This document shows positions 1 through 64,000 of a DNA stretch of 64,000 bases, piece by piece. The stretch lies in IMG/VR virus record IMGVR_UViG_3300017971_000218, positions 49,547-113,546 of that record; one strand, 5' to 3'. The position numbers were made by a program, and so were the translations under genes. Positions within the stretch are counted from its first letter, which is position 1, and each line of letters begins with the position of its first letter. The DNA comes from a virus. The notes under the pieces were generated by a model, which was not told where the DNA came from, made no database searches, and saw only the letters and a list, made by a program, of their open reading frames with translations.

Positions 1-2000
1 ATCCGGGCGTAGCGCCTCGTCATCCCAGCGTCGAGGCACGCCGGACGGATCAGGGCGGCGATGGCAGAGATCTCTTCAACGTTCGTGGGCGCAATAGACT
101 TACACCAAGTCCTACCCAGGTTAGAACGCATCTGGAAGATACCCTCTGTCCGACCATCGGCGAGCATCTGAAATGCTCTCTTGTTACCCTGTGGGAATCC
201 CTCGAAGTCAATATCGACACCGTGGCGTTCCTTCACAAGACCCAGGGCGTGGTGGATGATATCCAACTCGTTGAGCCCAAGGATATCCAGCTTGAGATAG
301 CCGAGTTCATCAACCTCTTCCATCGACCAGCCGCAGATCAGCTTCTTGCCGCTCTTGTCTCGCACGAGCGGTAGGTTGCCGGTATCAAACGATACGTCGT
401 TGATGATAACGGCGGCAGCGTGGACACCATAGCCGCGATACTTCCCCTCCAGCTTACGAGCGATCTCGAACACCTTGGGATACAGCTTCTCTGCTGCTGC
501 AAGCTGAGGGTTGATATCGAACGCTTCCTTTAGGGAGATATCCGTGGCGTGGTCGTCGTTCTTCGGCGGGATCAATCCTGTCACACGGTTCGCCTCGTCA
601 AACGGGACGCCCTGTGTGCGCATTACATCCTTCAGCACGGAGCGGGCAGTCATGCGACCGAAGGTAATCAACTGAGACACGCGGTCATCACCGAATCGTT
701 CAGCGATGTATTGGATCACGTCTTCCCGATATTCCTTGGCAACATCAATATCCACATCCGGGAATGAATGAGAACGACCAACGTTGTAGAACCGCTCCCA
801 CACCAAGCCCCACTCGATGGGATCGAGATCCTTACCAGTCACGCCGAGTAGATAGAGGGTGAGCGAACCACCCGCTGATCCACGACCAGAACCGAACGGA
901 ATGCCACGAGCCTTACCCCACGACACCACGTCGTGGACAAGGAGGAAGTATTCCGCCATACCCGCTTGTTCAATGTCGGCGAGTTCTTTCTTCATGCGTG
1001 CCGCATACTCATCCTTATTAGGGCGGCTGCTGATATCAAACTTCTTCCAACCCTCCAGAGCGAGTTGACGTAGCTGCTCAATAGGAGTATCGTTCGAGTC
1101 GTTGCTGATAGTCGGTAGGTGACGTCCACCGACACCGACCTCGAACTCCTCGATACGCTCAGCGATACGTTGGGTCTCGTCGATCTCCTGGGGTGTGCAG
1201 TCAAACTGGAGGCACTCTTCGCTGGTCTTAAGGTATAGTTCACCGGCGTAGTCAGAGTAGCTCTCCTTAACCTCGTTGATGTGACGCGCAGTCATAATAC
1301 CGATCAGGTGTAGGTGAGCCTCGTGATCCTCCTTTTTGGAGAAGTGGGCGTCCATTGTATATACGGTCGGACGACCGTACAACTTCGCCATCTTACGCAT
1401 GAACGCGTTGATCTTCGCCTGATCGCAGTCAAGATCCCGGCATCCGATATCCTGGACCTCGAAGTAGAGGTTGTCGCCAAACTCTTTGACCATTAGACCA
1501 GCACGCTGAGTAGCTAGAGATTCATCACCCTCGCGGAACGGCTTGCTGACCAGCCCTTTGGGGCATCCACTCAGAATGATCAAGCCCTCTTTGTTTGCTA
1601 CCAGAGATCCCCAATCAATCCGTGGCTCGTAATGGAAGAACTCAGGGGAGTTGGAGATGGAGACCAGCCGCATCATATTGTGCCAGCCCGTCTCGTTCTG
1701 CGCCAGCACAGTGATATGGAATGACTTGCCGCGCCCGAACCCCTGGTCTTTCTGAGTCTTGGCGTCCGGGATGAGATAGAACTCGCATCCCAGGATAGGC
1801 TTCACGCCCTCTTTCTTGCACGCCTTCCAGAAGGCGATATGGGCTGCAACGTTACCGTGGTCCGTGACCGCGATAGCTCCCGCACCTGTCTTCTTTGCGA
1901 ACTTCGCCAGATCGTCAGGAGTATTTAGTCCATCAATCGAGTGCATGGTGCTGGCGCTCGTATGACAGTGAAGGTGTACGATTGGTTTAGATGTGTTCAT
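1..2000 (-). CDS. DNA polymerase III alpha subunit-like replicative polymerase (C-terminus beyond the window)
   Basis: Read on the minus strand from ATG at 2000, the frame stays open to position 1 and continues outside the window, giving about 666 residues here. The N-terminus carries a PHP domain: HLHCHTS at residues 9-15 supplies the H-x-H pair, and TDHGN follows near residue 46. Near residue 416 the sequence PDVDIDV matches the catalytic aspartate motif of family C polymerases. This is the replicative polymerase of cellular bacteria rather than the family A or B enzymes of most phages. It sits at the downstream end of a helicase-primase-recombinase block, so it is very likely the phage replicase. 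The finger and beta-binding regions cannot be judged. Confidence 0.93.
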   Translation of the reverse strand, partial: MNTSKPIVHLHCHTSASTMHSIDGLNTPDDLAKFAKKTGAGAIAVTDHGNVAAHIAFWKACKKEGVKPILGCEFYLIPDAKTQKDQGFGRGKSFHITVLAQNETGWHNMMRLVSISNSPEFFHYEPRIDWGSLVANKEGLIILSGCPKGLVSKPFREGDESLATQRAGLMVKEFGDNLYFEVQDIGCRDLDCDQAKINAFMRKMAKLYGRPTVYTMDAHFSKKEDHEAHLHLIGIMTARHINEVKESYSDYAGELYLKTSEECLQFDCTPQEIDETQRIAERIEEFEVGVGGRHLPTISNDSNDTPIEQLRQLALEGWKKFDISSRPNKDEYAARMKKELADIEQAGMAEYFLLVHDVVSWGKARGIPFGSGRGSAGGSLTLYLLGVTGKDLDPIEWGLVWERFYNVGRSHSFPDVDIDVAKEYREDVIQYIAERFGDDRVSQLITFGRMTARSVLKDVMRTQGVPFDEANRVTGLIPPKNDDHATDISLKEAFDINPQLAAAEKLYPKVFEIARKLEGKYRGYGVHAAAVIINDVSFDTGNLPLVRDKSGKKLICGWSMEEVDELGYLKLDILGLNELDIIHHALGLVKERHGVDIDFEGFPQGNKRAFQMLADGRTEGIFQMRSNLGRTWCKSIAPTNVEEISAIAALIRPACLDAGMTRRYAR

Positions 2001-2013
2001 TTCTATCTTCCAG

Positions 2014-2451
2014 CTATTTGTCGTCTGACTTCTTTGCAATCTCATCCACGTTGACGCGATCCTTCGCTACGTCGGGTAGCTTGTCGAGATCTTGCTTGGA
2101 GACGTGATCGCCGCGCCTCTTGGTCGGCTTGAAGTCCTTAGTCCGACCCTTCTTCATGTCTTCCTTGTTCAACTTGTCATCGCGCTCTTTGATCGCCTTC
2201 TCTCGCATGGCGCGGACACGCTGGGCGTTGACCTTGTGGTAATCAGGATCTTCAGGGTCCATCCAACCCATCTGCTTCCAGAGGTCTTCCATACGCTTCC
2301 CGGTCTTGATGTTCGGAGCAGAATCACCCGTCCACGTACGACGGAACTCTCCCTGACACTGAGGACACTCTATCACGGGTTGATAGTCATCCATCTTCAT
2401 GAAGACCTCGGCTGCGTATCCACATTCACACGCAAAGTTGTAAGTAGGCAT
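2014..2451 (-). CDS. FmdB-type zinc-ribbon protein with charged tail
   Basis: The 145-residue product starts MPTYNFACECGY, the typical opening of the FmdB/regulatory zinc-ribbon family. It has CxCG at residues 8-11 and CPQC near residue 30, forming one four-cysteine zinc site. The remaining hundred residues are very rich in Lys, Asp and Glu and probably helical. I chose the ATG at 2451 because GGGGGAG lies just upstream. An upstream in-frame start would lack the family N-terminus and run into the preceding gene. Function in phages is unknown; DNA or protein binding is likely. It follows the small two-cysteine-pair protein at 2460-2669. Confidence 0.75.
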   Translation of the reverse strand: MPTYNFACECGYAAEVFMKMDDYQPVIECPQCQGEFRRTWTGDSAPNIKTGKRMEDLWKQMGWMDPEDPDYHKVNAQRVRAMREKAIKERDDKLNKEDMKKGRTKDFKPTKRRGDHVSKQDLDKLPDVAKDRVNVDEIAKKSDDK

Positions 2452-2459
2452 TACTCCCC

Positions 2460-2669
2460 CTATCCTGAATGCACTACGTGGTAGGTACCACAGATAGTAC
2501 ATTTGGCGCTTGTTTCCCACGGCGCAGTAATGAGCACATGGAAAGATATAGATCCACACTCACACTTGAGACCGACGTGTTCCACATAGTCGCCGGTCAC
2601 CCTACCGTTGTCGGTTTCTACGCCACCATCATGATACTTTTCTTCTAATTCATAGCGAATCTTTGCCAT
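2460..2669 (-). CDS. Small zinc-binding hypothetical protein
   Basis: This 69-residue protein has two cysteine pairs, KCECGS near residue 34 and KCTICGTYH near residue 57, which together look like a zinc ribbon. The ATG at 2669 is preceded by TAGGGGGAGAT, a good ribosome binding site; an earlier in-frame start lacks one. It lies between the SLOG-type protein and the FmdB-like protein in one co-directional run with short gaps. I do not recognise the family. Confidence 0.6.
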   Translation of the reverse strand: MAKIRYELEEKYHDGGVETDNGRVTGDYVEHVGLKCECGSISFHVLITAPWETSAKCTICGTYHVVHSG

Positions 2670-2677
2670 ATCTCCCC

Positions 2678-3094
2678 CTAAATCCAAATGATGACAACCG
2701 GCTTACATGCCTGTCGTGCATAGTTTACAGTACTCTCGGTACCTTTTGACTTTCCGTCCCAAAACGCAACGATGAAATCAGAGGCAGCCACAATCTCCCG
2801 GTTACGAGCATGCGCCGCAGCAGCAAACCCCCGGTCTTCAATGATGCGTTGCTCCGGCTCGTATATCCACGGCTCGTCATGATAAAACTTAGCAGCAAAT
2901 TGTTCAGCCAGGGTATCCGTACCCGCAGCTCCGCCACTCACTACCACTACGTCACGGACCTTGTCATCAGGCTCTAGCGGAACAAAGCGTAGAATCTGCT
3001 CAAAGAAATAACGCTTATCCGTGAAGTCTCTACCACCCACGATACCAATATAAGTCTTACCCGATTGCCTTTCGGAACTTCTCCCATTGATCAT
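2678..3094 (-). CDS. SLOG-superfamily nucleotide-binding protein (DUF2493/YspA-like)
   Basis: The 138-residue product begins with a short leader and then IGIVGGRDFTD, followed by VVVVSGGAAGTDTLAEQFA and a late HARNREIVAASDFIVAFWDG. This is the Rossmann-like SLOG pattern of the DUF2493/YspA group, which binds nucleotide ligands. Start choice: ATG at 3094 has AAGGAGG spaced correctly upstream, although this makes the gene overlap the end of the RecB-like nuclease by 38 bp. Neighbours are nucleotide and nuclease enzymes, so a role in nucleotide handling or signalling is plausible. The ligand cannot be read from sequence. Confidence 0.8.
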   Translation of the reverse strand: MINGRSSERQSGKTYIGIVGGRDFTDKRYFFEQILRFVPLEPDDKVRDVVVVSGGAAGTDTLAEQFAAKFYHDEPWIYEPEQRIIEDRGFAAAAHARNREIVAASDFIVAFWDGKSKGTESTVNYARQACKPVVIIWI

Positions 3095-3977
3095 CGCAAA
3101 TATCCTCCTTGCATAAGAATTTACAGATCTTCGGCAGATCTGCCTGACCGTCTCGGATTCGTTCTGCCGCGACCTCAAACTCCTCATGGAATCGTGCAAT
3201 CTCATCCCACGTCTTGCTGAGGTTGTAACGAATCTTGGCGATCTCCGCTGGCGTATACCACACGGTAATCGGACGGTTCATAAAGAAATGGAACGTCAGA
3301 ATGGTCGGCGTATCTGGATATAGGTGGTCGAGTGCCACGGCATACATCTGCGCCTGGATATCTTCCTTGATCGCCTGCTCGTTCTGTGACGGCTCCCACT
3401 TACGACCGGTCTTGTAGTCGATCATGTGGATGACGCCATCGTCCTTGTAAGCGAAATCGATATACCCGCGCATGTGCTTGCCCGGCTCGAACTCAATCCG
3501 GAAGTCTAGCTCCACGCCGACGATCTCTTTGTCGTAGACGTCGCCATGACTGGCAAGGAACTTCTCCATGAGGCGCACAGACGCGCCGTATAGGAGACGA
3601 CCACAGCCGGACAGCTTCTCTACTTCCACCCCCTCGATCGCACAGATCCCGTCCATGTAGTGCTCGCACCCAGCGGTGAGACACTTGTGCAGCGGGCGTG
3701 GCTTCGTATAGTCGCCCGGCTTTGCCTGTTGAAGCAACCTCTTGTTATACCTCTTGTCTACCAGGAGATACTCGGCAAGTAGGTTCTTCTTCCAGTCGCG
3801 GTCGCCGTTGGCGTATGCCTCAAGAACGTTGTGGATAGCCGTGCCATGACAAGCGCCCCAATTCGTGCCAAGATCCACCCGGGGGTCTAGCACGTAGTTC
3901 ATGAAGTACTTGAATAGGCACATCTTGAACGTCTTGATGCGACTGGCAGACAGGCTCGTTAGTCCCTTAGTCTCCAC
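3057..3977 (-). CDS. RecB/Cas4-type PD-(D/E)XK exonuclease with probable Fe-S cluster
   Basis: The 306-residue protein shows the RecB nuclease signature: GTAIHNVLE with His49, YIDFAY with Asp173, then HMIDYKTGRKW with Asp187 and Lys189. One cysteine near the N-terminus (Cys20) and three clustered near the C-terminus (Cys285, Cys289, Cys294) bracket the nuclease fold. Cas4 and AddB use the same arrangement to hold a 4Fe-4S cluster. Two further cysteine groups lie around residues 99-125. In a phage replication block such enzymes usually resect DNA ends for recombination, and here it is a few genes from a RecA-like protein. Start ATG at 3977 overlaps the upstream kinase by 11 bp. Confidence 0.85.
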   Translation of the reverse strand: METKGLTSLSASRIKTFKMCLFKYFMNYVLDPRVDLGTNWGACHGTAIHNVLEAYANGDRDWKKNLLAEYLLVDKRYNKRLLQQAKPGDYTKPRPLHKCLTAGCEHYMDGICAIEGVEVEKLSGCGRLLYGASVRLMEKFLASHGDVYDKEIVGVELDFRIEFEPGKHMRGYIDFAYKDDGVIHMIDYKTGRKWEPSQNEQAIKEDIQAQMYAVALDHLYPDTPTILTFHFFMNRPITVWYTPAEIAKIRYNLSKTWDEIARFHEEFEVAAERIRDGQADLPKICKFLCKEDICDDQWEKFRKAIG

Positions 3978-4581
3978 GTGTCAGCCTTTCCGCGATCACG
4001 GCGGCAATCTTCTTTGCCTCATTGGCGAGATCTTCTTCTGTGCCGGAATTATCTACGATGAAGTCGTCATCCTCGAAATCGTCAAGTGCTCGCTCAGAGA
4101 TGTGTCCATCTCCATCGAACCCCGGTCGCTCAACCTTGATAATAAAAGAGTGGTGCTGGAGCAATTGGTCTGCTTCGTTCGGAAAGCGTAGGTCAGTGAT
4201 AAAGCAGAGTGCATTATCGTGCTCACGCTCAACCTCGGTAAACGGCGCTCTCGCCCAGCAGTCGTTATCCATCTCGCGGCAGACTTCGCTACCAAAGTAT
4301 TGTAGTAGCTCTCTACCGGTAAGAGGCTTTTCCTCGTCAAACATATGTCTACCCGGCAGCGGATACACGTGCGTCACAAACGGCTTAAACTCGTCAGAGA
4401 ACACAAACTCTGGATCAAACCCGAAGATCTGCGCGACCGCCAAGCGTAGATTCTTAGCAAATGACGTGCGCACAATAGACCTACTAATGAGGTGGATTAC
4501 CAACTCGGACACTAGATAGTTCGTGAACGTATCTTTGCCCGAGCGTTTCGCGCCACGAACGCCGATGTATGCGTTACCCAT
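3967..4581 (-). CDS. Deoxynucleoside monophosphate kinase-like P-loop enzyme
   Basis: The 204-residue product opens MGNAYIGVRGAKRSGKDTF, a P-loop with GAKRSGKD as in dNMP kinases of T4 gp1 type. A later LTGRELLQYFGSEVCREM and CFITDLRFPNEAD match the family pattern of substrate-contact segments. The enzyme would phosphorylate dNMPs, feeding the replicase. Start at 4581 is favoured because a GAAAGG stretch lies about 10 nt upstream; an ATG at 4590 is also possible but too close to it. It overlaps the upstream gene by a few bases and sits beside a deoxyribosyltransferase-like protein, suggesting a small nucleotide-supply group. Confidence 0.8.
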   Translation of the reverse strand: MGNAYIGVRGAKRSGKDTFTNYLVSELVIHLISRSIVRTSFAKNLRLAVAQIFGFDPEFVFSDEFKPFVTHVYPLPGRHMFDEEKPLTGRELLQYFGSEVCREMDNDCWARAPFTEVEREHDNALCFITDLRFPNEADQLLQHHSFIIKVERPGFDGDGHISERALDDFEDDDFIVDNSGTEEDLANEAKKIAAVIAERLTRGD

Positions 4582-5113
4582 CAATCTCATACCTTTCGTC
4601 CAGTGGACGCCAACCCTTCGGCTTCCACTCCCCGCGCTGGAGGCGCTTGAGGTTCTCAACGACCTCCTCGATATTCTCGTGCATCATCTCGTGTCCGATG
4701 CGACCGACAATCCATGCCGGGCACTTGTCCTGCCACTCGTTCATAGCCAGAAAGACGGGCTTACGCTGCAAGCACGCCATAAATACCTCGTCCCAGGTGC
4801 CGCAAGTCTGCACGCCATGAAATAGGTGTCCAACAAGAATATCGCACAGATCAACGTAGCGAAGGTCGTGCTGGACGATCTTTTTAGCCAACGCCTGGAA
4901 CCCATCCCAATCGCGTTCGCCGCGAAGGCGGTCAAGTTCCTGGTATTCGCCCTCCGGCTGACGCTCTACCGGATCAACGATGTTCTTCTTCTGGAATCCC
5001 AGGTCCAACAGCATCGGCTTCAGGCGATTCCGCCAATGAGCCTGCTTGTCCCTCATCGACTCCATCGGTCCCGGTAGATACACTCTCGTGTCTGCGAAGT
5101 TGTACAAAGTCAT
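4574..5113 (-). CDS. Nucleoside 2-deoxyribosyltransferase-like protein
   Basis: The 179-residue protein has VYLPGPMESM near the N-terminus, DLRYVDLCDILVG in the middle and QTCGTWDEVFMACLQRKPVF later. These match the GP, DxxD and GTxxE landmarks of the nucleoside 2-deoxyribosyltransferase / deoxynucleotide N-hydrolase superfamily, in which the glutamate of GTxxE is catalytic. It could swap or cleave bases on deoxynucleotides. The ATG at 5113 has GAGGAGA upstream. This start lies 140 bp inside the end of the primase gene, an unusually long overlap. Which reaction it performs, if any, cannot be told. Confidence 0.7.
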   Translation of the reverse strand: MTLYNFADTRVYLPGPMESMRDKQAHWRNRLKPMLLDLGFQKKNIVDPVERQPEGEYQELDRLRGERDWDGFQALAKKIVQHDLRYVDLCDILVGHLFHGVQTCGTWDEVFMACLQRKPVFLAMNEWQDKCPAWIVGRIGHEMMHENIEEVVENLKRLQRGEWKPKGWRPLDERYEIDG

Positions 5114-6140
5114 GTAATATCTCCTCGATCTCGTTTGGTTTCAAGTCTCCTGGGTCTTTGCCTGCTGGTAATCTGATCGTTCTCACTGATAGTAGGTCGT
5201 TTTGTTTGAATCTGTCTTGCATCCCCTTGATGGTTTTCTCTCCAGCCGCGTCCGCGTCGAATAGGGGGATGATTATCCGCGCTCCCATCTTACGAATCAT
5301 CATCTCCTGCTGACGACTCAACTGTGTGCCAAGCACCGCGCATACATTATGGATGCCCGCGTCCTGAAGACGTAGCACGTCGATCGGTCCCTCGACCAAG
5401 ATGATCGTTCCGCCCGGCGTGAAGTTCTTCGCCTGATGACAATTATATAGGATCGACTTCTTCGCAAGGCTGTAGTGACGGTGTAACCCACCGCTATGTA
5501 ACCACTTAGAGACGCCACGCTTCTTCCGCTCGTCGGCGTCGTCCAGCGTTGTGCGCCCCGTGAACCCTACGATCTCGCCGTCAAGATCACGAATGGGGAA
5601 AATAATCCTCCCTCTCATAAAGGAAGAAGAATCCCGCCCGCCGTAGTAGCCCACGCTATTGAACCGTAGCACAGACGGACTGAACCCGCGCTCCTGCATG
5701 TATTGGTGGTCTAAGTCTAACTCCTGTAGGCACGCTGGGTCGATAGTCTCTAGTCTCTCTGGTCTTGCTTTGTTTAAGAGATCCTTCAAAGACTTCTGGC
5801 GACTAACCTCCTTGAGATTCTTTAGCTCCTCGTCACCCGCCAATGCGCGAGCGATGATGTTGCACGCCTCCTGCATCCCACAGCCGGTGAACGCCCGAAT
5901 GAACCCGATGGCGTCTCGACCGAACTCTTCATGACAACCGTGGCTCCAGCACGCCCACGTGTGTTTATCACGCGACCATGAGAACGCCTTGTCATTCGTC
6001 CGATCCCCCGGGTGGCTCGGCATCGGGCACGGTCCCGCCATCCCCTGATGCGTCTCCTCCAGGTCCGGTATCTCCAGCGCCCGGAGGATCTTGGGTAGGT
6101 GCTTGCTGCCCAGGTCCGTTAGTTGTTCCCTGCTGACCAT
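4974..6140 (-). CDS. DnaG-like DNA primase
   Basis: The 388-residue protein has a zinc-binding N-terminus (CPMPSH near residue 38 and CWSHGC near residue 64). A RNA-polymerase-like core with RGRIIFPIRDLDGEIVGFTGR follows, then a TOPRIM segment with VEGPIDV near residue 251 and FDADAAGE after it. This is the DnaG plan, somewhat shortened and lacking a clear helicase-binding domain. The last 55 residues are low in complexity and lie over the start of the next gene in another frame. I prefer ATG 6140, which has GGAGG about 11 nt upstream, over GTG 6161. The start also lies within the helicase gene end, as discussed for that gene. Confidence 0.93.
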   Translation of the reverse strand: MVSREQLTDLGSKHLPKILRALEIPDLEETHQGMAGPCPMPSHPGDRTNDKAFSWSRDKHTWACWSHGCHEEFGRDAIGFIRAFTGCGMQEACNIIARALAGDEELKNLKEVSRQKSLKDLLNKARPERLETIDPACLQELDLDHQYMQERGFSPSVLRFNSVGYYGGRDSSSFMRGRIIFPIRDLDGEIVGFTGRTTLDDADERKKRGVSKWLHSGGLHRHYSLAKKSILYNCHQAKNFTPGGTIILVEGPIDVLRLQDAGIHNVCAVLGTQLSRQQEMMIRKMGARIIIPLFDADAAGEKTIKGMQDRFKQNDLLSVRTIRLPAGKDPGDLKPNEIEEILHDFVQLRRHESVSTGTDGVDEGQAGSLAESPEADAVGPGIPEEEHR

Positions 6141-7563
6141 TCTGGATTCTGCCTCCAACACCTAATTCTTGGATTCTGCCACGCTCTGCGTTGAACTCAT
6201 AGTTGACGTATGTGCCCTCGCGCAGACCGCCGCGTCTTGATTTACTTAGAATGAATTTGTAGTTGCCCTGTGGGTCTTCACGAAAATCCTCGATGTTCTT
6301 TCTCACCATGATCGTCACCGAGGTCGCCGTGTTCTTCAGGCGCTTCGCGCCCTCAACCTCTCCACCGGCATTCGTCTGACCCAGGGCAAGGACCGGGATA
6401 TTCATATCGTGTGCGAAGTCGTGTAGCTTGCTCATCTCCACGCCGAGATACTGAAACTCCTGAAGGTTGACCGCAGCCAACTCCCCCGGGTCCTGTAGTT
6501 TGATCTGGTCCACTACAAGGAAGCATTGCGGCTCACGAGAGTTCGGGTCACGATCCTTCACAGACGTCATAATCAGACGACGAACATGCTTGAGCGACTG
6601 AGACAGTGGTGTTCCGCGAATGTCCAGGTAGATGAAGTTCTTACCATAGACCTTATAGAACAACTTCCAGTTTGCCTCGTTCTCGTAGATCGCCTTGCAC
6701 CGCATGACGTCATCGATCAGCGGTCCATCCATCCCCATGTTGGCGAGGGCGGCACGACTCTTACTCCACCACCCATAGTCGATGTAGTCGTATGGGATGT
6801 CGTGGACAATACAGAACCCACGCACGGTAGCGATCTCGGCGTCCATTTCTGTATCAAGATAGATCACCGGCATCTTTCGCGCAGCCTTCATCGCGGCACG
6901 TAAACCAATCTGGCTCTTCCCTGTGCCGGTGTAGCCTACGAAGAAGTGGACGCTGCGATTGCGCAACTGCCCGACCGCCTTCTGCCAGATCGGGAAGCCG
7001 ACATCCACGCCAGTCAGGGGATTAACCGCCAACTCTTCAATGACTTCTTTCGTCTTCATGAAGATGCGTTCACCCATCTGCCGCGTATTCGTTGTCGCCT
7101 CACCCAGCCGAACTACAGTGCCCTCGACCTTCTCGATTACTTCTTCTACGTCGTCCTTGGTTGTATTCACATAGGAATACAGGCGACGGAACTCGTCAAT
7201 CGCCGTACGCTTGTATGATTCACCCTTAACGATACGTAGCCACTTGAGGATATCCTCGTGCTTCGCGTCGTAGTAGATAATCTGGTCAACAGACAAGCCA
7301 CCATCTGTGACCTCGATGAACTTCTGCTCGTCAATACCTAACTCGTCTACGGCTGCAAACACGTGCTCGCGGTCGATCGAGTCGATATCCTTTTCATATA
7401 GGTGATGAAAGATCCTGAACATCATACTGTGAAGGGGATCGGTAAAATCCTCCTCGCCCAGCAGGTTCTCGATCAAAGAGTACTCGGCTGGCTGATTATA
7501 CAAGATCGCCAGGAGCATCATCTCCGCCACAGGATTCGTGTGACGGTTATCACTCTTCGTCAT
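5992..7563 (-). CDS. DnaB-like replicative DNA helicase
   Basis: The 523-residue protein has an N-terminal helical DnaB-type domain and a RecA-like motor domain. Its Walker A is GYTGTGKSQ (Lys near 216); YLDTEMDAE follows, then a Walker B-like FLVVDQIKL, and LALGQTNAGG as the sensor. It would unwind DNA ahead of the PolIII-like replicase together with the primase encoded next. The C-terminal 55 residues are a Gly/Pro/Asp-rich tail that overprints 149 bp of the primase start in a different frame. ATG at 7563 is used; a TTG at 7578 would extend it by five residues. Confidence 0.93.
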   Translation of the reverse strand: MTKSDNRHTNPVAEMMLLAILYNQPAEYSLIENLLGEEDFTDPLHSMMFRIFHHLYEKDIDSIDREHVFAAVDELGIDEQKFIEVTDGGLSVDQIIYYDAKHEDILKWLRIVKGESYKRTAIDEFRRLYSYVNTTKDDVEEVIEKVEGTVVRLGEATTNTRQMGERIFMKTKEVIEELAVNPLTGVDVGFPIWQKAVGQLRNRSVHFFVGYTGTGKSQIGLRAAMKAARKMPVIYLDTEMDAEIATVRGFCIVHDIPYDYIDYGWWSKSRAALANMGMDGPLIDDVMRCKAIYENEANWKLFYKVYGKNFIYLDIRGTPLSQSLKHVRRLIMTSVKDRDPNSREPQCFLVVDQIKLQDPGELAAVNLQEFQYLGVEMSKLHDFAHDMNIPVLALGQTNAGGEVEGAKRLKNTATSVTIMVRKNIEDFREDPQGNYKFILSKSRRGGLREGTYVNYEFNAERGRIQELGVGGRIQNGQQGTTNGPGQQAPTQDPPGAGDTGPGGDASGDGGTVPDAEPPGGSDE

Positions 7564-7969
7564 TGAGTAGCCCCACAATATCTACCGAGTCTACGTCGGT
7601 ATCTTTTACACACATCAACTTGATGTTGTTGATCTCACACCAGCGCCGCTTTCTGGAGTCATTCATCTTCTGCTTGCGAAACCCAGCCTGCGTGCCGTGA
7701 TAGTGTTTAACGAACTTGGAATGCTGCGCACCCTGAACCTCAAAAGCAAAACCCTCATCAGGTAGCCAGAAATCCAGTGCTAACGCACCCGTGTTCGGCA
7801 GTCCAAACTCCTCCAGGATCTTGCTGTGAGGAAAGATTTCCTTGAGCCGCTGACCAAACCGAAACTGCGCGTTAGATTTACATTCCTCTTTACTCTTGAG
7901 TCTGTACTTGGACGGCAGGAGATCCATCTTCGTCTCCGTCCCGTCCAGGTTCTTGAACGTAGTTCCCAT
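7550..7969 (-). CDS. Vsr/DUF559-like PD-(D/E)XK nuclease-fold protein
   Basis: The 139-residue protein contains LALDFWLPDEGFAFEVQG followed by QH, HG and a lysine-rich ND-x-K-x-x-W-C segment. The Asp of LDFWLP and Glu-Val-Gln of FEVQG fit the PD-(D/E)XK active-site order seen in Vsr-like and DUF559 nucleases, with Gln replacing the usual Lys. It might act as a repair or resolving endonuclease. It starts 80 bp inside the end of the RecA-like gene and ends 14 bp inside the helicase gene, so it is translationally linked to both. Substrate is unknown. Confidence 0.65.
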   Translation of the reverse strand: MGTTFKNLDGTETKMDLLPSKYRLKSKEECKSNAQFRFGQRLKEIFPHSKILEEFGLPNTGALALDFWLPDEGFAFEVQGAQHSKFVKHYHGTQAGFRKQKMNDSRKRRWCEINNIKLMCVKDTDVDSVDIVGLLNDEE

Positions 7970-9038
7970 ATAGTGTGCCCTTCAATTCTTCGTATAGCAC
8001 AGAAACGGCTTCCGGATTGTCGTCCAGCCATGTTACTACTTGGCTCTGAAACACGCTGGTCTCACCATCACACTTGAACGGAGGGTCAAACTTAGCCATA
8101 GCCTCCGGCATGACGATACGCCCACGGTCCCTTGCCTCGATGATGCCAAACTGGATGCAAGTTGTCAGCGCGTCGAGCGAGGACCAGACCCCGTAACCAA
8201 AGCGGATAGGGAAGCGACCCTTCACGTAGGGCGCGGCGCACTTGTTCTTCTTGACGAAGAAGTCCACCCACTGCCCCACCACGCGACCGTCATCCTCGGT
8301 GATGTAGTTCTTCTTGTAGATCTCACCCAACTGGATGCGCTGGACGGCATAGAACCCCATCGCCATACCGCCCGGCAGCGCCGTGTTGTCCCCGAACATC
8401 ACACCCGGGTTCTTGCGGATCTGGTTGATGAAGACGATCGTGGACCGGTTCTTACGTAGGATATCCTTGAGATCACGGCACGCCGCACTCATTAGCTTCG
8501 CCAGCTTCGCCATGTGCTGCTTGCTGAGCGGACCGCCAGCCACCGCCTCCGGGACGAGGCTGTCGATCGAGTCCACAACGCAGACTGAGTTGGGGATCTT
8601 GGCAAATGCCTTGACGGCATCCAGACAGTCTTCGCCGGTATCCGCCTCAATCATATGGAAGGTCTTGTTGCCGAACTCATCTTCGGCTTCCAGGTCGATC
8701 GTCGGGATCGATTCAACCAGCGAGCGGTTGATGCTCCCCTCCATATTGGCGTAGGCGACGTGCTTGCCTGCACGCTGGGCGATTCCCGCCACGGATAGGG
8801 CGAGGGTGGTCTTGCCGGATGAGGCTTCACCATATACTTCGTGCATTCCGCCGTCGGCAAACGGGATGTGTAGCTGGATGTCCAGCCCGGCTGACCCTGT
8901 AAAGTTCGGGTCGGGATCAATCACCGTATTCATCGGGCGGATCTTGGCGGAGTCGATCTTCTTGGCTTCTGCCACAAAGATCTTGTATACGTCAAGCTGT
9001 GCCTGGGCTGCGGTGTCCTTATTCTTCCTCTTCGCCAT
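7890..9038 (-). CDS. RecA-like recombinase
   Basis: The 382-residue protein has a RecA core: Walker A GEASSGKTT with Lys76, CVVDSIDSL as Walker B near residue 153, then FINQIRKNPGVMFGDN (the L1/L2 region equivalent) and TALPGGMAMGFYAVQRIQL, as in RecA. It would coat single-stranded DNA and drive strand exchange for replication restart and repair. It lies next to a nuclease-fold gene and upstream of the helicase. The C-terminal tail is acidic and low in complexity and overlaps the next gene by 80 bp. Start ATG 9038 overlaps the end of the upstream gene by 20 bp. Confidence 0.95.
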   Translation of the reverse strand: MAKRKNKDTAAQAQLDVYKIFVAEAKKIDSAKIRPMNTVIDPDPNFTGSAGLDIQLHIPFADGGMHEVYGEASSGKTTLALSVAGIAQRAGKHVAYANMEGSINRSLVESIPTIDLEAEDEFGNKTFHMIEADTGEDCLDAVKAFAKIPNSVCVVDSIDSLVPEAVAGGPLSKQHMAKLAKLMSAACRDLKDILRKNRSTIVFINQIRKNPGVMFGDNTALPGGMAMGFYAVQRIQLGEIYKKNYITEDDGRVVGQWVDFFVKKNKCAAPYVKGRFPIRFGYGVWSSLDALTTCIQFGIIEARDRGRIVMPEAMAKFDPPFKCDGETSVFQSQVVTWLDDNPEAVSVLYEELKGTLYGNYVQEPGRDGDEDGSPAVQVQTQE

Positions 9039-9438
9039 GATCTTTCTTCCTTAAGAGCTTATTGATGTTGACTTTTTCTCGTGGTTTAACCTCGGCATCA
9101 GTATGCAACTCCTGTAGCTCCAGCAGCTTACGTTCGAGATCCAGATCCTCGAAGTAGGAGTTGTCGATGTGCCAATAGATTAACCCGATCTTGTTCCAAG
9201 CTAAAGTTAGACCTTGCCTGAGAACGAGATCGAGTATCTCGGTGGCTGACGCATCTCTTGTTTTCACCAGTCTGCGAACCAGCGACAGCGACGTGCCCCA
9301 TTCTTTGGCAAAACCACTGGCTTTGCGCCACGGGAAGCGAGGCAGAGACCCATGCTTTTGCAGCATGTAGACCTCAACCACCGCCTGTTCTGTGCTGTGC
9401 TGGACCGAGGGCGTACTTATGCTTTGGTACTTCTTCAT
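9019..9438 (-). CDS. Hypothetical protein preceding recA-like gene
   Basis: This 139-residue protein is not recognised. Residues 45-75 include FAKEWGTSLSLVRRLVKTR, which could be a helix-turn-helix. The C-terminal third is charged and predicted helical (LDLERKLLELQELH, then a lysine and glutamate-rich end). It is the first gene of the replication block on this strand and overlaps the RecA-like start by 20 bp. It could be a regulator or a recombination accessory protein; neither is proven. Confidence 0.6.
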   Translation of the reverse strand: MKKYQSISTPSVQHSTEQAVVEVYMLQKHGSLPRFPWRKASGFAKEWGTSLSLVRRLVKTRDASATEILDLVLRQGLTLAWNKIGLIYWHIDNSYFEDLDLERKLLELQELHTDAEVKPREKVNINKLLRKKDHGEEEE

Positions 9439-9485
9439 CCTATAGTAATTATGGCATCTGATCGAAAGTTATTTCGTGATTTCTG

Positions 9486-9890
9486 CTATTTTTTCACAAA
9501 AATCAGAGCGTCATGATCCTTACTCATGGGGCGCGGCTCTTGTCCCTTAAGGTTGCCGCTCATATCAAACCAGAAGATGGTCGCGGACGAAGTTTCTTCG
9601 TCGAACAACCCAACTCCAGTGAGATCCATGTTGATAACGCCGCGATGAATCTTCTTCAAGATGAAGTAAGCATTCGCGGTAGGAACGTTGAAGATCTCCT
9701 CGCCGCACTGAAGGCGCAGGCGTGTGATCTGAACGTCTTTATCGGCAAGGTAAGCTTTGAGTCGCATCCAGGCTAGTCGAACCTCGGGAACGTTGTTCTC
9801 GAACACGGTTCTACCGTCAGAAAGAGATGCGATCCATCTACAAGGTGGGACGGTCTTATCGACCGAAAAGGCAAGTTTCTCACAATTCAT
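9486..9890 (-). CDS. Hypothetical protein
   Basis: The 134-residue protein starts at ATG 9890, which has an AGGA about 10 nt upstream; an upstream in-frame start at 9947 has no comparable site. It looks like a mixed alpha/beta soluble protein with no cysteine cluster or membrane segment. It sits between the tail genes and the replication block, so it may belong to either. I do not recognise it. Confidence 0.55.
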   Translation of the reverse strand: MNCEKLAFSVDKTVPPCRWIASLSDGRTVFENNVPEVRLAWMRLKAYLADKDVQITRLRLQCGEEIFNVPTANAYFILKKIHRGVINMDLTGVGLFDEETSSATIFWFDMSGNLKGQEPRPMSKDHDALIFVKK

Positions 9891-9980
9891 GTCGCTGATT
9901 CCTAAATAATCAACCCTATGAACGAAACATGTATCCGACGAGAACATCTCATCAGAACCACAGCTCTATCAACGAGCTTC

Positions 9981-10574
9981 TTAGAAGTATTCCACACTGA
10001 AGTGGAAACCCCAACTGTTCTTGACACCGGTTGTCAACGGCTTAATGGAGACACCGATATGCCAATCGTGGATAGCAGCGGTTGTGGTGTGGTTAGCCAC
10101 ACTCATGGAGTTCGATCCGTCACTCGAAAGATCAGAGAACGCACTATCTTGGTCAACCTCTGCAACCTGCGTGGTCATATTGTCCGGAGCCTCGCCGAGA
10201 GTCACACCAGACGCCGCAGTTAGAGCAACCGCGTAGAACAGACCGTTCTGCGTCTGAACAGAACTACCAGCAGTCAACCGAACTACGAGGCTACCGCTAC
10301 CAACAGCCACCGGTAGAGACGCGTTTCCGCCTCCGTCGATCGATACCGTGTTAGCATCGATGTACTTGAAGTTGATACCAGTACCCTTGTCGGTACCAGC
10401 CGAATCAACCCGATACGTGGTGTCCTGGTAGGAGCCAACAGACACGCTATTACCCGGTCCACCCGCACCGAAGAATCCTAAGAAGGATGGATCGGCGGTG
10501 TTACCGGCAATCAGCCCGCTGACCTCAGTAAAGCCTTCAGGGCAACCGCTAGGCAAATGGAATGTAATACTCAT
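9981..10574 (-). CDS. Virion-associated protein, Ser/Gly-rich beta protein
   Basis: The 197-residue protein is rich in Ser, Thr and Gly with regular beta-strand spacing (SGSLVVRLTAGSSVQT, AVALTAASGVTLGEAP) and has no charged clusters. This composition matches the tail proteins just upstream. The ATG at 10574 has AGGAGGTG upstream. It is the last gene of the tail block and may be a receptor-binding or fibre component. No specific family is recognised. Confidence 0.6.
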   Translation of the reverse strand: MSITFHLPSGCPEGFTEVSGLIAGNTADPSFLGFFGAGGPGNSVSVGSYQDTTYRVDSAGTDKGTGINFKYIDANTVSIDGGGNASLPVAVGSGSLVVRLTAGSSVQTQNGLFYAVALTAASGVTLGEAPDNMTTQVAEVDQDSAFSDLSSDGSNSMSVANHTTTAAIHDWHIGVSIKPLTTGVKNSWGFHFSVEYF

Positions 10575-10589
10575 GAATTACACCTCCTC

Positions 10590-12821
10590 TCATACATTCA
10601 TAAAAACTTCTGGTGATGCACTAGATTGTAGAATCTGGTACAAGCACTCTACAAGTTGAATCTCAAACGAGCCAGTATCTAGTTCCGCACGGCACAAGAA
10701 CCGGCGTCCGTCATCAAGACCGACAACCAGCCAGTCACCCTCGGTGATACCTTCATCGTTAGAGCCGACAAACATCGTGTGACCGATGAAGTTGTTGATA
10801 TCTGCTACGTCGAACGGGATGATATTTGAATCGCCCGTAACCGTATACTGATTCAGCAACACAAGGTTGAAGTTGTGGGACGTGCCTAGGCGCAACTCCC
10901 AGAATGAGAACACGCCAGCCGCCACGTCAACCGCCCGGCGAGCGAACGACTTACTACCGATGCCGATCGGCTGAACGATCTCGGTGCCGCCCGCAGAACT
11001 CTCATAGAATGTTCCGCCGTCCGGGTCTCCAACGATCCTGAATGCCTCGAACTGATGGCTGTCAAGGCTTCTACCTCCCACGCCAAACCAGCCGTAGTTT
11101 CTACTCCAGGCAATACCATTAATGGCGTAGCTGCCGTGATTGCCGATGTGGTTGAAACCCACCTGGCTCCGCTCAACTGCCCGCGTATTCAGGTTCACCT
11201 TCAGGAAGTGATACTCTGTCGTCTGACCTAGACCAGCCGTCGCGCCCGTGTCTGTTGACGGGTCCGGTGCTGGCGGTAGCTGCTGTGAACTATACGAGCG
11301 GAACGACCACTGGTTCTTAACGAATGCAAACGCAGTACTCGAACCCTCCTCTTGGATCATCTCACCAGCATTTCGCCAATACAGCGACGGGGTATCATAT
11401 GACTGACGCCAAACGTAGGTGATGCCCGGGGGCGGCTGCGTCGTAAAGTATGCCGACGTCTGAGCCCCGGTGCCACCAAGGTTATCATTCCTCACCGGGC
11501 TGAGAAGTAATGCCGCGCCATTGAACGGCGAAATATTCAGAACACCGCTGCTGTTGCGACCACCAAATAGTTCATCACAGATGTGAATACCTTTAGATCT
11601 CTGTGGTGTTACTGAGTAGCCGTTATCAACCAGTGCGTATGATTCCTGCGGCTCACCAGATGTACTATTGCGAACAATAGAATATGTGTCATCCTCGTTC
11701 ATGGCGACAATGCCGCTCAACCAACCGGTTACGTGATAGTCGTCCTCGCTGTTCGGATAGACGCTGAGCACGCCGCTCGGTCCGTAGCCTGTGTTACTAT
11801 CAGATACGATAATTCTGTGGACTCCGTGCAGTAATTCTGGACTTTGTGCAACAAAATTCATGAACGCCATACCCACCGTACGCGGGTGTCCTGACGCCGC
11901 TGGGATCTGGGTGTTACGGTCTGCCCAATCCCCGATCCAGCGTTCGCCCGCCGCCACAGCCGTCAAAGGATCGTTCTCTTCACTTATAATGCGTAGCTGA
12001 GTGGTCTCACTGAAGCCATCTCCACAGAGCCTCATAACGCCAGAAGCCAGGACCGCCGGGCTGAAACCGGACGACTGAGGGGCTCCCAGCTCCCCGTAGT
12101 TAAACGCGTTCATATCCCCTACGTCGGGACCCGCCGTGTAGGAATCGCCCCCAGGCGTAATTAGCGCCGGAAATACGGGGGCTGTCTCATAGGTTACATT
12201 GAATGCGAACCGCTCTCCACGCCTGGAGAAGCGGGCGTACGGCTGGTAGCTGATTTCCCTGATCGTTTGGGTGTCCATATATCCCGATGCGCCGATAATT
12301 CCACTGGCGCTGACAGCGTTGTCTCCGAAGATCGACCCGAAATCGAGCACCTTCTCTGGGAGGCGGTATTGGTAGTCTCCACTTGCGCCGCTTGGTAGCG
12401 GACTGAAGGATGTCCTTAGATAGTCCGTTCTCGCTATGTGCTGGGTCGAGTCCGTGTCCCACGCTACCGAGGTGAAGATCTGGTCCATAGAGTTCCGCAG
12501 ATCCTCGATATAGTTGAGGCAGTAGGGATTGCCACTCGCCGATACAAACGCACCGCTCGGGTCCGGGTCGGCTACCTCCTGCTTGGCAACCTCTGTTGGG
12601 ATCGCCGAACGGTAGTTGTAGAAGGTCGGGTCGGACTCTATTCCATATTTACGGATCTCGGCTAGGTGAACATACATAGCCTGCTCATATAGAAATCCAC
12701 TGATCTCGGGGATTGGCTGAGCTTGATCTGACCAACCTACGCTGGGATTGCCGAACCTACCGAGAAAAGTAAATGGGATATCTATATATTGGTACGGTAG
12801 AACACCGCTTGCTACACTCAT
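10590..12821 (-). CDS. Large tail-tip or adhesin protein
   Basis: The 743-residue protein is a beta-rich virion protein with many Ser-Gly turns (VSASGIIGASGYMD, SGVLSVYPNSEDD). Its first methionine overlaps the stop of the preceding gene (ATGA at 12818-12821), so translation is coupled. A stretch from about residue 240 to 640 has repeated strand-turn spacing resembling a propeller or lectin-like fold, but I cannot name it. The gene lies downstream of the tape measure protein among tail-tip genes, where host-recognition proteins are usual. Confidence 0.65.
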   Translation of the reverse strand: MSVASGVLPYQYIDIPFTFLGRFGNPSVGWSDQAQPIPEISGFLYEQAMYVHLAEIRKYGIESDPTFYNYRSAIPTEVAKQEVADPDPSGAFVSASGNPYCLNYIEDLRNSMDQIFTSVAWDTDSTQHIARTDYLRTSFSPLPSGASGDYQYRLPEKVLDFGSIFGDNAVSASGIIGASGYMDTQTIREISYQPYARFSRRGERFAFNVTYETAPVFPALITPGGDSYTAGPDVGDMNAFNYGELGAPQSSGFSPAVLASGVMRLCGDGFSETTQLRIISEENDPLTAVAAGERWIGDWADRNTQIPAASGHPRTVGMAFMNFVAQSPELLHGVHRIIVSDSNTGYGPSGVLSVYPNSEDDYHVTGWLSGIVAMNEDDTYSIVRNSTSGEPQESYALVDNGYSVTPQRSKGIHICDELFGGRNSSGVLNISPFNGAALLLSPVRNDNLGGTGAQTSAYFTTQPPPGITYVWRQSYDTPSLYWRNAGEMIQEEGSSTAFAFVKNQWSFRSYSSQQLPPAPDPSTDTGATAGLGQTTEYHFLKVNLNTRAVERSQVGFNHIGNHGSYAINGIAWSRNYGWFGVGGRSLDSHQFEAFRIVGDPDGGTFYESSAGGTEIVQPIGIGSKSFARRAVDVAAGVFSFWELRLGTSHNFNLVLLNQYTVTGDSNIIPFDVADINNFIGHTMFVGSNDEGITEGDWLVVGLDDGRRFLCRAELDTGSFEIQLVECLYQILQSSASPEVFMNV

Positions 12822-13306
12822 GTGGCAAATCTTCCAAATCCGTGAATCGGTAATTCGACGAATGAAACCGTAACCCTAGTTCCTGACATGCCGGACGGCA
12901 CTGAGGCGGAATAATACATGCCACGCATACCCACTGTCGCCAGATGACGCCACGGGCGCGGGACTACGCTTGTGAATGTCGTACCGCTTGGGCTAACAAC
13001 CCCCTCGTTGTTACACTCCTGTACGGTTACGAGCGCACCGGACGTTCCCTGATCTGAGACAGCCATAATCTCGACCGGTCGCACAATCGAGGTGGGGGTC
13101 GTAGACTGAATGAACATCGAACCGCTGGAGAGTTGAAAATCTGCGCCGATCGTCTGAGTAAGCTGAGGGTTCTCTGTTAGAATAGTGACACGCTTACCGA
13201 CGTCAACGACGTCTCCATCGTTGAGGGGAGGTACGTTGCTGATCTGTCGTCTTGCGCCGCTAGTCTTCGCTTCGTCAACTAGCTGGACCGTATATCGCTT
13301 AGCCAT
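12818..13306 (-). CDS. Small tail-associated protein
   Basis: The 162-residue protein begins MAKRYTVQLVDEAK and is mostly beta strand with hydrophobic runs such as VTVSFVELPIHGFG. It lies between two large tail proteins, abutting one and overlapping the other by four bases, so all three are probably made together. It may be an adaptor or trimer-forming collar of the tail tip. No family is recognised. Confidence 0.55.
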   Translation of the reverse strand: MAKRYTVQLVDEAKTSGARRQISNVPPLNDGDVVDVGKRVTILTENPQLTQTIGADFQLSSGSMFIQSTTPTSIVRPVEIMAVSDQGTSGALVTVQECNNEGVVSPSGTTFTSVVPRPWRHLATVGMRGMYYSASVPSGMSGTRVTVSFVELPIHGFGRFAT

Positions 13307-16090
13307 TTATACCTCCTCCTCCGAGATAACCTCTACTACACGAGCATTGAGTGCATGACCCCCCGTGAAGTAATAGAATGTTACGGAGGTGCCAGTGCCC
13401 CTTCCTTCCTCCTGGTAGTTGAACACCGCCGGGTCGCCCTCATTCAAAAAGCCGTCGATACACTCAGTACCATCGGACATCAGGCGTCCATCATTGCGGC
13501 GGTTCTTGTTAGGATACGTCACGCCGTTATTCGTCTGACCGAAATATCTCTCCGGCTCCACGGACGCGCCACCCAACTCTACATTGAGTAGGTTGTTCAC
13601 CGTGGTGATCTCAACCTTCTTAGAAAATGATTCCGGCTCTGTGTAATACTGCGTCTGCGGCGGCGTGAGTCCAATACTCCTCACTGGTCCCACGTTGAAA
13701 TCGAAGATGTCGAAGTCAATTGGGTTAATACCACCCTGGAATGCCGGGAACTCCCTATCGCCCAGCGGCGGGATCTTGGTATATGCCGCATAGAAGTCGT
13801 TGATACGGTATGTGGTGATAATCCCCCCGGTACCAAATGAGAACGACATCGAGGCGATACCATTGTCACGCACGCCATATAAGCCGCTACTATTCGCATC
13901 CTGGCTCGCAAAGCTGTCGAAGTCCAATGCCGGGAAGCCGGGCTGTCGAATCTCAGCATAGCGTGAGTTGAGGGCATCGATGAATAGACCACGTAGGCGA
14001 CGCTTGGCGCGAATATCCATGATACGCACGCCATTCTGGTTACCAGCCGGATAGAAGTTCCACGGAGCAAATTGTTCGTCAGACACGAACTGCTCACCCA
14101 GCACCGGGTGTAGCGTGCCAGACACCCACACGTCCGGGAATCCATCTCCATAGCGATCATTTGTTTCAGTCGGAATAGCAACACCGCTGATCTCGGAGTA
14201 TACGTTGACTAAGATGTTCGGACTATAGAGATCAAACTCGCCCGATGTATTCGCGTTGTTGATACTTTCAATCATGGTCGCTAGTGTATCTAGAACCGTT
14301 CCACTGCCCTTACTCTGTCCAACAATAGCAGGGAACTGGCACCATACTGTGCCATCCGGGAACAACTGAAATCCATATTCGTCGGAAGAATCACGAGGAT
14401 CTCGAATTTGCTGCCCAACCTCACGAAGCTGCACGGGCACATAGTGTTCCCTGGTTCCAGAAGTACTGAACGGCGGCACATCCTCGCTCCAGTTGCCGAA
14501 TGACGCAGGGACATCCTCACCCTCTGGACCATAGATTGTGCTTGACGGCAATACGCAGTGCGCCGCCACGCGGAAGTCCTGCTGGATAAAGGGACTCACA
14601 GGACCCAAGGTCTTGTTGATCTCATACCCCTGGATAAACGGACCATTCGAGCCACTCTGACTTAAGGCGTGTCCTTCGACTTGGTTTTCGACATTCGCCC
14701 AGGCTGCGCCAACTACCCGTAAATAACCAGATGCCTGATTATATAGAAGCCCAGACGCAACATACGAACGACCAAAGTGACGCTGTGCGTGATCATTCAC
14801 ACGATTATGGAAGTTGATTACCCAGTTATCCGTCGCATCTCGGCGGTTGTTGATAACGCGCAAGTTGCCAGACGGATTAGCTAGTAGCTCTGACAGAGGC
14901 TCGGTCGGATCTAGACGACTCTGGAACTCCGGATGCTGCGCCGCGATCGAACCCGCATCCCCGTCCATCTCGAACCCCGGCGGAGTCGCGCCCGAAGCCG
15001 CTGTCTGATAGATCTTGAAGTACGTCCACTGCTCAATTCCCGCCAACGCCATCTGTAGCTCTCGGTCACTTGGGATGTAGGAACGTAGCTGACCGGCAGC
15101 ATCAACGAACTGCACAGTAATACCATGCCATGCCGGAGTAAAGACAATGCCGCTCGACGGCAGGTCTACGCCATCGATGGGGCTGAGTAGTCGTGAGTTC
15201 CAGAATCCCTGTGTCCGCGCACCAAGAAGGCGTACACGGGAGGGTTCTTGCACTGCGTCCTTACCAAAACGTAGCGTAGTATAGTTGCTATCGCCCAAGG
15301 AGTCGAACAAAGCATTCTCATCGATCTCGAACGGCACCTTGCGGTTGACGACGTTGACCTCATCCTGCGACATATTCCAGTACCAGTCATACGCCGAATC
15401 CTGCATCACCTGATTCACAACGGAATCAAGCGTGTCGAAGTCAAACTGGAAACGGACCGCTGCCGCATCAGCACCACCCATGTTACCCGCAATGACTGCC
15501 GGGCTTGGTAGCTTCGATGGATCTATGTTGATTCTGTCATTATCATAGGCATTTTGCAGAGCCGTATAGATCTCTGCGTAGGTAGCACCGCGCTCCAAGA
15601 TCTTACGATACTCCCAGGTAATAGGATCTCTTTCTTGGGTTACCTGGAAAGTATATAGGTCCCGGAGTTCCGCCGGAATGGAAACAATACCACTTGGTCT
15701 ACTAGCGCCAAGGTCGTCTGTGGTGATCTTCACACGACGAAGCGTCCTGCGACGGTCCTCCATCGTAATCTCAACAGTGACGCCACCCTGACCAACGCTG
15801 TACTCGGAGTGAGTGACAAAGCCACGAAGGAAGAATGAACCAATCGTCATAGACAATTCAGTATTGATATTCGGAGTCTGTCCAGATGCACCGTGTAGAT
15901 CGGCACGCTCGCCCTGGGACACGAATGTCAGGTTGAACTGGTGAGGCGAATCGTTAAATCCAAAGGTGGACGAAAAGCCCTGTAGTACGGCATCTAGGTC
16001 TGATCCGGGCAGACCTTCGGTAACCTGTCCGCTCGGGAAATAGATCGCCGAGTTGACGCCAGATCCGCTTACTCCTACAACACCCATCAT
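13307..16090 (-). CDS. Very large tail-tip protein
   Basis: This 927-residue protein starts at ATG 16090. That start overlaps the stop of the upstream gene as ATGA and has GGAG 7 nt upstream; a longer frame reaching 16123 is less likely. The N-terminal 300 residues (GSFFLRGFVTHSEYSVGQGGVTVEITMEDR, partly quoted here as VEITMEDRRRTLRRV) resemble phage tail hub or late-control-type proteins in having a beta-barrel then a strongly basic strand. The middle and end are Ser-Gly-rich beta structure. Tail hub or central fibre is the likeliest role, but it is an inference from place and size. Confidence 0.6.
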   Translation of the reverse strand: MMGVVGVSGSGVNSAIYFPSGQVTEGLPGSDLDAVLQGFSSTFGFNDSPHQFNLTFVSQGERADLHGASGQTPNINTELSMTIGSFFLRGFVTHSEYSVGQGGVTVEITMEDRRRTLRRVKITTDDLGASRPSGIVSIPAELRDLYTFQVTQERDPITWEYRKILERGATYAEIYTALQNAYDNDRINIDPSKLPSPAVIAGNMGGADAAAVRFQFDFDTLDSVVNQVMQDSAYDWYWNMSQDEVNVVNRKVPFEIDENALFDSLGDSNYTTLRFGKDAVQEPSRVRLLGARTQGFWNSRLLSPIDGVDLPSSGIVFTPAWHGITVQFVDAAGQLRSYIPSDRELQMALAGIEQWTYFKIYQTAASGATPPGFEMDGDAGSIAAQHPEFQSRLDPTEPLSELLANPSGNLRVINNRRDATDNWVINFHNRVNDHAQRHFGRSYVASGLLYNQASGYLRVVGAAWANVENQVEGHALSQSGSNGPFIQGYEINKTLGPVSPFIQQDFRVAAHCVLPSSTIYGPEGEDVPASFGNWSEDVPPFSTSGTREHYVPVQLREVGQQIRDPRDSSDEYGFQLFPDGTVWCQFPAIVGQSKGSGTVLDTLATMIESINNANTSGEFDLYSPNILVNVYSEISGVAIPTETNDRYGDGFPDVWVSGTLHPVLGEQFVSDEQFAPWNFYPAGNQNGVRIMDIRAKRRLRGLFIDALNSRYAEIRQPGFPALDFDSFASQDANSSGLYGVRDNGIASMSFSFGTGGIITTYRINDFYAAYTKIPPLGDREFPAFQGGINPIDFDIFDFNVGPVRSIGLTPPQTQYYTEPESFSKKVEITTVNNLLNVELGGASVEPERYFGQTNNGVTYPNKNRRNDGRLMSDGTECIDGFLNEGDPAVFNYQEEGRGTGTSVTFYYFTGGHALNARVVEVISEEEV

Positions 16091-19000
16091 TGATTGACTC
16101 CTACTACCAAGCTGTCGCACCAAAACCGACCGTTGTCATCTCTGACGATCCAGACCGGGATATAGTTTCCGACCGAATGGTAGAGGTGTGTCGGATCATC
16201 ATAGTGCGAGAGTGTACGATCACCGAAGTTGATGATCGATTCCTTTACTCCCACCGGCTGCACACCATACGCCTGCGTGAAGGCGATCGTGTGTGGTACT
16301 ACACCACTCTGTGGCGTGCCGGTTAGTTCCAGCGTTATCTTCTCGTCTGCGGCTAGACCAACCGATAGGTCAACGCGCTTGCGGCAGCTACCGTGCGTGC
16401 CCTGCTTATCAATGGCGTCAGCACGAATGATGTATACACCAGACGATGTGAACGTGTGCTCGACCTCAAACACGCCGTCGCTCGGCGTCACGTCCTGCTG
16501 ACCACTCATGTTACCAAACTGGATCCAGACACTCTCGATCTCGTTTGCCGCACCATTCTGGATGGTCTCATCGCCCACGGTCACAGTACCAGATACCGTG
16601 ACGTGATAGTAACCGTCGAGAGTGCCGGAGCCAGTAACATAGCAGGTCACTGTCGGCGGTGTATACTGCCTCAAGACCTGAAGTGTCGCATCGAAGTCAT
16701 TCGACATCGCGCTACCGATCCTGGCGATTAGATCAAAGTCGATATCTTCCGGCACAACATATGTGAACATCGAGAGGAAGGATGCGTCGTCATCCACGCT
16801 AACCGCGTTTAGATAGCCTCCGACCTGACCCGAGCCAGTCTCCTGGGTATATGTGACGTATCCGCCAATCTGACCCGACGCTGATTCTAGATCGTATGTT
16901 GTGTATCCGCCAATCTGACCCGACGACCCTGTCGGCGAATCTAGCTGCTCTAGGTAGCCACCAACCTCGCCCGATGCCGATAGCTGGACGCCGTCCGTGT
17001 AGCCACCGACCTGACCAGACACGCCCGTCGCCGAGTCCGGCGCTGCCATGTAGCCGCCAATCTGACCCGACGCACCCGTGGCAATCACTATCGGCAAGCC
17101 GATCTTCACGACGGATAGAATCTCTCCAGACGACAGAGCCCGCTGGATGAAGTAAACTTCGTCTAAATCGCCGTCGTATGGCTGTTGGTTCGTCGGAGAT
17201 GCGCCGACATGGAACGGTTCGGTTGTTGTGTCCTGTGCCTTGGACGAATCCGGCAGAGCACCACTACCAATAATAGTCGGGATGTAGTCGGAGCCCGTGC
17301 GGTAGATATACTGGACCTCGTTATCGCGGTCAACCACCCAATCGATATGCTGCCACTCGTTAGCGATCAGGCTGCTCGGCTGTGTCGAAACAACGTAGCC
17401 GATGCCGTCGATACTTACCTGACCCCAGACCTCGCCTTCTTCGTCCATATATAGGACATACTGATCATAAGAACCCTTGCCCGCAAGCTGCGCATAGCGT
17501 TCATACGCCACGCCGCTGGGCTTCGCCCACAGACCCATTGTCCAAGATGACGCCGTTGGGCTAAGCCCGGTGGACACGCCACTACCAGTACGTTGTAGTG
17601 ACGGGAAGGGGTTAACCCAATGCTCAAATCTTGTGCCATTGTTTCTACGAGCTGCAACCTGTTTCGGTGATCCTGTAATCACATTGAGGTGATTGCTCTT
17701 GCCGCTACTGTCTAGGCGCGTATCGTTGTCGCCTAACTCATCAAGCCTCCAGACCCCCTGCATCTGCTCTTCTGTAGCAGTTACGCTGGTCACGAATGCA
17801 TCGAGATAGCCACCAATGGATTCACCAGCAGAAGGTACGGGACCGACTCCGGACTCGGCTACATATGCAACCTCTCCGCTTGACAATGCGCGGCTGATGA
17901 ACATGATGTCGTTGGCAGCGCCCGTGAAGTCTGTGTTCGCCGGGTTGGGATTACCCTGGAGGGCTAGCTCATCCGCAGAACCAGAACCCATAACGCCCGT
18001 GATCGCGCCGGAGCCAACAATGCCGCCATTGACGTAGAGAATAACCTCTCCGCCAGTCTTATTGTATGTAGCTGCAATATGAACAAATTGACCGCTTGGA
18101 ACCGCGCCGTGCGCCGTAGTGACGTAATCGATTTCCGCAGAGCCCGCACCCCACCTGTGTGCCACCTGTAGCCTATCGACCGGCTTGCCAGCCGAACCAA
18201 CAACCTGTATTGCGAAACGCGCACTGTTATTGAATGTCTGATCGTCCCGCATGATTAGGACAACCGGCTGCGTCTCCTGTAGGTGACCGCCGCTCGGATA
18301 TATCCAACCCTGCCAGGTAAAGTTCTCCGCCGACCCCGTGTACTGCTCCCCAATATCGACACCACGGAACTTCGCATTTGTGCCAGTACCAGCGTTCTTC
18401 GTTACACGCGCATTCTCTCTCTGGATATTAGCTGTCTGAACACCGCTTGTAAGAATACCCTGGTTGACAGGAGTAAGGGCAACAAGGTCGTTACCCAGGT
18501 CTCCGTAATCAACAAGAGCGTCGCCCGGAGAGTCCTCGTTGCCATACCACCAACTCTGGATGGCTGGATCAATCTTAGTGAAGACCTCTGGTGTCGCACC
18601 AGGATATACTTGTAGATAGCCACCAATCTGTCCAGATGATTCTGGACTAAAGGCTGGAACATAGCCACCGATCTCACCAGACGTTGGTGTCGGTGCGGCA
18701 CCAGCCTCAATATAGCCACCAATCTCACCAGACGTAGAAACAGCCACGCCGTTAACGTAGCCGCCAATCTCGCCGGTAGTCACCTGAAGACCGGAGTATG
18801 TCGCATAGATGTTAAAGTTATCTACCTGAACAACTACATTAGTACCATCACCATCAAAGTTCAGCGCACCACTTGGCGTTTGGTCATTAAGCGAATTGTC
18901 ATACAGGCTATGAGTTTCCTCCCAAATGCCCGAGTTCTTCGCTTTAACATGGCACTGAATCAAATCACCGTCATCAACTACACGTAGACGAGCAGAGGTG

Positions 19001-20169
19001 ATAGTATAGTCGTCAGTCAGGTAGGCAAGAGCCTGAACGTTACCGCCGTTCAACAACTCCTGAAGAACAAAACGATCCTGACCCGAGAGGCGTCGCCAGT
19101 ATCCGAAACGCCATGTAGTGAGGTTGTTCGCCATTCCACTCTTAGGACGGAATAGAATGTCGGCTTTGCACTGGCTAGTCGCAGCCTGATCGGGCGCGAC
19201 GTCTAACTCATATCGTAAAGAACTAGCATTGGTGGGAACGCCCGAGTTAAGTACGGCGATGATCGCCTTACCCGGGAACGCCACGGCATCGGCACGACGC
19301 CACATCACTAGACCGCTACCAGGGTCGCTTTTGATGTATGCGTCATTAGCTGCGGTAGGCTTACCGTTGCTGGTCAGGGTCCACCAGTCGTCTGGCTGGC
19401 TGTCAGTTAGTAAGTTGCCGTCTGTGTAGTTCTCAAAGTCGATATCGAGGATACATCGTTCCTCGAAGTTGTGGACGTAGGCACCAATCTGACCCGAGGT
19501 CGCGGTTGCATTATTCACGCCGTATATGGTGACATCGCCAATACCGTGAATAAGACCCGCTTCGTCAGTACGCAACTGGAATGCGCCGCTAGTTGGGAGG
19601 TAGTTATACGTCGTAGTCGCTTCTTGATGGATAAACTCCCAGGTACCAGAGGCGTTAGCCCATATAGTGATATTACTATCATCATCCTCTACTAATAGGC
19701 GTAGACTTTCTACCCTATCAATATTGAATGAGTCTAGGTTAGTAATCGCACCGTTGTCTAGACGGTCGAATGTTAGTGTGTCTGCTGCGCCAGTGTTGTG
19801 TTCCCACTCAACACGATAACCATATAGTGTATCATTCGTCGCTCCGCTCGGTCGAATGAGCATAATGGAGCGACCTTCTAGCTGGTTCATGATCATACCA
19901 GCTTCAATCGACACCTTATCATACGCAGAACGATCTACGCCACTGCCGTCTAGAACCATGACGGCGCGGCGGTCGTCAGACACAGTGCCAGGATTGTTCC
20001 GCATAGCGATCTGACCGCTAGGCGCACCAACCTCTGTAATGATTACGGAATCAAAGCCAACTGGGCGCACACCATCCTCGTTCTGGACCCTCCATCCATT
20101 CTGACCATGTAGATCACCAGTGGAGAAATCCTCCCAATCAATGAGGGCGAGGATGCCAGATGTAGCCAT
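16087..20169 (-). CDS. Giant modular tail adhesin: LamG-like domains, SGxIGGY repeats, C-terminal PKD-like domain
   Basis: The 1360-residue protein is built of modules. Several concanavalin A/LamG-like jelly-roll segments occur, for example around NFTWQGWIYPSGG and again SWTMGLWAKPSG, each followed by AEWQHI-type or QFVHIAATYN strands. Twelve copies of a heptad SG(Q/E)(I/V)GGY link them in four groups. The last 190 residues include INFGDRTLSHYDDPTHLYH, a PKD-like repeat. Such domains bind sugars or form stiff stalks, so a host-surface adhesin is likely. Start ATG 20169 overlaps the preceding stop as TAATG. Length and low charge fit a fibre. Exact ligand is unknown. Confidence 0.7.
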   Translation of the reverse strand: MATSGILALIDWEDFSTGDLHGQNGWRVQNEDGVRPVGFDSVIITEVGAPSGQIAMRNNPGTVSDDRRAVMVLDGSGVDRSAYDKVSIEAGMIMNQLEGRSIMLIRPSGATNDTLYGYRVEWEHNTGAADTLTFDRLDNGAITNLDSFNIDRVESLRLLVEDDDSNITIWANASGTWEFIHQEATTTYNYLPTSGAFQLRTDEAGLIHGIGDVTIYGVNNATATSGQIGAYVHNFEERCILDIDFENYTDGNLLTDSQPDDWWTLTSNGKPTAANDAYIKSDPGSGLVMWRRADAVAFPGKAIIAVLNSGVPTNASSLRYELDVAPDQAATSQCKADILFRPKSGMANNLTTWRFGYWRRLSGQDRFVLQELLNGGNVQALAYLTDDYTITSARLRVVDDGDLIQCHVKAKNSGIWEETHSLYDNSLNDQTPSGALNFDGDGTNVVVQVDNFNIYATYSGLQVTTGEIGGYVNGVAVSTSGEIGGYIEAGAAPTPTSGEIGGYVPAFSPESSGQIGGYLQVYPGATPEVFTKIDPAIQSWWYGNEDSPGDALVDYGDLGNDLVALTPVNQGILTSGVQTANIQRENARVTKNAGTGTNAKFRGVDIGEQYTGSAENFTWQGWIYPSGGHLQETQPVVLIMRDDQTFNNSARFAIQVVGSAGKPVDRLQVAHRWGAGSAEIDYVTTAHGAVPSGQFVHIAATYNKTGGEVILYVNGGIVGSGAITGVMGSGSADELALQGNPNPANTDFTGAANDIMFISRALSSGEVAYVAESGVGPVPSAGESIGGYLDAFVTSVTATEEQMQGVWRLDELGDNDTRLDSSGKSNHLNVITGSPKQVAARRNNGTRFEHWVNPFPSLQRTGSGVSTGLSPTASSWTMGLWAKPSGVAYERYAQLAGKGSYDQYVLYMDEEGEVWGQVSIDGIGYVVSTQPSSLIANEWQHIDWVVDRDNEVQYIYRTGSDYIPTIIGSGALPDSSKAQDTTTEPFHVGASPTNQQPYDGDLDEVYFIQRALSSGEILSVVKIGLPIVIATGASGQIGGYMAAPDSATGVSGQVGGYTDGVQLSASGEVGGYLEQLDSPTGSSGQIGGYTTYDLESASGQIGGYVTYTQETGSGQVGGYLNAVSVDDDASFLSMFTYVVPEDIDFDLIARIGSAMSNDFDATLQVLRQYTPPTVTCYVTGSGTLDGYYHVTVSGTVTVGDETIQNGAANEIESVWIQFGNMSGQQDVTPSDGVFEVEHTFTSSGVYIIRADAIDKQGTHGSCRKRVDLSVGLAADEKITLELTGTPQSGVVPHTIAFTQAYGVQPVGVKESIINFGDRTLSHYDDPTHLYHSVGNYIPVWIVRDDNGRFWCDSLVVGVNQ
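16810..19495 (-). repeat. Twelve-copy SGxIGGY coding repeat
   Basis: Within the giant adhesin, twelve copies encode SGQIGGY or close variants (SGEIGGY, SGQVGGY, ESIGGY, SGQIGAY). They start near plus-strand positions 16813, 16855, 16900, 16951, 16998, 17049, 17807, 18613, 18660, 18711, 18757 and 19477. Runs of six and four copies are spaced 13-16 residues apart; single copies separate the larger domains. Codons differ between copies, so the motif is kept at protein level rather than by recent DNA duplication. Confidence 0.9.
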
Positions 20170-20606
20170 TACATCACCTTAGAATCGCCTAGAAACGGAT
20201 CAATGCGCAACCTCTTAACCAAAGAGGCACCACGGCGGACGTCGATATTGATGAAGTGACGACGCACCGCTTCCGGGATATCTTTAACAACTAGCCAGCG
20301 CGGCTTGTCGTTAAGATCATAGGTTTCAATAAGGAAGGCTGTCTGGTTGGGAACGATGACACCGCAAACGCGGCGATCAGGAAAGCACCTGTCTCCGATC
20401 TGCACGTCGCAGTATTCCTTGCCATCGTCTTCTTTGGTGTAGACTGCCAGCACCTTGACAGGATACGTAAGCACCTGGTTTGAGGCGGTACCGCCAATCT
20501 CAAAGGAGTGTCCTTCTTCCTTATCGAATGTGAACTCGACTTGCTCACCACTATACGCCTGAAGCGTCGCGGTGATCGTATTTCCTTTTTCTTGCGTCTC
20601 AAACAT
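20169..20606 (-). CDS. Hypothetical virion protein
   Basis: The 145-residue protein starts MFETQEKGNTITATLQAY and is followed by strands and a charged end. Its stop overlaps the start of the giant adhesin (TAATG), so the two are translationally coupled. It lacks the Ser-Gly richness of its neighbours and may be an assembly or attachment factor for the fibre. The frame and ribosome binding site (GGAGAG before ATG) are convincing; the function is not known. Confidence 0.6.
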   Translation of the reverse strand: MFETQEKGNTITATLQAYSGEQVEFTFDKEEGHSFEIGGTASNQVLTYPVKVLAVYTKEDDGKEYCDVQIGDRCFPDRRVCGVIVPNQTAFLIETYDLNDKPRWLVVKDIPEAVRRHFINIDVRRGASLVKRLRIDPFLGDSKVM

Positions 20607-20627
20607 TCATCTCTCCATAAAATGAAT

Positions 20628-20656
20628 CCGGGGCTGAAGATAAACCCCAGCCCCGG
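20628..20656 (-). terminator. Hairpin between tail genes, probable intrinsic terminator
   Basis: A 9-bp perfect stem (CCGGGGCTG with CAGCCCCGG) and 11-nt loop lies just after the 63-residue gene. It is followed on the minus strand by ATTCATTTT, a modest T-rich tail. It would reduce read-through into the adhesin genes. Confidence 0.65.
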
Positions 20657-20687
20657 GCGTGTGGAGATTTCTCCCAGGACTAGGAGA

Positions 20688-20879
20688 TTAGGATGTGGCG
20701 TTTGTGAACGGGTTAGTGAGAGTCGCCTCCTGCTTGAAGCCAGATAGACGGCTGATCAGAGCACCACGTCCATAGGACGCACTAACCTTGCGATCAGTGT
20801 AACGAAGTACACGTAGACCCGTACGCATAAGTACTAGGTTAGCATCGTTGGTATCAGAGTTGTAGTTGATAGTTGCCAT
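20688..20879 (-). CDS. Small hypothetical protein before terminator
   Basis: The 63-residue protein (starting MATINYNSDTNDANLVLMR) has a strong ribosome binding site (GGAGGTG) and ends just before a stable hairpin. It is basic and lacks cysteines. Being followed by a terminator suggests that it is the last gene of the tape-measure transcription unit. The family is not recognised. Confidence 0.6.
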   Translation of the reverse strand: MATINYNSDTNDANLVLMRTGLRVLRYTDRKVSASYGRGALISRLSGFKQEATLTNPFTNATS

Positions 20880-20904
20880 GTGTTAACACCTCCTCCGTGT
20901 TGGC

Positions 20905-21696
20905 TTAAGAGAGTTTGCGAATATGACGCCCCGGATGGCTACGTATGAAACCATCCATACCTCCTACTAGGTCGGAGGCGGGTGTTGCTTCTATTTGTAT
21001 CTGTGCGTCTGAGATGTATTCATCCCAGACCTTTACGTCTGTGATACTGCCGATTAGGTTGCGGTCAATTACCTCGGTGGCAGTAGACTTACGACCACCA
21101 ATAATCCACCAGTCCTCGACACCAGAGATTTTGAGCTGCGATAGATTATGAGACTCTTCATCTTTCAAAATTCCGTCAACCCATAGTTGGGCAACCCCAT
21201 CTGATGTAGCATCGTCTGAGGATGGCTGGAATCGAATCAGGATATTGTGCCAAGCACCATCTCGGAATCCCGGCTGCGGATTATCATCACGCCATTCGAG
21301 TTCGAAGTTAACGTTGTCTGGACGTCGAAAAAAACAGCGCAGCCACACAAAGTTTTCTACAGCACCCTCTTCCCAGCCAAACGAGAAGTTGCCGCCACCA
21401 CGAGTAACCATCTCTTTCTGTGGGTCTGGTGCCGGAGCGCCAGGAAACGTCTGTGTCGTATTCACCCATACGCTCACCGATAGATTGCCCGAGATCATCG
21501 TCTCAGACTTCTCAGGGAAGCGTACGATACTACCGCCCTCTAGCCCGTTGAAGTCCAGGTATGTGCTACGTGGTCCGCCGCCCTGCCACGTCGGAATACC
21601 AGACCCCTCCAGCACGCCGCTGTGCGTCGGATCGACGTCATTGACAGTCTGGGTCCCAGCCATCTCACTGAATTTTGCATGTAATACAAGAGTCAT
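20905..21696 (-). CDS. LamG/concanavalin A-like tail protein
   Basis: The 263-residue protein is one jelly-roll lectin-like module. An N-terminal LVLHAKFSEMAGTQTVND leads into YLDFNG, then SVSVWVNTT, WHNILIRFQP and VAQLWVDGILK, and finally IGSITDVKVWDEYISDAQI. This strand order is that of LamG/Laminin_G_3 domains. It probably sits on the tail tip and binds host glycans. It adjoins other small beta proteins of the same type. Confidence 0.75.
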   Translation of the reverse strand: MTLVLHAKFSEMAGTQTVNDVDPTHSGVLEGSGIPTWQGGGPRSTYLDFNGLEGGSIVRFPEKSETMISGNLSVSVWVNTTQTFPGAPAPDPQKEMVTRGGGNFSFGWEEGAVENFVWLRCFFRRPDNVNFELEWRDDNPQPGFRDGAWHNILIRFQPSSDDATSDGVAQLWVDGILKDEESHNLSQLKISGVEDWWIIGGRKSTATEVIDRNLIGSITDVKVWDEYISDAQIQIEATPASDLVGGMDGFIRSHPGRHIRKLS

Positions 21697-21698
21697 GG

Positions 21699-22277
21699 CT
21701 ATGGTCCCGTATAATCGTAGGTCACTCTGTGCTCAAACCGACCAAACGAGCCAGCATCACCCGCGCCATACCGACCATTCGGAAAGGCTGCGCCGAGGAT
21801 GAGGCTCACATACACGTACTGAGAGACGTCTGGGTCCAGGGTGCCACTCATGCTGGCATCGCCATTCTGTACAAAGAGATTCTGCGACCCTGGCAGAGAT
21901 GTGGGGACTTCTATCATGCCAGCCTGACCGCTGGCAGCTTGGGCGGGGTATGCAGCCCAGACGCCTGAAGTGGCAAATTGCAAGTGGGATGAACCTGGAG
22001 AGAGGGCACTTTGGTCAGGAACATAGTACCTCATATTATATATACGATAATTTAGTGAAGAAGTCCTGAAAATAAAGACTTTTGTTTTGGCTCCGTAGTA
22101 CCAATCCTCTTCGGTGAAGGTATCGAACTCCAGGTAGGCTGACTGCGTACCGCTCCCAAGTGTCTTCACATATGCTGCCGACCCACTAGCGATGTGGCGC
22201 GTCGGCGCAGGTGAAGTCTCGCTGATGTTAAATTCATATAAATGAACAGTTGGAGCGTCAACCATCATGCCGTCCAT
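21699..22277 (-). CDS. Tail-tip protein, paralogue of 22860-23372
   Basis: The 192-residue protein shares with the protein at 22860-23372 the order SLPGSQN, F, G, a Q-x-V/A-Y strand, P-(N/D)-G-x-Y-G and a final RF-x-YDY. The two are therefore diverged copies. It is Ser/Gly-rich and beta-structured. The start at 22277 follows the previous stop by three bases and has no clear ribosome site; inner ATGs at 22268 and 22265 are alternatives. Likely a small fibre or lectin subunit. Confidence 0.6.
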   Translation of the reverse strand: MDGMMVDAPTVHLYEFNISETSPAPTRHIASGSAAYVKTLGSGTQSAYLEFDTFTEEDWYYGAKTKVFIFRTSSLNYRIYNMRYYVPDQSALSPGSSHLQFATSGVWAAYPAQAASGQAGMIEVPTSLPGSQNLFVQNGDASMSGTLDPDVSQYVYVSLILGAAFPNGRYGAGDAGSFGRFEHRVTYDYTGP

Positions 22278-22280
22278 TCG

Positions 22281-22856
22281 CTAGTTTGCGTCGATGTGTT
22301 CATACCAGCTAAGCGCCATATTAACCACGTTGTCGGCTGTTAGACTAGACAACCTAAGTAGGTATACTGTATTCTGCTTCAATACCCACTCCGAGTCCGC
22401 GCGAGCAGTGCCGCCGCCGGTGACTCGATTTGCGCCACCTCCAGTATCTACACCAAACTCAGTTTCAAATAGTAAGGTGCCGTCGTCTCCGTCATCCGCA
22501 TGTTCTGTGATAATCAAACCCGGTCCATTGGCACTATTCCTATTGTTATTGTGAATTGGCATATGAATGCCAGACGTGTGAGTAGCTCCTTCAAAGAATT
22601 CGAACCTAGTATGTAGAGCCCCATACACGTTACCAAGCAGGTGAGCCCACCGCTCTGTATCCGGCGTATGAATAAGATACTCTAGCGGAGTCCCGATATC
22701 TAGGTCTCCACTAGTTGCAGAGAATGTAAAATGTCTACCGCTGTGAACCTCGTGGTGAGCGTAGTCCACAGTACGCAGCGCAGTTGTAGCACCATCGACC
22801 GCATTGGCAATATTAGGATCGACTCCCGCGCCCGGAAAAACCTCTACCATGACCAC
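22281..22856 (-). CDS. Tail-tip beta protein
   Basis: The 191-residue protein begins MVMVEVFPGAGVDPN and has a jelly-roll-like pattern (RHFTFSATSGDLDIGTP, GPGLIITEHADDGDDG, then NTVYLLRLSSLTADN). It lies between the two paralogous proteins and is packed head to tail with them, with 3-bp gaps. It is probably another module of the same tail-tip complex. No family is recognised. Confidence 0.6.
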   Translation of the reverse strand: MVMVEVFPGAGVDPNIANAVDGATTALRTVDYAHHEVHSGRHFTFSATSGDLDIGTPLEYLIHTPDTERWAHLLGNVYGALHTRFEFFEGATHTSGIHMPIHNNNRNSANGPGLIITEHADDGDDGTLLFETEFGVDTGGGANRVTGGGTARADSEWVLKQNTVYLLRLSSLTADNVVNMALSWYEHIDAN

Positions 22857-22859
22857 TCC

Positions 22860-23372
22860 TTAATAGTAATCGTAGCGGAAACGATAGCGCAAAGTGCCAG
22901 CGCCCAAGCCGCCATAAGTGCCATCTGGCACGTCTGTCCCTGCAAAAATGGCAAGATACGCCCACTGCCCTAATCCGTCTACCTGACCAGAGCCGGTAAT
23001 CTGCGCACCTCCCCCATGCCTGAAATAGTTCTGCGAACCGGGTAGCGAAATCGGGACATCGTCTGCCCCAGTCGTCAACTGCTTATTCTGAGCCCACGTA
23101 TTAGTCAATTCCATAAGGAACTGATACGTGCCCTGGCTAAAGGCAGTAGTCGCTACCGCATAGAAACGCATGTCTTCGATAACTGTGTTACCATTGAACT
23201 CGACGCCACTCATGGCGACGACCTTAGTATCACTCACCAAGCCCGAGACGCTGTTATCGATCTGCCCAAAGTCTAGAGCCTGGGTTGTTGTATCTACGAA
23301 CCCCGACCACGTGCCACTAGTCGCAGCAGCCACATCGAACTGAACGATCTTGACTTCAGGCGGAAGTACCAT
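22860..23372 (-). CDS. Tail-tip protein, paralogue of 21699-22277
   Basis: The 170-residue protein carries the same C-terminal layout as the protein at 21699-22277 (PISLPGSQNYF, then QWAYLAIFAGTDVPDGTYG and RYRFRYDYY). The N-terminal half differs. Start at 23372 overlaps the stop of the 491-residue upstream gene by one base (TAATG). It is likely to be part of the receptor-binding complex. Confidence 0.6.
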   Translation of the reverse strand: MVLPPEVKIVQFDVAAATSGTWSGFVDTTTQALDFGQIDNSVSGLVSDTKVVAMSGVEFNGNTVIEDMRFYAVATTAFSQGTYQFLMELTNTWAQNKQLTTGADDVPISLPGSQNYFRHGGGAQITGSGQVDGLGQWAYLAIFAGTDVPDGTYGGLGAGTLRYRFRYDYY

Positions 23373-24847
23373 TACAAGCCTCCCTGGTAACGCGGAAGAG
23401 AAATACTGCCGCTGGCAGAGTTCACGCCCGCCAAGTCTAGGATGAACGAATACTGAATCGACGCCGAGGCAACCCTACTCTTGATATCGTAGTTCAGAGA
23501 GGGCTGTCCCACTAGGTCTAGGCGTATAAACTCAGAACTGTTTGGATCTGGCTTCACCGCGTTAAGGTCTGACTCTACCTGGGCGATGGCGCGGTTGACG
23601 TCCGCCGACTCATCCCCGGTGTTAGTTGCCCTGGCGCGAGCACTCACGCTGATGCTACCGTCTAGCGTTGTTCCCATCTCTTGTACGATGGAGCCAAGCT
23701 GTCTGAACGGAATTGTAAAGCGAGCCAATAGCTCGGTCGGATCTCGACGATCATAGGTCACAGACCTTTCGGCGATACCTGACGGCAGGTCGTCTGCCGG
23801 ATCGTCGGTATATGTAACGTCATAGTCTACCGTGCCAAGAAACTCGGACTCTGCCACAGACTGCGCGATCCTCTTGTTATTCAGCGACAGCGAATAGCCC
23901 AACCCTGTATAGAATGCCGCAGCATCAACATATAGGTTCGGCTTCACATGGTTCAGCCAGCCAGAGGTGGCATTGTCGAAGCCAACGTTGCCGCTCGGCG
24001 CAACGTCTGTTCTACCTAGACCCTGGATCTTACCCTGAAGCTGGATAGAGGTAATGCCTGCCCGGTCGGTACTCACCGAGATAGAGCGCGAATGATTCCA
24101 AGGATAGATGCCCGACGTAACAATGAACGCCTCTGTGGCATCATACGAACCACGGGTTAGGCTGACGGACTCTGTGCGCTGAGTAGAGATCTCATACAGG
24201 GGCGCTTCGCTCTGATGCACGTGAACCGGGAAGTTCGCCGGAGCCTTAGCCAGCCCCAGCAGGGTCCTGCCGTAATCCCGGGCATTCTCATGCGCGTTGT
24301 TGGTCTCGCCACTCTGAGCCGTGTTCTTGCCCACGATAGAAATCGAGTGTTCGATCCTGACCCTTTGGGACTCATCAACCTCATTGTAGGACCACGTGTT
24401 ATCTTCGCTTTCAATTAAGCCGCTAGCGCCAATGTCGTCTTCGTCGTATTCAAGGACAACGGTGTAGATGAACTTATCATACTGGAGGTCTTCCGGCAAC
24501 GAGATGCTACGCACCTTGGGATAGATGCCGCTGGCGATATATTCACCAGGGGCAATCACCGTGTTAGATGGTCCCGCCCGTAAAGAGAAATGCTTCCCAT
24601 CTGTTGCGAAGATGGACAGCAATTGCTCCTGCGCCGCGTAGACATCGTTGTAGGTTCCGCTCGGCGAGTTGATCCACGTGCCGTTCAGTGTGATTACACG
24701 GGTAGCAGCGATCTTCTCTTCGTTACCAGACTCTACGTAGTCGCGGTCCCAAGAGATAAGGGGTGTAGGCGGACCGATCCGGTCGTCGCCATACCAAATC
24801 TCGACCCAGGACTGTGAGTTCCCCGGGACGACTGACGATAGGTGCAT
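23372..24847 (-). CDS. Distal tail / tail-tip structural protein
   Basis: The 491-residue protein follows the tape measure gene directly. This is where distal tail (Dit-type) or hub proteins lie in siphoviruses. Its N-terminus (SWVEIWYGDDRIGPPTPLIS) and alternation of strands suit a beta-barrel ring protein, but it is longer than a classical Dit. A ribosome binding site precedes ATG 24847. It starts only 16 bp after the tape measure stop. Role assigned by position; no motif is diagnostic. Confidence 0.6.
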   Translation of the reverse strand: MHLSSVVPGNSQSWVEIWYGDDRIGPPTPLISWDRDYVESGNEEKIAATRVITLNGTWINSPSGTYNDVYAAQEQLLSIFATDGKHFSLRAGPSNTVIAPGEYIASGIYPKVRSISLPEDLQYDKFIYTVVLEYDEDDIGASGLIESEDNTWSYNEVDESQRVRIEHSISIVGKNTAQSGETNNAHENARDYGRTLLGLAKAPANFPVHVHQSEAPLYEISTQRTESVSLTRGSYDATEAFIVTSGIYPWNHSRSISVSTDRAGITSIQLQGKIQGLGRTDVAPSGNVGFDNATSGWLNHVKPNLYVDAAAFYTGLGYSLSLNNKRIAQSVAESEFLGTVDYDVTYTDDPADDLPSGIAERSVTYDRRDPTELLARFTIPFRQLGSIVQEMGTTLDGSISVSARARATNTGDESADVNRAIAQVESDLNAVKPDPNSSEFIRLDLVGQPSLNYDIKSRVASASIQYSFILDLAGVNSASGSISLPRYQGGL

Positions 24848-24863
24848 TACAACCCCCTATTCT

Positions 24864-27800
24864 TTACTCGCCTGTTGCCGGAATACTTGGTAGCTGTGCT
24901 CTCAGGTTCGGCGGGAACGCGCCTGCCCCAATACCAGCCTCGACCATTGCCCGGATGATGACGCCCAGATTCTTGATGAATGTCGCAGAGTCCTTTACGT
25001 CCGGGTGGTTCTTTACTACGTCCGCCATAGCTGCCGGTAGTTCGGCGAGCCCCGTAATCTCTAGCTTCTCGATAGTTTCGCCTGCTAGCTTGATCAATAC
25101 CTCTGTCGGCACCCTGCCACCGTTATTGGCTAGAGCCGCCTCGATGTTCTTGATCATAACGCCAAGCTCTTGTGAGTTGAATCCCTTTTCCCCGGTTAGA
25201 GGACGTAGAACCTCGATAAGATCCAGAAGCGCCTTCTCAACCGGCACCTGTGTCGTGGAGCCAGCCGCCTTGCCCTTGGCAATGGCGAAGCCCGGCGTAC
25301 CACTACCTACCTTGGCGAGATCCGCAGCCCTACCCTGCTCGAACAACTGGTTGAGAGATGTGACTGTCCTACCCATTTTAAGGAAGCCCTCGTTGAGTGC
25401 GGCAATCGATGTATCGTTTTCCTTAATAGCCTGATTGAATCTCTCGTAGCGTTCCTGTAGAACGCCCATAGTCTCTGCCGTGCCCCTGCCAGACTCTAGG
25501 TTTTCTTGCGCTAGATCCAGGATGTTTGTCATAGCTGTCTGGAATGCCTGAATCCTAGCCATGCTCGCACGACCAAGGACAGCGTTAGTACCCATCGCCG
25601 GACCGGTCGGGCGGTTCTGCCTACGGATGAAATCCATCTCTGCCATGATACCTGCGCGGCGTGTGCCCTGCTCAGATGTTAGAGCAGCCAACTGCTGACG
25701 CGCAACCTCTACCTGGATACGAGCAACTTCTGTCTGAGCCTTCTGCTGGTCTAGCTGCTGCTGAGCGACGTTCAATTGCTCAATAGAGTTGACCAACGCG
25801 TCGGTCTGTAGCTCTGCAAGCTTGGTTGTAGCATCTGCGGCTTCCTCCTGGAGAGCCCCGATGTCCAGGATGCCAGTACCATCGGCGCGACCAAGAGATG
25901 CCTGCGCAATAATATCCCTAATCTGCTTACCGGTGAAGCCAGCAACCGTAGCACCCTCGGGGATGAACTCCGTTGCACGTAAGATAGATTCCTTCACGTC
26001 ATCCGGCAAGCCTAGAAGCTGGCGACCAAACGCATTTAGATCCTGAGAGGACAAGCCACGGACCGCGCCCACGTCGCCACCAAACCTACCAAAGAGGTTT
26101 TGGATAGCACCAAGACCCTGGGCAAGCTGATTACGTCCGCCAGCGTCCAGGGAGAAGAAGGACTCGCCAATCTCTCGCTGACGATTAAGGATCTGCTGGG
26201 TCAAGTCTAGCTGCTGACGCAACGACTCTCTCCGTAGATTCGATAGCTTCAACTCACCCTTGATGATGTTGTCGCCACCGAATCCTCCGCCAACACGAGA
26301 CGGCTGCTGAAGCTCCTTCGTTAATCCCTCAAGGAACAACGGAATGATCTTTTTAGAACCCGCCAACTCCTGTGCGAGACTGCCGACCTCTCCTGTAATC
26401 TTCTTAGACTCAAGCTGGGCTCTGAGTAGACCGATCTCATATTCGATCAGTGCGTCCTTCATAGAGATGGTCGCCTTGGCTACTGCTGTAGCTGCCTTAG
26501 CTTCCTCGATACGCAACTCGTTCAATCGACGCGTTGACGTAGATAGCTTGGACGCAGCGTCCTTACTCTTATCCTTCATGGAGTTGAGTTCGGTATTCAG
26601 ACGACGCATCGCCTTGGCGTCAAACTCGGCTAGCTTAACCTGATCCTTAAGTGCCTCGACTCGGCTCTTGTCTCGTGCTAACTGTAGTTCTTCTTGCAAA
26701 GCCTTCTTAGCACCGGCGTCTAGACCCTGGAGATCGATCTTAGCTTGCTCTTCTGCTGTAGCAAGTGCCTTGTCTCTGGCAATCTTCCGCTCTTGGTTGA
26801 CCTGAACCAGTGTCTTGCGCTGCTGAAGAAGTCCACGGTTGAATGACTTGACCGGGTTATTAATCGCCGCAAACGCGTTGGTTAGCCGCACCTGGAACTC
26901 TTTGATAGACTTCGCCGGTCCGCCCTCACGTAGAGCCGTGTTGAATGTCTTCAGAACACTTCTAAACTGAGAGCCCTGATTGTCTGGTCCGGCGAGCCCG
27001 GTCGGAAGGTCAGTAGTAATGCGTGGGTCTAGACCCGCCTTCTTGTCTTCAGCCGCCCTCTTACGTACGGCTGCTAAGATAGTCTGGAGATTGCCAATCT
27101 GCTGTTGGGTATTCTCAAACCCCTGGGCAAACTTGAAGCCACCCGCAAGTAGCTCGCTATATATAGTAGAGAGCTGATCTAGATTCGTAATCGCCCTCTG
27201 CGACGAAACGGGCGTCTGTCCCGTAATATTCTCAGCCAAACGACCTATTGCAGTACCGATAATGCCGGGATCAAAACCCGCACCCCTGGCAATCTGCCTA
27301 GCCTCCTCTATACTGAAACGCTTAACCTGAACAGCCATACTGAGGATCTGCTTATTAACCGCCTCGACCCCTGCATCGGACAGATTCTTCGCAGCCCCCT
27401 CGATCTGCCGCACCAGCGATAACTGCCTTTTTTCCTCTGGACTAGCCTTACTAATGATACCAAGCGACTGCCCAACCTCAATTAAGGTGTTGATCGCACC
27501 GGCACCAAAACGCGCAATATCCCTAGCTGCCACAATGAGGTCGTCCATAACCGGGAGCATGGACTTCTCAAGGCTTTGAGCAAACTCGTTCTGTACCTTC
27601 CTCCACTTAACAGAAATCTTCTGCTGCTCGACGGCAACACGACGACGCGTGTCTCCAGCCGCACGGGAGTTTAGCTCTACTAGCTCTTCGACCTTGGCTA
27701 GCGCGTTCATAACCGCGATCAAACGGTTACCCTGACGAATACCGGAGACCACGCTCAGGTTGTAACGCTTAGCGCCCGCGCCCAAGCCGATCATGTTCCG

Positions 27801-28649
27801 GTTGAGGTCAACTAGAACCTCGCCCGTGCTCTTGAGGGCTCCTGTCTGCGGGTTAACTACATCAACCTTAAAGGTCTCTAATACCCTCTTGGCACCCGGG
27901 TTCGCAAGCAGACGCGGGGACAAGGTCTTGAAGAACGTACCAACCGTGGCACCAGACTCCTGAGTGACCTCGCCGAGAGCGGCAACAAGCGCAGCCGCTT
28001 CGTTTAGGGACCGGGTTGTACCCGCCAAGGTAGCACCACCAGCACGGAACGCACCAGCGAAGTCCTCGAATCCAACGGCAGCATTTGCCTGCGTAGTAAC
28101 AAGAACATCAAGGGCGGACTCTAGCTGGTCTACACCAACGCCGAACTGAAGGATGGAAGGAAGCAAAATAGCCTTGAAGACCTTTGCCGCCTTAAGACCA
28201 GTGGCGGACTGACCCAGGAGGGCTGCATCCAACACCTTCATTGCCTCAGCGCCACGGAAACCCGCGACGGTAATAGCCTGCAAGGTCTGCGCCGCCTCGA
28301 CACGCAAGATGCCATACTCGTTAGCTAGTCTACTGATGTCATCGCTTAGTTTGCGCGTAGCCTTACTGTTGAGGTCAATGAACCTATTCAGGTCAACCTT
28401 GACGATGTCGCCTAGCGCATCCTGGAAGGCGATAGCCTCCTGGCGGGCGAAGCGGATGGAGTTGAAGAAGGAGTTGATGCCAATTGTAGAGAAGCGGAAG
28501 AAGGTCGCCCTCTTGAAGACGTTCTTCATCTCCCGCGTAAGAGTTGCCGCCCATCCCTTAACTTTAGACTTTGCCTTAGTGAGTTCCGCGTCAATCTTCT
28601 TACTGGCGCGAACCTCTAGGACAACTACAACCTTTTGAGACGGAGGCAT
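24864..28649 (-). CDS. Tail tape measure protein
   Basis: The 1261-residue protein is long and almost wholly alpha-helical. An N-terminal region (residues about 60-330: AIAFQDALGDIVKVD, EAAQTLQAITVAGFRG, LVAALGEVTQESGA) matches the TP901-1 type tape measure core. Coiled-coil segments rich in Ala, Gln, Lys and Glu follow, and there is a stretch with few charges near the end. It is flanked upstream by two chaperone-like genes and downstream by tail-tip genes. At about 1.5 Angstrom per residue it predicts a tail near 190 nm. Confidence 0.93.
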   Translation of the reverse strand: MPPSQKVVVVLEVRASKKIDAELTKAKSKVKGWAATLTREMKNVFKRATFFRFSTIGINSFFNSIRFARQEAIAFQDALGDIVKVDLNRFIDLNSKATRKLSDDISRLANEYGILRVEAAQTLQAITVAGFRGAEAMKVLDAALLGQSATGLKAAKVFKAILLPSILQFGVGVDQLESALDVLVTTQANAAVGFEDFAGAFRAGGATLAGTTRSLNEAAALVAALGEVTQESGATVGTFFKTLSPRLLANPGAKRVLETFKVDVVNPQTGALKSTGEVLVDLNRNMIGLGAGAKRYNLSVVSGIRQGNRLIAVMNALAKVEELVELNSRAAGDTRRRVAVEQQKISVKWRKVQNEFAQSLEKSMLPVMDDLIVAARDIARFGAGAINTLIEVGQSLGIISKASPEEKRQLSLVRQIEGAAKNLSDAGVEAVNKQILSMAVQVKRFSIEEARQIARGAGFDPGIIGTAIGRLAENITGQTPVSSQRAITNLDQLSTIYSELLAGGFKFAQGFENTQQQIGNLQTILAAVRKRAAEDKKAGLDPRITTDLPTGLAGPDNQGSQFRSVLKTFNTALREGGPAKSIKEFQVRLTNAFAAINNPVKSFNRGLLQQRKTLVQVNQERKIARDKALATAEEQAKIDLQGLDAGAKKALQEELQLARDKSRVEALKDQVKLAEFDAKAMRRLNTELNSMKDKSKDAASKLSTSTRRLNELRIEEAKAATAVAKATISMKDALIEYEIGLLRAQLESKKITGEVGSLAQELAGSKKIIPLFLEGLTKELQQPSRVGGGFGGDNIIKGELKLSNLRRESLRQQLDLTQQILNRQREIGESFFSLDAGGRNQLAQGLGAIQNLFGRFGGDVGAVRGLSSQDLNAFGRQLLGLPDDVKESILRATEFIPEGATVAGFTGKQIRDIIAQASLGRADGTGILDIGALQEEAADATTKLAELQTDALVNSIEQLNVAQQQLDQQKAQTEVARIQVEVARQQLAALTSEQGTRRAGIMAEMDFIRRQNRPTGPAMGTNAVLGRASMARIQAFQTAMTNILDLAQENLESGRGTAETMGVLQERYERFNQAIKENDTSIAALNEGFLKMGRTVTSLNQLFEQGRAADLAKVGSGTPGFAIAKGKAAGSTTQVPVEKALLDLIEVLRPLTGEKGFNSQELGVMIKNIEAALANNGGRVPTEVLIKLAGETIEKLEITGLAELPAAMADVVKNHPDVKDSATFIKNLGVIIRAMVEAGIGAGAFPPNLRAQLPSIPATGE

Positions 28650-28658
28650 CTACAACAC

Positions 28659-29252
28659 CTAGTCCTTCTGTTCCTCTATATAGAGACCGTCGAGCTGGAA
28701 TGGGAGTCCCGCCCGCAGATACATCATATGCTCAAGAGCAATTTGGGTCAACGGCTCGTCGTATCGATTAGCCATATCTGCATGGTCTTTGTATACGCGC
28801 TGACCATCTTCATCCAGAAGCCTGAGAACTACATTCAACTCTAGCTCCCTATTCTCGGACAAGTTCTCACACGTCGGCATCATAACCTCGGTGTGTCTTG
28901 CAAGCAGGTCTTCATACTGCTCGCGCAGCTCCTTGAGAGCCGCCGTGGCGTCGGCGATCTTCTTCTTGTTCTTCCTCTTCTTAGCCTTCTCTTCAGAAAG
29001 CTTGGTGGTCTGCGTAGCAATCTGCATCACTACCATATCCACCCGTTTCTGCCACGCGTCATCGATGACACCATTCTTCTTGGCGATATCGAGCGCCTGC
29101 GCCTTGGTCATGGTTCCGTTCTTGAAGTAGAACGCATATGCCTGGGTGTATGCCAGCTTACACTGCTGCTGGATACCAAGCGTCTCAGGTCCAAACGAGT
29201 ATGTACTCGTCTTACCGTCTAAGTCGGTAGCCTGAAATTCATATTCCGACAT
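28659..29252 (-). CDS. Possible tail assembly chaperone
   Basis: The 197-residue protein immediately precedes the tape measure gene, the usual place of tail assembly chaperones. It has an alpha-helical middle with a basic patch (KAKKRKNKKKIADATAALKE) and a C-terminal YIEEQKD. I see no obvious slippery sequence joining it to a neighbour, so frameshift fusion, common in this gene pair, is not supported. Role is by position. Confidence 0.5.
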   Translation of the reverse strand: MSEYEFQATDLDGKTSTYSFGPETLGIQQQCKLAYTQAYAFYFKNGTMTKAQALDIAKKNGVIDDAWQKRVDMVVMQIATQTTKLSEEKAKKRKNKKKIADATAALKELREQYEDLLARHTEVMMPTCENLSENRELELNVVLRLLDEDGQRVYKDHADMANRYDEPLTQIALEHMMYLRAGLPFQLDGLYIEEQKD

Positions 29253-29264
29253 GGCTATCTCCTA

Positions 29265-29804
29265 TTACCCTTCGCCCCGATACAAGGCATAGAGAGACTC
29301 AACCCACTCCACGTAGTCGGACGGGTTTTTCAGCCTCTTCATGATCTCGTCCATAACGGGCTTGACCTTCATACAGTCCGTGGTTCCTCTTACCTCAAAC
29401 AGCGGATATCCATTTTGCCTTGACACAATACCCGCTCCGAAGATCTCTCGCAACAGCGACAGGTCTTCCTTGACGTCCTTCGAGATCAGGCGTAGAAATG
29501 GCACAGAGCCGCCTGCCTGGACCTCCAGACCAAACTTGATCTGCGGCACCATAGAGATGATGTACTCGCTGGCGCTCACTGCTGCCGGAGTCTCTCCATC
29601 CTTTAGGACGATAGCATACTGATCCACCTCGGTAGAGATTGACCTCTCAACCTCATTACCAGCCGTGAGGATCGTACTACGAATCGCTGAGAACTTGTCG
29701 CTACGCGTAAACTCTGGTCCCATCACGCGCTCTATTGCGCGTAGAGCCGTCTTGTACATCTGACGATTCTTACGGACCAAGCTGTCTTTTAGTACCTTAT
29801 TCAT
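29265..29804 (-). CDS. Tail-region protein with a LAGLIDADG-like C-terminal half
   Basis: The 179-residue protein begins MNKVLKDSLVRKNRQ at ATG 29804, chosen for ATAAGG upstream and because a longer frame runs deep into the next gene. Residues about 90-165 read IKFGLEVQAGG, FLRLISKD, LLREIFGAGIVSRQNG, YPLFEVRG. This resembles the second half of single-motif LAGLIDADG homing endonucleases (K-x-Q/G, IxQ, FGxGxI, Y-x-V). The catalytic LAGLIDADG helix itself is absent. It stands between chaperone-like genes upstream of the tape measure, so it may be a captured, inactive endonuclease domain or merely look alike. Confidence 0.5.
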   Translation of the reverse strand: MNKVLKDSLVRKNRQMYKTALRAIERVMGPEFTRSDKFSAIRSTILTAGNEVERSISTEVDQYAIVLKDGETPAAVSASEYIISMVPQIKFGLEVQAGGSVPFLRLISKDVKEDLSLLREIFGAGIVSRQNGYPLFEVRGTTDCMKVKPVMDEIMKRLKNPSDYVEWVESLYALYRGEG

Positions 29805-30921
29805 TGACCTTATCCCAACCAAGTAACCTGAACCAACCCTTACGCAACTCTGTCTCACGCGCTTGACCACCCATATCCTGTAGCTTGCGGTGACCCTCTA
29901 CTTGCATTCTGCGGATGAGGGGAGAGTTACATCCATAGATACTATCCGCGATCTTCTGTTTCTCCTCTGCTGTATGCTCGTGCCAATATCCCTCGTCATC
30001 GTAATAGCCATCGATGACAACGAACTGTTCGTTACCCGGCTTGTTTAAGCCGAAGTATTCCTTTTGTTTCTTCTTCTCGTGCTTTCTCGCGTGCTTCTCT
30101 AGCCACTTATCAAAAGCCTCGTCGTCTTCAACCACATCACGTGGGGGCGGGTCTGCCGCCTCGTTCAAAGCTTCGTATAACTGACTCCAGAACACAAGAA
30201 AGTTCTGCTCCACCGTTAGGTCCCGGACCGCGCACCCGAACAAAGACTCGGGCTGGTTCTTGCCAAGGGTCCAACGATAGTGCCACAGATTGCTTCTCGC
30301 AATACGCCTAACTAGGCGGACGTCGAAGTTCTGCTGCTCAACATAGGCGTTACTTAGAAAGTCGATCAGACCAGTATCTTGCTCATCCTCAATAGAGCCC
30401 TTTTCCCAAATCGGATTGCCATGAACGTCAAACGTATTCATGCCAATCATCCGAATCACGCGCTGACGTTCCGCGTGGTATTCGAGGGTATTGCCAAAGA
30501 TACTGAACTTCTGAAGCATCAGAGAGCGCATCGTGTATTCCATCTGGCTGATCTCTCGCGTGATGGAGCGAACACGCGCCTTTGCAGCCACGATCTTTTT
30601 GGCGTTCTCTTCCTCAGCCTCTAAGGCTTCGTGCAGCATCTCGTAACGAGAAGATAGGGTCTCCAGCTTCGCGTCCAAGCCGGGATGCCATGCGCCGTTA
30701 GCGAACGCCGCCTTTTCGGCTTCTTCCCGGCTCATCATAGACCCCGTCTGGTCCTTGATAAACTTCTGCTTGAAGAAACGACCGATGAGCTTCTGGTCTA
30801 GGGTGGGATGTCTTACGACAAGAATTTGGCGAGAGGGGTCGGAGGATTCAGTTTCCACCATCCAACTATTAGATAGTAGACGCTGGATTGCGTCCTCTAG
30901 CTTTTCGCCTGCTTCTGCCAT
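29797..30921 (-). CDS. Hypothetical tail-assembly region protein
   Basis: The 374-residue protein starts at ATG 30921 (AGGGATC upstream). It is alpha-helical, with a long coiled-coil-like stretch (EAEEENAKKIVAAKARVRS) and a lysine-rich patch (HARKHEKKKQKEY) near residue 285. It contains no Ser-Gly turns, in contrast to virion proteins nearby, so it is more likely an assembly factor. It lies just after a strong terminator that ends the major tail protein gene, and overlaps the next gene by 8 bp. Confidence 0.55.
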   Translation of the reverse strand: MAEAGEKLEDAIQRLLSNSWMVETESSDPSRQILVVRHPTLDQKLIGRFFKQKFIKDQTGSMMSREEAEKAAFANGAWHPGLDAKLETLSSRYEMLHEALEAEEENAKKIVAAKARVRSITREISQMEYTMRSLMLQKFSIFGNTLEYHAERQRVIRMIGMNTFDVHGNPIWEKGSIEDEQDTGLIDFLSNAYVEQQNFDVRLVRRIARSNLWHYRWTLGKNQPESLFGCAVRDLTVEQNFLVFWSQLYEALNEAADPPPRDVVEDDEAFDKWLEKHARKHEKKKQKEYFGLNKPGNEQFVVIDGYYDDEGYWHEHTAEEKQKIADSIYGCNSPLIRRMQVEGHRKLQDMGGQARETELRKGWFRLLGWDKVNE

Positions 30922-30935
30922 GATCCCTATATCCC

Positions 30936-30975
30936 TAAAAAAACTAGTGCCGCCGCGAACCCCGGCGACGGCACT
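30936..30975 (-). terminator. Intrinsic terminator after the major tail protein gene
   Basis: On the minus strand, AGTGCCG pairs with CGGCACT around a GC-rich centre (30946-30975), followed within three bases by a run of T (30936-30943). This is a classic intrinsic terminator. It lies just before the 374-residue gene, so partial read-through or a new start must serve that gene. Confidence 0.85.
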
Positions 30976-31010
30976 GTAACTCCTTCTACACATGGTAGGC
31001 GAGCTATGGA

Positions 31011-31032
31011 GAGGGGCGGGTACCCGCCCCTC
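31011..31032 (-). other. Perfect GC-rich hairpin after the major tail protein gene
   Basis: GAGGGGCGGGTACCCGCCCCTC is a perfect inverted repeat over 22 bases (quoted in halves: GAGGGGCGGGT and ACCCGCCCCTC). It has no T-run. It could protect the 3' end of a very abundant mRNA or assist the terminator 40 bp further on. Confidence 0.75.
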
Positions 31033-31053
31033 TCATCTATGGAAACTGCGCTA

Positions 31054-32397
31054 TTAGAAGGATGCAGCGGCACCCACATTGAAGCGCGAGTTCGCGGACG
31101 CTGATACGTATACGCGGTGGTGAGGATAGAAGGTGTCGTGTGTGATATTGAAGATGTTGAATCCACGATAGTTGTAGGTAGCTGTCGCATTGTCGCCACC
31201 CGCGTCGCCCGGACTGAAGTCCACACTCTGTAGTCGCATCGAGTCGCCCAGGTCGATCTGAGTTCCGTCTGTCGTACGCACGATGACGGTTTCGTTCGGC
31301 TGGGTGTTGTCCGTGCCGATGTCGAACTCCGCCTTCGCTTGAACGTGGTCACCCTCGGCAGTGATGACCTCGATCGCACAGGAAGTCTCGATCGGGAACG
31401 CGATGTAACGAGTGAATGGACGCTTCGAGCCAAGCTCGTTCAAGTCCGTACGGTTCAAGTCAACGCTCAGCGTGATGCTCTGGATACGCTCGACCATATA
31501 GTCAAGGTTTCCGGTCGTGTGAACGACCACACCAGAGGTAGATCCGCCAACGCCGCCTGCGTTTACTGTCGTCAAAGTTGCTGCCTGGACACCCGGGATG
31601 TCGGACGGAAGAACAGACCTACGTAGGTCAACGTTCTCACGACGCTGGATACCAGAACCGATAACGCGTAGAGACGCGCTCGGAGTACCCTGTGTAGATT
31701 CAGCGACCTCGAAACCAGACGCCGGAATCTTGTAGGTGTTGCCAGTCTGCGGATACGCGTCTACCGGAAGACCGGAGATGTTCGCGTTGAAGTTCTTCCA
31801 GATCTTGTCGTTACCAACGAACGTTAGAGCCTCTGTGCAGAAGCCGTCCACCGGGAACGAGTAAGTAACGGAAGACAGATACATACCGGACGCCACCATA
31901 GCAGAGCGAGGAGTGCCTGTCGAACGCTCCTGCGTGTCCGGGTAGATGTTAAGAGCGTGATCGGAACGGAACGTACCAACGCGGTTGTTCAGACCAATCT
32001 TCGGGATGCCGTTGGCGTCTACACCCGGTGCGGGATCGGAAGCCATGAAATACAGCATCTTCGTACCGTCGAGAGCCTTCTCGATGGTATACTCGATGTC
32101 GGGCACACGTTCACTATCTTCGTAAACCTCGATCTGACCAAGCTCGAAGACTTGCTCAAGGTTATACGTAGTAGTTGAACTTACACTTTGTACACCACGA
32201 CCGATTTCCCACCGACCGTTTACCTGATCTACACCACTTAGAACATAATCCGGGTTCAGGGGTGCAGCCATAGCGCCGGAGGGGAATTCGAGCGCGTTCC
32301 AAACGGACGTCTGGTCGGTATTCGTGGCACTGTTGTCACGAATAGCCACCTTCTCGACCGCCCAGAAAATGCGGTTGTTAGCATTCAGAGTAGCCAC
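31054..32397 (-). CDS. Probable major tail tube protein
   Basis: The 447-residue protein is soluble and beta-rich with several Ser-Gly turns. It has its own promoter-like motif upstream (32459-32470) and a hairpin plus strong terminator downstream, as expected for a very abundant virion protein. It lies between connector genes and the tape measure block, the place of the tail tube gene. It lacks sheath features. The N-terminal MATLNANNRIFWAVEKVAI and a C-terminal YNYRGFNIFNITHD give no specific family. Confidence 0.65.
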   Translation of the reverse strand: MATLNANNRIFWAVEKVAIRDNSATNTDQTSVWNALEFPSGAMAAPLNPDYVLSGVDQVNGRWEIGRGVQSVSSTTTYNLEQVFELGQIEVYEDSERVPDIEYTIEKALDGTKMLYFMASDPAPGVDANGIPKIGLNNRVGTFRSDHALNIYPDTQERSTGTPRSAMVASGMYLSSVTYSFPVDGFCTEALTFVGNDKIWKNFNANISGLPVDAYPQTGNTYKIPASGFEVAESTQGTPSASLRVIGSGIQRRENVDLRRSVLPSDIPGVQAATLTTVNAGGVGGSTSGVVVHTTGNLDYMVERIQSITLSVDLNRTDLNELGSKRPFTRYIAFPIETSCAIEVITAEGDHVQAKAEFDIGTDNTQPNETVIVRTTDGTQIDLGDSMRLQSVDFSPGDAGGDNATATYNYRGFNIFNITHDTFYPHHRVYVSASANSRFNVGAAASF

Positions 32398-32458
32398 TGT
32401 TTACCTCCCTTATGATACAACGTCCCCACTCCGGGAACTACATAGGTATCCACTTATA

Positions 32459-32470
32459 TATACGTTAAAA
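32459..32470 (-). promoter_or_regulatory. Variant phage promoter motif before the major tail gene
   Basis: The minus-strand sequence TTTTAACGTATATATAA differs from the TTTATCGTATA motif of other sites at one base and lies 62 bp before the major tail protein start. It is AT-rich and non-coding, between an endonuclease gene and the tail gene. Confidence 0.5.
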
Positions 32471-32472
32471 TT

Positions 32473-33072
32473 CTACGAGTGATGAACTTCTTTATGACAT
32501 TCTCTACATAAAGAGATGCCGTTATCTATATCAAAAAACTCTTCAAATTCCTGCGACGCCTCTAGTAGAAGCTCTATGTTATTTGAAGAGTTCTGTTCAA
32601 GAAATCGATCCAAGATACTAGCAAACGGATAGATGTGATGCACGTGTAGATGAACGCCCCTTTGGTGACAATGCCGACACGTAAAATCATCTCGTTCTAG
32701 TATGAATTGAATCCACTCCTTATTTCGCACGCTATGACGGATCATTGTGGCAATAGACCTACCACCGTGCCATTGGTGGTTCCTACTGCCGCGCATAGAC
32801 AGCTTCAAAGACAACGCATAACACTGACGAGAGCAAAAGGTATTAAGGTTCCGTGCAACCTTATTGGGCTTGCGATAGACCATAGTGCCACATGTTTTAC
32901 ACAGAACTTCAGCACCAAGTCGACCAACCTTCTTACTTTCTCTGGCAGAACGAATATCTACACCCGCGTCAATGAGACGTTTACGCACCCAGGTCTTGCT
33001 ACGACCATAAGCCTCACCAATAAGTCGCAAGCTAGACCCCGCCTCGTACAGTGCGACTATGTTAGCTTTCAA
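32473..33072 (-). CDS. HNH homing-type endonuclease with HTH and zinc fingers
   Basis: The 199-residue protein has an N-terminal helix-turn-helix (LRLIGEAYGRSKTWVRKRL), a zinc-binding segment (CKTCG, then FCSRQCY) and a C-terminal HNH fold: CRHCHQRGVHLHVHHIYPF followed by LCRECHKEVHH. Free-standing HNH endonucleases of this kind spread by cutting DNA near their own insertion site. It is inserted between two virion genes and starts with TTG at 33072, 11 bp inside the end of the upstream gene. Weak initiation is likely. Confidence 0.85.
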   Translation of the reverse strand: MKANIVALYEAGSSLRLIGEAYGRSKTWVRKRLIDAGVDIRSARESKKVGRLGAEVLCKTCGTMVYRKPNKVARNLNTFCSRQCYALSLKLSMRGSRNHQWHGGRSIATMIRHSVRNKEWIQFILERDDFTCRHCHQRGVHLHVHHIYPFASILDRFLEQNSSNNIELLLEASQEFEEFFDIDNGISLCRECHKEVHHS

Positions 33073-34108
33073 AGAAATTATACCCTATAGAAGAAGTTCC
33101 AATAGGTGAATCGGGAACGATGATGTAGGTTTCGATGTCCATTGTCACCTGTCCAGCCTCTAGACCCCGAATGTTGTCTAGCTGAACCCGGGCAGACTGG
33201 AACTGCCCCTGACCATAAAGTGAAGTGTAGCCTGACGGGTGAGCCACAACGTTCCCCTGAAGAATGCTGTAACGCATGTATTCTGGAGAGCGTTCAGAAA
33301 AAATACCGCTCAGCGGAAGAGGGGCGACGTTGTAATCAACGATCGGAAAACCCCGGCGGTCCTGAAGCCTTATCGTATCTAGGATGTTATCCAACACAAC
33401 ATTACTGTTGGATGCCACGTACAGAGTCACCTGATCCCGCTCCTTCAGGCTTCTGTTACCAAGCTCGTAAGCATCATGGTCCTGCTCGGAGATCTCGATG
33501 AACACCGCCGGAAGCGGTTGAAATCTACCGGAAGGATACGAGATGCTATTCCATGTGTCGGGATTATTACCATACCGCGAGTTCTTGACATACTCTTCCA
33601 TGTCCTCGTTTTCGCGGCTAGCTAGGGCGACCGTCACTTCGCCGTAAGAATACGCTGCCTGAACTGTGGCACTCGACGGCAAGCCACTGCTCATGACCAC
33701 GCGACCATTGATCCAGTCGATTGTCGGAAAGCAAGTCGGATCCCAGCCTGCGGCGGGACCCCACGGCATCTCTGCCCTATCCGGCTTAAACACGCCGTCG
33801 AGATAGATGCCAGAACAAATCGTCGGAGCAGTCTTCTGGGGTTCGCCCCGGTCGTATGAATGGACGAGTCCAGACTGATATACCCAGTTCTTGAATGGGC
33901 TCTGCCACACCTTATTAGTGTCGGTCGAAACAAACCCTAGGCTCGCTAGCGTCTCTGCATCGTTGTCGGGCTGTAATCTACTCACGTCGGTACCATCAAA
34001 CGCCTGCGTGCCACGCGAGATGTTTTGATAGTTGCCGTCGCGGATAAAAACTTGATCCAGGAAGAACTTCAAGTTCAACTTGATCAATTGCCTCGGCTTA
34101 ATAAGCAT
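33062..34108 (-). CDS. Virion protein, tail completion or minor tail
   Basis: The 348-residue protein begins MLIKPRQLIKLNLKFF at ATG 34108; a GTG at 34117 would add three residues. It is Ser-Gly and aromatic-rich with beta strands (TVQAAYSYGEVTVALASREN, VTLYVASNSNVVLDNI). It lies between connector genes and the tail tube. A tail completion, terminator or minor tail role is likely. The last bases are overlapped by the HNH gene. Confidence 0.55.
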   Translation of the reverse strand: MLIKPRQLIKLNLKFFLDQVFIRDGNYQNISRGTQAFDGTDVSRLQPDNDAETLASLGFVSTDTNKVWQSPFKNWVYQSGLVHSYDRGEPQKTAPTICSGIYLDGVFKPDRAEMPWGPAAGWDPTCFPTIDWINGRVVMSSGLPSSATVQAAYSYGEVTVALASRENEDMEEYVKNSRYGNNPDTWNSISYPSGRFQPLPAVFIEISEQDHDAYELGNRSLKERDQVTLYVASNSNVVLDNILDTIRLQDRRGFPIVDYNVAPLPLSGIFSERSPEYMRYSILQGNVVAHPSGYTSLYGQGQFQSARVQLDNIRGLEAGQVTMDIETYIIVPDSPIGTSSIGYNFFES

Positions 34109-34120
34109 AGCTACCACCCA

Positions 34121-35119
34121 TTAGATTTTCACAGCGAAATTCTTGACCGTCTTGCGGTGAATCCTCTGGATCAGACCACCGGCATACAGGTCAAGAAGTC
34201 CTATACCGATCGACAGGCTGCGCTCCGTCACCCAGTTCTTGTTCACCGGGGTACTAATGCGCCATGAGCCTGGAATGTTGATACTGGTCTTTTCTCTTCC
34301 ACTGCCCCTCTTGGGTACTCCTCGACTACTGGTTCTCTTCTTGAATGTCGATTTCTTCGTCGGAGAGATCATCCAACCTGCATTCTGTCCTGCCGCACCA
34401 TACGAACGCGGACTGAGCGGTCGCTTAGACGGCTTGGCACCACGCATCTTAGATAGGGGCACGAATCCTGCGTCCGTTACACCGGCATCGCCATGTAGCC
34501 AGTCAAGCCACGAGGTAACGGTGATGTTCTTACCACTCTTCATCTTAGCTGCCGGATGAGGGGTGAGACGACGCAGGCGATTGTAATCAAGGATGAACTT
34601 CATCACGAGATGGTTGTAACGAGGGCGCATAACAATGGTCTGAACAGACTCCTTCAAGCCCTTGACCAACGCTGCCTCTGGATTGAAGCGGGACGGAAAA
34701 CCCATCTCACCAATCACGGAGGGGTCTCGCACCTTACGGAACAGGTCGGTGCCCGTAAGACCAGTGGTCCCGCCAGTATTGATGGTCGATCCACGCCGAG
34801 CCTTAGCACCAAAGACAACCATATTCATTAACTGCTTGCGTCTCGTCGCGGCGTCCCGAGCGACGTCATCTAATAGTCTAGAGATATAGAAGCGGACTAG
34901 TTGTCGAAACTTCTTATCCATCTCTTTCTCTACTACAAGCCTCGGCTCAATAGGATTCCTAATCCCCGTCACGCGGGGTAGCCGCTTGAATCCTCTCGCC
35001 ATAACCCGTAGTATTGCAGACGTAACATTGCGCTGAGCAGCAGTTGCACGAGACGCAGCGCCTCCAAAGATGCCGGATAGGGTGCGCCCAAACGCCAGAG
35101 CAACGGCGGGGGCTACCAT
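34121..35119 (-). CDS. Basic head-tail or tail completion protein
   Basis: The 332-residue protein is strongly basic (pieces such as KKSTFKKRTSSRGVPKRGSG and RKQLMNMVVFGAKARRG). The helical N-terminal half is followed by a basic, probably flexible, loop region. Position among neck genes suggests a tail completion or HK97-gp10-like role. Its start overlaps the stop of the upstream gene by one base. Confidence 0.5.
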   Translation of the reverse strand: MVAPAVALAFGRTLSGIFGGAASRATAAQRNVTSAILRVMARGFKRLPRVTGIRNPIEPRLVVEKEMDKKFRQLVRFYISRLLDDVARDAATRRKQLMNMVVFGAKARRGSTINTGGTTGLTGTDLFRKVRDPSVIGEMGFPSRFNPEAALVKGLKESVQTIVMRPRYNHLVMKFILDYNRLRRLTPHPAAKMKSGKNITVTSWLDWLHGDAGVTDAGFVPLSKMRGAKPSKRPLSPRSYGAAGQNAGWMISPTKKSTFKKRTSSRGVPKRGSGREKTSINIPGSWRISTPVNKNWVTERSLSIGIGLLDLYAGGLIQRIHRKTVKNFAVKI

Positions 35120-35646
35120 TACTTCGCACCATCTTCAGCAGACGGGTCTTCTTGCCAGATCGAGATCAGATACTTCACAGAGCCGAGACCAATCGGACGC
35201 GGACCTGCACGCAGTTTGAACCTACGACCGTCAATAGTCATAGCGATAGCATCGCGCAAGTGTTCCTCAGAACCCGACACCGTAGTAAGCTGAACCTCGT
35301 TGTCGGCTAGACGACCCAACGGCGTGCCCTGGTCAATATCCGCAGGACCATGACGCACGTGTGCCGTATACTGAACGATACGCTGTTCCTTGTGAACCGC
35401 AGGCTGACGCTCTACCGGTGCAGGACGAAAGCCCTCCCGCGTAAACGGGTTGATCTTGTATGCCTGATGGGTCGGCTGAGGAGTGCCAGAAGGAGACGAA
35501 AGAATCGGCTGTAGATGGAAAGTGACTGTTCTACCAAGATTGGTGAATGAAGAGTCGATGACCTCTTCATAAAGAGCCTCGTAATCCGGAAAAGCAAACG
35601 ACGCGCCTTCACTTAGGTCTTCGTTCGGAGTTTCGTTTCTAACCAT
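35119..35646 (-). CDS. Head-tail connector-region protein
   Basis: The 175-residue protein begins MVRNETPNEDLSEGASFAF and is a mixed, mostly beta protein. It overlaps both neighbours by a few bases, so the set 34121-37074 is tightly coupled. Connector or neck component is assigned by place. No family motif is seen. Confidence 0.5.
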   Translation of the reverse strand: MVRNETPNEDLSEGASFAFPDYEALYEEVIDSSFTNLGRTVTFHLQPILSSPSGTPQPTHQAYKINPFTREGFRPAPVERQPAVHKEQRIVQYTAHVRHGPADIDQGTPLGRLADNEVQLTTVSGSEEHLRDAIAMTIDGRRFKLRAGPRPIGLGSVKYLISIWQEDPSAEDGAK

Positions 35647-36214
35647 TTTGGATCGCCAGCCTTAACTTTGCCCAGCCCGGAGAGGTAACCGTCTTACGCG
35701 GATAACCCCTATCCTCCAGGCTTCTCTCCCCTGTGTTCGGGTCCGTATAGAACTCCTGGCGGTAGTAGCCGCCTCCCTCTACAAGTACTGCGTGCGAATC
35801 TACCACAAGGTCATCTTCGAAGTAACCAACGATCCTGCCATTGAAGGAGGAGTCAGTCGTAACTAGTCCACTTGGACCAGCATATGCTGTAGCGCCCGCA
35901 ACAATACCTGTCGCATCGGGGTGGATGAAGTCTGTAACCACCATACCTTTAGTGATCACTAGCAGATCCTCCGTCCATGTATACTGGATCTTGCGAGTTC
36001 TCGGGCGCGGGAACAAGTCCGGACGATCGTTCTCGATCACATCGTGCCGTTGGATACCGATGATATTGACGCCGGATGGATCAGCAGCATAGATAGAATA
36101 GTCTACCCCGCTAGCAGCCGTGAACGACACAAGCCCGCCCGCCTCTGCTGGAATCCAGCGAGGGTGAGCATCGCGCTTGATCACGCTTTCTGTTCTTATC
36201 GGTCTAAGAGCCAT
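35639..36214 (-). CDS. Virion protein, paralogue of the head decoration-like protein
   Basis: The 191-residue protein starts MALRPIRTES at ATG 36214, with AAAGAGGA upstream. The N-terminal MALRPIR is identical to that of the 39252-39761 protein. Both continue with a beta pattern containing GGxVS, an SG-Y strand and GIVAGATAYxxPSGLVTT versus GTIVAGQTAYLTADGELT. The two are therefore paralogues. This copy lies among neck genes and may coat or plug the head-tail joint. Confidence 0.65.
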   Translation of the reverse strand: MALRPIRTESVIKRDAHPRWIPAEAGGLVSFTAASGVDYSIYAADPSGVNIIGIQRHDVIENDRPDLFPRPRTRKIQYTWTEDLLVITKGMVVTDFIHPDATGIVAGATAYAGPSGLVTTDSSFNGRIVGYFEDDLVVDSHAVLVEGGGYYRQEFYTDPNTGERSLEDRGYPRKTVTSPGWAKLRLAIQNG

Positions 36215-36572
36215 CTTCAATCCTCTTTAGTATCTCGTTGCGGATTAGTCTTGCAATCCCGGCACGCGACTTCAGGTGTTTGTGTTTGATCCCGATCTTG
36301 TCGGCGAGCTTGCGCAAGAACGGTTCGGCTAAGATGTGTAGGCTACCAAGCTCGAACTTCGTCGAAGCAAAGTACTTGTTGCCGAATAAATGAGTAAGGA
36401 GTTCTTTGGTGATGGGGGCTAGCGTGAACTGGTCACGGAACACGCGGAAGACCTCGACCGGAATCTCTGTTGGATCTGGCTGAACAAAGCGCCCGTAGAC
36501 CGTGACATGGAATCCGGGCACGTGCCAGACGCCCTCGTTGACGTGGAAGTAAACGGGGACTTTAATAGACAT
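36204..36572 (-). CDS. Small neck-region protein
   Basis: The 122-residue protein starts MSIKVPVYFHVNEG and ends in a basic helix (LKSRAGIARLIRNEILKRI). The N-terminal half is beta. It overlaps both flanking genes by 11 bp. Neck or tail-terminator role is by place only. Confidence 0.5.
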   Translation of the reverse strand: MSIKVPVYFHVNEGVWHVPGFHVTVYGRFVQPDPTEIPVEVFRVFRDQFTLAPITKELLTHLFGNKYFASTKFELGSLHILAEPFLRKLADKIGIKHKHLKSRAGIARLIRNEILKRIEDGS

Positions 36573-37074
36573 ACCGCTTCCTGTTGCTTAGCAGGTCGTA
36601 CTTGAACTGACGCAGTTGAGTCTTGAAGTCTTCTTTGGCAGTATTGCGATCGTTCAGGAAGGCACGGATGCGTTCTTGATACCGTGCGGCTGTAGACACC
36701 TGCACAGAGTCAGCGTTCCGCACAACAGCGCCTTCACCACCTCCCGTGCCGGTATTCATACCCAAGCCACTAGACAGCCGCTTGAGCAGCGACACCTCCG
36801 TATCACGAATTAGCGCCAAGATGCCTGTCTCTAGCAAAGCATAAACCTGGTCAATCGCCGGTGAGACTGCGCCGGTAGTGGTATTAATCTGTACGTAGTT
36901 ATGCATACTGAGCTGCCCGTTGATCCGGGAAGCCACTTTCTGCGCATATACGTCCATAACAGATGTCGGTAGACCGGAAGCGGCGGTAGTTGTCCATTCG
37001 TCGTTTGTACCGAACACATCTACGCGCACTTGGTCATAGATCTCATACAGTTTAGTACCGCTCGGCGTTACCAT
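36562..37074 (-). CDS. Head-tail adaptor-like protein
   Basis: The 170-residue protein is mainly helical, as many head-tail adaptors are. It has SRINGQLSMHNYVQI in the middle, a Gly-rich loop (MNTGTGGGEGA) and a C-terminal coiled stretch DFKTQLRQFKYDLL. It starts at ATG 37074, four bases after the upstream stop. Adaptor function is inferred from position downstream of the capsid and portal genes. Confidence 0.5.
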   Translation of the reverse strand: MVTPSGTKLYEIYDQVRVDVFGTNDEWTTTAASGLPTSVMDVYAQKVASRINGQLSMHNYVQINTTTGAVSPAIDQVYALLETGILALIRDTEVSLLKRLSSGLGMNTGTGGGEGAVVRNADSVQVSTAARYQERIRAFLNDRNTAKEDFKTQLRQFKYDLLSNRKRYVY

Positions 37075-37077
37075 CTT

Positions 37078-37716
37078 TTATCCCTTCAGACCGATGATGG
37101 TGTAGGTAAAGTCCCTCACCAAGTCCAGTCTCATAGATATACTGTCCTCATCGACTACTGTGAGTCTTCCCGGAAAGAAGATTCTGCCGTCGCGGGAGCC
37201 TCCCTCAAACGCGAACGTCATATTCACAGCCCTTGTACCGAGACCGTGGTTGATGATAATATTACGCGCTGATGGCTCCATAAGTCCCGACGCCCCAATA
37301 ACCCACGCCCCGGGCGCATGTGTGAAGGTAATGGTGTTGCCCACCGTGACAACCTCTATGCCGCTGGCTCCCACTAACGTAAAGGGACCCGGCTGACCAT
37401 TGATAGTCGTACCGGATGGAACCGAGGCGCTGATCGTGATCTTACCCGCCCCATAGTCGGGCGTCAGAGTTACGTTCGCGCCGCCTTCTAGTGTTAAGTC
37501 CGGTCCTGGAACACCATTGATGCCGGACATGATCGGTGCAAACGCACCGTTAGCATTTCTCAAGCGCCACTGGTTCTCGTCTACGCTATACTCTAGAGTA
37601 CCGCTAGCGTTCGCACAAGACAAACGCAGAAAACCGTCGAGCGCCTCAATGTCAATAGACTCCGGAGATTGCAACAGACCCGATGTCACAAACTCGATCA
37701 AGCTATTGAATAACAC
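37078..37716 (-). CDS. Virion surface protein, beta-rich
   Basis: The 212-residue protein alternates strands and Ser-Gly turns (SGTLEYSVDENQWRLR, SGINGVPG, TLVGASGIEVVTVG). It ends with NIIINHGLGTRAVNMTFAFE, a fold end also seen in tail-fibre tips. A similar HNFGTYDILVQCF occurs in the next small protein. Likely a head fibre or decoration protein because it lies between the neck genes and the capsid gene. Confidence 0.5.
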   Translation of the reverse strand: MLFNSLIEFVTSGLLQSPESIDIEALDGFLRLSCANASGTLEYSVDENQWRLRNANGAFAPIMSGINGVPGPDLTLEGGANVTLTPDYGAGKITISASVPSGTTINGQPGPFTLVGASGIEVVTVGNTITFTHAPGAWVIGASGLMEPSARNIIINHGLGTRAVNMTFAFEGGSRDGRIFFPGRLTVVDEDSISMRLDLVRDFTYTIIGLKG

Positions 37717-37734
37717 TCTATCTCACCCTCCCCT

Positions 37735-37989
37735 TTAGGCAAAGATAATACACCTGCCACCAATATTGACAGAGAAAGTTATGAGAACATTATTAGCATC
37801 GACTATCTCAATCCCGGCTGGCTGTATTTGAACGCCAGTATCAGTGAAACACTGCACGAGGATATCATAGGTCCCAAAGTTATGAGGAAGTAGGAACCTA
37901 TTCCCGCCGATGTTGTGAGTGCTCACTGAAAAATCGAATGATCGCTTTAAGTTACCAGGGGGAGGTCTGATGCCAATAAATTGGCTCAT
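37735..37989 (-). CDS. Small fibre-tip-like virion protein
   Basis: The 84-residue protein contains LPHNFGTYDILVQCF and IEIVDANNVLITFS. This HNxGT-strand pattern is found near the ends of phage fibres and also at the end of the preceding 212-residue protein. It is the first gene after the capsid terminator and the TTTATCGTATA promoter at 38103. Confidence 0.55.
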   Translation of the reverse strand: MSQFIGIRPPPGNLKRSFDFSVSTHNIGGNRFLLPHNFGTYDILVQCFTDTGVQIQPAGIEIVDANNVLITFSVNIGGRCIIFA

Positions 37990-38102
37990 GACCTTCTCCT
38001 ACGACGTGGTAGGCTGTAAATCAAGTAATGATAACTACTGCCCGCACCCGCAGACTACGGTGTCCGCGCCATGAAACACCGAAGTAGCATCCCTCCAATA
38101 TA

Positions 38103-38114
38103 ATATACGATAAA
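38103..38114 (-). promoter_or_regulatory. Phage-specific promoter motif (TTTATCGTATA) after the capsid gene
   Basis: TTTATCGTATATTATATT on the minus strand lies between the capsid terminator and the 84-residue virion gene, 114 bp before its start. No -35 hexamer is visible. The same 11-mer occurs before portal, protease and the membrane/tRNA block. Confidence 0.65.
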
Positions 38115-38152
38115 TGACAAGTTCAAAAAAACATTTCTTTCTCTCAGGGCAC

Positions 38153-38183
38153 AAAAAAAGAAGGGGCGATTACTCGCCCCTTC
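38153..38183 (-). terminator. Intrinsic terminator of the major capsid gene
   Basis: GAAGGGGCG and CGCCCCTTC form a 9-bp perfect stem with a 6-base loop (38160-38183). It is followed on the minus strand by seven T residues (38153-38159). It ends the capsid transcript 24 bp after the stop. Confidence 0.95.
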
Positions 38184-38206
38184 GTTGGGTTTTGACTAAG
38201 CTAGGC

Positions 38207-39235
38207 TTAGTGGGCACCTAGGAGAACACGACGGTTGTCGAGGCAGGCGAAGCCCTGCTCCATGTAACCGTAGACGCCTGCGCGAAGCTGACGCTGTAGT
38301 GTCGGATCCTCAAAGGTCGTTAGCTCCTGACGAATCGGCATGACAAAACTGTCAGCCGTCGAGAGATCGAGACCGATGCAGTACTGAGTCGTACCACTCG
38401 GCTGGGTTGCCCCGAGATCCTCGATGATCGTCTGGTAGTCCTGACCCACGCCGAACTCCTGCATCGGGTGCAGAACTACGCCGTAGATGTTGGACAGACC
38501 AAGCTGACCGCCGCCCTGAACCTCTAGCTCACGACGAGAGAAGTCAGAGACGTCACTCGCGTCCCAGGCACGCATGTCTGCGATAGCCTCGGCAGAGAGG
38601 TAAAGGTCAGTAAGAGTAGTCTTCACCATGTTGCCGCCGCCACCACGTAGCATGGTGATGATCATGCGGGAGACTAGCTCCTTCGTGAACTCGCCACCGA
38701 GAGTAGCACTCGAAATCATGCTACGACCGGTAAACGGAAGAGAACTTTGGTTCGCACCAGAAACAATGAGACCGCGCTGCACTGCTGCGGCTAGGATGGT
38801 TGTCCAGCCGTCGTAGTTGAGCTTACGGGTGAAGCCCGCACGGTAAACCTGAAGCGCACGTCCGACGAGATCGAAACGAGCATCACGTGCGATATCGACG
38901 TCCCAGTCCATCGCGTTAGCGATCTTGTACGTCGGTACCCAAAGCTCGTCCGCCTCGACCCTACGCTCAGGAATACGGTTCTGGTTCTGATACGTGAACG
39001 CGACGAAGTTATCTTCCTCGCCCGGCTTCACGATATCGAGCGGGTAATATGCTTGCGCACCCGCTGCTAGAACCTGACGCTCGTAGATGTCGTCGAGGTT
39101 GTCCTCGTCCATGACGCCCTTACGCAAGGGCGCGTTCAGGGCTCCCGCGAACGCCCGCTGTGCCTTGCTGCGCACCTCGGGATCGTTATCGGCTGTACGG
39201 CGTAGAGCCTCGATTAGACGCTTATCATATGCCAT
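38207..39235 (-). CDS. Major capsid protein (HK97-like)
   Basis: The 342-residue protein follows protease-scaffold and decoration genes and precedes a strong terminator, as expected for the main head protein. Its charged N-terminal helix (KRLIEALRRTADNDPEVRSKAQRAF) is followed by a long beta stretch and a P-domain-like helix (GEFTKELVSRMIITML). Near the C-terminus is EQGFACLDNRRVLLG. The sequence fits the HK97 fold used by such phages although no single residue motif is diagnostic. Confidence 0.85.
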   Translation of the reverse strand: MAYDKRLIEALRRTADNDPEVRSKAQRAFAGALNAPLRKGVMDEDNLDDIYERQVLAAGAQAYYPLDIVKPGEEDNFVAFTYQNQNRIPERRVEADELWVPTYKIANAMDWDVDIARDARFDLVGRALQVYRAGFTRKLNYDGWTTILAAAVQRGLIVSGANQSSLPFTGRSMISSATLGGEFTKELVSRMIITMLRGGGGNMVKTTLTDLYLSAEAIADMRAWDASDVSDFSRRELEVQGGGQLGLSNIYGVVLHPMQEFGVGQDYQTIIEDLGATQPSGTTQYCIGLDLSTADSFVMPIRQELTTFEDPTLQRQLRAGVYGYMEQGFACLDNRRVLLGAH

Positions 39236-39251
39236 CCTGAATCACCCCCTC

Positions 39252-39761
39252 TTAAGTAAGCTGCTGTGTTGCGCCCTGCTTGATCTGGAGCATGAAGCGT
39301 ACCCAGCCAAGACCCGCGCCACGGGTTGTATGATCGTTGCTGGTGAATACACCAACAACAGGGTTAACGATGGTATTCGGCATAGCCGGATCATCACCTG
39401 TAGTAGCGGAGTTTGTTAGCTCACCATCTGCTGTGAGATAGGCTGTCTGACCCGCAACGATGGTTCCCTCAACGGAATCCTCGATGAAGTCGGTTTCAAA
39501 CTCGCCCTCGACTGCGACGGCTACAACGCCACCGATGTCGATTACTGAACGCATGAGCTTCTGCGGTGCGTTGAAGTAGTTAAGATCTTCAACGTCGGTT
39601 AGCAGCACGCCCACGGGCTGAAGACCGGAACCAGCAGCAGTCGCGCCGTAAGAAACGACCTGACCACTCGCTAGCGAGACGATGCCGCCCCTCTCAGCCG
39701 CCGCGTCCGCATGGTACTGGTTGCTGGTCTCAACGACCTGACGAATCGGACGGAGTGCCAT
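39252..39761 (-). CDS. Head decoration/stabilisation protein
   Basis: The 169-residue protein starts MALRPIRQVVE and is beta-rich with SG turns. It lies between protease-scaffold and major capsid genes, the usual place of head decoration proteins (lambda gpD-like in location). A diverged copy with the same first seven residues is encoded at 35639-36214. It has a good AGGAGGTG ribosome site and is probably abundant. Confidence 0.75.
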   Translation of the reverse strand: MALRPIRQVVETSNQYHADAAAERGGIVSLASGQVVSYGATAAGSGLQPVGVLLTDVEDLNYFNAPQKLMRSVIDIGGVVAVAVEGEFETDFIEDSVEGTIVAGQTAYLTADGELTNSATTGDDPAMPNTIVNPVVGVFTSNDHTTRGAGLGWVRFMLQIKQGATQQLT

Positions 39762-39792
39762 AGTTTTTACACCTCCCTATGGGTTTACTGTA

Positions 39793-40506
39793 TTAACGAC
39801 CAAAGTGGTCGCCACGCTGCTTACGCAGACGCTTGATACGATCTGTATTACCCGATTCACTTACTAGAGCAGCAAGATCCTCGAAATCCTTCTCCTCGCT
39901 GGACTCTGCCTCAGCGGGAGCATCCTCTGACTCGGACTTGGTTTCCGCGAAGTTCGGCTTCTCCTCGGGTTCGGCGTCGTCTAGAGCCGCAGTTGCCTGC
40001 TCGGCGCTATCCTCGACCTCTTCCTCGGCATCCTCGACCTCGGACTCGTCGGAGGCAGTGGCAGCCGCGATCTTGTCGGCAAAATCCTTGCGCTCCTCTA
40101 GCCATTCGGCGAAAGCCTCGTCATCCATCTTCGCAACCGCGTCACGAACCTTCTCAAGCTTCTCATCCGTGTAAAGGTTGAGACCCTTGACCTGCTCGAT
40201 ACGATCACGTAGACGGAACTTCTCGATTTCCCCCTGAAGCGCCGCAATTGCGGTGCCAGCTTGCTCGCGGGATTCCTTGATGAAAGCTAGCTTTGCCTCA
40301 AACGGGTCACGACCACTCTGGATCGCCTCGTCGATACGAGCGATCTCTGTCGGTGTTGCTACGGTCTTGAGAAGCGCGTCAACCTTCTCCATACGAGCCG
40401 CCTCTTCGGCGACGGAAGCAGCGTTTGCCTGCTCCTCCTTCAGACGCGCATTCTCAGACTCAAGCTCTGCGAGCCTAGTCTGTAGCTCCTGAAGATCAGC
40501 GTTCAT
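39793..40506 (-). CDS. Scaffold protein from internal start within the protease gene
   Basis: Inside the protease frame an ATG at 40506 begins MNADLQELQTRLAEL. AGGAGGT lies at 40511-40517, an ideal spacing and the best ribosome site of the region. The resulting 237-residue protein is the coiled-coil acidic scaffold alone. Phage lambda makes its scaffold Nu3 from within the protease gene C in the same way. Both products would share the C-terminus. Confidence 0.8.
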   Translation of the reverse strand: MNADLQELQTRLAELESENARLKEEQANAASVAEEAARMEKVDALLKTVATPTEIARIDEAIQSGRDPFEAKLAFIKESREQAGTAIAALQGEIEKFRLRDRIEQVKGLNLYTDEKLEKVRDAVAKMDDEAFAEWLEERKDFADKIAAATASDESEVEDAEEEVEDSAEQATAALDDAEPEEKPNFAETKSESEDAPAEAESSEEKDFEDLAALVSESGNTDRIKRLRKQRGDHFGR

Positions 40507-41730
40507 GTCCACCTCCTGAACATCATCCGCCACCAATTCGGCGGTAACACTCTCAGCCAAGACGCTCGGCTGAGACTCCTGTTCCTCCTCTTCAGGCTCG
40601 GGCTCGCGCTCGAACTCGTAAGAGCAAGAATACACTACTTTGTTTTCATCCTCAATGGCGCTGATGGACTTGTGCCACGGGACAGGATTCAGATCCGAAT
40701 CCAAATCCATCTCCTTGATAACTGCCATCGCCAGTTGCGGCAACCTCGGGAAGATATTCTCCTTCAAGGCTCTTATCGCCGCTTCCACGCCACCTCGTGA
40801 TACGACCTCACCCATGATAGCGACGTCGGACTTGTGCCCGCCGCCGAACATCGTGAAAGCGATATTGTACTTATGAGTCCAATCCTCGCCCTTTTCAGCC
40901 GCTTCACTGCGCTCCTTGCCTTCGAACGTTCCGCCATCCAAGCGGGCTAGAGCCGGGGTCTCAGAGGACTCTTCCTCAGAGATCGCCTTCTCAGATACCG
41001 CGTGGATATCAGAGCGCGGGTTGCCGGGAACGCCAACGTAGCCAATGCCGCCGAAGATAATGTCCTTCAGCGCACGACCCACACAGCGTCCGTCCTCCAG
41101 CTTCCCGTTGCCATCCTTGCCAGACGTGATCAGCTTGTCCTCCCACTCAGGATTCTCATCCCGGGCGTGAAGTTCAAATTCGATATCATCTACAAGGCGA
41201 GCTTCTGACAGGTCGGAGTCATCTTCCCATGTCACGAAGTCATAGCTATCAAACCATGCTTCCATGCTTACGTGAAGTTGACCCATCGCCGACAGCCGCT
41301 TAATGGCTTCAGCATACTCAGGTAGTAGCGCGGCGTATACGACCTTATCCACGATAAGTTCGAAATCGCCGTCATAGAGCGTACCATCCTTTAGGGTCGG
41401 ACGATCCGCTTCAAGATCAAGCTCTTCACCTTCGATTGTCCGAGCCTCAACCCGGTAGATGTGACCCACGATCCGCTTGCGGTCATGGTCCCAATCAGAA
41501 GGCTTGTGCAGAGGTGACTTCCGAGCCGCCCAAAGTTCATCTTTCAAGAAGAAGTCTTTGTTGCGGTTCGCCCCACTAGTGACCATCGTGCTGCGAACGT
41601 GGAGCAAATCCTCCTGGTTCACGCCGTCGTCACCGGAAGCCTTGGCGAGCGAAGCGGTAACTTGTTCATCTATTACCGCCGGAGCCTCGATAACCGAAGC
41701 TTTCGCCTTCAAGACGACCTTCTTAGACAT
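39793..41730 (-). CDS. Prohead protease fused to scaffold
   Basis: The 645-residue product joins two modules. Residues 1-270 include HVRSTMVTSGANRNKDFF, GQLHVSMEAWFDSYDF and IGYVGVPGNPRSDIHAV, typical of phage head maturation proteases that leave the virion. Residues about 400-645 form an acidic coiled coil (LQTRLAELESENARLKEEQA and a Glu/Ala/Asp-rich run), which fits a scaffold. An internal ribosome binding site lets the second part be made alone. It lies directly before the decoration and capsid genes and has its own TTTATCGTATA motif upstream. Confidence 0.85.
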   Translation of the reverse strand: MSKKVVLKAKASVIEAPAVIDEQVTASLAKASGDDGVNQEDLLHVRSTMVTSGANRNKDFFLKDELWAARKSPLHKPSDWDHDRKRIVGHIYRVEARTIEGEELDLEADRPTLKDGTLYDGDFELIVDKVVYAALLPEYAEAIKRLSAMGQLHVSMEAWFDSYDFVTWEDDSDLSEARLVDDIEFELHARDENPEWEDKLITSGKDGNGKLEDGRCVGRALKDIIFGGIGYVGVPGNPRSDIHAVSEKAISEEESSETPALARLDGGTFEGKERSEAAEKGEDWTHKYNIAFTMFGGGHKSDVAIMGEVVSRGGVEAAIRALKENIFPRLPQLAMAVIKEMDLDSDLNPVPWHKSISAIEDENKVVYSCSYEFEREPEPEEEEQESQPSVLAESVTAELVADDVQEVDMNADLQELQTRLAELESENARLKEEQANAASVAEEAARMEKVDALLKTVATPTEIARIDEAIQSGRDPFEAKLAFIKESREQAGTAIAALQGEIEKFRLRDRIEQVKGLNLYTDEKLEKVRDAVAKMDDEAFAEWLEERKDFADKIAAATASDESEVEDAEEEVEDSAEQATAALDDAEPEEKPNFAETKSESEDAPAEAESSEEKDFEDLAALVSESGNTDRIKRLRKQRGDHFGR

Positions 41731-41770
41731 GGAGACCCCCTAAAGTGAAAATAGATCCCTTCTAACTATT

Positions 41771-41781
41771 TATACGATAAA
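41771..41781 (-). promoter_or_regulatory. Phage-specific promoter motif before protease gene
   Basis: TTTTTATCGTATAAATAG on the minus strand lies 41 bp before the protease start in a non-coding gap. The TATAAATA end recalls T4 late promoters, which consist of a -10 element only; no -35 box is seen. Confidence 0.7.
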
Positions 41782-41809
41782 AATTCATGTATACCAGTTA
41801 AAAAATGAT

Positions 41810-42061
41810 TTAGTTCGTATCTGAGGTACCAGACGGGCTGGTTCCATAGTCATTGCTAGTCACGTGCTTCGTACGATCGGTCGGATCACGACGGATGATT
41901 GTCCGCGCTACGACCTCACCCTTGGCTTTAGTCGTATTGTCGGCGGCTTTGATCTTCTTCGTGGTCACGGTAATCATACTACCGCCGTTCTTCATAACAA
42001 CCAGGTGTCCTCGGTTCTTCTGAGGATCCTTCGGCTCGAACGGACCAGTCGGAGTAGACAT
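41810..42061 (-). CDS. Small hypothetical protein after portal
   Basis: The 83-residue protein is polar and Lys/Thr-rich (MITVTTKKIKAADNTTK) and ends with a Ser/Thr/Gly tail. It lies between portal and protease genes. It starts with a clear ribosome site (GGGGGTGTAG). It might be a head accessory protein. No family is seen. Confidence 0.55.
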   Translation of the reverse strand: MSTPTGPFEPKDPQKNRGHLVVMKNGGSMITVTTKKIKAADNTTKAKGEVVARTIIRRDPTDRTKHVTSNDYGTSPSGTSDTN

Positions 42062-42075
42062 TCGCTACACCCCCT

Positions 42076-44505
42076 TTATTTCTTCAAAGAGCTTCTACAA
42101 ATCGCCCAAGCAGAACTTAGAAGCTCCTTGCGCTTCTTGCCAGTCGGTGCCTTGCCATTCTTCTTCCGGAATGACGCCACCTTCTGCTTGAATACGTCCT
42201 GCACACATCTGTCGAGTTTAGCAGGTGCCTGAGTGAAGAACGATTCGACATAAGACTGCGTGATTCTCGCACCAAACTTAGTATTACCAAGAATCTGCTC
42301 AGTCATACGCCAAATTTGCTTCCGCACCTCCGGTCGCAAGTCAGCAACTCGGTCCGTGTCGGCTGCAACAAGTGCCCTTCGCATCAAGCACCCGAGAATC
42401 TTGTTGACCAGTCGCCTGCCCTCTGTGCGATACTTCAGGTATTTACCCTTATTGATCCGGATCTTCTGGGACATACCCTTCGGCTTAGTATCACGCTTGA
42501 CAGACTGCGGCTTCTCCGTGCCAGTCGGACGACCACGCTGTCCAGGACCTTGTGGGTTATCCCCAGGCGGGTTGAGCTTCTTCTGAACCTCCCCCATCTT
42601 TTCGGTCTTCTGGACCTCGCGCTCTGTCTGCTCCTCGTTGGACGGTAGAACGCCATCCTCGTCTTCGCGCATCCTCTCTTCCGTGACCTTGGTGTCGATC
42701 TCGTCCTTGAACGGACCCTTGAGCGGCGGTAGCTCACCCTTCTTGATGAGATCCTGCTCATGGTTGACCTCTGCGTTCTCGACGTCGGCGTCAAGGTTCG
42801 CATACTCAAGGAGAGTACGACGAGAGATCACGTTCATCTGAGTCAACTTGACCATGAAGTCGTTCATGACTCGCGGGTCACGTAGTGAGGTAACCTCGAA
42901 GCGAATAGAGGGAACCTTGTTATCTCCAACGGCGCGGGATAGTAGCATCAACTCATGCGTCACCCAGCGGCGCAAGTGCTCGCGGATGGTCTCAAGTCGC
43001 TCAAGCATGGCGGCAACACTCAGGAAAGCGTTGCTGTAGTTTCCGCCACCACGACCGTTGACCACTACCTCAGAAGCACCAAGGTCAGCCAGAATGTCAG
43101 CATCGACACCGGCAGTCTTATCCTTATTGAAGATCTGAGATAGATCCGGCTGCACATACTCCATCTCGATATCGGGCGTCGCCCAAATCAAGTGGCTAGA
43201 TTCCGCAGCAGCCGCGATCAGGTCGGCAACGTCGTCTACAACACCGGTCGGAGGACCAATGATCTCGCCAGTCTTCGGATCGACGTAACCCAACTTCACT
43301 AGTAACAGAGAAGCAATGAAGGATTCGGCTGCACGTGCTTCCATCGCACGTAGAAGTTCCTTGATCTTCAGGTTTTTCAGTGCCGGATACACCATCGGTA
43401 CCGCCCACTGCTCCCAATCGAACTTCTTGTCGTAGATGACGTATAGGCGCTCGTTCGGGATGTCAACCTCGCTGTCGTAGTCACCGAACGGAGACTCTGC
43501 CTTCTTGATCCGCTTGCCGAACTCCTCCGGCATATTCTCGCGGGTCTCGCCCTCGTCAATGTATCCACGATAACGGTTCGGAGAGGTGGACGTGTTGCTT
43601 CCACCCTTACCCCGGTCTCCGTCTAGATCTCTTCCGATGTTACCGAGCTTGTCTAGGTCATCAGAGCGGATTAGGAACTTGAATTGCTGCTGACCCTTCA
43701 CGACACCACCGGTCGGCTCGATCTGGAGCGGGTTGAGCGAAGTATAAGACCACGGCACCGTGTTCTTCTTGACGCGCTTGGTCTTACCTGTGAAGTCCTC
43801 ACCCAATCCACGAATCTGCGGACTAATGACTCCGGACTCATCTCCGTAGTCAACTAGTAGCTCATTGCCGACGATCGTGTAAGTAGGCTCCTTGACCGGA
43901 GCGTTCTCCGCAACAGCCCGACGCATTAGGCGACGCTGCTCCTGCGTGATGGTAGCCATTGAACGGAAAATGAACGCCTGCCCACCCACGAGGATGTCGC
44001 GGGTAAATGTGCTGAGGCGCTCGTTTAGTTGAACTTTAGCAGCCCAGGAGCGATAGAACCGACGCCACTGAGGGTCCGGGTGGGTGATATGCAGCTTCGA
44101 GATGAAGTTGGACATCAAGTCTACCACAGTACGGACCATACCATAGTTGCGATATGCAATCCGGCACGCCGCAATGATATCATGGTTGACACGTGCGATC
44201 AGAGAACGGCGATGGAACTTGAAGCGATCCTTGTCGTCAAGTTCATTTTGAACACTCTTCCGGCGAGTGATAAAAGCATTCTCGTATGTGTCTTCCTCTA
44301 GAAACGGGGTACGGGAGATCCTGGCACCAGGATGCTGGTCGCCCAGGTAAGCCCGCGACATACGGGAATTACGCAGTTCGTTGAGATCGACCCCAGCTAG
44401 TCTAGCGTTAGCAGCCAAACCCCGCTCGATCGCATCTTCATATTTCGCACTTGCATGAGTGCGCTTGCGCGCATTGGCGCGACTTTTATTTCTTTTTCTT
44501 GACAT
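42076..44505 (-). CDS. Portal protein
   Basis: The 809-residue protein follows the large terminase and precedes the head protease. This order, the length and a wing-like N-terminal half (RTVVDLMSNFISKL, YVDPKTGEIIGPPTGVVDD, NAFLSVAAMLERLETIREHL) fit a portal of large tailed phages. The C-terminal 200 residues are basic with EQTEREVQKTEKMGEVQKKL, perhaps a DNA-contact barrel. It has a TTTATCGTATA motif 22 bp before the start. Confidence 0.88.
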   Translation of the reverse strand: MSRKRNKSRANARKRTHASAKYEDAIERGLAANARLAGVDLNELRNSRMSRAYLGDQHPGARISRTPFLEEDTYENAFITRRKSVQNELDDKDRFKFHRRSLIARVNHDIIAACRIAYRNYGMVRTVVDLMSNFISKLHITHPDPQWRRFYRSWAAKVQLNERLSTFTRDILVGGQAFIFRSMATITQEQRRLMRRAVAENAPVKEPTYTIVGNELLVDYGDESGVISPQIRGLGEDFTGKTKRVKKNTVPWSYTSLNPLQIEPTGGVVKGQQQFKFLIRSDDLDKLGNIGRDLDGDRGKGGSNTSTSPNRYRGYIDEGETRENMPEEFGKRIKKAESPFGDYDSEVDIPNERLYVIYDKKFDWEQWAVPMVYPALKNLKIKELLRAMEARAAESFIASLLLVKLGYVDPKTGEIIGPPTGVVDDVADLIAAAAESSHLIWATPDIEMEYVQPDLSQIFNKDKTAGVDADILADLGASEVVVNGRGGGNYSNAFLSVAAMLERLETIREHLRRWVTHELMLLSRAVGDNKVPSIRFEVTSLRDPRVMNDFMVKLTQMNVISRRTLLEYANLDADVENAEVNHEQDLIKKGELPPLKGPFKDEIDTKVTEERMREDEDGVLPSNEEQTEREVQKTEKMGEVQKKLNPPGDNPQGPGQRGRPTGTEKPQSVKRDTKPKGMSQKIRINKGKYLKYRTEGRRLVNKILGCLMRRALVAADTDRVADLRPEVRKQIWRMTEQILGNTKFGARITQSYVESFFTQAPAKLDRCVQDVFKQKVASFRKKNGKAPTGKKRKELLSSAWAICRSSLKK

Positions 44506-44526
44506 TTCGGGAACCCCCTACTGTAT

Positions 44527-44537
44527 TATACGATAAA
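44527..44537 (-). promoter_or_regulatory. Phage-specific promoter motif before portal
   Basis: TTTATCGTATAATACAG lies in the 34-bp gap between the large terminase stop and portal start. It is one of four exact copies of the 11-mer in non-coding DNA. Confidence 0.7.
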
Positions 44538-44539
44538 CG

Positions 44540-46645
44540 CTACGATCTGGGGCGTCTAGATCTCATTTTTTTGTAATGATCGCTATAATCCACGATCCTC
44601 ATCGAACCCTGCTTGCTAACCCTGTGTGAACCGCGCTGGCGATGGGCTCCCGGACGTCCGGCAACAGCACCCTCAGACGGAATAGATGAACTTGAACGAC
44701 CCAGCGACATCTCAATACGCGCCGCCTGGGAGGCTAGTAACAGAGCAGTGTAACGGTCTCGGTGGCGAACATCATCCGCCGCGTCCGAGGTCGAGATCTT
44801 GGGCAGGTCATACTTCACAGACTGAGACCCCGGGATACCCTGCTGCTCGATGGCACAGGTCTCCAGAATCGTCTCATCGATATGCTTCATGACGCCATCC
44901 TCGATCACGTCTCCTTCGTCGTTTTCCTCTCCCAAAAATTCATCATTCAAGCGGTTTAGAATATCAGAGGACTCAGAGGACCACTGACCATTCGCACCCC
45001 GAGTGAAGATCTCACCAGGAACCTTACGTATAGCCCTGGCATACTGATTCATGAGCACCTCGTCAGAGTTGACTAGGCTCGGCAGGGGGAACATTAGGCG
45101 CTTGTGCTCAATGTCGGACTTCATGGCGTTGATCGCCTCGTCCACCCATTGATTGCTGAAGTTCTGCACCTGAAGAATCTTGCGCCCATAAGGCTTATGG
45201 CGCGACTCAAGGTCGTCCATATCGAAGATCATGTCTTCCTTCTTGGAGATGTGATTCGGATCCTTCAACATATCCTTCACGTGAATACCACCACCGGCGT
45301 TATCCATCAAGATCCGCACGATGTTGAACCGCTTGGTCAGGTCAACGATGTGGGGTACGATCTTGGTGAACTCGCGGCGGTAGAACGACTTGGCATAAAC
45401 AAGCTGGGAGGAAGAGCCACGCAGCTTCAAGATGACGATGCCGAAGTAGTCCTTCAAACGAGCGGGGTCAATACCCATAACATAGCGGGCTCCAGGCTCG
45501 CCGTATAGCTCGGGAACAATCTGCTCCTCGCCGATGGGGCTTGACTCCTTGATGAGCCCGTAAGGAATAAAACCTCCGGTGTCGTCAGGAAACTGGCACT
45601 CGTACTCTTGGCGGAAACGAGCGCGTGTGAACATTAGTCGGTTACGAGCCACCATCGCATCGTCTAGATAGCCCTCTGGCATGGAAGTATACGGAACCTG
45701 GTAAACAGAATAATCTCTCCAGGTGCGGCATACTGACTCGATGATCTCATCCGGGATGGCATCCGCCGTACCCTGCGCAGTTTGACCCATCGCCTTGCGG
45801 ATGATTCGACCGTCGCCCTTGCTATTGATGATGTCTTTGTACTGGAGGTAGTAGCGGTAGAAGTGGTTGAACTGCGAAGAAGCGGTACCAGAAATAACCA
45901 TCTGGTTGCCCCTTCCCTGTAGCTTCAACATCTTGTTGATTAGATCATCTGGTGCTCCTAAAGACTCAAGGCGCTTCAGAAACTTATTCATAGCCGCACG
46001 CTTCTGCGGGTTCTTATGAACTGACAGGAACGGGGTGATGACGATCTCTAGCACTTCCTCATTAACAGAAGCAAACTCGTCTACGAGGAGTGTCGTCGCA
46101 CGCTGACCACGGATGCTCTCGCCGTCGCCGATCGGAAGTGCAATGATCTTAGAGAGCCCGATGTACATTTCATACCGGTCACTACCGTGAGAAATGGCAT
46201 CCTTCCGTTTCGTATTAAACCTCTTTAGGCTCTTGTCTACAAGCTCTTTGATCAAGGGGGAGTTGTTGTAGAGTTTCTCGACGTACTCAAACACCTTCTT
46301 GGACTGACGGAACGCTTTACCAACGATCAGGATTTCCTCACCGGGCACTAGGATGGCGCGGAGCAAAGCGTATACCCCCAGCATGAAGGTCTTACCAGCA
46401 CCACGACATGCCAGAATCATGGGGAACTTCTTATTCCACAGAAGCTCTAGCATCACGCTCTGGAATGGCATAAGGATGAGCGGATCACCCGTGCCGTCAG
46501 GCGCACACATTAGTAGGCGGACCAGCCATGATAGGTTGGTGCGCCCTAGCTTGACGATCGCCTCCAGCGGCGTGTCTGCTGTGTGAAAGATGCTCTCGAT
46601 ATCATCGGCGTTAAGACCGGTGGTACCAGGTACCCAGAGGGTCAT
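44540..46645 (-). CDS. Terminase large subunit
   Basis: The 701-residue protein has the ATPase motor with Walker A LACRGAGKTF (Lys85) and Walker B TTLLVDEFASV (Asp189, Glu190), and coupling motif VISGTASS. The RNase H-like nuclease domain starts at VMGIDPARLKDYFG (Asp393) and includes ILMDNAGGG. A long charged tail with a Ser/Arg-rich end closes it. It pumps DNA into the prohead through the adjacent portal. Start ATG 46645 overlaps the stop of the previous small gene (ATGA). Confidence 0.96.
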   Translation of the reverse strand: MTLWVPGTTGLNADDIESIFHTADTPLEAIVKLGRTNLSWLVRLLMCAPDGTGDPLILMPFQSVMLELLWNKKFPMILACRGAGKTFMLGVYALLRAILVPGEEILIVGKAFRQSKKVFEYVEKLYNNSPLIKELVDKSLKRFNTKRKDAISHGSDRYEMYIGLSKIIALPIGDGESIRGQRATTLLVDEFASVNEEVLEIVITPFLSVHKNPQKRAAMNKFLKRLESLGAPDDLINKMLKLQGRGNQMVISGTASSQFNHFYRYYLQYKDIINSKGDGRIIRKAMGQTAQGTADAIPDEIIESVCRTWRDYSVYQVPYTSMPEGYLDDAMVARNRLMFTRARFRQEYECQFPDDTGGFIPYGLIKESSPIGEEQIVPELYGEPGARYVMGIDPARLKDYFGIVILKLRGSSSQLVYAKSFYRREFTKIVPHIVDLTKRFNIVRILMDNAGGGIHVKDMLKDPNHISKKEDMIFDMDDLESRHKPYGRKILQVQNFSNQWVDEAINAMKSDIEHKRLMFPLPSLVNSDEVLMNQYARAIRKVPGEIFTRGANGQWSSESSDILNRLNDEFLGEENDEGDVIEDGVMKHIDETILETCAIEQQGIPGSQSVKYDLPKISTSDAADDVRHRDRYTALLLASQAARIEMSLGRSSSSIPSEGAVAGRPGAHRQRGSHRVSKQGSMRIVDYSDHYKKMRSRRPRS

Positions 46646-46884
46646 AAAATCTCCTCGTCTTCCTCCTCGATGATGAGGCGCTCTCCGATCTCGCGCATCT
46701 GTGAGTCCTTCAGCGCGAGAAAGATTGCGATACGACTATGCTCGTTCCAAGCATCCTCATCCAACTCTGTATGTGCCTCCGCAATGGCACGCCTAATCGC
46801 CTGCTTTTCCATCTCCACTAGCTGCTGAACTCTTAGGATCTTCTCCAGAACCTTGCTGTGAACTTCCTGCGGACCCATGTTCAT
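46642..46884 (-). CDS. Small helical acidic protein coupled to terminase
   Basis: The 80-residue protein (MNMGPQEVHSKVLEKI) is helical and ends with IIEEEDEEIL. Its stop overlaps the large terminase start as ATGA, so it is coupled to it. Its start lies 92 bp within the nuclease gene upstream. It could be a terminase accessory protein. The length and coupling make a real gene likely. Confidence 0.65.
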   Translation of the reverse strand: MNMGPQEVHSKVLEKILRVQQLVEMEKQAIRRAIAEAHTELDEDAWNEHSRIAIFLALKDSQMREIGERLIIEEEDEEIL

Positions 46885-47380
46885 CTGCTTCTTCTTTCAT
46901 GTAGTATTCAAACGCCTTCAGGAATAACCTGGACGCATACTCTTTTCCTCGTTTACCAGCAAAGATGACGTGGACGCCATATTTGAGGTGGATCGCCGCA
47001 ATAGTACCGAGTAGGATTGTGGGGGCATTGTTCCGAATACGTCCGGCTTTCAGGTAGCGATAGCTATTGCGGTCCATCGCCTCGTCGAACGTGCATTCTA
47101 CGATGATAAATTTGAAGCGAAACTCCTGCATCCTGTCAAGCTCTTCGAAGAGTCTCCTCCGATACTCTTTGGATGTGAAGTTCATACACAACTCGCGGTA
47201 ATCCGCCTTTCTCTCGATGACGATGAGATTGGGGAGTTCCTTGATTATGTAGTCGCCAGTCTTTAGAGCCGCCTTCTCGGTCTTCTCACACCATGTGCTA
47301 CGCTTGTCCCATTTCCAACCGTGACCCTCCTTCTCGCGGGTGTCACGGATGATTGTGATACGAGACATTGCCTTAGCCAT
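46793..47380 (-). CDS. ERCC4-type nuclease
   Basis: The 195-residue protein has IIRDTREKEGHGW, TGDYIIKELPN and LIVIERKADYRELC. These give the D-(x)n-GDY-(x)n-ERK signature of XPF/Mus81 (ERCC4) nucleases, with Asp13, Asp43, Glu56 and Lys58. In phages these enzymes may trim branched DNA before packaging. The C-terminal 32 residues (Gly/Ser/Asp-rich) overprint the next gene. ATG 47380 has AGGTGG upstream and overlaps the previous stop. Confidence 0.85.
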   Translation of the reverse strand: MAKAMSRITIIRDTREKEGHGWKWDKRSTWCEKTEKAALKTGDYIIKELPNLIVIERKADYRELCMNFTSKEYRRRLFEELDRMQEFRFKFIIVECTFDEAMDRNSYRYLKAGRIRNNAPTILLGTIAAIHLKYGVHVIFAGKRGKEYASRLFLKAFEYYMKEEADEHGSAGSSQQGSGEDPKSSAASGDGKAGD

Positions 47381-48197
47381 CAAAACCACCTAGCAATTCG
47401 TTGTTTTCCATCATGCGCTTCAACTCTTCGTCGGTAGCCTTGTTCATGTCGAGGATGTCGCGCATAGCCTCGCGTTGCTTCTCCTTGTCGCTGTAGTACT
47501 CCATGTAGTCAGCGAAGGTCTCGCGCCCCTTGGTAACGCGGCGACGCTTCTCCTCCTGTACACGGGCGAACTTCTCGCGGAACTGGTTGAACAACGCGCT
47601 CTTCTTGTTAAACTCCTCCATGAGCGCCTCGTCGGGTGGCACGTCGCGGATGAGCGCCTTAATGTTGGGTGCAGCCGGATCGAAGTTGCCCTTGAGATAG
47701 CGGTCGAACGCCTCCTGCTGTTGGCGATACTTCTTCGCATACCGTAGGGCTAGAATGAATTGGGCAAGGGCAATGAAAAGGTGGGCTTCTTCGAAGGAGT
47801 CCAGCGTGTCAAGATCGGTCACGATATCGATGAATTGCTTGAGGAACGCGACCTTCTCGTCCTTATCGAAAATGGACTCTAGGTAGTGGGCATATTTGGG
47901 ATCAGTCTTGAAACGATCTTCAAGACGCTGCATTCGCTCCGCCCGGGTGAGTTCGTCGCCAGGGCGAGCAAGACTCTCCTTGACCGTCGCTACTGGAGCC
48001 GACGGCTTCGCTGGCGCTTTCTTCTTAGCCGGACGACCCCTCTTCCCTGCGGCGATACCAAGCTTGCGCCTAATCTGCCGCACGGTCTCAGGGCTGGCAC
48101 CAACCTCGTTGGCAACCAGTTTATCGATCCCCGTCTTCCCCGCGTTCTCTTTAAGCAACTCCGCGATACGTCGCTGTAGTGGAGTGCTACCTGTCAT
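47373..48197 (-). CDS. Candidate terminase small subunit
   Basis: The 274-residue protein begins with an HTH (NEVGASPETVRQIRRKLGI), a basic Lys/Pro linker (GRPAKKKAPAKPSAP) and a long helical oligomerisation-type region (EEKRRRVTKGRETFADYMEYY). HTH plus coiled middle, placed two genes before the large terminase, suits a small terminase, which recognises phage DNA for packaging. Alternatives are a DNA-binding regulator. A second HTH protein lies at 49591-49860. Confidence 0.6.
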   Translation of the reverse strand: MTGSTPLQRRIAELLKENAGKTGIDKLVANEVGASPETVRQIRRKLGIAAGKRGRPAKKKAPAKPSAPVATVKESLARPGDELTRAERMQRLEDRFKTDPKYAHYLESIFDKDEKVAFLKQFIDIVTDLDTLDSFEEAHLFIALAQFILALRYAKKYRQQQEAFDRYLKGNFDPAAPNIKALIRDVPPDEALMEEFNKKSALFNQFREKFARVQEEKRRRVTKGRETFADYMEYYSDKEKQREAMRDILDMNKATDEELKRMMENNELLGGFDG

Positions 48198-48795
48198 ATT
48201 CCATCAACTTCCTCACAATTGCACGGATCTTGTTCCGCTGCATCGTTGATACGTCTCCGCCCGTAATCATGTTGTGGTAGGGTTTAAGTAGGCTGGATGG
48301 GAGGGCGGCGATGATCCGCTCGTGCAGTTCCCGCGCAACAATGGTCTCATACGTCACGTCGAACTGCGGAACGTCGGAATCACCTAGTGGAATGGGGCTG
48401 TCGATCTGCCTCTTGGTGTGCAGATTCTTCTCGTATCGTCTCCAGTCGGCACACTGGCTCCCGTCGGGTTGGCACCCTCCGCCTGCGGCGCAAACTGAAC
48501 ACGGTGGATTGTTGTACTGGTAGACGCCTCGTCGTTTGTCGATGATAAAGTTGTCGGCACAACGCATGAGGTAGTTATAGGGCGGCGCTTCTGCATCCAG
48601 ATTCTCTGCTGCCCTTAGTAGTCTCATGCGAAGTTCCTGCGCTAGATCGTCGTCATCATACATTCCACCTACGTAAGCACTCTTCTTGATGTTGACTACA
48701 AGTTCGATTACCTGTGTAATTTCTTTTTCTCGTTCTGTGGAATTGGCGGAATATAATCCGAACTGCGTCCCAGACGGTAGAACCATTAAAGTCAC
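48187..48795 (-). CDS. Sigma-factor-like transcription protein with cysteine insertion
   Basis: The 202-residue protein has DDDDLAQELRMRLLRAAENL and YNYLMRCADNFIIDKRRG. These follow sigma-70 region 2 (eDlaQ-(x)n-RNxxiDxxRR). A four-cysteine insertion (Cys99, Cys102, Cys108, Cys115) follows, probably zinc-binding, and a C-terminal helical part could be region 4-like. It uses GTG at 48795 with GAGGA spaced seven bases away. It may direct host polymerase to the phage-specific TTTATCGTATA promoters. Region 4 is weak, so function is inferred. Confidence 0.65.
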   Translation of the reverse strand: MTLMVLPSGTQFGLYSANSTEREKEITQVIELVVNIKKSAYVGGMYDDDDLAQELRMRLLRAAENLDAEAPPYNYLMRCADNFIIDKRRGVYQYNNPPCSVCAAGGGCQPDGSQCADWRRYEKNLHTKRQIDSPIPLGDSDVPQFDVTYETIVARELHERIIAALPSSLLKPYHNMITGGDVSTMQRNKIRAIVRKLMEYDR

Positions 48796-49194
48796 TTAGA
48801 GATCCTCTTTATCGGTCTTCTCTTCGTCGTCGTCTTCGTCCTTCTTCGTAGGCTTCGCGTCCTTCTTGGGAAGCTCACGCGCTGTCGCAGGCTCCTTCGT
48901 TAGCTCTAGATCCTCGTCGGCAATCGGATCTTCGAGTGGAGCATCCGCACCGAACGTCTTCATCTTCTCGACCATCTCTGTATTCTCCTCCTCCAACGTG
49001 GCAATCCGGATCTTTAGCTCCTGGATCTCGGCGGTATAAACCTTCTCAGCCGCCTCTAGCTCACGAATGCGCTTACCTAGAGCAGCCACGTTCGCCAGCC
49101 GACGATTCTCGATGTCCTGCTTCGCCTTACGTTCCTGGAAGTCCTGCGGACTCACGACGGGCGTGTTATCCTGGGGGATTCTCTTTCCAGCCAT
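48796..49194 (-). CDS. Coiled-coil protein with acidic/lysine tail
   Basis: The 132-residue protein has a heptad-like central coil (RIRELEAAEKVYTAEIQEL) followed by a Lys/Asp/Glu-rich tail (KPTKKDEDDDEEKTDKEDL). It starts with a good ribosome site and is coupled to its neighbours at both ends (stop of one overlaps or touches the next). It could be an anti-host or assembly factor. Not recognised. Confidence 0.6.
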   Translation of the reverse strand: MAGKRIPQDNTPVVSPQDFQERKAKQDIENRRLANVAALGKRIRELEAAEKVYTAEIQELKIRIATLEEENTEMVEKMKTFGADAPLEDPIADEDLELTKEPATARELPKKDAKPTKKDEDDDEEKTDKEDL

Positions 49195-49613
49195 TATTCT
49201 CTCTCCTCATCCTTTTTGGGCGGGTTGATACTGTCTTCTAACAGCGCCTTCAACACGTCTGCTGCGTATTCCTGTCTCGTAATCAAGAAATACGCGGGCT
49301 GCTTAACGGCGTAGTCCCGCAGTGCGGTTGGACCCCGCTGAGCGATGTTCTTGAGTACCTCGGGCTTGAATGTCACGGCGCGGAGGTAGATTACTACGTC
49401 CCCTTCCTTGAGGTTCGCCTCGCTGATCTGGCTAGCACTCTCTTCGGGGAGGACCATGTACTCTAGTTCCTCTTCGTACAGTTCCGGTTCGGGCGGCGTG
49501 TCTGTCGCGGGAACTGTCGGGTCTACCTTCTTTGGGCGCTTCTTGTCAGCCATGTTTTCCTGCATACGCGAGATACGACGCGAAGCGTCATTACGCATTT
49601 CCGGAGTGGTCAT
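49194..49613 (-). CDS. Hypothetical protein
   Basis: The 139-residue protein is read from ATG 49613, preceded by TTTGGAGAACACCG; an alternative ATG at 49553 also has a site. It contains EEELEYMVLPEESASQ and a C-terminal ITRQEYAADVLKALLEDS. A longer frame to 49820 is an accident of overlap with the HTH gene. Not recognised. Confidence 0.5.
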   Translation of the reverse strand: MTTPEMRNDASRRISRMQENMADKKRPKKVDPTVPATDTPPEPELYEEELEYMVLPEESASQISEANLKEGDVVIYLRAVTFKPEVLKNIAQRGPTALRDYAVKQPAYFLITRQEYAADVLKALLEDSINPPKKDEERE

Positions 49614-49860
49614 CGGTGTTCTCCAAAGCCGGGATTTCGGGGTTAGCCAGCGGCGGTGCCACGGGGGCTGTTGCCTTAGACCGGCGGCTCCCTCTAGGGC
49701 GACGTGGAATCTCATACGCCACCAGGTAATTGTAAACGGTGCCTTGCGCCATGTCCTTGCGTTGCGCAATGGCTTTGACGGACAACGACTGCGTGACGTA
49801 GAGGTCATATAGCTCGTCACGGCTGATCTTGCCCTTCGATTCTAACGATTTGCGTCCCAT
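49591..49860 (-). CDS. HTH DNA-binding protein
   Basis: The 89-residue protein holds an HTH_38/resolvase-like helix-turn-helix (ISRDELYDLYVTQSLSVKAI, then AQRKDMAQGTVYNYL) followed by a basic Arg-rich patch. The protein is short, as are phage regulators or some small terminase N-terminal parts. It starts with ATG 49860, two bases after the previous stop. Confidence 0.65.
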   Translation of the reverse strand: MGRKSLESKGKISRDELYDLYVTQSLSVKAIAQRKDMAQGTVYNYLVAYEIPRRPRGSRRSKATAPVAPPLANPEIPALENTDDHSGNA

Positions 49861-49862
49861 TC

Positions 49863-50159
49863 TTAGCCTCCTTGTTTGCCAAGGCGACGTTCGATGACGC
49901 GAATCAAATCATCAAAGCTGAGTCTCTCTCCCTTGGCGTTCTTAATCATACCGTGATCGGTAACTTCAAATCCCATAACGTGCGCGATATACAACAGCCG
50001 CGCTCCGTACATTGTCTGCGAATCCCCCTCTTCCTGCCAGCGATTGTCCTGCTTGGTATGGAAGAAGGTTGAAATGTCCAGGCACCGGTCGAAGGCGTCT
50101 GGATCTCCCAGGTTCAGCCCCTCGATGAAGCTGCGCGGGAACATATGGTAGCTGCCCAT
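49863..50159 (-). CDS. Hypothetical protein
   Basis: This 98-residue protein (MGSYHMFPRSFIEGLNLG) is predicted soluble and helical. A DDLIRVIERRLG tail is its main feature. The start overlaps the preceding stop by one base. It lies between an exported protein and the HTH protein. No motif is recognised. Confidence 0.55.
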   Translation of the reverse strand: MGSYHMFPRSFIEGLNLGDPDAFDRCLDISTFFHTKQDNRWQEEGDSQTMYGARLLYIAHVMGFEVTDHGMIKNAKGERLSFDDLIRVIERRLGKQGG

Positions 50160-50647
50160 TACTTGCCCGGCTTCTTCACAACGATGCCTAAAGTGCTGAT
50201 CTGTTTAGTAGCCTTCGTCACGACAAGGATGATGACGGGCTTCTTACCCATGCCCCAAAGAAGCTTGATCTCGCCAGCAACACGGGCGATCCCATCCTTG
50301 GTGCTGTGACAGGTCTTCATGTCGCCGTTCTTGTCTTTGTAGTAGATCACAGTGGCGACCGAACCATCCCCATGTCCAGAATCGGCAATGCCGGTGATAG
50401 AGTCCTCGTCTACGACATCATTGACTCTACGGACCTCTTCTAAGATAGCGTCAATACTGTTATACATCTGGAGGGCGGCGATGAAGAGGTTCGCCAAGGC
50501 GGGGATAGAGGCGGGGTCGGCGATAGAATCGCCAGATTGTGCGGCTTCGATAGCCACGGCGGGTGCGGGTCTCTTAAACTGATGATAATTGGCGGCACAA
50601 AAGCCACCAACACACAGGATTAAGAGTGCGATGAAAAAATACTTCAT
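50159..50647 (-). CDS. Membrane-anchored or exported protein
   Basis: The 162-residue protein begins MKYFFIALLILCVGGFCAAN, a hydrophobic signal or anchor segment with a lipobox-like LCVGGFC that is not canonical. The rest is soluble with AVAIEAAQSGDSIADPASI and GKKPVIILVVTKATKQI. ATG 50647 has AAGGGAAG upstream. It is the first gene after the tRNA block and might act on the envelope, for example in superinfection exclusion or lysis. Confidence 0.6.
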   Translation of the reverse strand: MKYFFIALLILCVGGFCAANYHQFKRPAPAVAIEAAQSGDSIADPASIPALANLFIAALQMYNSIDAILEEVRRVNDVVDEDSITGIADSGHGDGSVATVIYYKDKNGDMKTCHSTKDGIARVAGEIKLLWGMGKKPVIILVVTKATKQISTLGIVVKKPGK

Positions 50648-50850
50648 GTCCACTTCCCTTAAAAAAGAAGGAAGTGGGATACTCCATGACGATGAGCGCG
50701 GACTAGAGAGCACCTGAATCGGGAGTTCCTGGTCGTCTTAGGAGCAGGAATACCGGTTCGTCCACCCCACGAGGAACTTCCACCGATCTGCCCCAAGTGC
50801 AGAACTCTACCCTCTGCGCGAAATACCCCAACTTCCTACAAACTACGTTT
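50648..50850. other. Non-coding interval between membrane protein gene and tRNA-Gly(TCC)
   Basis: About 200 bp has no convincing gene. On the minus strand TCTGC-n7-GCAGA forms a perfect 5-bp, 7-base hairpin resembling an anticodon arm, and TTCCTG pairs with CAGGAA. It may be a decayed tRNA or mRNA leader; the cloverleaf is not complete. Confidence 0.4.
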
Positions 50851-50926
50851 TGGAGCGTCCACTCGGAATCGCACCGAGACCCACTGGTTGGAAGCCAGTG
50901 ATGCTACTGTTAAACACCACGGACGC
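50851..50926 (-). tRNA. tRNA-Gly(TCC)
   Basis: The acceptor GCGTCCG pairs with TGGACGC, followed by T73 and an encoded CCA. Anticodon arm ACTGG-CTTCCAA-CCAGT gives TCC. T-loop is TGCGATT (G55) and D-loop carries AG in place of GG. Confidence 0.93.
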
Positions 50927-50933
50927 TAATGAG

Positions 50934-51006
50934 AGCATCTACCGGGACTTGAACCCGAACCTCGACGTTGGCAACGTCGTGTGCTACCGTTGAACACCAT
51001 AGACGC
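50934..51006 (-). tRNA. tRNA-Gly(GCC)
   Basis: Acceptor GCGTCTA/TAGATGC, anticodon arm CGACG-TTGCCAA-CGTCG (GCC), T-loop TTCAAGT with GG in the D-loop. T73; CCA not encoded. Confidence 0.93.
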
Positions 51007-51008
51007 AG

Positions 51009-51146
51009 TTAATCAAGCCAGTCTTCAATCTTTGCCCATAGGCGGTCAAACCAGTTGGGCTGAGGATAATGAAATTCAAAATACTCCGCAGCATAGTACT
51101 TAGCTGGGTCTATCTTGGGCTGCGGGATATCTTTCTCTAAGATCAT
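51009..51146 (-). CDS. 45-residue hypothetical protein between tRNAs
   Basis: From ATG 51146 a frame of 45 residues begins MILEKDIPQPKIDPAKYY and ends in NWFDRLWAKIEDWLD. The C-terminus is amphipathic and Trp-rich. An AGG lies upstream of the start. It fills the only gap between tRNA-Gly and tRNA-Trp, and protein-like composition supports a real gene. No function is known. Confidence 0.55.
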   Translation of the reverse strand: MILEKDIPQPKIDPAKYYAAEYFEFHYPQPNWFDRLWAKIEDWLD

Positions 51147-51166
51147 ATTTCTAACCTAAAAGGTTA

Positions 51167-51240
51167 TGGCAGGGCGACAAGGAATCGAACCTTGAGCCGC
51201 GGTTTTGGAAACCGCCATGTTACCATTACACCATCACCCT
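51167..51240 (-). tRNA. tRNA-Trp(CCA)
   Basis: Acceptor AGGGTGA/TCGCCCT, anticodon arm GCGGT-TTCCAAA-ACCGC (CCA), G73 and encoded CCA. T-loop TTCGATT with GG in the D-loop. Confidence 0.93.
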
Positions 51241-51241
51241 A

Positions 51242-51319
51242 TGGGTCACAGAGAGGGACTCGCACCCTCAACCTTCGCATTCACAGTGCGATACTCTAAC
51301 TAGTTGAGCTATCTGTGAC
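51242..51319 (-). tRNA. tRNA-His(GTG) with encoded G-1
   Basis: Anticodon arm TCGCA-CTGTGAA-TGCGA gives GTG. G-1 is encoded and faces C73, followed by encoded CCA. T-loop TGCGAGT (G55) with A18-G19 in the D-loop. Confidence 0.93.
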
Positions 51320-51325
51320 ATCGAG

Positions 51326-51397
51326 CGCCGGATCGAGGACTTGCACCCCGCTCTCATGCTTACAAGGCGCGTATTCTACTTGATGAACTAATCCGGC
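51326..51397 (-). tRNA. tRNA-Thr(TGT)
   Basis: Acceptor GCCGGAT/ATCCGGC, loop CTTGTAA gives TGT. One C-A mismatch is in the anticodon stem. T-loop TGCAAGT (G55), AG in the D-loop. G73; CCA not encoded. Confidence 0.85.
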
Positions 51398-51405
51398 ATA
51401 TATTA

Positions 51406-51480
51406 TGGCGGTCCTACGGAGACTTGCACTCCGTGCTCAGGATCGACAGTCCTGTATGTTACTCGTTACACCATAAGACC
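51406..51480 (-). tRNA. tRNA-Asp(GTC)
   Basis: Anticodon arm CAGGA-CTGTCGA-TCCTG gives GTC. G73 and encoded CCA. T-loop TGCAAGT (G55) with A18-G19 in the D-loop. Confidence 0.93.
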
Positions 51481-51592
51481 GATTGGAAGCGGTTTCTACG
51501 GTGAGTGGCTCCACATAGACTCACATACCTAGTCATATGCCTAGCTAGCGGTAAGCTTATCGAGTCTGACCGTTTCCACGGCTTCCGTGTTA
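51481..51592 (-). ncRNA. Putative structured RNA in the tRNA cluster
   Basis: This 112-base gap between tRNA-Asp and tRNA-Pro has no reading frame but strong pairing. GGAAGC near one end pairs with GCTTCC at the other, ACGGT pairs with ACCGT inside it, and AGACTC with GAGTCT encloses a central loop. GTGAGT-n12-ACTCAC is an alternative helix. It is not a cloverleaf. T4-like phages carry stable RNAs of unknown function in their tRNA clusters, which makes a co-transcribed small RNA plausible. Confidence 0.5.
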
Positions 51593-51663
51593 TCGGGAAT
51601 GAAAGAATCGAACTTTCGCCCCGTGGTCCCAAACCACGTATGCTACCATTATACCAATTCCCG
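51593..51663 (-). tRNA. tRNA-Pro(TGG)
   Basis: Acceptor CGGGAAT/ATTCCCG, anticodon arm CGTGG-TTTGGGA-CCACG gives TGG. T-loop TTCGATT, D-loop GG. A73; CCA not encoded. Confidence 0.93.
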
Positions 51664-51667
51664 TTTA

Positions 51668-51739
51668 TACCCCTGGGTGGAATCGAACCACCACTTTCTG
51701 CTTGTAAGGCAGATACCCTAGCCGTTAGATCACAGGGGT
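51668..51739 (-). tRNA. tRNA-Val(TAC)
   Basis: Acceptor ACCCCTG/CAGGGGT, anticodon arm TCTGC-CTTACAA-GCAGA gives TAC. T-loop TTCGATT, D-loop GG. A73; CCA not encoded. Confidence 0.93.
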
Positions 51740-51740
51740 G

Positions 51741-51816
51741 TGGTACCCCCGGAGAGATTCGAACTCCCATCCTCTGGTTCGTAGCCAGAGATCCTGATCC
51801 GTTAGACGACAGGGGC
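51741..51816 (-). tRNA. tRNA-Arg(ACG)
   Basis: Anticodon arm TCTGG-CTACGAA-CCAGA gives ACG. Encoded CCA follows A73. T-loop TTCGAAT, D-loop GG. Confidence 0.92.
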
Positions 51817-51822
51817 ACATAG

Positions 51823-52011
51823 TTACTTCTTGAAAGCCTTGAGCCACATGATGGACTCTTCCAGCTTTGTGATCGCCAACGCGACCTCGCGGTGGCTTGG
51901 AAGGCGCTTCATAGCCTCAAGCTGAACCTTCAGTTCTCCAATGATTGCGTCCATGATACTTTCTCCATAATATGGATTGCCTGGAATATTCGAACCATGA
52001 GTTTGAGACAT
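51823..52011 (-). CDS. Acb2-like cyclic-nucleotide sponge (anti-CBASS candidate)
   Basis: The 62-residue protein starts MSQTHGSNIPGNPYYG at ATG 52011, with GGGAGAAGAAA upstream. Its last 40 residues include LPSHREVALAITKLEESIMW, a good match to the conserved REx-A-x-TKLEEa-x-W core of Acb2/Vs.4-type proteins (DUF7681). These small hexamers bind cyclic di- and trinucleotides and block CBASS and some Thoeris defence. It sits inside the tRNA cluster, a common place for accessory genes. Assignment rests on the core motif and length. Confidence 0.75.
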   Translation of the reverse strand: MSQTHGSNIPGNPYYGESIMDAIIGELKVQLEAMKRLPSHREVALAITKLEESIMWLKAFKK

Positions 52012-52037
52012 TTTCTTCTCCCGACAAAGTCGGTTAG

Positions 52038-52119
52038 AGCCCCGGGTCAGAATCGAACTGACGATAGCTTGCGCCAGCGGGGTTGCAACCCGCTCCCTTA
52101 CCACTCGGGTCACCAGGGC
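52038..52119 (-). tRNA. tRNA-Cys(GCA) with extended variable arm
   Basis: Acceptor GCCCTGG/CCGGGGC, anticodon arm GCGGG-TTGCAAC-CCCGC gives GCA; T73, the cysteine identity base. The variable region is 14 bases with TGGC-GCAA-GCTA able to pair. CCA not encoded. T-loop TTCGATT. Confidence 0.8.
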
Positions 52120-52122
52120 GGA

Positions 52123-52213
52123 TGGAGGAGGCTGAGAGATTCGAACTCTCACAACGACTCTCGCCGCCTTGCCTGGGTTCGAGCCAGGTGTCCTACCGTT
52201 AGACTAAGCCTCC
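52123..52213 (-). tRNA. tRNA-Ser(CGA)
   Basis: Acceptor GGAGGCT/AGCCTCC, anticodon arm CCTGG-CTCGAAC-CCAGG gives CGA. Long variable arm as in class II tRNAs. T73 is odd for serine. Encoded CCA. Confidence 0.82.
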
Positions 52214-52218
52214 CAAAG

Positions 52219-52305
52219 AGGAAGGTGAGGGACTCGAACCCACAGGACCGTGAAGTCTACCCGAGTAGCAATCGGGCGCAGCTAACCAATATCTGCCTAC
52301 CTTCC
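52219..52305 (-). tRNA. tRNA-Ser(GCT)
   Basis: Acceptor GGAAGGT/ACCTTCC, anticodon arm CCCGA-TTGCTAC-TCGGG gives GCT. Long variable arm. T73; CCA not encoded. Confidence 0.88.
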
Positions 52306-52346
52306 ACGTTGACTGGATGATCGACAACTACAACTGTAAAACATTT

Positions 52347-52556
52347 CTATAGCTTTCTTGTATAATCCCTCTTAGCATCGTCGCCAAGAATACGCGCACC
52401 ATCATCGCTAATGTGCGTCTTAAGAGTGCCGTCAGTATGCGGGCGATGTTGATCGATCCAAGCCGTTACTGACTCTACGGATTCATGTCGTGTACACAGC
52501 GACTCACCGCAGGGGCACTCGTATGTACACCAGTCTAAATCCATGATACACTTCAT
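52347..52556 (-). CDS. Small cysteine-rich hypothetical protein
   Basis: The 69-residue protein begins MKCIMDLDWCTYECPCGES at ATG 52556 (GGAG upstream). Cys10, Cys14, Cys16 and Cys21, in a CxxxCxCxxxxC cluster, may bind zinc. It lies between two tRNA-Ser genes. The family is not recognised. Confidence 0.55.
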   Translation of the reverse strand: MKCIMDLDWCTYECPCGESLCTRHESVESVTAWIDQHRPHTDGTLKTHISDDGARILGDDAKRDYTRKL

Positions 52557-52589
52557 ACTAGTCTCCACGGCGTTAGCCGGTATTCTGAG

Positions 52590-52676
52590 CAGAGGCGGTG
52601 GGACTCGAACCCACGAAGGCTTTTAGACCCCTACCCGGCTTCCAACCGGGTCCCTTAGCCGCTCGGTCACGCCTCT
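52590..52676 (-). tRNA. tRNA-Ser(GGA)
   Basis: Acceptor AGAGGCG/CGCCTCT, anticodon arm CCCGG-TTGGAAG-CCGGG gives GGA. Class II variable arm, G73, no encoded CCA. Confidence 0.93.
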
Positions 52677-52683
52677 ATTGTTC

Positions 52684-52760
52684 TGGTAGACCCAGCAGGA
52701 CTTGCACCTGCAATCTTCGGATTCAGAGTCCGACGTGTTAGCTAATTCCACTATGGGTCT
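52684..52760 (-). tRNA. tRNA-Gln(CTG)
   Basis: Acceptor AGACCCA/TGGGTCT, anticodon arm TCGGA-CTCTGAA-TCCGA gives CTG. A73 and encoded CCA. T-loop TGCAAGT (G55), AG in the D-loop. Confidence 0.92.
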
Positions 52761-52908
52761 ATTTCTTTCGATCACGTAGCATCCAGAATACCCAAGCGAA
52801 AAGTGCCAAGGCACCCACAAGAATAACAACCGACACCCACGGAGGAAACTCGTAGTTGCTCTGTAGGAGTTGGTCGATAACGGGATGTCCGCTTCTTGCA
52901 CCACTCAT
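52759..52908 (-). CDS. 49-residue single-pass membrane peptide
   Basis: The frame from ATG 52908 encodes MSGARSGHPVIDQLLQ, then a hydrophobic segment VSVVILVGALALFAWVFW and a basic end RDRKK. It touches the 5' end of tRNA-Gln. A 27-residue frame ends just before it and could couple translation, since its own ribosome site is poor. Possibly a small holin-like or membrane effector. Confidence 0.5.
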   Translation of the reverse strand: MSGARSGHPVIDQLLQSNYEFPPWVSVVILVGALALFAWVFWMLRDRKK

Positions 52909-53012
52909 ACTACGCAGTCTTAATGCCGTCCCGTATTACCAGGGCGGCGGTAATATTAGCAAAGGTAATTCGGCTCATCATTGTATCACACATTGTTGTC
53001 TCTTTTCTGTTT

Positions 53013-53089
53013 TGGCTCACCCGACGGGATTCGAACCCGTGACCCTCCGGTTAACAGCCGGTGACTCTAGACCACTGAGCTACGGATGA
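53013..53089 (-). tRNA. tRNA-Asn(GTT), copy 1
   Basis: Acceptor TCATCCG/CGGGTGA, G73 and encoded CCA. Loop CTGTTAA gives GTT. T-loop TTCGAAT with GG in the D-loop. Confidence 0.88.
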
Positions 53090-53097
53090 GATCTGTC

Positions 53098-53172
53098 TGG
53101 CTCAAGCGGGTGGACTTGCACCACCGACCCTCCGGGTAACAGCCGGGCGCTCTGCTGCTGAGCTACGCTTGA
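53098..53172 (-). tRNA. tRNA-Asn(GTT), copy 2 with altered elbow
   Basis: Acceptor TCAAGCG/CGCTTGA, G73, encoded CCA. Loop CTGTTAC gives GTT. T-loop TGCAAGT (G55) with A18-G19, unlike copy 1. Confidence 0.88.
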
Positions 53173-53178
53173 ATTGTC

Positions 53179-53255
53179 TGGTCGGATCTCAAGGATTTGC
53201 ACCTTGTCTTCCACGTTATCAGCGTGGCGTGCGGAACTGCCTACACCAAGATCCG
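53179..53255 (-). tRNA. tRNA-Ile(GAT)
   Basis: Acceptor CGGATCT/AGATCCG, anticodon arm CCACG-CTGATAA-CGTGG gives GAT. A73, encoded CCA. T-loop TGCAAAT (G55). Confidence 0.92.
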
Positions 53256-53256
53256 T

Positions 53257-53331
53257 TGGTGGCGCTGTCCGGAATTGCACCGGCGACTCGCGGTCTTCAG
53301 CCGCGTGCTTTACTAATTAAGCTACAGCGCC
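53257..53331 (-). tRNA. tRNA-Phe(GAA)
   Basis: Acceptor GGCGCTG/CAGCGCC, anticodon arm CGCGG-CTGAAGA-CCGCG gives GAA. A73, encoded CCA. T-loop TGCAATT (G55), AG in the D-loop. Confidence 0.93.
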
Positions 53332-53392
53332 GTTGTATTAAAGGGCAAAGAGGAAACTAGTAAGTGACGTCCCTCGCTAGCCTCACCGCGAC

Positions 53393-53464
53393 AGTTGATA
53401 GGTGGATTCGAACCACTTCCCCGGGCATGACCCGGTGCTTTTTCCAGTTAAGCTACTTACCAAC
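53393..53464 (-). tRNA. tRNA with CAT anticodon (Met or Ile2), irregular acceptor
   Basis: Loop GTCATGC gives CAT. GTTGGTA pairs with TATCAAC, but four bases rather than two then precede the D-stem, so the acceptor region carries an insertion. T-loop TTCGAAT, D-loop GG. CCA not encoded. Met versus lysidine-Ile cannot be decided. Confidence 0.65.
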
Positions 53465-53478
53465 CTGCGTCCCTTTTA

Positions 53479-53554
53479 TACCCCAAGGGGGATTTGAACC
53501 CACCATGTCTCCGCCTTGAGAGGGCGGCGTGTTAGCCGATTACACCATTGGGGC
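53479..53554 (-). tRNA. tRNA-Glu(CTC)
   Basis: Acceptor GCCCCAA/TTGGGGT, anticodon arm CCGCC-CTCTCAA-GGCGG gives CTC. T-loop TTCAAAT with one mismatch in its stem. CCA not encoded. Confidence 0.85.
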
Positions 53555-53565
53555 GTCAAACTTCT

Positions 53566-54042
53566 TCACTGAATCGTTACCAAGCGCGGGTAAGACAACC
53601 ACTTCGGTGCCTCCGGCGGTGCCGGATAACCCCACTTGTAATACTCTACGTAAACTTGTACGCACCATTGGGTCCCCCTCAAGCCGGGGTGAATCGTCCC
53701 CTTAAAGAGAGAAAACTCCAGGATGCGAGCCGGGTATTTCAGCTTCAGCCACCGCTGCTGCATCCACATCGTATGATACGGGATGTGGAGAACGCCGATT
53801 CCCGGGAACGCCTGAACGTACTGCTTCTGATACTTGCCGACGAGGAAGATCACCCGCGACGGTGCTGGAGAGCTATACTCGACCAGCGTTGCCTTGACGT
53901 CGGTGGGTCTTCCTGCTACCGCGCCCGTTACAAACAGTTGCGGTCGATACTTGCTTGGATACCAATAGAGATCCTGCGCTGCGGCGCTAGTCGCCAGCAG
54001 TAGAAGAATCAGGATCAAGGATCTTACGAATGTCCTCTTCAT
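53566..54042 (-). CDS. Exported protein with signal peptide
   Basis: The 158-residue protein has a classic signal peptide: MKRTFVRSLILILLLLATSA with cleavage near AAAQD at residue 22. The mature part is about 135 residues and aromatic (YWYPSKYRPQLF, VYVEYYKWGYPAP). It is probably periplasmic or envelope-associated and may affect superinfection or lysis. It overlaps the 48-residue upstream frame by 56 bp. Confidence 0.65.
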   Translation of the reverse strand: MKRTFVRSLILILLLLATSAAAQDLYWYPSKYRPQLFVTGAVAGRPTDVKATLVEYSSPAPSRVIFLVGKYQKQYVQAFPGIGVLHIPYHTMWMQQRWLKLKYPARILEFSLFKGTIHPGLRGTQWCVQVYVEYYKWGYPAPPEAPKWLSYPRLVTIQ

Positions 54043-54133
54043 TGAGAATTATCGCCTTCCCTGGCTCCTCGTTAGAGGCGAGTCTAAGCGCCTCTGCAAG
54101 AAGCTTTTCCGCCTGTTCCTTAGTCAACTTCAT
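53987..54133 (-). CDS. 48-residue helical protein
   Basis: Read from ATG 54133 (GGAGTAGGC upstream), the product begins MKLTKEQAEKLLAEALRLAS and ends DPDSSTAGD. It is acidic and helical. A longer frame upstream runs through tRNA-Ala and is not a gene. Function is unknown. Confidence 0.55.
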   Translation of the reverse strand: MKLTKEQAEKLLAEALRLASNEEPGKAIILNEEDIRKILDPDSSTAGD

Positions 54134-54145
54134 GCCTACTCCATA

Positions 54146-54219
54146 TGGACCGACTGGGAATCGAACCCAGATCTCCGCCGTGCAAAGGCGGCGTGTTAAG
54201 CCGTTGTCACCATCAGCCC
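54146..54219 (-). tRNA. tRNA-Ala(TGC)
   Basis: Acceptor GGGCTGA/TCGGTCC, anticodon arm CCGCC-TTTGCAC-GGCGG gives TGC. T-loop TTCGATT, D-loop GG. A73; CCA not encoded. Confidence 0.92.
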
Positions 54220-54225
54220 GTGTGA

Positions 54226-54298
54226 TACCCGGGGTGGGAGTCGAACCCACAAAATCTGGTTCCTAAGACCAGCGCCTATTCCATTCGGCTACCCGGGC
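54226..54298 (-). tRNA. tRNA with TAG anticodon (Leu), short variable loop
   Basis: Acceptor GCCCGGG/CCCGGGT, anticodon arm CTGGT-CTTAGGA-ACCAG gives TAG (Leu CUA). Variable loop only ATTTT, whereas bacterial tRNA-Leu has a long arm. CCA not encoded. Confidence 0.82.
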
Positions 54299-54303
54299 GT
54301 CTA

Positions 54304-54377
54304 TAGGCTCGGTGAGATTCGAACTCACACTATCCCGGATTTGAGCCGGGTCTCTCTTCCTGTTGGAGTACGAGCCC
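54304..54377 (-). tRNA. tRNA with CAA anticodon (Leu), short variable loop
   Basis: Acceptor GGGCTCG/CGAGCCT, anticodon arm CCCGG-CTCAAAT-CCGGG gives CAA (Leu UUG). Variable loop ATAGT only. T-loop TTCGAAT. CCA not encoded. Confidence 0.82.
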
Positions 54378-54386
54378 AAATTATTT

Positions 54387-54465
54387 TGGTAGGACAGACG
54401 AGAATCGAACTCGACATTGACAGTGGCTTATAAGACCACCCAGGACAACCAGCCCTTTCTGTCCT
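54387..54465 (-). tRNA. tRNA-Ile(TAT)
   Basis: Acceptor AGGACAG/CTGTCCT, anticodon arm GTGGT-CTTATAA-GCCAC gives TAT, which reads AUA directly. A73, encoded CCA. Slightly long (79 bases). Confidence 0.85.
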
Positions 54466-54859
54466 ATAGTTCTACCTCATATGCCGCATACTTGTTCTCG
54501 ATCGCCAGGGTGGTTTTCCCAGCCACCTCATCCTTGGGGATCATGAACATCCTATCTTCGGTCGTAACGACAAATAGGTAGTCGCATGATACTTGGTCAA
54601 ACGTCTTGTGTATCCGCTTCTTTGTAGTTCCGGTCATGGTCTTTAGGCTGACTTCGCTAACGCCATTTGGACGCTTGTACGTTGTAGTCTTTACCTGGAC
54701 CCTAACAAGAGCCCCGCCGAGATCAGCGATTAAGTCGTAATCTTGACTATCAGTCAGCGGGATAGAAACCGTATATCCGTGTCTCGTGAAATAGGCGATA
54801 GCCATGCTCATGCCAACATCGCCACGCTTTTGTGTACTATCTAGTTCCGACCAGTGCAT
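54464..54859 (-). CDS. PD-(D/E)XK endonuclease of the intron-homing type (PF11645-like)
   Basis: The 131-residue protein has KRGDVGMSMAIAYFTRHGY, then DYDLIADLGGALVRVQVKTTT. The Asp of YDLI and the V-Q-V-K element match the PD-(D/E)XK core of I-Ssp6803I-type endonucleases. These cut intron-less tRNA genes or similar targets to spread. It lies between tRNA-Ile and tRNA-Tyr without a visible intron, so it is probably free-standing. Confidence 0.75.
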   Translation of the reverse strand: MHWSELDSTQKRGDVGMSMAIAYFTRHGYTVSIPLTDSQDYDLIADLGGALVRVQVKTTTYKRPNGVSEVSLKTMTGTTKKRIHKTFDQVSCDYLFVVTTEDRMFMIPKDEVAGKTTLAIENKYAAYEVEL

Positions 54860-54876
54860 GTTTGTCTCTCACCTTA

Positions 54877-54957
54877 TGGCGCGACCTGGACTCGAACCAG
54901 GGAGGTCATAGACGCCCGGTTTACAGCCGGGTGCATTCGCCGCTCTGCCACCGCGCC
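54877..54957 (-). tRNA. tRNA-Tyr(GTA)
   Basis: Acceptor GGCGCGG/TCGCGCC, anticodon arm CCCGG-CTGTAAA-CCGGG gives GTA. Variable arm of class II type, A73, CCA not encoded. Confidence 0.93.
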
Positions 54958-54959
54958 TT

Positions 54960-55034
54960 TGGTACTCCCGCCAGGATTTGCACCCGGACCTCAACGCTTA
55001 GGAGGCGAGTATGCGTCTATTACACCACGGGAGT
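54960..55034 (-). tRNA. tRNA-Arg(CCT)
   Basis: Acceptor ACTCCCG/CGGGAGT, loop CTCCTAA gives CCT. Anticodon stem has only three good pairs. T-loop TGCAAAT (G55), AG in the D-loop. A73, encoded CCA. Confidence 0.8.
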
Positions 55035-55035
55035 T

Positions 55036-55112
55036 TGGTACCCCCGGTAGGATTCGAACCCACACTTCATCGGTTAAAAGCCGAGTATGCTTGTCCATTA
55101 CATTACGGAGGC
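55036..55112 (-). tRNA. tRNA-Lys(TTT)
   Basis: Acceptor GCCTCCG/CGGGGGT, loop CTTTTAA gives TTT. T-loop TTCGAAT, D-loop GG. A73, encoded CCA. Confidence 0.9.
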
Positions 55113-55115
55113 ACT

Positions 55116-55193
55116 TGGTACCCCCGCTAGGATTCGCACCTAGATCTCACCGGGTAAGAGCCGGGTATGTTAAACTGTTGACACCACGGAGGC
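55116..55193 (-). tRNA. tRNA-Lys(CTT)
   Basis: Acceptor GCCTCCG/CGGGGGT, loop CTCTTAC gives CTT. T-loop TGCGAAT (G55), A18-G19 in the D-loop, unlike the adjacent tRNA-Lys(TTT). Encoded CCA. Confidence 0.9.
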
Positions 55194-55230
55194 ACATATA
55201 GTCTATGCTAGCCCCCGCCACGGAGGGCTA

Positions 55231-55602
55231 TCAGTCCGGTTTATACCTATACTTTCTCATGTCTGATAGCTTCCTTGGAAAACCCTTTAACACCTGAAAT
55301 TGCTCTTCGACGCAACGCCTGCTCAACGACATCGAGCCGCCGCTCAGGAACATGACGTCCAAATTGTAGTTGGGCGTAAACCCGGTCCAGCCGTACGTGT
55401 CGCTGATGCTGATGACGATACACAGATCGCCGGGCTCAGCATACACGCGTTCTTTCTTGTCAACCAAGCCCGTCAGCGTGACCTGCTTGGTACACTGGAG
55501 CATCATGCCTGCGTGGTGCTGCGGAATGGGCAACACTCCGGAGCACATGAATGCCTTGGGCTCGGTGTCGCGGTCCCTAACCACCCACTGACTGTCTGTC
55601 AT
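55231..55602 (-). CDS. Hypothetical protein
   Basis: The 123-residue protein starts MTDSQWVVRDRDTEPKAF at ATG 55602 and has a mixed fold with cysteines at CSGVL, QCTKQV and RRCVEEQ. GDLCIVISISDTYGW suggests a beta-barrel. Ends RKYRYKPD. It lies between tRNA-Lys(CTT) and the second structured RNA. Family is unknown. Confidence 0.55.
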   Translation of the reverse strand: MTDSQWVVRDRDTEPKAFMCSGVLPIPQHHAGMMLQCTKQVTLTGLVDKKERVYAEPGDLCIVISISDTYGWTGFTPNYNLDVMFLSGGSMSLSRRCVEEQFQVLKGFPRKLSDMRKYRYKPD

Positions 55603-55639
55603 TCCTGTTTCCCTTAAAACGTCCGCAGTACGGGGTCCC

Positions 55640-55800
55640 ACCTAACCGTATCCTGCCAAGAGCCGCGCATAAGTATCTTGACAGCCCGCTTGAGAGATCT
55701 GGACCTCAAGGTAGTTTGGTCCAGCCAATGGTTATCTCTACAAGCCCATCAATTCGTGCTACCTTTCACGCTGCGGTCCTCCGTCTCTCGACGGTGGTGT
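55640..55800 (-). ncRNA. Second putative structured RNA in the tRNA cluster
   Basis: This 160-base gap lacks a gene and can form a long hairpin: GCTTG plus AGAGAT pair with ATCTCT plus CAAGC, with one bulged base. Inside, TGGACC pairs with GGTCCA over a 12-base loop. Upstream on the same strand a 5-bp hairpin with GAGA loop (55781-55794) and CGTG-n8-CACG are also present. The regularity of stems suggests a stable small RNA co-transcribed with the tRNAs. Confidence 0.5.
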
Positions 55801-55802
55801 TT

Positions 55803-55886
55803 TGGTAGCGGCGGTGGGAATCAAACCCACAATGCCCTACGGCGAGTGCTTATGAGACACCCTGCATTACCAAATGCTTCGCCGCT
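55803..55886 (-). tRNA. tRNA with CAT anticodon and a long variable arm
   Basis: Acceptor AGCGGCG/CGCCGCT, loop CTCATAA gives CAT. Variable region of about 14 bases with GCC-GTAG-GGC pairing, a class II layout. T-loop TTTGATT. A73, encoded CCA. Charged with Met or, if modified, another amino acid. Confidence 0.72.
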
Positions 55887-55950
55887 ATTTATCCCGGGGT
55901 GAGTAAAGACAAAACCGGCGGTACCACCATGTTATGCCACCAGAATATCG

Positions 55951-56022
55951 AGATACGGACGGGATTCGAACCCGCAACGCCCGAGTCTGAGTCGGGTATA
56001 TTACCAGTTATACTACCGCCCT
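55951..56022 (-). tRNA. tRNA with CAG anticodon (Leu), weak acceptor stem
   Basis: Anticodon arm CCCGA-CTCAGAC-TCGGG gives CAG (Leu CUG). Short variable loop. Only about four acceptor pairs form (CGG/CCG plus wobble), so it may be damaged. T-loop TTCGAAT. CCA not encoded. Confidence 0.6.
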
Positions 56023-56046
56023 CAATCGCTGTCTCACGATTATTTC

Positions 56047-56481
56047 TTATTCTCCTACCTGATCAAAACTGCGTTTTTGGATCAGTCCGTCAGGTGTCTC
56101 TACGTAGCAGAAACCCTCGGCGTAAAACTTCATATCCAGCACCATCGGGTCTGCGATTACGTTAAAGATCACTCGCTTGACCGTGAAGCCATTGTACTTG
56201 AAGCCGGGCTTCATGGTACCTGCCAGAGCGTGTACGTCCCAAACGAGATCGCGCCACTTACCGTCGTGGTTAACAATCTCTTCCAGGGTAATGTCGTCAT
56301 ACACCCTGTCACCGGACTCGATTGTCATGACCGTGACACCCTCTTCGGGTTGGTTCCAGCGGTCAACCTTATACAAGGTAGTTACCCTCGTAACTGTACC
56401 AGAGAAGATGGGACCCACGTGATCGTAGCGGAATTGAACCGCGTCGCCGGGTCGAATCTGCTCCTGGTGCGGTATTCTCAT
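56047..56481 (-). CDS. Hypothetical protein
   Basis: The 144-residue protein begins MRIPHQEQIRPGDAVQFRY at ATG 56481, with GGGAG upstream; the start overlaps the stop of the preceding gene as ATGA. RPGDAVQFRY and GDRVYDDITLEEIV suggest a small beta-barrel. It lies next to the last tRNA. No family is recognised. Confidence 0.6.
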   Translation of the reverse strand: MRIPHQEQIRPGDAVQFRYDHVGPIFSGTVTRVTTLYKVDRWNQPEEGVTVMTIESGDRVYDDITLEEIVNHDGKWRDLVWDVHALAGTMKPGFKYNGFTVKRVIFNVIADPMVLDMKFYAEGFCYVETPDGLIQKRSFDQVGE

Positions 56482-56687
56482 TGAATCGCTCCCGAGTTGA
56501 TCACCACTGATATAACTCCCCACAGAGCGAAGATCGCCCCGAAAATGAAGAAAATACCTGTTGCCCGACGCGCTTTCTTGGCTGCATCCAGCATCTCTTG
56601 GGCAATCTCTCGGTCGTTCGCTGCCCGCTGGAAGGCTTCTTCCAGGTCAGGCGTCATGCGGATTTTGAAGGTAGCTTTCTCGGGCAT
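56478..56687 (-). CDS. Tail-anchored membrane protein
   Basis: The 69-residue protein has a charged helical N-terminus (MPEKATFKIRMTPDLEEAF) and one C-terminal hydrophobic segment (IFFIFGAIFALWGVISVVI). ATG 56687 has GGGAGAAG upstream. Together with the two neighbours upstream it forms a membrane-protein group that could include lysis genes. Confidence 0.6.
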   Translation of the reverse strand: MPEKATFKIRMTPDLEEAFQRAANDREIAQEMLDAAKKARRATGIFFIFGAIFALWGVISVVINSGAIQ

Positions 56688-56720
56688 CTCGGCTTCTCCC
56701 TTTTGTCCCTCCAACGCCGT

Positions 56721-57005
56721 TCATGGCATATCCCGGTTCACGATCGCCCGAATCTCATCAAGGCGGGCGGCATATTTGTCCGCGTCATCACTGTGATCGC
56801 GGGTAGACCGGCGCAAGCCCTCGATGATATTACCCGAGTGTTCTATCTCCTCTGCCAGTCTGTCTTTAAGAGCCTCTATCGTCTGGCGCTTGTCCTCGTT
56901 CTTCTTCCCGAGAACGACAGATAGTGCCGCAAGAATAATCACCCAGGCAAACAGAAACCAGAGGGGTAACATATCCGGCTCAAAGGCGTTGTGAAAGAAA
57001 TCCAT
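56721..57005 (-). CDS. Single-pass membrane protein with cytoplasmic coil
   Basis: The 94-residue protein starts MDFFHNAFEPDMLPLW and has a single membrane segment (FLFAWVIILAALSVVLG) followed by a long charged helix (EALKDRLAEEIEHSGNIIEG). Such a layout is that of an i-spanin, but no partner o-spanin is evident. The ribosome site is weak. Confidence 0.55.
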   Translation of the reverse strand: MDFFHNAFEPDMLPLWFLFAWVIILAALSVVLGKKNEDKRQTIEALKDRLAEEIEHSGNIIEGLRRSTRDHSDDADKYAARLDEIRAIVNRDMP

Positions 57006-57079
57006 GATCAAAGGCTTTCAAAAGTGGTCAAATGAGGCTCGTAAGTAAAAGCAGCCAGAATACACCCGCGCCAGCGGGG

Positions 57080-57508
57080 TTAAAGGTCGTCCTCGGTCAA
57101 CTGATCCGTCTGTTCATCGCTGGCTTTGCCAGCCGCCTCGCGGACCATCTGCATCATGATGTTGATGCGCTGGAGGATCATGTTCGAGTCCATCGGCTCC
57201 TCCGTCATCGCGTCGATTAGGCGCATCTGCGGCTCACCTTCATCTCCGGCTCCCGAGTGCTCAACGAATCGTCCGCCAAAGGCATGGGAGACGGAAAGCA
57301 TGAAGAACACGACATCCACCAACTGCCTCATCACTGCCTTGTTGTCGTCCCGAATACCTAAGACTAGACCGGCGGCAATCTCCATCGCGGTCTTGTGGAG
57401 CCTTTTCTGCTCCGGGGTGGCTTCTGGCTCGTCGCCGTCAGGGGACCCGGCGTCCTCGTCGGGCTGCTCCTCGGGCGAGCCCGAGTCAAAAGGTAGTCTA
57501 TCTGGCAT
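57080..57508 (-). CDS. Hypothetical acidic protein
   Basis: The 142-residue protein is strongly acidic at both ends (PEEQPDEDAGSPDGDEPEA; DEQTDQLTEDDL) with a helical hydrophobic middle (RQLVDVVFFMLSVSHAFGG). The length and reading frame are convincing. It may be a membrane-adjacent or nucleic-acid mimic protein. No family is recognised. Confidence 0.55.
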   Translation of the reverse strand: MPDRLPFDSGSPEEQPDEDAGSPDGDEPEATPEQKRLHKTAMEIAAGLVLGIRDDNKAVMRQLVDVVFFMLSVSHAFGGRFVEHSGAGDEGEPQMRLIDAMTEEPMDSNMILQRINIMMQMVREAAGKASDEQTDQLTEDDL

Positions 57509-57528
57509 AAGGATTCTCTCGTCCCGCG

Positions 57529-57738
57529 CTAGCGGTCTTTCTTACCCTCAATATCGTAGCCCTGCTTGATGATTACGCCCAGGACCATGAAAAAGACGCC
57601 AGAGATGCATAAGAACCGCTTCTCATCTGTCATGTTGCTCAGCATCCACTCCCCGAGCGCACTGTCGGGCGGCGTAACAAAATATACGAAAGCCGCTGCG
57701 TAGCACAGTAGGGGTAGTGCGTTGTCCCAAAACCGCAT
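57529..57738 (-). CDS. Small protein with two membrane segments, holin-like
   Basis: The 69-residue protein (MRFWDNALPLLCYAAAFVYF) has two hydrophobic segments separated by a short charged loop (LSNMTDEKRF) and ends in a basic tail KKDR. AGGGA lies nine bases before ATG 57738. Small two-segment proteins of this kind are often class II holins, but no endolysin is seen in the window, so this is only a suggestion. Confidence 0.55.
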   Translation of the reverse strand: MRFWDNALPLLCYAAAFVYFVTPPDSALGEWMLSNMTDEKRFLCISGVFFMVLGVIIKQGYDIEGKKDR

Positions 57739-58574
57739 GGTCAAGGTCCCTAAGAAGAAGATTTAAGGTGACTGGTAAAGCTACACGCCCGTGGGCGGAA
57801 AGAGAGAGCCGAAACAGACGGCTATTTGCCTCGCGCCATGACCCTGTCTCAGTCACCGTCGAGGGTTCCCGGGATACATCTAGGTGGTCTCGCCTTCGCG
57901 CTGGCTCACACCACAGCTCCCGTTCAATTCACCAAGCTCTCTCTTCTCACCCACATCGAATGTCAAAGTTCAAAAACGGAAGTCGAGTTGCAGAATCTCT
58001 CAACTTCATTTACTACTTCCTGTATCTGAACTATACGATAAAAAGGCACTGGTCTCCACTACTATTATGGCATTTTGAACAAATTTCTTCAACAAAATCT
58101 TCCGAAATCCGCTTCGCGGCTCGTAAGGCAGAAAACCTCCCTCTGGTCGCCCGCGCTGGGCAAGCATAAATGAAGAGTTTAGCCCAGATTTGATAAATCC
58201 TGCGACAGAACCCCCGGTCCCCTTTTGAGACGGGCGTCTCACCCTGAGATTTGAAAAATTCCCATCCTGAGACGATAGCCCGCGTCTCAATATGATACGT
58301 GCGATAACGCTCATCTTATTATGATACACCGATATATCGTTGTCTCATTGTGATACGATGTTCACGTCCGAACGTCCTACTGTCCTATTTTGTGGACACC
58401 CTCTGAGACGGGCAGAAACGCCCCTACAATCCACGCAAGCCCGAACCGATACATAGTCCACGTTCCGATTCAAACGTCGTCAGATCGGCGCTATGAGCGT
58501 CTCAGGAGAAACGGACGTTTCGACCCGAACGGCGCACATGCTGGCGTCTCAATATGAGACGGGCAGGCACAAAG
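57739..58574. other. Non-coding regulatory interval of about 835 bp
   Basis: I see no convincing gene here. It holds the TTTATCGTATA motif at 58032, followed on the minus strand by a leader of nearly 300 bases before the first gene. In 58200-58560 lie several GTCTCA/TGAGAC repeats and three copies of the GACGTTCGGATC-type palindrome. It is a boundary between the early module and the rest. Confidence 0.6.
58032..58042 (-). promoter_or_regulatory. Phage-specific promoter motif at the head of the membrane/tRNA block
   Basis: TTTTTATCGTATAG on the minus strand is the fourth exact copy of the 11-mer. It stands upstream of the 57738-to-48000 gene run, so it could drive the tRNA cluster. Confidence 0.65.
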
Positions 58575-58600
58575 AAAAACCTTCCCGGGTGGGAAGGTCT
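58575..58600 (-). terminator. Intrinsic terminator after the Rrf2-like gene
   Basis: CCTTCC and GGAAGG form a stem with a short GC loop, followed by TTTTTC on the minus strand, eight bases after the stop at 58608. Confidence 0.85.
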
Positions 58601-58607
58601 TTCGCTG

Positions 58608-58973
58608 TTAGCCGTCCTGGAGATCTCTCACTTTGAGACTGGCGGTTCTCGTTTCGAGACCCTTCAGGAGACCGTCCAGAACCCGACCCGCAGGTCCGGC
58701 ATTCTCCATTTCGAGACGGGGCGGGGCGAAGAGGGAAAAGATTTCCGCGAGCGGCGTTTCCAGCCGTTCCGGATTGATACGGATTCCGCATCCGTGCCCG
58801 CGACCCTTGCGGCTCAAAATGATACCCGCCCGGGAGAGCTTGGTGAGAATTTTTTGCCCGTATGCTTCCGGGACGCCCGCTTCGGAAACGATTTCCGGGG
58901 AGTAGGCGAGTCCCAGTTTGAGAACCGCGCTGGTGATCCGTAGTGCGTAGGTGGTAGTCTCATTTCCGAACAT
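58608..58973 (-). CDS. Rrf2-like winged-helix regulator
   Basis: The 121-residue protein starts MFGNETTTYALRITSAVLK and continues EIVSEAGVPEAYGQKIL, LSRAGIILSRKGRGHGCGI and LAEIFSLF. This follows the Rrf2 family order: helix, HTH (spsYLeqil-type), wing with RGxxGG, and a final helix. Only one cysteine is in the wing, so no Fe-S cluster is expected. It is the last gene of the early module and the only clear DNA-binding protein there. It may act on one of the two repeat families. ATG at 58973 is preceded by AAGGAAA. Confidence 0.65.
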   Translation of the reverse strand: MFGNETTTYALRITSAVLKLGLAYSPEIVSEAGVPEAYGQKILTKLSRAGIILSRKGRGHGCGIRINPERLETPLAEIFSLFAPPRLEMENAGPAGRVLDGLLKGLETRTASLKVRDLQDG

Positions 58974-59022
58974 AGCTGATTTCCTTTCGTTTGTGCTGTT
59001 TTCGTGTCCCCTATTCACCCTA

Positions 59023-59050
59023 AGAATACCATAGTAGGGGCGGATTGCAA
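59023..59050 (-). promoter_or_regulatory. Early promoter for the Rrf2-like gene
   Basis: TTGCAA, 16-base spacer, TATTCT on the minus strand. Same 28-base geometry as other early promoters. Confidence 0.75.
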
Positions 59051-59087
59051 GGCGATTCCGAGAAAAAGACCGGAACCGCCTAACTCG

Positions 59088-59339
59088 TTAGTAGGACGCC
59101 ACTTCCGCCGTTCCCGTTTCCGCATTGTAGCGGATTCTCACGGGGCGGAAACCCTGGATTCCAACCTCATTCTGAGAATTTTCCCACGTGGTTTCTCCGG
59201 CGGCGTTTCTCAGAATGATCCTGCCCCGGAATCGGCGTCCGTGGGAAGGAATTTCCGTCGGTCCCAAAACGGGACGAGTCTCGTTTTTGGGCGTCAAGTG
59301 GTAAACTTTTCCGTCCGATTCGACCGTTTGCTTTTTCAT
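59088..59339 (-). CDS. Early small protein
   Basis: The 83-residue basic protein begins MKKQTVESDGKVYHLTPKN and is beta-rich (RRFRGRIILRNAAGETTWEN). AAAGGGGA precedes ATG 59339. It has its own sigma-70 promoter (59362-59389). Small early proteins of this kind often alter host processes. Function is unknown. Confidence 0.6.
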   Translation of the reverse strand: MKKQTVESDGKVYHLTPKNETRPVLGPTEIPSHGRRFRGRIILRNAAGETTWENSQNEVGIQGFRPVRIRYNAETGTAEVASY

Positions 59340-59361
59340 GTTTGAATCCCCTTTCACTTAC

Positions 59362-59389
59362 ATTCTACCATAGGGTCGGAACGGGTCAA
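59362..59389 (-). promoter_or_regulatory. Early promoter
   Basis: TTGACC, 16-base spacer, TAGAAT on the minus strand, just upstream of the 83-residue gene. Confidence 0.8.
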
Positions 59390-59415
59390 GTGATTTCCCG
59401 ATTCCGCGCGAATCG

Positions 59416-59601
59416 TCATAAGACGTTATAGCCCAACGACTTAGCGCGTTCCCGCCATGTTTCGTCGATTCCCTTTTCCGGCGGTCTCGTTTCGAGATCC
59501 CGGCGTTCTTCCTGGACCTCAATTTGAACCCCGGGCAATTCCCGACGGATCATTTCGAGATCCAACGTTTCGGCGAGTCTCGGATTGAGAAGGACTATCA
59601 T
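59416..59601 (-). CDS. Early 61-residue protein coupled to a membrane peptide
   Basis: The protein begins MIVLLNPRLAETLDLEMIRR and is helical and charged. Its ATG overlaps the stop of the 29-residue membrane peptide (ATGA at 59598-59601), so the two are made together. No other ribosome site is needed. Function is unknown. Confidence 0.55.
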   Translation of the reverse strand: MIVLLNPRLAETLDLEMIRRELPGVQIEVQEERRDLETRPPEKGIDETWRERAKSLGYNVL

Positions 59602-59687
59602 CCTACCAGTCCCACTATGAGAGCGGAAAACGCCATTCCCAGGGCGAACCCGAGAGCGAAAACCGTTCCGAGTTTCGAGATTCTCAT
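59598..59687 (-). CDS. 29-residue membrane peptide
   Basis: The peptide MRISKLGTVFALGFALGMAF continues with SALIVGLVG and is almost wholly hydrophobic. AAAGGAAAACG precedes ATG 59687 at ideal spacing, and the stop overlaps the next start as ATGA. The short length, clear ribosome site and coupling support a real gene. It could be a small membrane effector. Confidence 0.65.
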   Translation of the reverse strand: MRISKLGTVFALGFALGMAFSALIVGLVG

Positions 59688-60117
59688 TTTCGTTTTCCTT
59701 TCTTTTGCTTGCCTACTTTACTTATCGGCGGTTTCCGGGTTTTCCTTTAGTCCATTCCGGATTTTCTTTTGTCTCAGAATGAGACACAAAGCAATTCCCG
59801 TGCCAATCGATAGAATCTCGTAAAGAGAAAAAGAGAATCAGGTCCGAACGTCGCAAGCTCAGAATGAGAATACGCGCCGTGCGTAATGCGCCGTGCGTAT
59901 TCTCAGAATGACACAACGTTCCGATCCGAACGTCCGATTATCATTTCGAGACGTTACCGTGCGGTAACGGAAAGAATTTCTCGGCGTGCGATTTCGCACG
60001 TCTCAAAACGAGACGTCTCAGAATGAGAAAAAGATGTTCAGATCGCTAGGTCCGAACCTATATAAGAGAGATTCTGTGCCCCGGGTTTTCCGGGGCATTT
60101 GTGATTTTGGTTTTCGA
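59688..60117. other. Non-coding interval with operators, hairpins and a direct repeat
   Basis: No sure gene lies here. It holds two palindromes of the GACGTTCGG type, the hairpin CGTTACCGTGCGGTAACG (59952-59969), tandem 12-mers GCGCCGTGCGTA near 59874, several GTCTCA/TGAGAC repeats and a hairpin GCCCCGG/CCGGGGC near 60080 that ends the 60118 gene. Confidence 0.6.
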
Positions 60118-60354
60118 TTAGGCGGTGACGGTGGGGATCTCGACCACGGCGATGTAGTGCCCGCCAGCGGCGTTCCCGTTCTGGTTGTAGAAGCGGGCGA
60201 GCGAAGAAGCGATTACCGAGTTCACCCAAACGACCCGAGGGTCCGCCATCGGGACCTCAGCGAAGTCCGTGTTTCCGGCGTGATCCACTACCAGATACGA
60301 GAAGCGATCGGTATCGATCCACTTGGCGACAGTTGCGCGATTGTTTTCGATCAT
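60118..60354 (-). CDS. Early small protein
   Basis: The 78-residue protein starts MIENNRATVAKWIDTDRFSY and looks like a compact beta-alpha fold (VVWVNSVIASSLARFYNQNG, YIAVVEIPTVTA). AAGGACGGAG precedes ATG 60354, and a sigma-70 promoter lies at 60377-60404. It is one of the early proteins of unknown role. Confidence 0.6.
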   Translation of the reverse strand: MIENNRATVAKWIDTDRFSYLVVDHAGNTDFAEVPMADPRVVWVNSVIASSLARFYNQNGNAAGGHYIAVVEIPTVTA

Positions 60355-60376
60355 TGTTCTCCGTCCTTTCTACTTG

Positions 60377-60404
60377 TATTATAGCACGCGGGCGGTTTCA
60401 GTCC
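60377..60404 (-). promoter_or_regulatory. Early promoter
   Basis: TGGACT, 16-base spacer, TATAAT on the minus strand, in front of the 78-residue gene. Confidence 0.8.
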
Positions 60405-60479
60405 AGTCTTTTTCAGAATTTCTTTTTGCCGGTCTGCTACCGATGTTCGGGTCCGAACGTATGGCGCGGGCGGTGAGAG

Positions 60480-60497
60480 AACGGGGCTTGCGCCCCG
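60480..60497 (-). terminator. Hairpin after early gene 60504-60737
   Basis: ACGGGGC-GCAA-GCCCCGT is a perfect 7-bp stem with a GNRA-type loop, then TCTCTC. It follows the stop closely. Confidence 0.7.
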
Positions 60498-60503
60498 TCT
60501 CAT

Positions 60504-60737
60504 TTAGAGATTACCCCTATCCGTCTCGTATCGGGCTTGTTCGGCTTTCGCTTCTTCGGCTTGATCCTTGGCAGCTTGTATCCGATTGAGAACGTCGCTC
60601 ACCTGGACGGTCGTATCGGTATGGAACTTTTCGCTCTGGAGATAGACCACCAGGTCCGCGATACCACCATAGAAGGCGGAATCTTTTGCCAGGTCGATCC
60701 TGTTTTCGGCTTCGCGTCTTTTGATCCAGTGGGGCAT
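60504..60737 (-). CDS. Early small protein
   Basis: The 77-residue protein begins MPHWIKRREAENRIDLAKDS and ends in a coil (RIQAAKDQAEEAKAEQARYE). A consensus TTGACA/TATAAT promoter stands upstream and AAAGGAGA precedes ATG 60737, so it is probably strongly expressed. It is mainly helical. Function is unknown. Confidence 0.65.
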   Translation of the reverse strand: MPHWIKRREAENRIDLAKDSAFYGGIADLVVYLQSEKFHTDTTVQVSDVLNRIQAAKDQAEEAKAEQARYETDRGNL

Positions 60738-60760
60738 GTTTGTTCTCCTTTTCTATTTAC

Positions 60761-60788
60761 ATTATATCATAGTTAATACCGTTGTCAA
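60761..60788 (-). promoter_or_regulatory. Consensus sigma-70 promoter
   Basis: TTGACA, 16-base spacer, TATAAT on the minus strand. Both hexamers are exact consensus. Confidence 0.9.
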
Positions 60789-60839
60789 GGCATTCTTCTA
60801 AATAGGTTCGGGCTTGAACGTCGTTATCACGAGCGGCGA

Positions 60840-60857
60840 CGTTACCACGTGGTAACG
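60840..60857. other. Perfect 18-base palindrome CGTTACCACGTGGTAACG
   Basis: The palindrome lies just after the 60866 gene stop and ahead of a GACGTTCGGATC-type site. A related hairpin is at 59952-59969. It may end transcription or bind a regulator. Confidence 0.7.
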
Positions 60858-60865
60858 CCGGGCTG

Positions 60866-61069
60866 TTAGGTGCCGAAGAAGTCGTCTTGGCAATCCTGGC
60901 AGAGTCCGGAGATCTTGAACTCCCGCTCGCTGATCTCATCGTTGAACTCCGTCGCGGGCTCACCGCAGGCGACGCAATCGTCACTTTTGATTGACTCGAC
61001 CCGGTCACGTCCGGCGAGCTTGGAAAGAAGATCGTTGATTGCTGGGCTTTTCTCGGTCGGTTCTGCCAT
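60866..61069 (-). CDS. Early zinc-finger-like protein
   Basis: The 67-residue protein has CVACGE near residue 32 and LCQDCQ near residue 57, giving one four-cysteine site. N-terminus MAEPTEKSPAINDLLSKLAG is helical. It has its own promoter at 61092-61119 and a GGCGGAGAAC ribosome site. Small early zinc proteins often bind host factors; this one is unassigned. Confidence 0.65.
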   Translation of the reverse strand: MAEPTEKSPAINDLLSKLAGRDRVESIKSDDCVACGEPATEFNDEISEREFKISGLCQDCQDDFFGT

Positions 61070-61091
61070 TGTTCTCCGCCTTTCTATTTAC

Positions 61092-61119
61092 AGTATACCG
61101 TGCTCCGCACGATTGTCAA
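61092..61119 (-). promoter_or_regulatory. Early promoter
   Basis: TTGACA, 16-base spacer, TATACT on the minus strand. A palindrome of the operator family lies at 61147, just upstream. Confidence 0.88.
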
Positions 61120-61176
61120 TCCTTTTTCTTAGATTTCTACTACCGATGTTCGGATCCGAACGTCCGAAGCACGCCG

Positions 61177-61201
61177 TAAGAAACGGACCTTTCGGTCCGT
61201 T
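61177..61201 (-). terminator. Terminator after early gene 61208-61567
   Basis: AACGGACC-GAAA-GGTCCGTT is an 8-bp perfect hairpin with a GAAA loop, then TCTTAC on the minus strand, shortly after the stop. Confidence 0.75.
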
Positions 61202-61207
61202 CCTCCT

Positions 61208-61567
61208 TTACCAGTCGTCGCCATCGTCGCCGAAGTATCCGTAATCCTCATCGGTGCCCATCCCGGCATCCCTGAGAGTCATGGCGTCCGCCTCGACGTC
61301 GCTGAGTCCGTCCTCATCGAACATCGCCTCGAACGCCAGCGACTCCGGGGTCGGTTCCATCAACTCCGCTTGCGTCGGCTCACGATCGCCGGTGAAATGA
61401 TAGACCTCTCGGTTGGCGAACGTTTCAGGTTCGAGATACGTGCGGCACTTGCGGCAATTCCAAGCCGCCTCGGCGGTCTGGTATTCCTCGCCGCAGTAGC
61501 ACGCGAAGGGATAGACTTCGCCCTCGAAGATCGTGCCGCCTTGATCCGTTACTTCTTTGATTCGCAT
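61208..61567 (-). CDS. Early acidic zinc-binding protein
   Basis: The 119-residue protein has a zinc-like N-terminal part (CYCGEEYQTAEAAWNCRKC) and a very acidic C-terminus (SDVEADAMTLRDAGMGTDED, then DYGYFGDDGDDW). Such an acidic tail can mimic DNA. It has its own TGGACT/TATAAT promoter and a strong hairpin downstream. A DNA-mimic or transcription-blocking role is possible only as a guess. Confidence 0.65.
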   Translation of the reverse strand: MRIKEVTDQGGTIFEGEVYPFACYCGEEYQTAEAAWNCRKCRTYLEPETFANREVYHFTGDREPTQAELMEPTPESLAFEAMFDEDGLSDVEADAMTLRDAGMGTDEDYGYFGDDGDDW

Positions 61568-61589
61568 GTTTCGTTTCCTTTCTACTTCT

Positions 61590-61617
61590 ATTATAGCTCA
61601 TTGTGCGCGATAGTCCA
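61590..61617 (-). promoter_or_regulatory. Early promoter
   Basis: TGGACT, 16-base spacer, TATAAT on the minus strand. Confidence 0.8.
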
Positions 61618-61671
61618 GCGAAATCTAAAGAAAACGTTCGGATCTAAACGTCCTTTACTCAGTCTAAAAGT

Positions 61672-61706
61672 GAGACGACCGAGTTCCGGATTCGGTCGGT
61701 CGTCTC
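61672..61706 (-). terminator. Long hairpin GAGACGACCGA/TCGGTCGTCTC, copy 1
   Basis: An 11-bp perfect stem encloses a 13-base loop downstream of early gene 61732-62115, followed by ACTTTTAG. Nearly the same hairpin occurs at 63312-63353. Confidence 0.75.
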
Positions 61707-61731
61707 GTATTGGGAGAACGAAGAACTTGTC

Positions 61732-62115
61732 TCAGACTGCGACGGCTTCCCGATAAGCGTCGCCGATCGCGCCCACATCGTCGGGATTGATTACGATCAT
61801 GAGCGTGGACGCCTTGCCGCAGAAAAAACCGCCCTCGACTACCGCACGATGCCCGCCGGTCTCGACCGTAGGCGTTTCCGTCGGACCTCCGAATTGCGCC
61901 GGATTACGCGAAACGCCGATCGAGCGAGACTCGCCAGTGATTGTGTTGAACCAGTAGTAGTCCGAGCGGCTTCCCTCAAACCATGCCGTTCCTTGTAGCT
62001 CCACCGTGGTGCCGATGCGCACGTGGACGGCGTGCTTACGATACCACGGAAAACCATTGCGGATCAGGCGAGCGACTTTCTCGTTTTTGCCCTTGCCTTT
62101 GATTGCGATTTTCAT
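61732..62115 (-). CDS. Early small protein
   Basis: The 127-residue protein starts MKIAIKGKGKNEKVARLIRN and has a basic N-terminus and beta-rich middle (HVRIGTTVELQGTAWFEG, DYYWFNTITGESRSI). It has a TTGACT/TAGAAT promoter and GGAGGGAC ribosome site. It is followed by an 11-bp hairpin. Function unknown. Confidence 0.62.
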   Translation of the reverse strand: MKIAIKGKGKNEKVARLIRNGFPWYRKHAVHVRIGTTVELQGTAWFEGSRSDYYWFNTITGESRSIGVSRNPAQFGGPTETPTVETGGHRAVVEGGFFCGKASTLMIVINPDDVGAIGDAYREAVAV

Positions 62116-62138
62116 TTCGTCCCTCCGTTTCTACCCTC

Positions 62139-62166
62139 ATTCTACCATGCACGGGATCACAGTCAA
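62139..62166 (-). promoter_or_regulatory. Early promoter
   Basis: TTGACT, 16-base spacer, TAGAAT on the minus strand. Confidence 0.85.
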
Positions 62167-62321
62167 GCTTTTTTTTTATTTTCTATGGCACACTATTTGC
62201 TGGTCTCAGAATGAGACGCGTTGTGCTTCCGACGTTCAGATCGGAACGTCGCACCGATATTTCGTTGGGTCTCGATATGAGAAAACGATGTTCAGATCTG
62301 ATCCTCTTTTGTTCTATAGGT

Positions 62322-62348
62322 AAAAATCCCTGCCTTGCAATCCGGCAG
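62322..62348 (-). terminator. Terminator-like hairpin in the 62.1-62.5 kb interval
   Basis: CTGCC-n9-GGCAG with a T-rich end (ATTTTTA) on the minus strand. It lies between clusters of operator palindromes and not after a gene, so it may end a short leader transcript. Confidence 0.6.
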
Positions 62349-62398
62349 AGATTTGTAGTTTACAAACGACGTTCGGGTCGGAACGTTCGAGGCGAATC
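62349..62398. other. Non-coding interval with operator palindromes
   Basis: Between 62167 and 62503 there is no gene. The stretch has four operator palindromes (62230, 62288, 62368, 62436), two GTCTC repeats and a complex hairpin structure. Confidence 0.6.
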
Positions 62399-62485
62399 AA
62401 AAAGAGACCACCGAGCAGGGCTGACTCCTTACCGACGTTTAGATCGGTAAGTCTGACGCTTCACCTGGACCCGGTGGTCGCTCCG
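62399..62485 (-). ncRNA. Structured 3' RNA element after gene 62504-62797
   Basis: On the minus strand GACCACCG pairs with CGGTGGTC about 60 bases apart, enclosing CTTACCGA-n8-TCGGTAAG. A T-run (TCTTTTTG) follows, so it can end transcription. The inner part overlaps an operator-like palindrome. It might be an elaborate terminator or an sRNA. Confidence 0.5.
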
Positions 62486-62503
62486 GAGGAAATCATGCGT
62501 GTT

Positions 62504-62797
62504 TCAAAATGGGACGTCTTCCAGCCCGTCCGCTGCCGGGCGGAATAGTGCCCGCGCTTCGTCGCGCTGGCGCTGGCGCTGGCGTTCCACGTCCTCGCGG
62601 CGGCGAATCTCGCCGATCACCCAGCGATAGCGTGCCAGCATCCAGTATGTGCCCGGGGCGCTGTCGCCGAAGGCGGCGATTTCACCCTCGATTTCGGCGA
62701 TGCTGTCGCCCGCTCCCTCGATCTCCCCGAAAAGATCCGTTAGGCTCATCGTTTTCGGGTGGGGAAGGCTATCGAAGTATTCTTTTGTCCAGCTCAT
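62504..62797 (-). CDS. Early small protein
   Basis: The 97-residue protein starts MSWTKEYFDSLPHPKTMSLT at ATG 62797 (AAAGGAGAACGG upstream) and has a helical, Arg/Gln/Glu-rich coil (RREDVERQRQRQRDEARALF). The promoter for it overlaps the end of the upstream gene (62826-62853). Function is unknown. Confidence 0.62.
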   Translation of the reverse strand: MSWTKEYFDSLPHPKTMSLTDLFGEIEGAGDSIAEIEGEIAAFGDSAPGTYWMLARYRWVIGEIRRREDVERQRQRQRDEARALFRPAADGLEDVPF

Positions 62798-62825
62798 GTT
62801 TCCGTTCTCCTTTGCTTTCACTTCT

Positions 62826-62853
62826 ATTATAGCACGGGAACGGCGCTACGCAA
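62826..62853 (-). promoter_or_regulatory. Early promoter overlapping the 63204 gene end
   Basis: TTGCGT, 16-base spacer, TATAAT on the minus strand. The -10 box lies over the stop of the preceding gene. Confidence 0.72.
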
Positions 62854-63204
62854 GGGAAAACTCATATTTTCTTCGGGAACCACCACCTGAAATTCATCTT
62901 CCCAAACGACCTCAAGGTCCTCTGTATGTATCTCAGAAACAGAAACGTCGTATACGTCCAGCATAAGGTCGGCGGCGTCACGAAGAAGCTCGATAACCTG
63001 CTTGGTTTGGGGCGTATCCTTAAACCAGCACCTACCTCCGTTCATGGGAATATGGGCGACCGGCAGTATCCTACCAGCTTTCGCCATAAGCTCATCTATT
63101 TCGATATAAGTCTCATCATCCCAATTTACACCGAGAGCGTCACGCCAGCCGGTAAAAATACCGTAGTTCCGTTCGTGACCGCTCATCTCGAATCTGATAT
63201 ACAT
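62827..63204 (-). CDS. Early small protein
   Basis: The 125-residue protein begins MYIRFEMSGHERNYGIFTGW and is acidic, with VVWEDEFQVVVPEENM near the end. It has a TTGACT/TATAAT promoter upstream and a GGAGAG ribosome site. Its stop lies within the next gene's -10 box. Function is unknown. Confidence 0.65.
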   Translation of the reverse strand: MYIRFEMSGHERNYGIFTGWRDALGVNWDDETYIEIDELMAKAGRILPVAHIPMNGGRCWFKDTPQTKQVIELLRDAADLMLDVYDVSVSEIHTEDLEVVWEDEFQVVVPEENMSFPLRSAVPVL

Positions 63205-63224
63205 GTTTCTCTCCGTTCAACTAT

Positions 63225-63252
63225 ATTATAGTCCCTTCAGGCTATTAGTCAA
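63225..63252 (-). promoter_or_regulatory. Early promoter
   Basis: TTGACT, 16-base spacer, TATAAT on the minus strand, with an operator palindrome at 63277 just upstream. Confidence 0.85.
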
Positions 63253-63311
63253 ACGAAATTTAGAATAAAGTGGTAGCGACGTTCAGGTCCGAACCGCCGG
63301 TGTCCCAAAGC

Positions 63312-63353
63312 GAGACGACCGAGTTTCCCGTTCGGGTTTCGGTCGGTCGTCTC
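63312..63353 (-). terminator. Long hairpin GAGACGACCGA/TCGGTCGTCTC, copy 2
   Basis: The same 11-bp stem as at 61672-61706, with a 20-base loop containing CCCG/CGGG. It follows the stop of the 63380-63847 gene. Confidence 0.75.
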
Positions 63354-63379
63354 ATTTTGAAAGGGGAGAACAGTTGTCT

Positions 63380-63847
63380 CTATTCGGGAAACGGTAAATC
63401 CGGCGTCGTATTCAGGACCAGCGGCTCAAGATGTTCGTCCACTTCGACGTAAGCATATACGTGAGTGATTCCGATCTGTCTCAGAGCGAGACAGCGGTGC
63501 GACCCGTCTTCCACGGTCCAGCGGCTTGACCAAGTATCCTCGGGATCGTTCGCGCTGGCGATGATCGGCGGATAGTCCATTTCGCCCGCTGCCATGCGCT
63601 CGGCGTAGTCTTGGACGGCGTCTTCCCAAACGGTCGCCCACCCGACACAGCAATCCGCAATCGGGATCTTTCTCAGTTCGAGAATGTCGCTCTCGAATCG
63701 CTCGGCGAAACGTCCCATTACCGACGCCATTTCCTCGGACGTTCCAACGTCTTCCAGATCGGGACGCCACGACGGGGTTGTCTCTTCCGCCATTTCCGCC
63801 GCTTCCATCGGCGTTATGTGGCTTCCTAACAGTTCTTCGTATCGCAT
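63380..63847 (-). CDS. ParB/sulfiredoxin-fold-like protein
   Basis: The 155-residue protein starts MRYEELLGSHITPMEAAEMA. Its C-terminal half has YPPIIASANDP, then TVEDGSHRCLALRQIGITHV and YAYVEV. This is the PPIxV-(x)n-V-x-DGxHRxxAxxxxG-x-x-x-V-x-A pattern of ParB/Srx-fold domains, which bind nucleotides or proteins. It is one of the early genes and has its own promoter. The exact role is unknown. Confidence 0.65.
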   Translation of the reverse strand: MRYEELLGSHITPMEAAEMAEETTPSWRPDLEDVGTSEEMASVMGRFAERFESDILELRKIPIADCCVGWATVWEDAVQDYAERMAAGEMDYPPIIASANDPEDTWSSRWTVEDGSHRCLALRQIGITHVYAYVEVDEHLEPLVLNTTPDLPFPE

Positions 63848-63869
63848 GATTTGTTTCCCTTTCACCTCT

Positions 63870-63897
63870 ATTATAGCCCATTGGGCGCGAGAGTCCA
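63870..63897 (-). promoter_or_regulatory. Early promoter
   Basis: TGGACT, 16-base spacer, TATAAT on the minus strand. The operator palindrome at 63924 lies upstream. Confidence 0.8.
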
Positions 63898-64000
63898 GGA
63901 AAAACCAAAAAGAAATCGCCGGTCCGCTGTTCGGATGCGAACGTCGTTAGCTCGTAAGAGAAGACGGACACTTGGTCCGCCCGCCGTCTCACGATGAGAC
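63898..64000. other. Window-edge interval with operator and hairpin
   Basis: No gene is present. There is an operator palindrome (near 63924), a hairpin CGGAC-n5-GTCCG (about 63966) that probably ends a gene outside the window, and one GTCTCACGATGAGAC repeat. Confidence 0.55.

Follow-up and report, generated by a model that had tools for sequence, protein, structure and literature searches.

In textbooks, U55 and its contact with G18 count as invariant features of tRNA, and almost every tRNA has this base pseudouridylated. Suppressor tRNAs with altered D/T-loop contacts have reportedly been the subject of earlier work; in a partial search of the open-licence literature we found no description of an A18/G55 pair. 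According to published accounts, the canonical elbow is built from G18-pseudouridine-55 and G19-C56 (PMC4810234, PMC7912444), and TruB recognizes uridine 55 in a T-arm together with U54, C56 and A58 (PMC6850298). A non-proteinogenic tRNA-Gly of Staphylococcus aureus is described in which GG at positions 18-19 is replaced by UU or CU, and which binds EF-Tu weakly and serves cell-wall supply (PMC4052509), while the tRNA arrays of Mycobacterium avium, redundant with the chromosomal tRNAs, are considered putatively antidefensive (PMC12803027). An elbow swap is not mentioned for tRNA array units in the available portion of PMC12803027, and a word search of the available text of PMC6409571 returned no mention of T-loop or D-loop.

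The window studied here is a stretch of 64,000 nt (49,547-113,546) of IMGVR_UViG_3300017971_000218, a virus from an environmental sample, whose record also contains terminase and portal-like genes. ARAGORN recognizes 30 tRNAs in it, every one on the minus strand, and at 30 tRNAs in 5.2 kb the array is dense and covers most amino acids, as expected of a tRNA array unit (Table 1). An earlier note on this DNA had placed the array at 50851-55193: this span contains 28 of the 30 tRNAs, while two more, canonical at positions 18 and 55, lie outside it at 55803-56022. In the parsed structures the T-loop begins with TGC in 10 tRNAs (hereafter swapped) and with TTC or TTT in the other 20 (canonical), and positions 18-19 are AG in all ten of the former and GG in all 20 of the latter, exactly as the note had read them. 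Thus G55 always occurs with A18 (10/10 versus 0/20) and U55 with G18 (20 tRNAs), a linkage with Fisher p = 3.3e-8 if relatedness is ignored. The gathering score of the Rfam tRNA family (RF00005) is passed by 28 window tRNAs, all ten swapped ones among them; the two below it, Ser-GCT and Ile-TAT, are both canonical. Covariance-model alignments, printed by Rfam for 23 window tRNAs including all the swapped ones, place both substitutions at positions 18 and 55 in 10/10 cases: where the model has GG the first base is A, and where it has UUC the second base is G; 10 of the 30 tRNAs therefore carry A18 with G55 in place of the family feature G18 with U55. The swapped tRNAs all retain G19, C56, U54, A58 and a seven-base T-loop. 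Isoacceptor pairs for Gly, Asn, Lys, Arg and Ile contain one elbow of each kind, as also noted earlier, and none of the tRNAs for Ser (3), Leu (3) and Met (2) is swapped. Two further features go with the swap in the window: A57 (7/10 swapped versus 2/20 canonical, p = 0.0017) and an encoded CCA (9/10 versus 9/20, p = 0.024).

Table 1. Positions, within the 64,000-nt window, of the tRNA array, of its ten swapped tRNAs and of two canonical tRNAs used for comparison.
Feature	Position	Strand	Bases at 18 and 55; remarks	Basis
tRNA array, 30 genes	50851..56022	-	10 swapped and 20 canonical; intervening open reading frames	ARAGORN, parsed structures
tRNA-Gly(TCC)	50851..50926	-	A18 at 50908, G55 at 50872	ARAGORN, Rfam alignment
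tRNA-His(GTG)	51242..51318	-	A18 at 51301, G55 at 51263	ARAGORN, Rfam alignment
tRNA-Thr(TGT)	51325..51397	-	A18 at 51380, G55 at 51344	ARAGORN, Rfam alignment
tRNA-Asp(GTC)	51406..51480	-	A18 at 51463, G55 at 51427	ARAGORN, Rfam alignment
tRNA-Gln(CTG)	52684..52760	-	A18 at 52743, G55 at 52705	ARAGORN, Rfam alignment
tRNA-Asn(GTT), first copy	53013..53089	-	canonical G18/U55; anticodon shared with the swapped copy	parsed structures, Rfam alignment
tRNA-Asn(GTT), second copy	53098..53172	-	A18 at 53156, G55 at 53119	ARAGORN, Rfam alignment
tRNA-Ile(GAT)	53179..53255	-	A18 at 53238, G55 at 53200	ARAGORN, Rfam alignment
tRNA-Phe(GAA)	53257..53331	-	A18 at 53314, G55 at 53278	ARAGORN, Rfam alignment
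tRNA-Arg(CCT)	54960..55034	-	A18 at 55018, G55 at 54981	ARAGORN, Rfam alignment
tRNA-Lys(TTT)	55036..55112	-	canonical G18/U55; closest window relative of swapped Lys(CTT)	identity 0.83, compared positions
tRNA-Lys(CTT)	55116..55193	-	A18 at 55176, G55 at 55137	ARAGORN, Rfam alignment

Judging from their bases, these ten tRNAs probably use an alternative elbow, in which A18 and G55 replace the G18-U55 tertiary pair. Since the stem pairs, almost without exception, are normal, as are G19, C56, U54 and A58, folding into the L-shape would still be possible. The stems of swapped tRNAs are largely intact: in the window the acceptor stems of all ten are fully paired (mean 7.00/7, versus 6.70 for the canonical tRNAs) and the T-stems have 4.90/5 pairs (4.80 canonical), and T-stem pairing in swapped tRNAs is as good as in canonical ones. 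The acceptor stem is slightly weaker with the swap in the viral (6.23 versus 6.59 of 7) and cellular sets (6.57 versus 6.69), as is the anticodon stem in the window (4.50 versus 4.85 of 5) and in the cellular set (4.66 versus 4.89), and some swapped tRNAs may therefore be decaying. That the swapped tRNAs as such are pseudogenes, i.e. decaying copies, is nevertheless highly improbable, given the pairing in the window and the fact that two distant bases would not shift together under random decay.

The linkage extends well beyond the window. We counted distinct tRNAs, taken only from those matching no scan pattern: viral loci yielded 98 tRNAs with A18/G55 and 1313 with G18/U55, against 1 clear G18/G55 and no more than 12 A18/U55; cellular loci yielded 67 and 202, and none of either mixed combination. 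Left out of these counts were AGG loops, which are ambiguous (155 viral ones with U55 and 1 with G55; 16 and 1 cellular), and D-loops with neither AG nor GG (with G55, 5 viral and 4 cellular). The joint counts show that positions 18 and 55 covary, A18/G55 taking the place of the usual tertiary pair, and the compensated exchange proposed in the earlier note is thereby strongly supported by independent viral and cellular sequences. The search of other phages that it proposed has an answer, too, as the pair is found repeatedly in viral contigs: pattern scans of 2.9 million of these, with one fixed D-stem, recognized A18/G55 in at least 120 stretches, G18/G55 in 2, C or U18 with G55 in 5 (two of which can also be read as G18), and A18/U55 in 20 when ambiguous register was left out. 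A broader A18/U55 scan was dropped as evidence in favor of this stricter one, because AGG loops match its pattern; among the loci found through the broad scan alone, 9 of 114 hold one or two swapped tRNAs. Similarly, a simple D-loop classifier scores AGG loops as canonical, and 5 of the 8 tRNAs first scored as G18/G55 contain AGG, which is equally readable as A18/G19.

In structural terms, A18 would insert between A58 and the purine at 57, as G18 does, and would meet G55 in a purine-purine contact. In the wider sets, too, A57 is commoner with the swap (viral, 86/173 swapped versus 437/1763 canonical; cellular, 136/176 versus 79/248), perhaps because it stacks against A18. Switching between the two elbows would have proceeded via A18/U55, since this combination was found more often than G18/G55. 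Serine tRNAs are rarely swapped (in array loci 0/16 versus 160/305 for other isotypes, p = 2e-5), with two exceptions, one outside array loci and one ambiguous.

Arrays containing A18/G55 tRNAs occur repeatedly, both in uncultured phages and on bacterial contigs. Many of the cellular matches come from Patescibacteria, a group known for small genomes, which carry lone swapped tRNAs, often tRNA-Met; lone swapped tRNAs also occur in Endomicrobia and in two Alphaproteobacteria, HIMB114 and a Pelagibacteraceae genome. This recurrence in many uncultured phages and some bacteria with tiny genomes makes the swap look like a working alternative. In the regions of seven cultured-phage records, picked by similarity to swapped tRNAs or to the window, 0 of 78 tRNAs are swapped. 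The window phage itself is distant from named phages: there is no megablast match to them, short partial DNA matches cover at most 3% of the query and, among the matches listed, fall mostly at tRNA genes, and a terminase match has about 25% identity over 70%. With plasmids there are partial matches only, and a search with a protein encoded within the array found no relatives. A close viral relative, L476, has 71-79% DNA identity over longer pieces, but its orthologous tRNAs are not comparable because it stops short of the tRNA array; three more distant viral relatives contain 0, 0 and 5 tRNAs in the stretch compared, with G55 in 0/5.

The earlier note had also considered a distinct tRNA lineage, and this part of it does not hold up well. 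Similarity within the ten swapped window tRNAs is not significantly above expectation (permutation p = 0.15), and several of them are closest to canonical tRNAs of their own isotype, Lys(CTT) to Lys(TTT) (0.83) and the second Asn to the first (0.72). A single separate lineage spread through phages would account for the excess of encoded CCA and for part of a comparison of 2344 tRNAs, 351 of them swapped, in which the nearest tRNA from another locus is also swapped for 171 of the 351, with the same anticodon in 146; disfavored by the similarity tests, it is very improbable as the origin of all swapped tRNAs. Recurrence of the swap is, from these sequence comparisons, in part inheritance; likewise, in the loci recovered by the A18/G55 scan 76 of the 206 swapped tRNAs are tRNA-Arg(TCT), representing 33 distinct sequences. 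Even so, the two positions shift jointly in numerous tRNAs from numerous contigs, and switching between elbows has happened repeatedly. A case in point is a pair of tRNA-Asp from Patescibacteria (L397 and L463), identical at the 54 compared positions and different at 18 and 55; by eye they also differ at 15 with 48, at 57 and by one inserted D-loop base, and here A57 accompanies U55, opposite to the general trend.

As for what drives the switch, the bases imply that pseudouridine-55 and 2'-O-methyl-G18 (Gm18) are impossible on swapped tRNAs, so that the swapped elbow cannot depend on these host modifications; with G at 55, the ten lack the TruB target while the other determinants are present. 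The genomes themselves give no clear link to TruB absence. Among 40 swap-bearing genomes, chosen by us from the 116 loci, we found TruB in 17. In Patescibacteria it was found in 1/9 genomes with the swap pattern versus 124/183 without (p = 0.001, or p = 0.003 without the seed genome), but the association vanishes within one class (4/13 versus 15/72, the latter sampled from 321 genomes without the pattern; p = 0.47), and class membership thus explains the phylum-level result. All TruB absences are soft, because genome completeness is not given. We have a weak preference for the tentative view that elements making tRNAs fast, or in a changing host, benefit from an elbow independent of TruB and TrmH, or at any rate are not harmed by it.

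About as likely is a neutral, compensated drift between equivalent pairs, with redundant array copies and tiny, fast-evolving genomes crossing a shallow valley under no selection. This would fit the scattering of swapped tRNAs within arrays, the A18/U55 intermediates and the frequency of Patescibacteria among cellular matches, and is a possibility of some weight; it fits less well with the nearly complete conversion of some phage arrays (G55 is present in 27/27 tRNAs of L108, 25 of them clear A18/G55, and in 9/11 of L081), with the scarcity of serine, which points to an isotype-dependent constraint, and with the absence of the swap from the cultured-phage tRNAs. The same converted arrays, together with the mixed isoacceptor pairs, two tRNA-Asn(GTT) included, are what one would expect if the swap hid phage tRNAs from a host reader of U55/G18, such as a defence nuclease or toxin, with mixed arrays as bet-hedging, and evasion of tRNA-targeting defences by phage tRNAs has been reported (works cited in PMC12803027). 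Such an escape is unlikely, as two thirds of the window array remain canonical and the same pair occurs in the lone tRNAs of Patescibacteria, Endomicrobia, HIMB114 and the Pelagibacteraceae genome, which argues against anything phage-specific. Rather doubtful, although less so, is a wider form of the modification-independence view, in which A18-G55 would be an encoded, modification-free replacement taken up by phages and mobile arrays, isotype by isotype or at times array-wide, for both independence from, and invisibility to, host elbow-readers.

A natural, recurrent double substitution at 18 and 55 provides ready-made test molecules for the roles of pseudouridine-55, TruB and Gm18, and bears on whether the ribosome and EF-Tu need the exact pair and on the rarity of switching among serine tRNAs. 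The substitution also calls for caution with software that finds tRNA genes or predicts modifications on the assumption of a fixed U55, and marks uncultured phages, the few cultured ones examined being without it.

These results can be compared with the known systems. Like mobile-element and phage tRNA array units (PMC12803027, PMC5966550, PMC6409571), the window array is dense, and like the defence-evading phage tRNAs cited in PMC12803027 it shows a sequence change in phage-encoded tRNAs; unlike one of those cases, in which the anticodon loop is changed, the change here is at the elbow and is seen in sequence only. With the S. aureus tRNA-Gly (PMC4052509) it shares a bacterial departure from GG at 18-19; instead of UU or CU, however, AG is present in 10/10 swapped window tRNAs, so that 18 alone is changed and G19 kept, and ten isotypes are involved. 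Finally, as in the canonical elbow (PMC4810234, PMC7912444), the ten tRNAs keep U54, C56, A58, G19 and the seven-base T-loop, and D- and T-loop positions covary; unlike it, they have A18-G55 for G18-U55, with which neither pseudouridine-55 nor Gm18 is possible.

All ten tRNAs of the window whose T-loop begins with TGC carry AG at positions 18-19, while the remaining twenty pair TTC or TTT with GG; this reading of the earlier note stands, as in Rfam alignments of 23 of the 30 tRNAs, all ten swapped ones included, the substitutions fall in the columns of G18 and U55. The replacement of G18/U55 by A18/G55 (the swap) is accompanied by A57 in 7/10 swapped versus 2/20 canonical tRNAs of the window, and the CCA end is more often encoded in the former (9/10) than in the latter (9/20). 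The 30 tRNAs identified by ARAGORN form a single array, with no tRNA found outside it in the remainder of the virus record (113,546 bases, of which the window is the final 64,000). The virus is a tailed phage, since a terminase and a portal-like protein adjoin the array. The endonuclease-like protein inside the array is perhaps a homing-type element, and one tRNA-Met with irregular stems may be degenerate.

Features of the tRNA array and its surroundings (window positions)
Feature	Position	Strand	Remarks
Portal-like protein	42076-44505		adjoins tRNA array
Terminase	44540-46645		adjoins tRNA array
Array of 30 tRNAs	50851-56022	minus	
tRNA-Met	53393-53464	minus	low score, 32.5 bits
PD-(D/E)XK endonuclease-like protein	54464-54859	minus	131 residues; PF11645, E = 6e-23; within tRNA array

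The swap is general, and extends beyond this phage. A tRNA pattern with one fixed D-stem, run against 2.9 million viral contigs, gave at least 120 stretches each for A18/G55 and G18/U55, and 5 with C or U at 18 and G55; scans that ran to the end of the contigs gave 20 stretches with A18/U55 in unambiguous register and 2 with G18/G55. Among 84,980 genomes of bacteria and archaea, the same A18/G55 pattern matched at least 116 stretches; the matches listed include many Patescibacteria, and also Elusimicrobia, Verrucomicrobia, Chloroflexi and others. Selection was reduced by counting only distinct tRNAs of the scanned loci that fit none of the scan patterns. Among viral tRNAs of this kind there were 98 A18/G55, 1 clear G18/G55, 1313 G18/U55 and, given a crude classifier, at most 12 A18/U55; the corresponding cellular numbers were 67, 0, 202 and 0. 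These counts leave out AGG loops, which can be read as A18/G19 or as G18 (U55 in 155 viral and 16 cellular tRNAs, G55 in 1 of each), D-loops lacking both AG and GG (5 viral and 4 cellular with G55), and T-loops that deviate from TNC. Thus, a clear A18 accompanies G55 in 98/105 viral and 67/72 cellular cases. As the loci were picked for holding some scan-matching tRNA, the numbers are not population frequencies; their result is the association between positions 18 and 55. Rare tRNAs with C18 and G55, in fetched loci L488 and L490, possibly represent a third version of the pair.

Most viral loci listed for A18/G55 contain a single swapped tRNA (101/119 with called tRNAs; two or more in 17), and tRNA-Arg(TCT) makes up 76 of their 206 swapped tRNAs, many near-identical; among loci listed for G18/U55 only 1/120 has a swapped tRNA. 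At the other extreme, in viral array L108 all 27 tRNAs have G55, 25 with a clear A18, and G55 is found in all or most tRNAs of L100 (13/14), L081 (9/11), L053 (5/5) and L022 (7/7); such arrays are best suited to the question of whether arrays switch as a whole. In 25 viral and cellular loci with at least three swapped tRNAs, the swap affects 0/16 serine tRNAs versus 160/305 others (p = 2e-5). Serine is not wholly exempt, because tRNA-Ser(TGA) in L050 is swapped and tRNA-Ser(GCT) in L448 combines G55 with an ambiguous AGG loop. None of 78 tRNAs in genome regions of seven cultured phages is swapped. Contig names whose prefixes we take to mark isolate genomes, counted by eye, occur in 1/120 A18/G55 versus 15/120 G18/U55 matches listed (p = 0.0003).

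Cellular swapped tRNAs occur in two settings, arrays with several of them and loci with exactly one. Among the matches listed, the latter account for 82/113 loci with called tRNAs, most commonly with Met (39), Ile(GAT) (10), Phe (10) or Arg(CCT) (9). Counting the seed genomes, the pattern is present in 9/192 Patescibacteria genomes sampled, in 13/334 of one Patescibacteria class, and in 1/150 Pseudomonadota, the seed itself. In a Mycobacterium alsense contig 1/14 tRNAs has the swap, in its ambiguous AGG form. A tRNA-His with A18/G55 was seen in HIMB114 and in a member of the Pelagibacteraceae (L399, L450), both Alphaproteobacteria.

The suggestion that the swapped tRNAs are a distinct lineage is disfavoured, as several of those in the window are closest to canonical tRNAs of the same isotype (Lys, Asn). 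The swapped window tRNAs for Gly, Asp and Gln and the second one for Asn have, as their closest relatives in the fetched loci, canonical tRNAs that share their anticodon. In a set of 351 swapped and 1993 canonical tRNAs, the swapped ones find their closest relative in another locus among swapped tRNAs in 171 cases and among canonical tRNAs in 180; with canonical tRNAs far commoner, these sequence relationships indicate many switches, together with clades that retained the swap. The switch likely begins with G18 to A, followed by U55 to G, because the scans, with slightly different patterns, gave fewer stretches with G18/G55 than with A18/U55 (2 versus 20).

What drives the switch can be considered in terms of modification. 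A tRNA with G55 cannot bear pseudouridine-55, and one with A18 cannot bear 2'-O-methyl-G18. No match to TruB, the pseudouridine-55 synthase, was found in the virus record, which is possibly a fragment. Across Patescibacteria TruB is present in 1/9 genomes with the swap versus 124/183 without, but the contrast vanishes within one class (4/13 versus 15/72), so that the test gives no support to a tie between swap and TruB absence, and leaves only a TruB-poor class that uses the swap. Most sampled genomes of this class (that of genome G012) have no detectable TruB (15/72 non-pattern genomes with one, versus 125/192 in the phylum sample). Independence from modification and neutral drift appear about equally likely, and the nuclease escape proposed in the earlier note less so.

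No description of A18/G55 was found in the literature searched, mostly papers available without subscription, so that an earlier report of the pair may well exist, above all in structural studies of tRNA loops. According to two published accounts, residue 18 sits between 57 and 58 and contacts 55, while purine 57 lies between the 18-55 and 19-56 pairs (PMC4810234, PMC7912444). A57 accompanies the swap more often than the canonical pair (viral, 86/173 versus 437/1763; cellular, 136/176 versus 79/248), which would fit a changed stack, with a contribution from shared ancestry. A natural test pair is provided by the tRNA-Asp genes of two Patescibacteria (L397:4293-4367 and L463:766-841), identical at the 54 positions compared, one carrying A18/G55 and the other G18/U55; further differences are a change of 15 matched by one of 48, an additional base in the D-loop, and a substitution at 57 opposite to the A57 trend. 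Joint replacement of 18 and 55, with 19, 54, 56 and 58 kept, is consistent with an altered contact in an otherwise normal elbow.

Follow-up and report, generated by a model that had tools for sequence, protein, structure and literature searches.

What kind of protein is encoded by a short open reading frame (ORF) lodged between two tRNA genes of a phage, and does it deserve the name of Acb2-like anti-CBASS gene that a first-pass annotation gave it? The window analysed here is a stretch of 64,000 nucleotides; the whole source record, a viral contig 113,546 bases long, belongs to a phage, and its ORF list, judged by eye, includes terminase, portal-like, RecA-like and replication genes. The gene was described as hidden in a tRNA cluster at 51823-52011, and an ORF of 62 codons plus a stop is indeed found there on the minus strand (52011..51823; ATG at 52011, stop codon at 51825-51823), between tRNA-Cys and tRNA-Arg inside a cluster of 30 tRNA genes. 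The translated product of the long form (62 aa) is MSQTHGSNIPGNPYYGESIMDAIIGELKVQLEAMKRLPSHREVALAITKLEESIMWLKAFKK.

51823..52011, minus strand: ORF, 62-aa long form, Acb2/Tad1 hairpin-family protein (ORF reading and PF24729 match)
52037..52119, minus strand: tRNA-Cys(gca), immediately upstream of the ORF (tRNA calling)
51741..51816, minus strand: tRNA-Arg(acg), immediately downstream of the ORF (tRNA calling)

ARAGORN called 30 tRNA genes (window 50851-56022), which cover all 20 amino acids; plus-strand ORFs overlying tRNAs were not accepted as genes. The cluster also holds a PD-(D/E)XK nuclease-like protein (54464-54859; PF11645, E 5.8e-23) with relatives in many large phages. Between 58200 and 64000, the window carries numerous short degenerate repeats, some of them palindromic (CGTTCGGATCCGAACG-like; GTCTCA...TGAGACG-like), and a 40-base repeat with a TTCTACTTCTATTATAGC-like core is present in four copies (60356, 61568, 62804 and 63848), which, read on the minus strand, is a promoter-like element bearing TATAAT. 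The position beside a tRNA is not general for the hairpin family considered below: a tRNA is found at a distance of 20 bases or less in three of 124 relatives. One of these, an Acb2-type hairpin gene (L137:2725-2931), gives a second case of the family in a tRNA cluster: its 7-kb contig carries 13 tRNAs, one of them 15 bases from the gene.

Family membership was assessed by the HMM search that the first-pass annotation had proposed, and this search supported it: the 62-aa product matched Pfam PF24729 (Acb2_Tad1_hairpin) with an E-value of 1.5e-6 and 28.7 bits, above the gathering score of 27. The family is present once in the whole record, only at the position of the ORF.

51844..51942, minus strand: PF24729-matched stretch, residues 24-56, profile positions 21-52 of 58 (Pfam profile search)

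We also built five subgroup profiles from relatives and scored them against 2000 shuffles of the window protein. Four gave high scores (RF-YH Acb2-type, 36.3 bits; Tad1, 32.2; LGMDL group, 38.0; small proteins, 51.7; shuffles, at most 9.9, n=2000); some relatives in these four subgroups had been retrieved by using the window protein itself as query, which leaves the Pfam score as the independent test. The Acb2-proper profile (T4 and PaMx33 only) gave 6.9 bits, hardly over the best shuffle (6.5). The closest solved structures by sequence were Tad1 proteins, weakly (E 0.1-1.2), and PHROGs and NCBIfam searches yielded unnamed or insignificant matches only. Judged from its sequence, the ORF is confirmed as a real gene whose product belongs to the Acb2/Tad1 hairpin family. 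That the ORF might be spurious or decayed, to which we leave a very slim chance, was set aside: the hairpin core is intact and codons 20-62 resemble the phage's other genes.

The label 'Acb2/Tad1-family hairpin protein' is thereby supported, PF24729 taking in Acb2 as well as Tad1 and a large number of uncharacterised hairpin proteins; the window protein adds an unusually short member to a family that Pfam had already named. The label 'Acb2' is too specific, the match being limited to the hairpin core, and 'Acb2', 'hexamer' and 'anti-CBASS' are terms that we infer for this protein. The original wording, 'Acb2-like', thus holds as regards the family and is not borne out as regards what is specific to Acb2: the arm and the C-terminal tail lie outside the match, the N-terminus is predicted to be disordered, and the fold search leads to the Tad1 hairpin.

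The relatives bear on which residues matter. A tblastn search of phage records gave weak matches, chiefly to hypothetical proteins, and a scan of viral contigs with the window protein alone found no relative; alignment-based scans were needed, and returned 80 viral and 46 genome loci. The relatives form four groups: Acb2-type proteins (F-x-Y-H...); Tad1-type proteins, which have a beta domain and a GVEGTH tail; a group whose tail reads LGMDLKRL...NPYP...PTADGLKL; and small proteins some 45-67 residues long. The motif R-x6-T-[KNH]-[LV]-[EQ] occurs in 124/124 collected relatives, a count in which only the Arg is informative because the scan patterns already demanded T-[KN]-L-[EQ]-E..W. This Arg corresponds to R67 of PaMx33 Acb2, which reportedly, in work by Cao and colleagues in 2024, contacts cyclic trinucleotides.

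51889..51891, minus strand: Arg41, equivalent to PaMx33 Acb2 R67; T4 Acb2 has Asp61 there (R-x6-T motif, relatives alignment)
51868..51870, minus strand: Thr48, equivalent to T4 Acb2 T68 and PaMx33 T74 (relatives alignment)

In T4 Acb2, T68M lowers ligand binding (PMC12657230), and Y8A disrupts cyclic dinucleotide binding (PMC12657218). The conserved P-x-x-R-E...T-K-L-E-E..M-W core on two antiparallel helices is present in the window protein, as judged from the alignment and the AlphaFold2 model. The peptide LPSHREVALAITKLEESIMW (residues 37-56), initially quoted as a match to the central helix-turn of Acb2/Vs.4, does point to the right family; it corresponds to the turn and second helix of the hairpin, not to a central helix-turn of the whole protein. 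The C-terminus of the window protein comprises 6 residues after Trp56, whereas every collected relative has at least 7. At the other end, MAFFT aligns PYY (Tyr at 14/15) under the conserved Acb2-type aromatic with a deletion of about 7 residues, the Tyr lying outside the Pfam match, in predicted disorder and possibly upstream of the true start.

A terminase-based search for close phage relatives returned a single contig at 81% (L098) that stops short of the tRNA cluster; the hairpin family is absent from the more distant phages retrieved, and neither this search nor a scan with the cluster ORF 55231-55641 found a close phage relative spanning the locus. Note that the terminase large subunit of this contig (L098:4256-7432) has 1058 aa and its counterpart in the window 701 aa; the additional segment is an intein (Pfam Intein_splicing, LAGLIDADG_3) that the window gene lacks.

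The structure of the 62-residue protein was predicted as a single chain with AlphaFold2. The model contains no strand; it places residues 21-60 in blocks of pLDDT 96-98 and leaves the N-terminal arm disordered (pLDDT 47).

51907..51957, minus strand: predicted hairpin, helix 1 (residues 19-35; AlphaFold2 model)
51829..51891, minus strand: predicted hairpin, helix 2 (residues 41-61; AlphaFold2 model)

When the model was compared with the PDB using Foldseek, the top matches were Tad1 hairpins (E 0.79 and up, TMq 0.44-0.48, about 30% identity), and Acb2/Vs.4 was absent among the best 50 matches listed. In BFVD, the best named matches were mostly Acb2/Tad1 hairpin proteins, including some of 50 and 66-69 residues (best E 0.019). 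As a control we used L079, a relative that is likewise 62 residues long and in which the Acb2 arm is clear (68.9 bits); its model has helices at 13-32 and 40-61 (pLDDT 92), and its best PDB matches are T4 Vs.4 and Acb2 (probability 0.94-1.00, TMq 0.60-0.76, E above 0.2). Since the control finds Vs.4/Acb2 despite E-values above 0.2, it is ranking and TM-score that separate the two proteins: Foldseek E-values are powerless at such a protein size, whereas ranking and TM-score do discriminate. Helical hairpins are a generic fold, and the fold matches of the modelled protein are not significant by E-value; by predicted fold, it is not recognised as Acb2 and resembles the Tad1 hairpin only. The structure prediction suggested at the outset thus returned a helical hairpin and, unlike that of the control, did not retrieve the Acb2/Vs.4 fold.

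The length of the protein hinges on its start codon. The 62-residue gene had been credited with a ribosome site of its own; a GGGAG-N6-ATG site does exist at codon 1, and a rival one, GGAG-N8-ATG, at codon 20 makes the start ambiguous.

51823..51954, minus strand: alternative short form, 43 aa, starting at the internal ATG at codon 20 (GGAG-N8-ATG, Pfam score, GC3)
52012..52033, minus strand: long-form leader, in which a CCGAC-TTT-GTCGG hairpin leads into GGGAG (z -1.1 for the fold, no clear advantage over shuffles)

Both ribosome sites are putative, and a match of this kind is found at 24% of random positions, which makes it weak evidence for either start. Promoter and RNA-fold predictions favour neither start: leader folds have no clear advantage over those of shuffles, and promoter-like sites were fewer than in shuffles. 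By contrast with the rest of the ORF (GC3 69%) and the phage's long genes (60%), the first 19 codons have a GC3 of 17%, a value this low being reached by 0.4% of the internal stretches of 19 codons and by none of the 33 gene starts compared (0.24-0.74); their synonymous codon usage is marginally low only (p 0.05). Moreover, the PF24729 score climbs to 29.8 bits (43 aa) once the first 19 residues are dropped. Taken from the sequence, the evidence leans, though not decisively, towards the 43-residue form.

Does the wider family have a bearing on immune signalling? Three independent cases (L027/L102, L042 and L055) combine an RyR domain (PF02026) and the hairpin in single ORFs, the L055 hairpin scoring 22.4 bits, under the cut-off.

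L027:3533-4192, L102:4533-5192, L042:3133-3753 and L055:3557-4192: RyR-hairpin fusion ORFs (PF02026 and hairpin)

The RyR part of these fusions keeps H-x2-W-x21-H-x16-D with a spacing identical to that of RyDEP H75, W78, H100 and D117, the residues through which phage RyDEP binds cADPR signals (PMC13232231); the words 'hairpin' and 'Tad1' are absent from the main text of that paper. In Tenacibaculum phage Gundel_1 (L009), the hairpin gene (408-695) is directly followed by a Tad2-like gene (713-979; PF11195, E 1.5e-26), and Tad2-like genes are found among the scanned neighbours of other hairpin genes in 2/140 cases (raw count). These RyR fusions and Tad2-like neighbours link the wider family, at the level of sequence, to immune signals, and concern subgroups other than that of the window protein.

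We consider the window protein to be a minimal representative of the Acb2/Tad1 hairpin family, probably working as a cyclic-nucleotide sponge. Each protomer would consist of the two predicted helices, which run antiparallel and span residues 19-35 and 41-61; several such hairpins would assemble as in Acb2 and Tad1, and a cyclic oligonucleotide would be held where protomers meet, via Arg41 and Thr48, so that the signal would be kept away from CBASS or related effectors during infection. It is by analogy that we infer oligomerisation, ligand and anti-defence role. A trinucleotide-type site would more likely be retained than a dinucleotide site because the Acb2 N-terminal arm and long C-terminal tail are absent or unrecognisable; that the N-terminal Tyr/Lys arm is unmatched, and that the C-terminus falls short of those of all collected relatives, count against the sponge reading as a whole. 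Translation may begin at codon 20, giving the hairpin alone. Tentatively, then, one may envisage a 43-residue, hairpin-only sponge working without the Acb2 arm or the Tad1 beta domain; if true, this would point to the trinucleotide-binding hairpin as the ancestral core onto which arm and beta domain were added. Should the hairpin by itself bind a cyclic oligonucleotide, the smallest functional unit of Acb2 and Tad1 would be known, and many short 'hypothetical' phage PF24729 proteins would become candidate anti-defence proteins.

Other readings must be weighed against the sponge. That the locus encodes a true compact Acb2, made as the 62-residue form, with Tyr14 (Y-x3-S18) as the conserved N-terminal Tyr and a hexamer binding cyclic di- and trinucleotides, seems to us unlikely. 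The MAFFT placement of PYY under the aromatic of Acb2-type relatives is in its favour, as are the good GGGAG site at codon 1 and the clear arm of the equally long L079 (68.9 bits). However, the Pfam match begins at profile position 21 and its score rises without the arm, which is predicted to be disordered (pLDDT 47), has its Lys/Arg partner aligned as Ile and is encoded by codons of atypical composition; moreover, Acb2/Vs.4 is absent among the fold matches listed, yet was retrieved for L079.

It is quite unlikely, in our estimate, that the hairpin serves solely as an oligomerisation or protein-binding module devoid of a nucleotide ligand. The family is very widespread, mostly uncharacterised and fused to several other domains, and the ligand-binding arms are reduced in the window protein, as such a role would have it; but Arg41 and Thr48, the positions linked to ligand binding, lie in the family's most conserved part and are retained. 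Finally, Tad1 provides the best solved-structure matches by sequence and fold, and its profile scores 32.2 bits, which would fit a Tad1-like hairpin that has lost its beta domain and either binds ADPR-derived Thoeris signals or partners a protein supplying the missing part. We regard this as improbable: the gcADPR pocket of Tad1 requires conserved loops outside the hairpin (PMC12043709), which the window protein lacks, and a Tad2-like or RyR gene was sought in the window's own record and none was found.

Compared with known systems, the sponge that we favour shares with Acb2 (T4 Vs.4; PaMx33 gp24; PDB 7UQ2, 8H2X, 8H2J) its Pfam family, the position of the R-x6-T-[KD]-[LI] motif (PaMx33 R67/T74; T4 D61/T68) and the status of a small stand-alone protein without the Tad1 beta domain. 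Acb2, however, has 88-93 aa with a matched N-terminal arm (Y8 in T4, Y11 in PaMx33) and a C-terminal tail, whereas the window protein has 62 or 43 aa, an unmatched arm and no such tail, and its fold search does not retrieve Acb2. In Tad1 (C. botulinum prophage CbTad1, CmTad1; PDB 7UAV, 7UAW, 8KBB), it is the C-terminal hairpin that aligns, making Tad1 the best PDB match by sequence and fold; the window protein differs from it by the absence of the N-terminal beta domain and of the R..R..GVEGTH tail. Small phage PF24729 proteins are alike in size and hairpin: WilliamBoone gp10 (55 aa), L059 (51 aa), L064/L088 (62 aa), L079 (62 aa) and BFVD A0A8S5M953 (50 aa). Among them, L064 and L079, unlike the window protein, are matched over the full domain, arm included, while gp10 of Gordonia phage WilliamBoone has in common with it a YY...S element followed by the hairpin.
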